Both the position numbers and the translations under genes were made by a program. Below are positions 1 through 14,228 of a stretch of DNA of 14,228 nucleotides, piece after piece. The notes under the pieces are model-generated. The model had not been told where the DNA came from. It made no database searches and saw nothing but the letters and a program-made list of their open reading frames with translations. The DNA is from a candidate division NPL-UPA2 bacterium. Its GTDB lineage: Bacteria; NPL-UPA2; JAGMAN01. The stretch lies in assembly GCA_021129695.1 (NCBI GenBank), contig JAJOKU010000118.1:1-14228 (forward strand), read 5' to 3'. Position 1 is the stretch's first letter, and each line of letters begins with the position of its first letter.

Positions 1-26
1 TCACAGTCTTGCGTTAATCAAAGTCA

Positions 27-53
27 TGAGGAGCGAAGCGACGAATTTTCTTG
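27..53 (+). repeat. 27-bp interspersed repeat, second copy at rnfE start
   Basis: This stretch, beginning GAGGAGCGAAG at 28-38, recurs on the minus strand at 6552-6578 with one mismatch in 27. In the second copy it carries the ribosome binding site and first codons of rnfE. It resembles the common GAGGAGCGAAGCGACG-type interspersed repeats seen in many bacterial genomes; that family link is from memory. Here it lies just before the -35 box of the foldase promoter. Confidence 0.7.
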
Positions 54-79
54 AAATTTCTTTTCAGGGCCTTTATAAT
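51..79 (+). promoter_or_regulatory. sigma70-type promoter for the foldase gene
   Basis: A -35 box TTGAAA (51-56) and a perfect -10 box TATAAT (74-79) are separated by exactly 17 bp. Transcription would begin near 86 and give a leader of about 60 nt before the ribosome binding site GGGGAGG at 131-137. The -35 box lies immediately after a copy of an interspersed repeat (27-53), so the repeat may have brought part of the promoter. No experimental support; the call rests on the match to consensus and on the correct placement before the gene. Confidence 0.72.
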
Positions 80-144
80 GGCCAATGAAGGAAAGGCGCT
101 AAAGACGGAACTTCACGGGGCTCAAATGTTGGGGAGGATTAGCT

Positions 145-2040
145 ATGCTTAGAATTCTGAGAAAGAAAATGAAGGGTATTTTGATAGCGACCATTGCCAT
201 AATCATCCCTGCCTTCACCCTGCTTTATGGGCCCGGGCGCTCCCAGCGAACGGCGCCCCGGACGGTGGTGGTGGCCAGGGTCAATGGACAAAGAATCGAT
301 TATCGGCAGTTTCACAGTGCCTATCAAGAAATTAAACGGAGGTGGCAATCCCTATATAGAAACCGCTGGGATGAGCAAATAGAGAGAGAGCTTAAGAAAC
401 AGGCCCTGGAGGAGTTGATTCGGAGAATTCTGCTGCTTCGGGAAGCCAGGAACAGGAGGATTGTGGTTACTGACCAGGAGGTATCCGACCAGATTAAATC
501 TATTTTTTCTAACTTTCATAAGGAGGGCAGGTTCGACAAAGAGTTTTATCTAAGAGTTCTGAAATATGAAGGACTTACCCCGGAAAGGTTCGAAGAACAG
601 GTGCGAGATGACCTCATGGTGAGGAAACTCATCAGCCAGGTGACTGAAGGGGTAGAGATTTCTGAGGAGGAGCTCAAGCAGGAATATATCAGGAGGAATG
701 AGGAAGTGAGGGTGAAATACATTCTGTTTAGGAAAGAACATTTTAAGAAGGACCTTGAGGTGGAGGAGAAAGAGCTCATTGACTATTTTCAGGAGAATCG
801 GGAAGAATTTAGGGTGCCAGAAAAGGTGAATGTGGAGTATGTGCTGATTGATCCCAGGGAGAGGGAAACAGCAGTAGAAATAAAAGACGATGAGATCGTC
901 AGTTATTACCAGGAAAATATTGAGCAATTTAAGCGCCCGGAAGAAATTCGAGTTAGACATATCTTGATCAGATTAGACCCAGATGCTGATGAGGAGGTCC
1001 AAGCCGAGGCAAAGAAGAAAGCAGAAGAAATATTGGAGAGGCTGAAAGGAGGGGAGGACTTCGCTGCTTTGGCCAAAGAGTATTCTGAGGACCCAGGGAG
1101 CAGAGAAAAGGGAGGAGATTTAGGCTTCTTCCCTCGTGGTTGGATGGTTCCTGCCTTTGAAGAAGCGGCCTTTTCCTTGAAATTAGGTGAGGTCAGCCAG
1201 TTGGTGAAGACCCCCTTTGGCTACCATATCATCAAGTTGGAAGAAAGGAGGGAAGCTTATACCACTCCATTGGAGGAAGTTTGGTCTGAAATTCATGATA
1301 CCTTAAAGAAAAAGAGAGCCGATGAGATAGCTCGAGAGGAAGCAGAGGACTTGGCCATTGAGCTTTTGGATAAGACCGACTGGGAGAGCATGGTCAAGGA
1401 GAAGAAGGAGACTGGACTGTTTGCCAGGGGAGAAGCGATAAAAGGCATTGGCTGGGCACCTCAGTTCTCCCGGGAGGCCTTTGCTCTGGAGGAGGGCGAA
1501 GTGAGCCAGGTCATTAAGACACCTAGGGGCTATGCTATCTTTGTTCTCAAAGAGAGAAAAGCGTCTCATCTACCGGAGTCATTAGATGAAGTAAGGGAGA
1601 AGGTTGAGGAGAGGGTTAGGGGTAGGAAGGCTTTGGAATTAGCTAAGTCGAAGGCAGAGAAAGGCCTGACCAAGTTGAGGGAAGGAGCTACCTTTGAAGA
1701 GGTGGCCCGGGATTTCTCCCTAGAGATTAAGGATAGCGGTTTCTTCTCCCGAGGGCAGGCTGAGCGATATATAGAGGGGATAGGTCCATCTCCTGATTTT
1801 GGTGAGGCTGCCTTTTCGCTTACGGAAGGTGAAGTGAGCGACCCCATTGAAACTCGCCTTGGGTTCTGTCTGCTTCAGTTGAAGGAGCGGAGAGGAATAG
1901 ATGAGGAAAAATTTAATGAGGAGAAGGAGGAATTCAGGAAGATTCTTCTCTCCTGGAAGAAGATGGAAGCTCTCAATAATTGGTATCAATCTTTGAGAAG
2001 CCAGGCCGATGTCTGGACAGATCCAGAGATATTTAAATGA
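145..2040 (+). CDS. PpiD/SurA-like peptidylprolyl isomerase, membrane anchored
   Basis: Periplasmic-type foldase of 631 residues, close to the usual PpiD length. The basic N-terminus (RILRKKMK) is followed by one membrane segment at about residues 10-28 with no clear cleavage site, so the protein is probably anchored with its body outside. Residues 40-175 look like a SurA-type chaperone domain. A well conserved parvulin (PpiC/rotamase) domain follows at about 266-373, with the RHILI start, GGDLGFF and [10 protein letters not shown]. Two weaker parvulin copies follow, about 413-480 ([16 protein letters not shown]) and 515-585 ([16 protein letters not shown]). It should isomerise proline bonds in, or simply hold, unfolded exported proteins. 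The start is the ATG 7 nt after GGGGAGG. It is convergent with the operon downstream. SurA-type naming is equally possible; the family is secure, the exact subfamily is not. Confidence 0.9.
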
Positions 2041-2244
2041 AGACATGATTTAGCGATGCTCAAAGAGCAAGCTAAATCATATGTCTGAATTTACCCCCCC
2101 TGCTTTCTTGTCTCTGCCCCAGCTCCTGTCTTCCGACAGGAAGACGCAGGGGCAAGACGTGGCAGCAGGCGAAAGCAAGAAGGGGGTAATTCGTCCCCAT
2201 TGCTTCGTTTTGCTGCGCAATCGAAGCAAAGCGATGGGGGCTCA
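2041..2244. repeat. intergenic nested inverted repeats between convergent genes
   Basis: Three hairpins fill the gap. The first pairs AGACAT (2041-2046) with ATGTCT (2081-2086) and GATTTAGC (2047-2054) with GCTAAATC (2071-2078); it begins right after the foldase stop codon and may end its transcript, though no T-run follows. The second pairs TTACCCCC (2091-2098) with GGGGGTAA (2182-2189) and encloses TGCCCC/GGGGCA (2115-2120, 2149-2154) and CCTGTC/GACAGG (2125-2130, 2135-2140). The third pairs CCCCAT (2195-2200) with ATGGGG (2234-2239) and GCTTCG (2202-2207) with CGAAGC (2222-2227), and could end the minus-strand operon. The arrangement looks like palindromic repeat elements used as bidirectional terminators. 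Confidence 0.6.
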
Positions 2245-2532
2245 TTAAAGAAGCTTTCCCAGGTAGATGGCTGCTATTAATCCAATCAGGGTAGTGACGC
2301 TCAGCTTTATGTGGAAGCCAATGGTGAAATCAAGGATATATAGATTGAAATGCCTTGGCTCGAAGCCTGGTCGGATGCCAGCGACGAAGAGTTTATGAAA
2401 GATACTCGCCTCATCCTGAAAGAAGAGACCGATAATTTCGCCGGCAATACTTCCAATTAGGGCTCCGATGATTAAAACTAAGAGCCAAAATCCGATTCCC
2501 CCCTTGCCTTTCCCTCTTCTCCTCTTTGGCAT
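2245..2532 (-). CDS. DUF4321 family small membrane protein
   Basis: Protein of 95 residues with a strongly basic N-terminus (PKRRRGKGKGG), a first membrane segment at about residues 14-36, and a second at about 76-94. The middle holds a short GF-rich stretch. Length and layout match the DUF4321 family, whose function is unknown. The ribosome binding site AGGAGG overlaps the stop codon of the radical SAM gene upstream, so translation of the two is probably coupled, and it is the last gene of the minus-strand operon. The family assignment is from pattern recognition; no role can be proposed from the sequence beyond a membrane location. Confidence 0.75.
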   Translation of the reverse strand: MPKRRRGKGKGGIGFWLLVLIIGALIGSIAGEIIGLFFQDEASIFHKLFVAGIRPGFEPRHFNLYILDFTIGFHIKLSVTTLIGLIAAIYLGKLL

Positions 2533-2541
2533 AAGTTCCTC

Positions 2542-3528
2542 CTACATTATCACATTGATCTGGGCTTGGCAATATCTACATTTTCCATCTTCCAACTCCA
2601 TGGCCGCTACTCCGTAGCCAGCTCTCAGGATGACCGACTTACCGCACCGGTAACAGCGGGTGCTATTTGCTTCTTCTCCTCCCACGTTCCCCAGGTAGAC
2701 ATACCTTAACTTCTCCCTGGCCATATTCCCAGCCTTCTCTAAAGTGGAGATGGGAGTAGGCTCGATCTTCATCTTGTAATGGGGAAAGTAGCGGGAGAAG
2801 TGAAGCGGTGTATCCACCCCCAGGCTATTTGCTACCCAATCGATTAATTTCCTGAAATCATCCTCTCCGTTGTTGATAGTGGGAATAATCAGATTGGTTA
2901 TTTCTACCAGGGCTTTCTTATTAGCTATTTCAGCCGTTCGCAGTACTGGACCGAGCTCTGCCTTACACATCCCCTTGTAGAATGAATCCTTCATTGCTTT
3001 AACATCAATGTTAAGGGCATCAATATAAGGAAGAAGCTCCCTGAGAGGCTCTTCGTTTATGAAGCCGTTAGTGACCAAAACATTCTTCAGGCCTCGCTCA
3101 TGGGCTAACCTGGCCGTCTCCAGGACATATTCATACCAGATGAGGGGCTCTGAATAGGTATAGGCAATGCCAATGGAGCCTCTGTCCTTAGCGGTGGCTA
3201 CGGCCTCTTCCGGGGTGATGGTCCGGGTGGCAACCTCCGTCTGAGAGATCTCCCAGTTCTGACAGAATGGGCAGGCGAAGTTACAGCCATTAGTTCCCAG
3301 GGAGAGGATCATCGTCCCCGGATAAAAGTGATATAAAGGTTTCTTCTCGATTGGGTCCATGGCCACCGAGGTCGCCTGGGCAAATATCCTTGAATATAGT
3401 TTACCTCCTTTATTCTCCCTGGCCCGGCAGAATCCCCGTTTCCCATCACCGATTACACACTCCTTCAGGCAGAGAAGACACTGAACCTTCTCTTCCTCCA
3501 ATTTTTTATAATATTTCGCCTCTTGCAC
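2542..3528 (-). CDS. amrS: AmmeMemoRadiSam system radical SAM enzyme
   Basis: Radical SAM protein of 328 residues. The CxxxCxxC iron-sulfur motif is C82, C86 and C89 (GCNFACPFCQNW), the SAM-cleaving centre. N-terminal cysteines C17, C20, C24 and C34 and the segment RGFCRARENKGGKLYS are typical of the AmrS family, as is DPIEKKPLYHFYPG. The C-terminus holds a zinc-ribbon-like pair, C292/C295 and C317/C320. The family usually occurs beside AMMECR1 and MEMO1 domain proteins, which are absent from this window, and its substrate is not established. Pyruvate formate-lyase activating enzymes are relatives, but the N-terminal cysteine block favours AmrS. The start is GTG with AGGGGA about 6 nt upstream. 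It follows the antiporter by 11 bp. Confidence 0.87.
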   Translation of the reverse strand: MQEAKYYKKLEEEKVQCLLCLKECVIGDGKRGFCRARENKGGKLYSRIFAQATSVAMDPIEKKPLYHFYPGTMILSLGTNGCNFACPFCQNWEISQTEVATRTITPEEAVATAKDRGSIGIAYTYSEPLIWYEYVLETARLAHERGLKNVLVTNGFINEEPLRELLPYIDALNIDVKAMKDSFYKGMCKAELGPVLRTAEIANKKALVEITNLIIPTINNGEDDFRKLIDWVANSLGVDTPLHFSRYFPHYKMKIEPTPISTLEKAGNMAREKLRYVYLGNVGGEEANSTRCYRCGKSVILRAGYGVAAMELEDGKCRYCQAQINVIM

Positions 3529-3539
3529 GATAGTTCCCC

Positions 3540-4595
3540 TTAGCTATAAGCAAAGTTAACAATATAAAAAATGTAACCTGCATATATAAGGAATAGAACC
3601 AATCCTTCACTCCTGGTTATCTTGAATTTTGTTCTTGAGAATAAAAATATCAAAAAGGTAATAAGAAAGACAATGGGCATCGTTATTGTTTTGGTCTGTG
3701 TATCTATATTTAAAGGATTAATTAAAGAAGAAAAACCTAACACCCATAAGATATTTAATATATTGGCTCCTATTACATTTCCAACAGCCAATCCCCCCAT
3801 TTTCTTGACACTGGCAGCCACAGCAGTAACTAATTCAGGCAGTGAAGTCCCTAAAGCAACCATGGAAAGACCAATAACAATTTCTGGGACTCCGAAGAAG
3901 TGAGCGATCTTAACGCCGGAAGGAATTAAGGCATACTTAGCGGATAAAATAACTCCGGCCGCACCTATTAAGAATTTGAAGCTATCTTTCTTTATGTTGT
4001 AATTTGATTGTATAGGAATTTCCTTTTTACATGCCTCTCCCATGTGGGGAGAGGGTAAGGGTGAGGGGTAATTTGATAAAATGTTTTCTTGGCTTTCTCT
4101 TCTACCTTTAAGTTCTCTGGAGATTATGTAGGCAAAGAAGACTATTAGAAGAAAACATAGAAATAGTCCATTCCAAAAAGCTAGCTTGCCATCCAGCATA
4201 AGAAGATAGAGAATGATGACCAGAATTACAAGAAAGAGCAGTTCCTGTTTTATAATCTTTGGGTTGAAGCTAATTGCTCTAATTATAACTGCTATTGCGA
4301 GAATCAATCCGATATTGGCTAAACATGACCCCACAGCGTTACCAACAGCCATTCCGCCGACTCCCATATGGGAGGAAATGGTGGAAGTGATGAACTCGGG
4401 GGCAGTGGTGGCGAAACTTACAATGGTCAAACCTATAATAACCCTGGGAATTCTAAAAGCCTTAGCTATACCCTCAGCTCCAGCGGTAAAGAAATCGGCA
4501 CTCTTTATGATTACAAGAATACCAATTGCAAAAATTATGAAATCCTTATATATACCCACTGTTTTTATATTACCATAAAGATTAAAGGGAGGCAA
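3540..4595 (-). CDS. CaCA-family sodium/calcium-type antiporter
   Basis: Membrane antiporter of up to 351 residues, the usual YrbG-like size. Two homologous halves each carry an alpha repeat. The first (about residues 60-100) has SFATTAPEF and AVGNAVGS; the second (about 244-288) has ALGTSLPEL and AVGNVIGANILNI, with acidic residues E67 and E254 in the expected ion-binding places. The loop between the halves contains an odd stretch, NYPSPLPSPHMGE (about 175-187), encoded by a palindromic repeat inserted in frame. The 5' end is uncertain. The longest frame opens with TTG at 4595, and GTG at 4559 is an alternative just before the first membrane segment; neither has a clear ribosome binding site. 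It lies between rnfB and the radical SAM gene on the same strand, so it is probably co-transcribed with Rnf. The exchanged ions cannot be read from sequence. Confidence 0.88.
   Translation of the reverse strand: MPPFNLYGNIKTVGIYKDFIIFAIGILVIIKSADFFTAGAEGIAKAFRIPRVIIGLTIVSFATTAPEFITSTISSHMGVGGMAVGNAVGSCLANIGLILAIAVIIRAISFNPKIIKQELLFLVILVIILYLLMLDGKLAFWNGLFLCFLLIVFFAYIISRELKGRRESQENILSNYPSPLPSPHMGEACKKEIPIQSNYNIKKDSFKFLIGAAGVILSAKYALIPSGVKIAHFFGVPEIVIGLSMVALGTSLPELVTAVAASVKKMGGLAVGNVIGANILNILWVLGFSSLINPLNIDTQTKTITMPIVFLITFLIFLFSRTKFKITRSEGLVLFLIYAGYIFYIVNFAYS
4031..4072 (-). repeat. palindromic interspersed repeat inserted inside antiporter gene
   Basis: CCTCTCCC (4034-4041) pairs with GGGAGAGG (4047-4054) around a 5-nt loop, followed by GTAAGGGTGAGGGG. 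On the minus strand this reads as the CCCTCACCCTTACCCTCTCC type of repeat that is scattered through many bacterial genomes, usually between genes. Here it lies in the antiporter reading frame, adds a proline-rich peptide to a cytoplasmic or linker loop, and does not break the frame. Confidence 0.7.
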
Positions 4596-4628
4596 GTTTT
4601 TAGAGGCAACATGTTTTTAGAGGCAACA
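4596..4628. repeat. tandem duplication spanning rnfB stop codon
   Basis: The 16-bp unit GTTTTTAGAGGCAACA occurs at 4596-4611 and again at 4613-4628, a period of 17 bp. The right-hand copy contains the rnfB stop codon (4617-4619), so the left-hand copy is a duplicated piece of the rnfB 3' end lying between rnfB and the antiporter. It may have altered the antiporter's translation start. Confidence 0.8.
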
Positions 4629-5405
4629 AGTGATGGCTTTAGTAGGACATTTTTCTACACAGTCACCGCAGTTGGTGCACTTCTGATAATCTATTCTGGC
4701 TAAGTTATTTTCAAGAGTAATGGCTTTGGGTTTACAGGCCTTAAGGCAGAGTCCGCAGCCGATGCAACCTTCCTGGCAGACCTTCTTTACCTGCGCTCCC
4801 TTAGCCCGGGAATTACAGGCAATCCAGACTTTTTTTGGTTTAGGAATCAGGGTAAGAACTTCTTTGGGGCAGACTTCTACGCACTTTCTGCAGCCAGTGC
4901 ATTTATCTTCATTGATTAGGGGCAAATTGTTCTCGTCCAAGGCAATTGCTCCGAAGGGACATTCCTGAACGCAGGTTCCCAAGCCGAGACAGCCATAGGC
5001 ACAGGCCTTTTCTCCCCCGAAAAGAAGATTAGCCACCCGACACTCTCTAACTCCCTGATAGACATATTTTTCTTTGGCCTGGTCTTTGCCCCCCTGGCAG
5101 ATGAGGCGGGCTACTTTTTTCTCTTTAACTTTCACTTCCTGACCAAGTATTTCAGCAATATTTCTCAGGGCTTCTTCTTCAACTAAAACGCAGGAATCTG
5201 ATTCAATTTTACCCTCAATTAGGGCGGCTGCAACCGCCTGACAGTTGGGAAAGCCGCAGGCTCCGCAGTTTACGCCAGGCAATATTTCCGCAATCTTCTC
5301 TATTCTGGGATCAACCTTAACGGCGAACTTCCTGGCGGCCAGTCCTAACCCGAAGGCAAATAGAAGACCTAAGCCACCTAAACTTAAGATTGCTGGCAAC
5401 ATCAA
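4617..5405 (-). CDS. rnfB: Rnf complex subunit RnfB, ferredoxin-type electron input
   Basis: Subunit B of the Rnf ferredoxin:NAD+ oxidoreductase, 262 residues. A single N-terminal membrane anchor (about residues 4-23) is followed by the RnfB-specific four-cysteine domain C47, C50, C55 and C72 (GVNCGACGFPNC). Then come several ferredoxin-like cysteine groups: C139/C145/C149, C169/C172/C175/C179, C214/C217/C220/C224 and C243/C246/C249/C253, with extra cysteines at 123, 135 and 210. It should accept electrons from reduced ferredoxin on the cytoplasmic side and pass them into the membrane complex. Its ATG overlaps the rnfA stop by 4 nt (ATGA), typical of translational coupling, and it is the last rnf gene, as in the CDGEAB order of anaerobes. 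Confidence 0.95.
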   Translation of the reverse strand: MMLPAILSLGGLGLLFAFGLGLAARKFAVKVDPRIEKIAEILPGVNCGACGFPNCQAVAAALIEGKIESDSCVLVEEEALRNIAEILGQEVKVKEKKVARLICQGGKDQAKEKYVYQGVRECRVANLLFGGEKACAYGCLGLGTCVQECPFGAIALDENNLPLINEDKCTGCRKCVEVCPKEVLTLIPKPKKVWIACNSRAKGAQVKKVCQEGCIGCGLCLKACKPKAITLENNLARIDYQKCTNCGDCVEKCPTKAITCCL

Positions 5406-5977
5406 AACAGTCCCCGAAATCCCATGAAGGCCAGAGACAATAGCCCAGCCACCACTAAACCGATGGCTGTTCCCTTCATGGCATCGCCGATATCGGCTAG
5501 CTCTAACCTTTCTCTGATGCCCGCAAATAGCACTATGGCTAAACCAAAACCAACCCCGGCTCCTAAGCCATGGATGGTCGTCTTTAAAAGACCGTATCCT
5601 TCCTGGATATTGAGGAAGGCTACCCCTAAGACGGCACAGTTGGTGGTTATTAAGGGAAGGTAAATGCCCAGCGCCTGATAAATGGTAGGGCTCACCTTCT
5701 GGATGACCATCTCTACTAACTGGACCAGGGTGGCAATGACCAGGATAAAGGCGACGATGTATAGATAAAGGAGGTTGAAGGGAAGGAGGATGAAGTTATA
5801 GACGAGCCAGGTAACGAGACTGGCCAATGTCATAACGAAGACAACAGCCATGGACATCCCCACCGCCATCTCCACCCGACGAGAGACACCTAAATATGGA
5901 CATATTCCCAGAAAACGAGAGAGCACAAAGTTATTAACCAGGATAGCACTGAAGAAGAGAATAAAGATTTCGCCCAT
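5402..5977 (-). CDS. rnfA: Rnf complex integral membrane subunit RnfA
   Basis: Membrane subunit of 191 residues, exactly the usual RnfA size. The opening ILFFSAILVNNFVLSRFLGICPYLGVS and the later LPLITTNCAVLGVAFLN are hallmarks of the RnfA/NqrE family. About six membrane segments are visible. RnfA and RnfE are homologous and pack against each other with opposite topology, sharing cysteines that bind an iron-sulfur centre; here those are the Cys in GICPYLG and in TTNCAVLG. Its ATG shares one base with the rnfE stop codon (TAATG), so translation is coupled, and its stop overlaps the rnfB start. It helps form the ion channel and electron path across the membrane. Confidence 0.95.
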   Translation of the reverse strand: MGEIFILFFSAILVNNFVLSRFLGICPYLGVSRRVEMAVGMSMAVVFVMTLASLVTWLVYNFILLPFNLLYLYIVAFILVIATLVQLVEMVIQKVSPTIYQALGIYLPLITTNCAVLGVAFLNIQEGYGLLKTTIHGLGAGVGFGLAIVLFAGIRERLELADIGDAMKGTAIGLVVAGLLSLAFMGFRGLF

Positions 5978-6567
5978 TAGTTTGACCTCTCTTTACTTAT
6001 TCTATTCATCAATCCTAAGAGTAGCCCTAAACTGATGAAAGCCCCAGGAGGTAGGATCATTATTAGGAAAGGTAAATAACCTTCTCCGAAGAGGCTAACA
6101 CCAAGGATGGTGCCAGCGCCAAGGATTTCCCGAATGCTTCCCAGGACGATAAGGGAGAGGGTAAAACCGATTCCCATTCCCAGGCCATCCGCCAATGAAC
6201 TTAAAACTGGATTCCTGGAAGCAAAGGCTTCTGCCCGACCAAGAATAATGCAGTTGACCACAATAAGGGGAATGAAAAGCCCCAATTCCTTATGCAGCTC
6301 AAAGTAGAAACCCTCCATAATCATGTTCACTATGGACACGAAGGAGGCAATGATGACGATGAAAGAGGGAATTCTTACCCGGGGAGGAATGAATTTGCGA
6401 AGGGCTGATATAACTAAATTTGAGCAGACGAGCACCACCGTAGTTGCCAATCCCATTCCGACTCCATTTATGGCCTGGGTGGTAACGGCCAGGGTGGGGC
6501 AGATACCGAGGACCAGTCTGAAGATGGGATTCTCCTTCCAGAGCCCTTTCACAAGAAAATTCGTCAC
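5977..6567 (-). CDS. rnfE: Rnf complex integral membrane subunit RnfE
   Basis: Membrane subunit of the RnfE/NqrD family, 196 residues from the chosen start. Family marks are GLWKENPIFRLVLGICPTLAVTT near the N-terminus and LFIPLIVVNCIILGRAEAFA in the middle, with cysteines in GICPTLA and VVNCIIL. The open frame continues 41 codons further to 6690, but those codons translate repeat DNA and match nothing in RnfE proteins. I therefore start at GTG 6565-6567, which has GAGGAG 5 nt upstream (6572-6577) and places the conserved WKENP motif at a normal distance from the N-terminus. The ribosome binding site sits in the loop of a small hairpin. The gene is separated from rnfG by 205 bp of repeat-rich DNA, unlike all other rnf junctions. 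Confidence 0.92.
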   Translation of the reverse strand: MTNFLVKGLWKENPIFRLVLGICPTLAVTTQAINGVGMGLATTVVLVCSNLVISALRKFIPPRVRIPSFIVIIASFVSIVNMIMEGFYFELHKELGLFIPLIVVNCIILGRAEAFASRNPVLSSLADGLGMGIGFTLSLIVLGSIREILGAGTILGVSLFGEGYLPFLIMILPPGAFISLGLLLGLMNRISKERSN

Positions 6568-6586
6568 TTCGCTCCTCACCGCGAAG
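6567..6586 (-). promoter_or_regulatory. hairpin presenting the rnfE ribosome binding site
   Basis: CTTCGC (6567-6572) and GCGAAG (6581-6586) are perfectly complementary, with an 8-nt loop. On the minus strand the Shine-Dalgarno sequence GAGGAG lies in the loop and its last base enters the stem, and the stem's 3' side ends at the first base of the GTG start codon. This could tune rnfE translation. It decides the start in favour of 6567 over the longer frame. Confidence 0.5.
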
Positions 6587-6772
6587 CAGTGCTGTTTCAC
6601 CGCATTTCCTTCCCAGGGGTTCCCCCTAGGGCGTCCTCCTAACGGCGGACTGTTACCCCTTAAGGGGGACCAGATTGTCCCCCTTAACACAGCCGAAGGC
6701 AGTGCCGTAAGGCAACCCTAATCCGTATAGTAAAGTTTTATACTTTACTATACTACCAGTTCTTTAAGCAAA
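6568..6772 (-). repeat. 205-bp hairpin-rich insert between rnfG and rnfE
   Basis: No gene lies here. Perfect inverted repeats are GTATAGTAAAGT/ACTTTACTATAC (6725-6736, 6742-6753; 12 bp, 5-nt loop) and TTAAGGGGGAC/GTCCCCCTTAA (6660-6670, 6677-6687; 11 bp, 6-nt loop), with smaller GCCGAAGGC and GCCGTAAGGC hairpins at about 6690-6715. The end next to rnfE contains the copy of the 27-bp repeat found at 27-53. No T-run follows the hairpins, so full termination is not predicted, but they could set rnfCDG apart from rnfEAB in transcript stability or processing. It looks like a cluster of REP/MITE-type elements inserted into the operon. Confidence 0.72.
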
Positions 6773-7399
6773 CTATTCCTCCTTCACAAATCTCTCTAAC
6801 ACCTCCCAGCCAGAGGAACCTTTCAAGATATCCTCTTTCTCCTCAGAGAAAAGTTTCAGGGCCTTCTCCACTGCCTGGCATACTCCTCGAGAAGAGACGG
6901 TTGCTCCAGAGATAGCGTCAATTTCTCCTCCGTCCTTGCGCACCTTAATCTTATTCTTAGCTGACTTGCCCTTAAACTGGTCCCGGAAAAGAGCTCTGGT
7001 AATCTTAGCTCCTAAGCCAGGTGTCTCCTTATGGTCAACGATCTCAATTTTTGTTATAACCCCTTTCCTATTTAGCCCCACTACCACCTCGATATCGCCC
7101 CCGTAGCCTTTACCAGCGGTTTTAATAGCGGCGCCGAAGATTTTCTCATTCATCCTCCCCCTATAGAGGGATACCTTCGTCTCTTCAAATTCGAGTTGCT
7201 TCTTTTCAATTACCAGTTCGCCGTTTAGCTCTTTAAGCTTCTCCTCAATTAGAAGGACCTTTTTGACTGCCCTCAGTTCATATTCCCTTCTTGCATTTTC
7301 AATCCTGTCTTTAGTCAACTTGTTAGTCTGAGCTAAGGCGAGGGCAGCTATTAGTGTGATGAGAGTTAGAACCAGAACCAATCTTCCTATCTCACGCAT
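6773..7399 (-). CDS. rnfG: Rnf complex flavoprotein subunit RnfG
   Basis: Subunit G, 208 residues, with one N-terminal membrane segment (about residues 5-23) and an extracytoplasmic FMN-binding domain. The flavin is attached covalently through phosphodiester linkage to a threonine in the S/T-G-A-T motif, here SGAT at residues 164-167 (DAISGATVSSRGV). ETPGLGAKI at about 125-133 is another family motif. It relays electrons between the other flavin- and iron-sulfur-bearing Rnf subunits. Its ATG overlaps the rnfD stop by 8 nt (ATGCGTGA). It is followed by the repeat insert, not by a directly adjoining rnfE. Confidence 0.95.
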   Translation of the reverse strand: MREIGRLVLVLTLITLIAALALAQTNKLTKDRIENARREYELRAVKKVLLIEEKLKELNGELVIEKKQLEFEETKVSLYRGRMNEKIFGAAIKTAGKGYGGDIEVVVGLNRKGVITKIEIVDHKETPGLGAKITRALFRDQFKGKSAKNKIKVRKDGGEIDAISGATVSSRGVCQAVEKALKLFSEEKEDILKGSSGWEVLERFVKEE

Positions 7400-8402
7400 T
7401 TACGCTTACCTCCCCAAATTTTCTCAAGCGTGTCCAGCGGTCAATTAAGGGTGTTGCCCCGTTCATCATTAAGATGGCAAAGGAGACCCCCTCAGGAGAC
7501 TTGCTGAAGAGCCGGATGGCTACGGTGATCAATCCGCAGCCTACGGCAAAGATTATCTGCCCCTTCCTGGTTACCGGTGAAGTGACCATATCGGTGGCCA
7601 TAAAGAAGGCCCCTAAGATCAGTCCACCGGTCAGGAGATGAAATAGGGGATGGACATATTTAGCCGGATTCAGGAGCCAGAAAATGCCGCTTACCAGAAC
7701 TACCGTTGCAATAAAGGGAATGGGAATATGCCAGGAAATGTGCTTCCTCCAGAATAGGAAGATGGCTCCGATGAGAAGAGCCAGAGCGGAGACTTCTCCA
7801 ATGCATCCTCCAATGTTTCCCCAGAAGGCATCCCAGAGGGAGACCTGGGAGGTAGCAACGGCTGCCCCTTCCTTCAAGAGTCCAAGAGGAGTAGCTCCGG
7901 TGACGACATCGACGCTGCGGAATAGGCCCGGGGTTGGCTTTGGCCAGGTGGTCATCAAATTAGGCCAGGAGATGAGTAAAACAACCCGACCAACCAGGGC
8001 TGGATTGAAAGGATTATTCCCTAATCCCCCAAAGACCTGTTTGCCCAGGCCGATGGCCATGGCTCCACCTATACCGGCTAACCATAAGGGAACTCCGGGA
8101 GGAAGATTGAGAGCGAGCAGTAATCCTGTCAAAGCGGCGCTCCCGTCGGCAACAGCGACCTTTTTCTTGCAGAACTTCTGAATAGCGGCTTCGGTCAGGA
8201 TAGCGGTAGCAGTTGAGGTGAGAATAATGGTTAAAGCCCTCCAGCCAAAGATATAGATTCCCAATAAGGTAGTCGGCCCGAGAGCCAGCACCACCTCCCA
8301 CATAATTCTCCTTACGGTAAGACCGTCTCTGATGTGGGGAGGGGCAGAGACAATTAACTTTTGATTATTGAGCTTTCTTTTTTGCAAGTTCCCTTTTTGC
8401 AT
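7392..8402 (-). CDS. rnfD: Rnf complex membrane flavoprotein subunit RnfD
   Basis: Integral membrane subunit of the NqrB/RnfD family, 336 residues from the chosen start. The N-terminal KLIVSAPPHIRDGLTVRRIM is typical, as are NPFNPALVGR and the covalent FMN site VTGATPLGLL, with T171 as the expected attachment residue. DMVTSPVT lies near the C-terminus. The open frame runs 26 codons further upstream to 8480, but that part overlaps the cysteine-rich end of rnfC in another frame and has no family resemblance. ATG at 8402 gives a normal N-terminus with a 38-nt overlap with rnfC; its ribosome binding site is weak, so a TTG a few codons later cannot be excluded. With RnfA and RnfE it makes up the membrane core that couples electron flow to ion movement. 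Confidence 0.93.
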   Translation of the reverse strand: MQKGNLQKRKLNNQKLIVSAPPHIRDGLTVRRIMWEVVLALGPTTLLGIYIFGWRALTIILTSTATAILTEAAIQKFCKKKVAVADGSAALTGLLLALNLPPGVPLWLAGIGGAMAIGLGKQVFGGLGNNPFNPALVGRVVLLISWPNLMTTWPKPTPGLFRSVDVVTGATPLGLLKEGAAVATSQVSLWDAFWGNIGGCIGEVSALALLIGAIFLFWRKHISWHIPIPFIATVVLVSGIFWLLNPAKYVHPLFHLLTGGLILGAFFMATDMVTSPVTRKGQIIFAVGCGLITVAIRLFSKSPEGVSFAILMMNGATPLIDRWTRLRKFGEVSVNA

Positions 8403-9675
8403 ACTTAATCCACTGAACCAGGGGTATCCTGGCCGGGCAGGTGTATCCACAGGCTCCACACTCAATACAGTCAAGGGCACCGTAGTCCTTGGCTTCTTCC
8501 AAGCGGCCGCGTTTGCTATACAGAGAAATCATAGTGGGCATAAGGTAAAGGGGGCAGGACTGGATGCATTTTCCGCAGCGAATGCAGGCTATTTCCTCAT
8601 CCCACAGAACATCTGTCTGGACAAGGATTCCAGAAGTTCCCTTGATGACTGGAACCTCGTCGGTGAACTGAGTCAGGCCCATCATGGGACCGCCCATGAT
8701 TATCTTTCCGGGCTTGCCATTAAAACCACCACACGCCTCAATGAGGTCCGAAACTCTCGTTCCAATTCTTACCCGCAGATTCTTGGGCTCCTTAACCCCG
8801 GGACCGGTCACCGTAATTACCCTCTCCACCAGAGGCTTACCTGAGACGACGGCTTCCCAGCAGGAAAAAGCCGTCCCCACATTGCTCACCAATACTCCCA
8901 CATCAAACGGCAGACCTCCGGAGGGAACTTCCTTTCTTAGAATGGCCTTGATTAACTGCTTTTCTCCTCCCTGGGGATACTTGGTCTTAAGAACCTTCAT
9001 CTGGATATCTGGCTCGCCATTAAGTTCCCTCCCCATAGCCGAAATTGCTTCCCGCTTGTTATCCTCAATTCCTATATACCCATTTTTCACGCTAAGGGCG
9101 GCCATCAAAATCCTGAATCCTTCTAAAATCTCCTTCGGCCTCTCCACCATCAGCCTATAATCACAGGTCAGGTAAGGCTCACATTCAGCCCCATTCAGGA
9201 TATAAGCATCTATCTTCTTTCCTTCAGGCGGCGATAATTTAACGTGGGTGGGGAAGGCGGCTCCTCCCAGTCCGACAATGCCAGCTTCCCTGATAGTTTC
9301 TCTTATCTTATCTGGACTCAAGGCCTTCCAGTCCTTAGTGCCTTCAACTTCTAACCACTCATCCTTCCCATCGGACTGAATGACGATAGAATCTGTATTT
9401 AAGCCCAAGGGGTAGGGTAGGGGCTTAATTTCAATCACTTCTCCGGAGATGGTAGCGTGAACGGGAGCGGAGACGAAGGCCTTTGCCTCCCCTATCTTCT
9501 GGCCAACTGTCACCCGGTCGCCCTTTGAAACTAAGGCCTCACCAGGAGCGCCGGTGTGTTGCAACAGGGGAATGATAACCCTTTCCGGAATCTTAGCAGG
9601 TTCTATCTTCTTATCTCTGGTTGCTTCCTTTGAAGTGGGCGGATGAACCCCACCAGGAAAGGTTAAGATTTTCAT
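8365..9675 (-). CDS. rnfC: Rnf complex subunit RnfC, NADH-linked iron-sulfur flavoprotein
   Basis: First gene of the rnf operon, 436 residues from the chosen start. The opening FPGGVHPPTSKE is diagnostic. GLGGAAFPTHVKL (about residues 135-147) belongs to the NADH/FMN-binding Complex1_51K-like fold, and two ferredoxin-type motifs follow: C364/C367/C370/C374 and C403/C406/C409/C413. RnfC faces the cytoplasm and exchanges electrons with NAD+/NADH. I chose ATG 9675. GTG at 9684 extends the frame by three codons but lies only 3 nt from the AAGGAG sequence, whereas ATG 9675 is 12 nt away; both are imperfect. It lacks the long alanine-rich C-terminal tail of proteobacterial RnfC, as in anaerobic Gram-positives. 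The transposon end lies 96 bp upstream. Confidence 0.94.
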   Translation of the reverse strand: MKILTFPGGVHPPTSKEATRDKKIEPAKIPERVIIPLLQHTGAPGEALVSKGDRVTVGQKIGEAKAFVSAPVHATISGEVIEIKPLPYPLGLNTDSIVIQSDGKDEWLEVEGTKDWKALSPDKIRETIREAGIVGLGGAAFPTHVKLSPPEGKKIDAYILNGAECEPYLTCDYRLMVERPKEILEGFRILMAALSVKNGYIGIEDNKREAISAMGRELNGEPDIQMKVLKTKYPQGGEKQLIKAILRKEVPSGGLPFDVGVLVSNVGTAFSCWEAVVSGKPLVERVITVTGPGVKEPKNLRVRIGTRVSDLIEACGGFNGKPGKIIMGGPMMGLTQFTDEVPVIKGTSGILVQTDVLWDEEIACIRCGKCIQSCPLYLMPTMISLYSKRGRLEEAKDYGALDCIECGACGYTCPARIPLVQWIKYAKRELAKKKAQ

Positions 9676-9771
9676 TCTGCCCACTAACTCCTTATAATTC
9701 TAGTCATAGGATACCATGAAGCGTGAGAATTGGAAAGGAATTTTTTGAACCTGAGGGTGTTACTGCAAGTT
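9676..9771 (-). promoter_or_regulatory. probable rnf operon promoter region
   Basis: This 96-bp stretch between rnfC and the transposon end must hold whatever native promoter remains. I see AAGGAG upstream of the start and A/T-rich hexamers such as TAGAAT and TATCCT on the minus strand, but no convincing -35 partner at 16-18 bp. The promoter may therefore be weak, activator dependent, or partly replaced by the insertion. The call is by position only. Confidence 0.3.
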
Positions 9772-9830
9772 TGTTGTTAATGAGATTATTTGAGAATATA
9801 GGGCAGGTTTTAATCGGATTATTTGAGAAT
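9772..9830 (+). repeat. left transposon end: terminal repeat plus second binding-site motif
   Basis: The terminal copy at 9777-9797 is preceded by the tip TGTTG (9772-9776). A second copy lies at 9810-9830, 33 bp further in, and the two share 19 of 21 positions with the common core GATTATTTGAGAAT. The motifs point inward and are inverted relative to those at the right end. Repeated sites of this kind are bound by the transposase in Mu and Tn7; here that role is inferred. Confidence 0.88.
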
Positions 9831-10064
9831 GAGCTGAGTGCCAATTCCGCGCAAGGTCCCTTCGCACTTACCTGATTAATTCGTCCCCATAGAAACCCTT
9901 CCTAAGACTTCCCATTTGTGTTAAAAAAAGAAGACACTGCTGAGATTATAGCCAGAGCAGTGTCTTCAGGGAGAGGCACAGGAAATGGGTCTTCCCTTTT
10001 CTCATCCCTATTTTATTGTAAAGGTGTAAGAGGTTTTTGTCAATAGGAGGAGAAGCACAGATGA
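9831..10064. other. gene-free leader inside transposon left end
   Basis: This 234-bp stretch holds no open frame of note. It contains the 14-bp sequence TAATTCGTCCCCAT at 9877-9890 (also at 2187-2200), the minus-strand terminator at 9923-9967 and a weaker outer complementarity around it (AAGACTTCCCATTT near 9905-9917 with AAATGGGTCTT at 9983-9993). AGGAGG at 10045-10050 serves the first transposon gene. I see no clear -35/-10 pair. Confidence 0.5.
9923..9967 (-). terminator. intrinsic terminator facing out of the transposon
   Basis: GAAGACACTGCT (9930-9941) and AGCAGTGTCTTC (9956-9967) form a perfect 12-bp stem with a 14-nt loop. On the minus strand the hairpin is followed at once by seven T (complement of 9923-9929). 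On the plus strand no T-run follows. It would therefore stop transcripts running leftward out of the element toward rnfC, insulating the host operon. Confidence 0.8.
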
Positions 10065-10469
10065 ATGGTCAGAGAGATAAGATGCACTGTATGTGGTGGA
10101 GAAAAACCGCTTTTCAGATTAAAGTATTGTGATAAATGTGCTCTTCAGACAAAGCTCAAGCAGAGTCGAGACAAGAAGAGAGAGTACCGGCAGAGATGGA
10201 AAGATTACCATAGAGGAGAGCGTCTAGCATACAAGAAGGCATGGCGACAGAGGCGAGGATGGAACGACTACATGAGAAAGTATCGGGGCAGGAGCATAGA
10301 GAGAATAAGGGAGCAAAACCGTGCTGCATGGAGGAGGTACCGCGAGAGAGCCTCATTAAAACGGAATGAGTATATGAGGGACTACAGGGCGAGGAACGCC
10401 GAGAGGATAAGAGAACAGAACCGCGCTGCGGCGAGGAGGTATCGCCAGAGAGCGTCAGTAACTAAGTAA
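10065..10469 (+). CDS. Arg-rich zinc-finger protein, unknown function (transposon cargo)
   Basis: Protein of 134 residues that I cannot assign to a named family. A CxxC...CxxC zinc-binding pair (C7, C10, C22, C25) opens it, and the rest is extremely basic, rich in Arg, Tyr and Trp. Residues 69-102 and 103-134 are a duplication of a 34-residue unit with the shared core ERIREQNRAA; at DNA level the copies are 10269-10370 and 10371-10466. Similar Arg/Tyr-rich repeats occur in phage and HNH-associated proteins, but no HNH catalytic motif is present. It probably binds nucleic acid and may help assemble or regulate the transposition complex, or be passenger cargo. AGGAGG lies 14 nt before this ATG; an ATG 4 nt earlier opens only a short other frame. 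Confidence 0.7.
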   Translation: MVREIRCTVCGGEKPLFRLKYCDKCALQTKLKQSRDKKREYRQRWKDYHRGERLAYKKAWRQRRGWNDYMRKYRGRSIERIREQNRAAWRRYRERASLKRNEYMRDYRARNAERIREQNRAAARRYRQRASVTK

Positions 10470-10518
10470 AACGGAGAATTCCTTCCATAGCTTGACAGCC
10501 TGATGTAGAATTGTAAAA

Positions 10519-11469
10519 ATGATGGAAACCGGAATACGATTATCTAAAGTCGTAGATTTTGCCGGCATCAGAAATGTCCACGAGGAGAATTTCAATCAGG
10601 TTGGAACCCACCGGTTAGTAGGAGCACGCCTGGTAACGAGCCAGAGCATAGAAGAGATGGCCATGTCTATAGAAGCCGAAGGTCTCCACCATCCAATTTT
10701 GGTGAGAGAACGCGGGGAGGAATTTGAGATAATTTCAGGGCACTTACGTAAAGAGGCATTTCTAAAACTGAACCGCTCAGAGATTGAAGGTAGAGTTATT
10801 AACGTCGCTGATGTAGAAGCAAAGGCCATGCTAATTACCACCAACAGGAACCAGCATCCTTTAAGTGCGATAGAAGAAGCCTGGGTGGTAGAGGATCTGA
10901 TTACAAAAGAGAGGGTTAGCCTTAGGGAATGCGCAAGGCTACTTAAAGTATCAGCAAGCTGGGTCTGCCACAGGAGAAGCCTTGCCAGGGAGTTAATTAA
11001 GAGCGTGCAAGTTGATGTATTGCTAGGACTTATGTCAGCAAAGGCAGCTATAGCAATAGCAAGTGTTCACGCGCGTGAACAGTCAAGAGTGGCAGAATTA
11101 ACTAAGGAGAGAAATTTGAGCCTGCGCGAGGTGGAAGATCTAGTCCGGATAATGAGAAGGGATGACTTAAGTGATGAGGTAAAGAATCTGGCTTTGGATG
11201 ATCCCAGGGAGGTAATTAAAGCTGTAAGGGAAAGGAAAAGGGTTATTCATAAGCCGACACAGTTAAGCTATTTCGCCACCAACTTCAAGACTGAACTTGA
11301 CAGATTAGGAGAAAGCCTTGTTGAGGTAAGACATCGGTTAAGTCGAGATTATCCAAAGTTTAGCTCAAAAGATAAGGAAGTTCTGAAGAAGGATATATTT
11401 TTAACCAAAAGCAGAGTTGAGTTTCTACGCAGTGAATTGGAGGGTGTAGATGGGCAAGAATTTAACTAA
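10519..11469 (+). CDS. ParB/Spo0J-like DNA-binding protein of the transposon
   Basis: Protein of 316 residues with a ParB N-terminal domain at about residues 38-121. The pattern SIEEMAMSIEAEGLHHPI and the box SGHLRKEA (73-80) correspond to the GxRRxxA CTP-binding box, here altered to GHLRKEA. TNRNQHPLSAIEEA (108-121) corresponds to the second ParB box. A helix-turn-helix follows at about 132-156 (SLRECARLLKVSASWVCHRRSLA). The C-terminal 70 residues look helical and charged. ParB proteins are sequence-specific clamps; here, next to a transposase, the likely target is the repeated motif at the transposon ends, which is inference. The gene overlaps the transposase start by 20 nt, indicating coupled expression. 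No ribosome binding site precedes ATG 10519, so the start is uncertain. There is no ParA in the window, which argues against a plain partition role. Confidence 0.83.
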   Translation: MMETGIRLSKVVDFAGIRNVHEENFNQVGTHRLVGARLVTSQSIEEMAMSIEAEGLHHPILVRERGEEFEIISGHLRKEAFLKLNRSEIEGRVINVADVEAKAMLITTNRNQHPLSAIEEAWVVEDLITKERVSLRECARLLKVSASWVCHRRSLARELIKSVQVDVLLGLMSAKAAIAIASVHAREQSRVAELTKERNLSLREVEDLVRIMRRDDLSDEVKNLALDDPREVIKAVRERKRVIHKPTQLSYFATNFKTELDRLGESLVEVRHRLSRDYPKFSSKDKEVLKKDIFLTKSRVEFLRSELEGVDGQEFN

Positions 11470-12679
11470 GGAACAAAGAGAAGAAATAGCCAGAGCAAAG
11501 TTCAAGATAATTGCACCGCTTTTAAGAACTAGCGGTGAGGAAAGGGCTTCTCTAATAAAGGAGATAAGTAAGGTTCCTCATGATATACCATTTTCTAAGA
11601 AAAAGGAGATATCCGTTGCAACTTTTTACCGGTGGATAGAAGACTTTGAGAAAGGTGGAGGAGTAGCCGCTCTTATGAAAAAGGAGAGATCTGATAAAGG
11701 CAAGAGCCGAGTTATGGATGAGATACTCCTATCTGAACTGAAGGATTTAAAGAAGGAGTTGCCAAGGAGAAGTGTGAGAAAGCTAATCAGGATGGTGGAA
11801 CTCGGTCGAGATCTCAAAGAAGGACTCATAAAAGAGCCGACATTATCGAGGATTTTGAGAGAACAAGGCTATACTAGATGGGTACTGAGTTCAAAGCCAA
11901 AGAAGGCGAGGAAGAAATGGCAAAGAGCACTCCCAAATTCACTCTGGATGGGCGACTTCATGACCGCAGATATCTGGTTACCTCACCCTGAAGATGGAGG
12001 GAAAATAAAGCAATTGCATTTTTGTGGCTACCTTGATGACAGGTCAAGGCTCTGCCCACACGGGGAATTCTTCTTTAACGAGAAGCTACCCTGTTTAGAG
12101 ATAACCTTTAAGAAGGCCCTCTCCAAGAGAGGAATTCCAGATGAAGTCTACTATGATGGAGGAAAGACTTTCCAATCAGATCAGATGAAGGCTATCTGTT
12201 ATGAGCTGGGAATAAACCCCATAGACGCTCATTCTGCAGAATCAAGGGGCAAGATAGAGAAATTCATCCAGTTTGTCCAAACTGATTTCATTGCTGAGAT
12301 AGTCCATGCTGGGGTAAAAACACTTGCAGAGGTAAACACACGATTCCTATTCTGGTTAGAGCAGGACTACCATAAGAAGGTTAATCGGGAGATAGGTGAG
12401 TGCCCTATAGATGCATGGAATGAGATTAAAAACATAAGAACAGTCACTCCTGAGAAATTAGAACAGGTATTTTTGTGGAGAGATGAAAGGAAAGTTTCCC
12501 CAACCCGCCTTATCTCTAACGATGGCAATAGCTATGAAACCAAGCCAGAGTTGGCAAACAAGAAAGTGCACATTAGATTCAATCCATTCGATTATCGAGG
12601 TTATATGTCTACCTTAACGGGGAATTTCATTCAGAGGCTAAACCTTTTGAACTCGTATCTCAGCAGGATAAAAGGGTAA
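11450..12679 (+). CDS. DDE transposase, Mu/TnsB/TniA type (frameshifted, catalytic part)
   Basis: An RNase H-fold transposase. N-terminal DNA-binding helices include ISVATFYRWIEDF at about residues 54-66. The catalytic core carries D169 (LWMGDFM), D236 (VYYDGGK) and E270 (SRGKIEKF), with 33 residues between the last two, as in rve/D35E enzymes. The acidic triad is intact. The frame stays family-like to NPFD (residues 378-381), then ends in unrelated residues and a stop. The downstream frame continues LSRLYVYLNGEF, exactly the sequence expected next in this family, so one base is missing near 12592. Restoring it gives 571 residues ending at 13164. A ribosome binding site GGAGGG lies before ATG 11450. 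It should cut and join the transposon ends together with the ATPase encoded downstream. Its activity without the C-terminal part is doubtful. Confidence 0.88.
   Translation: MGKNLTKEQREEIARAKFKIIAPLLRTSGEERASLIKEISKVPHDIPFSKKKEISVATFYRWIEDFEKGGGVAALMKKERSDKGKSRVMDEILLSELKDLKKELPRRSVRKLIRMVELGRDLKEGLIKEPTLSRILREQGYTRWVLSSKPKKARKKWQRALPNSLWMGDFMTADIWLPHPEDGGKIKQLHFCGYLDDRSRLCPHGEFFFNEKLPCLEITFKKALSKRGIPDEVYYDGGKTFQSDQMKAICYELGINPIDAHSAESRGKIEKFIQFVQTDFIAEIVHAGVKTLAEVNTRFLFWLEQDYHKKVNREIGECPIDAWNEIKNIRTVTPEKLEQVFLWRDERKVSPTRLISNDGNSYETKPELANKKVHIRFNPFDYRGYMSTLTGNFIQRLNLLNSYLSRIKG
12577..12676 (+). other. frameshift window joining two parts of the transposase
   Basis: The second frame opens after a stop at 12574-12576, and the first closes at 12677-12679, so the shift must lie between. 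The best joint is after codon 381 (GAT, 12590-12592): adding one T there turns the reading into FDLSRLYVYLNGEF, typical of this transposase family. No classic slippery heptamer (such as A AAA AAG) is present, which favours mutation or sequence error over programmed -1 frameshifting. Confidence 0.75.
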
Positions 12680-12786
12680 GATATAAGAAGGAACCAAAGC
12701 CAAAACCAGATGAAGAATTTAGGAGCAGTATAAGTTACTTCTCTGCTCTGGAAAAGAGAGCAAAGGAAAGCAAGCCTCATCAACCT

Positions 12787-13164
12787 GTGATCCCGCTTAT
12801 TAACGAAGAGAAAAAAGAGCCTGTGAGAGAGAAACAGGAAGAGTTTCCGCTAAAGTTCAGTAAGGGAGAATTCTTTGAAGAACTAACCAACCACCTTGGC
12901 TGTTTAGGTAGAGGGGAGAGAAGAAAGGTGAATGTAGTCTGGAGTGAAGCCGGTCCATTTGATGGGAAACTTACCAGAGAGGCAATAGAACGTAGTGTAA
13001 AGTTTAAGGGAAGTAGCCAGCATATCTCTTACTACTTAGAGTCGATCCGCAGAGAGCACATGAGGAGGGCAAGTGAGATGGAGCTTTATCCAAAGAAGCA
13101 TAACCAGGTAATGAAGGTTAGAAAGATACTCGATGAATTGAAAGAAAAGATGTCTATGAGATAG
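12787..13164 (+). CDS. C-terminal part of the transposase, now in another frame
   Basis: Read alone, this is a 125-residue frame with a GTG start, but the frame is open upstream to 12577 and that upstream part (LYVYLNGEF, then a Lys/Pro-rich linker) continues the transposase. I therefore see it as the C-terminal domain of the transposase, not a separate gene. The segment FSKGEFFEELTNHLG with GPFDGK and HISYYLESIRREH forms a helical domain of the kind that follows the beta-barrel in Mu/Tn552-type transposases, where the C-terminus contacts the AAA ATPase. The ATPase gene starts 3 nt after the stop. No ribosome binding site precedes GTG 12787. Confidence 0.68.
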   Translation: MIPLINEEKKEPVREKQEEFPLKFSKGEFFEELTNHLGCLGRGERRKVNVVWSEAGPFDGKLTREAIERSVKFKGSSQHISYYLESIRREHMRRASEMELYPKKHNQVMKVRKILDELKEKMSMR

Positions 13165-13167
13165 GGC

Positions 13168-13965
13168 ATGTATACCAAACACTTTAAGCTAAGAGAGCAA
13201 CCTTTCTTCAAGGTTCTTGAACCTAAGTTCTTATTTAACTCATCTGGGCATAAGGAGCTTTTAGCAAGGCTCCATTTCTCGCTTATGGAAAAGGAGATGG
13301 CCCTGGTTAGTGGAGAGATAGGTTCCGGAAAAAGCACCAGCGTCATAGAATTTATGAGGCAGCTCAGGGGAAAAACTAAAGTGGCTTATATTGTTAATCC
13401 GAAACTATGCAATAGAGATCTCCTGAGTGAGATAATCCAACAGCTGGGTAATGAGGAGCCAAGATGGTTTAAAAGGAATCTACTTGATCAACTAAATAAA
13501 GTTATCCTGCGCTGTTATGATGAGCAAATGAAAGAGCCAGTTCTTATCATAGATGAGGCACAGTTACTGGATAGAGATACCTTAGAAGATATTAGGTTGC
13601 TTACCAACTACACAAACCCTGATAAGAAGCTACTTACCATAATTCTTATTGGTCAACCTGAGCTGAGAAGAAGGTTATCCTTGGACACATATGAGGCTTT
13701 CAATCAACGGATAGGAGTAAAATATCACTTTTATGGTCTGGAAAGGAAAGAAACTGTAGATTACGTCCTCCATCGGATTAAAGCTGCCGGCGGTGATGGA
13801 GATATCTTCTCCCAGGGAGCCTTAGAAAATATCTACGACCTCTCAAAAGGAATACTTCGCAAGATAAATAAGCTTGCCTCTACCAGCCTCCTTCATGGAT
13901 TCCTGCTTAAGAAGACTCGCATCGATGAGGCCATGGTTGCCGATGCTTCCAGGGAAATAGAATAA
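13168..13965 (+). CDS. ExeA/TnsC-like AAA ATPase of the transposon
   Basis: ATPase of 265 residues, the usual size of the family. The opening MYTKHFKLREQPFF is characteristic of ExeA-family proteins. Walker A is GEIGSGKS (49-56) and Walker B is VLIIDE (125-130) followed by AQLL; the arginine-rich sensor region GQPELRRRL lies at about 171-179. In Mu, Tn5053 and Tn7 the equivalent protein (MuB, TniB, TnsC) binds DNA as ATP-dependent filaments or rings, selects the target and activates the transposase. The ATG follows the transposase C-terminal frame by 3 nt, so the two are translated together. GspA/ExeA secretion ATPases are homologous, but the neighbours decide for transposition. All motifs are intact, unlike the transposase. 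Confidence 0.92.
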   Translation: MYTKHFKLREQPFFKVLEPKFLFNSSGHKELLARLHFSLMEKEMALVSGEIGSGKSTSVIEFMRQLRGKTKVAYIVNPKLCNRDLLSEIIQQLGNEEPRWFKRNLLDQLNKVILRCYDEQMKEPVLIIDEAQLLDRDTLEDIRLLTNYTNPDKKLLTIILIGQPELRRRLSLDTYEAFNQRIGVKYHFYGLERKETVDYVLHRIKAAGGDGDIFSQGALENIYDLSKGILRKINKLASTSLLHGFLLKKTRIDEAMVADASREIE

Positions 13966-13978
13966 CCCTACCCAAGAC

Positions 13979-13987
13979 TTATCCACA
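13979..13987 (+). promoter_or_regulatory. consensus DnaA box inside transposon right end
   Basis: TTATCCACA is an exact match to the bacterial DnaA box. It lies 14 bp after the ATPase stop codon and 15 bp before the innermost end motif. Only one box is present, so this is not an origin. Host DnaA binding near a transposon end is known for IS50/Tn5; a similar link here is inference. Confidence 0.4.
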
Positions 13988-14001
13988 GTTCACCTGGTAG
14001 C

Positions 14002-14084
14002 ATTCTCAAATAATGTGATAAAAAATGCATCCTCATTCTCAAATAATCTGATAAATTTATTCTCAAATAATCTGATTTACAACA
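14002..14084 (-). repeat. right transposon end: three binding-site motifs and terminal repeat
   Basis: Copies of the 21-bp motif with core ATTCTCAAATAAT lie at 14002-14022, 14035-14055 and 14059-14079, starts 33 and 24 bp apart, all in inverted orientation to the left end. The outer copy is followed by the tip CAACA (14080-14084), the complement of the left tip TGTTG. The inner copy reads AATGTGAT where the others read AATCTGAT. Unequal numbers of sites at the two ends recall Tn7 and Mu. Confidence 0.88.
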
Positions 14085-14095
14085 CGTTGCCTTCC

Positions 14096-14228
14096 GTGAC
14101 GCAGGAAAGTCTTCGTCGCAGGGCAGTCCAAGCAGTTCAAGAATGCAAGACACAAGTGGAAGTAGCGCGAATGTTCGCGGTTACACGCCGGGCTATTGGC
14201 AAGTGGGTCAAAACCTATCGCGAGGATG
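14096..14228 (+). CDS. partial helix-turn-helix transposase, N-terminal part
   Basis: The frame opens with GTG at 14096 and is still open at the window edge, giving 44 residues that begin MTQESLRRRAVQAVQEC. TQVEVARMFAVTRRAIGKWVKTY is a clear helix-turn-helix of the type found at the N-terminus of IS630-like and related transposases. No ribosome binding site is visible, because only 11 bp separate GTG from the transposon tip; the larger element may have inserted in its leader. It could also be a remnant. The family beyond helix-turn-helix transposase is not certain from so short a piece. Confidence 0.65.
   Translation, partial: MTQESLRRRAVQAVQECKTQVEVARMFAVTRRAIGKWVKTYRED

Follow-up and report, generated by a model that had tools for sequence, protein, structure and literature searches.

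TnsB/TnsC-type transposons vary mainly in the accessory protein that directs the ATPase. Tn7-like and CAST elements combine TnsB and TnsC with TniQ, and TniQ/TnsD is ubiquitous in the Tn7 branch, according to one report (PMC10293859). Mu and IS21 employ the MuA–MuB and IstA–IstB pairs, respectively. ParB, Noc, and KorB share a ParB_N domain and an HTH fold, and no description of a ParB fold used in transposition was found among the literature matches listed. Here, we analyzed a 14,228-nucleotide stretch of DNA (the window) from a candidate division NPL-UPA2 bacterium, which is an entire contig of a metagenome-assembled genome (69.57% complete, 167 contigs) and contains a transposon with a ParB-like gene. 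Like Tn7-like and CAST transposons, this element has a TnsB-like transposase, a TnsC-like ATPase, and several motif copies per end, whereas it has a ParB-like protein and no TniQ or TnsA among its frames (no match in the five reading frames, Pfam at E up to 1). With no TniQ/TnsD, it falls outside the Tn7-like transposons. It shares a MuA-type C-terminal domain and a MuB-matching ATPase with Mu and IS21, but possesses the extra ParB-like gene; it is not an IS21 element, as the transposase model NF033546 scored 30 bits against a cut-off of 160.

Architecture of the element

The transposon spans positions 9772–14084 and is flanked by 27-nt terminal inverted repeats that are 93% complementary (left, 9772–9798, plus strand; right, 14058–14084, minus strand). 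Each repeat includes the outermost copy of an 18-nt end motif, which occurs five times, twice on the left and three times on the right, against a chance mean of 0.08, with none of 200 shuffles reaching five. The second left copy (9810–9833, plus strand) is a probable transposase-binding site, and the middle and innermost right copies lie at 14034–14055 and 14001–14022 on the minus strand. These ends agree with the first-pass annotation, which had placed the genes within one set of terminal repeats. A small ORF of 134 aa (10065–10469, plus strand), probably cargo, begins with a Cys-rich stretch and contains a 34-aa basic repeat in two copies; it has no match in Pfam or PADLOC. The single known insertion lies upstream of rnfC and adjoins an IS630-type gene, and the contig ends 144 bases to the right of the element. 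No target-site duplication is visible around the element, where the flanks read AAGTT and CGTTG. The region upstream of rnfC is free of the element in two same-genus relatives (G001 and G002), whose similarity to the window stops at 9745 and 9743, respectively, short of the element's end at 9772.

The transposase and the ATPase

The transposase gene starts at 11450 on the plus strand, and its first frame of 409 aa, which terminates at 12679, contains D169, D236, and E270. The protein scored 28.3 bits against the Pfam rve domain, below the cut-off of 32.6, and 23.5 bits against Mu-transpos_C, above the cut-off of 21.7, while the family profile matched TnsB at 8.7e-22. With its complete triad and Mu C-terminal domain, it is a TnsB/MuA-type DDE transposase, as initially proposed. 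The C-terminal remainder is encoded out of frame at 12577–13164 (plus strand). Since the transposase of each of the three closest relatives (P0040–P0042) is one 571-aa protein, and a profile search aligns both frames, as separate pieces, to a single protein, the window gene is frameshifted near 12,590, whether by a genuine mutation or by misassembly. A programmed frameshift is not favored, given the single-frame genes of these relatives. The window copy is probably damaged and, because of the frameshift, probably inactive alone.

The AAA ATPase (13168–13965, plus strand) contains Walker A and B motifs and matches AAA_22 (83.5 bits, Pfam) and TnsC_0_V-K (9e-7), and MuB was its only match among the PDB sequences (0.0026). 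The Walker motifs and the relation to MuB and TnsC identify it as a TnsC/MuB/ExeA-type ATPase. The ExeA/TnsC-like assignment of the first-pass annotation thus holds, while the 3-nt gap that it gave between transposase and ATPase had been measured from the out-of-frame remainder.

A ParB-like protein with altered motifs

The ParB-like gene (10519–11469, plus strand) encodes a ParB_N domain, a ParB HTH, and a C-terminal two-helix hairpin, as judged by Pfam, structural modeling, and fold matching. Both Pfam scores (ParB_N, 28.7 bits; HTH_ParB, 25.1 bits) exceed their cut-offs, and the mean pLDDT of the AlphaFold2 model is 85.3. KorB is the structural neighbor with the highest Z score, with Noc tied within 1. 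The protein therefore belongs to the ParB/Noc superfamily, and the ParB fold read in the initial survey is borne out. It differs from ParB, Noc, and KorB in its position within a transposition operon, the absence of ParA from the element, and the CTP-hydrolysis motif, in which GERR is replaced by GHxR in 19 of 19 family members. The column of the hydrolysis glutamate is marked by the E93A entry 7o0n, which differs from 7bnk at the aligned position, and the E93A variant of M. xanthus ParB is hydrolysis-defective, according to PMC9178275. By sequence, this family is thus predicted to fall outside the CTP-hydrolysing ParB proteins, since the glutamate corresponding to E93 is replaced, which counts against a textbook ParB clamp. 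In a comparison by eye, the residues corresponding to the parS-contacting residues of ParB and Noc, as given in PMC7383237, are mostly changed.

A Pfam scan revealed no ParA among the reading frames of the element, and none of the few readable family contexts showed a neighboring ParA, consistent with the earlier observation of a ParB without ParA and giving no sign of a family that occurs mainly with ParA. A search for canonical parS, using a consensus sequence and allowing up to one mismatch, yielded no match in the window's genome (69.57% complete), and the same consensus has one match on the contig of the genome's own parB in three related genomes (G002, G003, and G007). With neither ParA in the element nor canonical parS in the window's genome, the locus does not qualify as a ParABS partition system.

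Pairing of the ParB-like and transposase genes

The transposase gene overlaps the end of the ParB-like gene by 20 nt, as previously noted. A transposase start is encodable in the +1 frame of the ParB C-terminus in 18 of 19 family members, against 1 of 64 other rows, that one being a fragment of the same ParB family. The ParB-linked transposases form a single clade in the tree (support 100/100), and four ParB/DDE pairs were recognized on contigs of the same length and source. On this comparative sequence evidence, the ParB–DDE pairing is a conserved module, and the ParB-like gene is a regular part of it, as the first-pass annotation had supposed. Five of six unlinked members of the DDE clade (P0043 and P0046–P0049) lie on contigs of 4.3–5.5 kb, with no ParB match on an equal-sized contig, and none of the listed DDE proteins corresponds to the contigs that carry the ParB proteins P0008 (3368) and P0013 (6707). 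The protein search was leaky, as a repeat lost 7 of the 22 first found.

Among 386 genomes, 49 matched the ParB profile at 1e-22, with a best score outside the window of 99.2 bits, versus 488.9. A single-protein scan found no ParB relatives in viral contigs; the profile matched 22 viral loci, none with this family's DDE or ATPase in the fetched stretch, and plasmids gave two weak matches. DDE relatives were found in one of nine genomes of the window's phylum, namely the window's own, and the viral and phage collections gave one relative and one weak match.

Across the wider transposon relatives, a DUF6431 zinc-ribbon gene occupies the slot of the ParB-like gene at 41 of 51 loci, and the ParB family profile matches none of the 51. 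The ParB-like protein therefore appears, from these gene orders, to take the place of a different accessory. Conversely, the window contains no DUF6431 match in any frame of 50 aa or more, and the element, with no DUF6431 upstream of its DDE gene, lies outside the DUF6431 transposon group. Members of this group in Desulfosporosinus, Bacillaceae, and Paenibacillaceae (L018, L024, and L034) have homologous DDE and ATPase genes in the same order, preceded likewise by one accessory gene, whereas that accessory is a zinc ribbon without the ParB fold, their transposases are shorter (448–534 aa for complete frames in the tree, versus 571), and their ends look different, as compared without a chance control. 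The first-pass annotation had named TniQ, TnsD/E, or Mu helpers as the partners used by relatives, but the nearest ones carry DUF6431 instead. Transposons with the same ends that mostly lack the ParB-like gene, a result that would have undermined the annotation, were not seen; the 51 homologous loci without this gene are more distant, mostly at 28–36% identity.

A palindrome within the ParB-like gene

An 18-bp perfect, parS-like palindrome (11064–11081), a candidate loading site, lies inside the ParB-like gene; it is the only one of its length in the window and was noticed post hoc. It is known from one DNA sequence, the window copy, and coincides with the codons of VHAREQ, for which the HTC members imply the core CACACGTGTG. 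Shorter palindromes are not in excess, with four of 14 bp (0–6 in ten shuffles) and twelve of 16 bp with one mismatch (3–13 in ten shuffles). Another protein window likewise permits a palindrome in 18 of 19 family rows, and the stretch is also readable as a minus-strand hairpin. No similar site (up to three mismatches) was found in the remainder of the window's genome (69.57% complete), and two genomes of the same genus likewise gave none.

Possible roles of the ParB-like protein

The role that we infer for the ParB-like protein is that of an accessory DNA-binding clamp, which loads within the element that encodes it and works there in cis; we rate the chances of this best explanation as about even. 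The core of the element consists of the TnsB/MuA-type transposase, the TnsC/MuB-type AAA ATPase, and the DNA-binding accessory protein, the last made together with the transposase through the overlapping genes, as the comparison of relatives shows. The protein would bind the parS-like palindrome in its own gene and may close around, or remain on, the element DNA. There, it could assist the assembly of the transposon ends or of the ATPase on the correct DNA; alternatively, it could prevent the ATPase from picking the element as a target. Given the exchange of the glutamate needed for CTP hydrolysis, we would expect any such clamp either to persist for long or to rely on a different nucleotide. 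Clamp closing requires nucleotide binding, a presumed ability of this protein, and we count this against the explanation, together with the limits of the palindrome described above, the mostly changed parS-contacting residues, the unlinked DDE members, and the unpaired ParB contigs. In a more specific and rather doubtful form, a hydrolysis-poor ParB-type clamp would load at the parS-like site, slide, and mark the transposon in cis as self. Such self-marking to the TnsC/MuB-type ATPase, if true, would mean that a ParB clamp confers target immunity or pairs the ends. A ParB-like accessory with changed nucleotide motifs and its own candidate site would represent a new accessory class and a new function of the ParB fold.

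The single accessory slot beside a TnsB/TnsC-type pair could also belong to a target selector, which would bind target DNA in the manner of TniQ/TnsD or TnsF and hand it to the ATPase. Tn7-like elements swap selectors modularly (PMC10293859), and the HTH, by eye unlike those of the parS-type readers in PMC7383237, could read another target. However, the sole candidate site is inside the element, with nothing similar in the genomes searched, and one known insertion gives no readable target preference; we hold this role to be fairly improbable. An autoregulator resembling KorB or VirB, which would control operon transcription and hence copy number, is unlikely. The structural match to KorB (with Noc tied), the existence of ParB-type regulators such as VirB, and a site from which silencing could nucleate inside the gene are in keeping with it, as is a promoter-like match just before the ParB start (10492–10520, 10/12), but such matches are at chance level (7 found versus 7.1 expected), and the transposase overlap and the replacement of DUF6431 suit a transposition role equally or better. 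A passenger role, in which the ParB-like gene would be uninvolved in transposition and either cargo or a partition gene that the element captured, is very improbable, for although mobile elements frequently bear orphan ParB-fold proteins (PMC12704722), the overlap is readable in nearly all members, the linked transposases form one clade, and the usual accessory gene is lost.

DUF6431 itself, given its prevalence at the related loci, stands out as a comparable accessory that is still unstudied, and a literature search by name returned one passing mention. A TniQ-like fold was considered for it, but its model (mean pLDDT 80.6) matched no PDB entry at an E value of up to 0.001, the best being the ISCth4 transposase (0.049). 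A protein with a ParB N-terminal domain beside the transposon of a Rhodococcus plasmid (L079) lies outside the best inverted repeats and is unmatched by the family profile, and that transposon itself carries DUF6431.

Assignment of the ParB-like gene to the transposon

The element (9772–14084) is bounded by 27-nt inverted repeats and carries two copies of the end motif at its left end and three at its right end, with 0.08 expected by chance. It comprises a small ORF, the ParB-like gene (10519–11469), the transposase, and the ATPase (13168–13965), all of which lie on the plus strand. The transposase reading frame is broken near 12,590; the catalytic residues are located in the first frame (11450–12679), and the second frame (12577–13164) matches the C-terminal part of its relatives. 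The 3-nt spacing between the transposase and the ATPase described in the first-pass annotation exists, provided that it is counted from the second frame of this interrupted gene.

Searches with the window protein identified a ParB family of 19 full-length rows (P0001–P0018 and P0159) sharing 43–80% identity. Since the window ParB-like protein scores 488.9 bits on the family profile, versus 99.2 bits for the best ordinary ParB in 386 genomes, the family stands well apart from ordinary ParBs at the sequence level. Each of four ParB rows has a transposase of the ParB-linked clade whose contig is identical in size and source. More tellingly, the gene overlap has left a trace in the protein: back-translation of the ParB C-terminus in the +1 frame can give M-[GS]-[KR]-N-L-T, the N-terminal start of the transposases in the ParB-linked clade, in 18 of the 19 rows. 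The exception, P0012, ends after two residues of the pattern. Among 64 other rows, P0019, a ParB family fragment, reads six residues and the others at most three; the pattern was defined after the sequences were seen, and the 63 remaining rows serve as the control. Some observations do not fit: in a leaky protein search, five clade transposases on contigs of 4.3–5.5 kb had no ParB match on a contig of equal size, and for two ParB rows whose contigs are longer (3368 and 6707) no transposase was listed. The overlap trace, the single clade, and the four contig pairs bear out the earlier proposal that the ParB-like gene is coupled to the DDE transposase, and these comparisons show that it belongs to the transposon.

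Apparent replacement of DUF6431 in the ParB-linked clade

A transposase profile scan of 84,980 species genomes yielded 47 loci, which were combined with one viral contig and three plasmid loci into a set of 51; six are near copies in one Cytobacillus genome. A DUF6431-like zinc-ribbon gene lies directly upstream of the transposase in 41 of the 51 loci (18 of which supplied the DUF6431 profile, so that their match is built in), the ATPase is present in 46, and none has a ParB profile match. Of the ten loci without DUF6431, L043, L044, L048, and L051 start within the transposase and L047 ends within it; the gene is also absent from L033, L036, L045, L046, and L050. The tree covers 57 transposases: all five rows linked to ParB group in a single clade of 11 (support 100/100), outside which the 23 DUF6431-linked rows are placed; some branches elsewhere in the tree are long. 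The simplest account would be that ParB took the place of DUF6431 once, in the ancestor of the clade. Because the species-genome scan found no close relative, the clade is known here from the window's MAG and metagenome proteins. The TnsB/TnsC-type transposon is a known kind, of which the ParB-like accessory replacing DUF6431 is a variant, with no description found among the literature matches listed.

DUF6431 is the usual third gene of this widespread DDE and ATPase transposon group (L005–L052 and L077–L079), which includes a Lokiarchaeota MAG (weak match, E 5e-5). A literature search on the name found no study of DUF6431 function.

Fold and nucleotide motifs

The AlphaFold2 model of the ParB-like protein is confident (mean pLDDT 85.3) and matches Noc, ParB, and KorB in structure comparison, and its C-terminal part forms a two-helix hairpin (residues 250–310). 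The GERR position reads GHxR in all 19 family rows. The glutamate of ENxQR is replaced by T in 18 rows and by S in one, with the asparagine retained, and the glutamine of GxxQP gives way to H in 18 rows and to Y in the other. In an alignment including the E93A structure, the GERR glutamate corresponds to E93 of M. xanthus ParB; changing E93 or Q52 blocks CTP hydrolysis (PMC9178275), and ParB deficient in hydrolysis retains CTP-dependent closing on parS (PMC12462528). The ParB fold can also bind ATP or GTP, and a section heading states that the nucleotide is not reliably predicted from sequence (PMC12704722); the ligand of the ParB-like protein may therefore be CTP or another nucleotide. The word stem transpos- is absent from the main text of that source. 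On visual inspection, most of the residues that PMC7383237 lists as contacting parS are changed in the alignment that includes the E93A structure, and a site other than canonical parS would therefore be expected.

A second ParB-like group (P0022 and P0160–P0163), matching at about 33–36% over half of the query on contigs of at most 7489 bases, also has GHxR for GERR and SN for EN.

Candidate loading site and proposed mechanism

The window's only 18-bp perfect palindrome, TGTTCACGCGCGTGAACA, lies at 11064–11081 within the ParB-like gene and resembles the parS consensus. It was noticed post hoc and is seen in one DNA sequence, the relatives being compared as proteins. At least one 18-bp palindrome arose in 22 of 4000 recodings of the ParB protein with element codon usage, and in 58 of 4000 when all five reading frames of the element were recoded; shorter palindromes show no excess. 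The A and R codons at the palindrome are the rarest of their sets. Over the site, the family reads H-A-R (15 rows), H-T-C (three, which may represent one event), or H-A-S (one), followed by E or G and then an invariant Q. These residue pairs are precisely those that a palindrome permits, one row excepted; another stretch of the ParB protein likewise allows them in 18 of the 19 rows. With up to three mismatches allowed, the palindrome has no similar counterpart in the rest of the window's genome or in either of two same-genus genomes. In kin genomes, parS-type sites lie on the contig bearing the chromosomal parB.

Beyond the observed transposition module, accessory slot, clade, gene overlap, and changed motifs, we propose a mechanism in which the ParB-like protein would load onto element DNA at its own candidate site, where it may form a long-lived clamp, and work in cis alongside the ATPase and transposase. 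This proposal rests on a single DNA sequence, and the window copy of the element is probably damaged. Two alternatives are live: the ParB-like protein may act as a target selector or as an autoregulator.

Surroundings of the element

The window is one entire contig of a fragmented MAG. No target-site duplication was seen at the element, and its right end with the flank has no further copy in the window's genome or four kin genomes. A frame with an HTH_28 match (14015–14228), possibly an IS630-type transposase, begins right of the element and is truncated where the contig stops; taken with the absent duplication, it may reflect nested insertion or misjoining at a repeat. The small ORF (10065–10469, 134 aa) has CxxC pairs as well as a basic 34-aa repeat in two copies, and gives no Pfam or PADLOC match. 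At 9930–9967, the two arms of a perfect 12-bp inverted repeat are separated by 14 nt; on the minus strand a T run follows, so that the structure resembles a terminator for leftward transcription leaving the element.

The host DNA left of 9684 carries an rnf-type operon, as judged from reading frames only. Upstream of rnfC, a 43-nt stretch (9707–9749) has 84–88% matches elsewhere in two kin genomes (G001 and G003) and is possibly a repeat or a shared regulatory element. Within the host DNA of the window, a 27-nt inverted repeat (96%) has its arms at 27–53 and 6552–6578, 6.5 kb apart.
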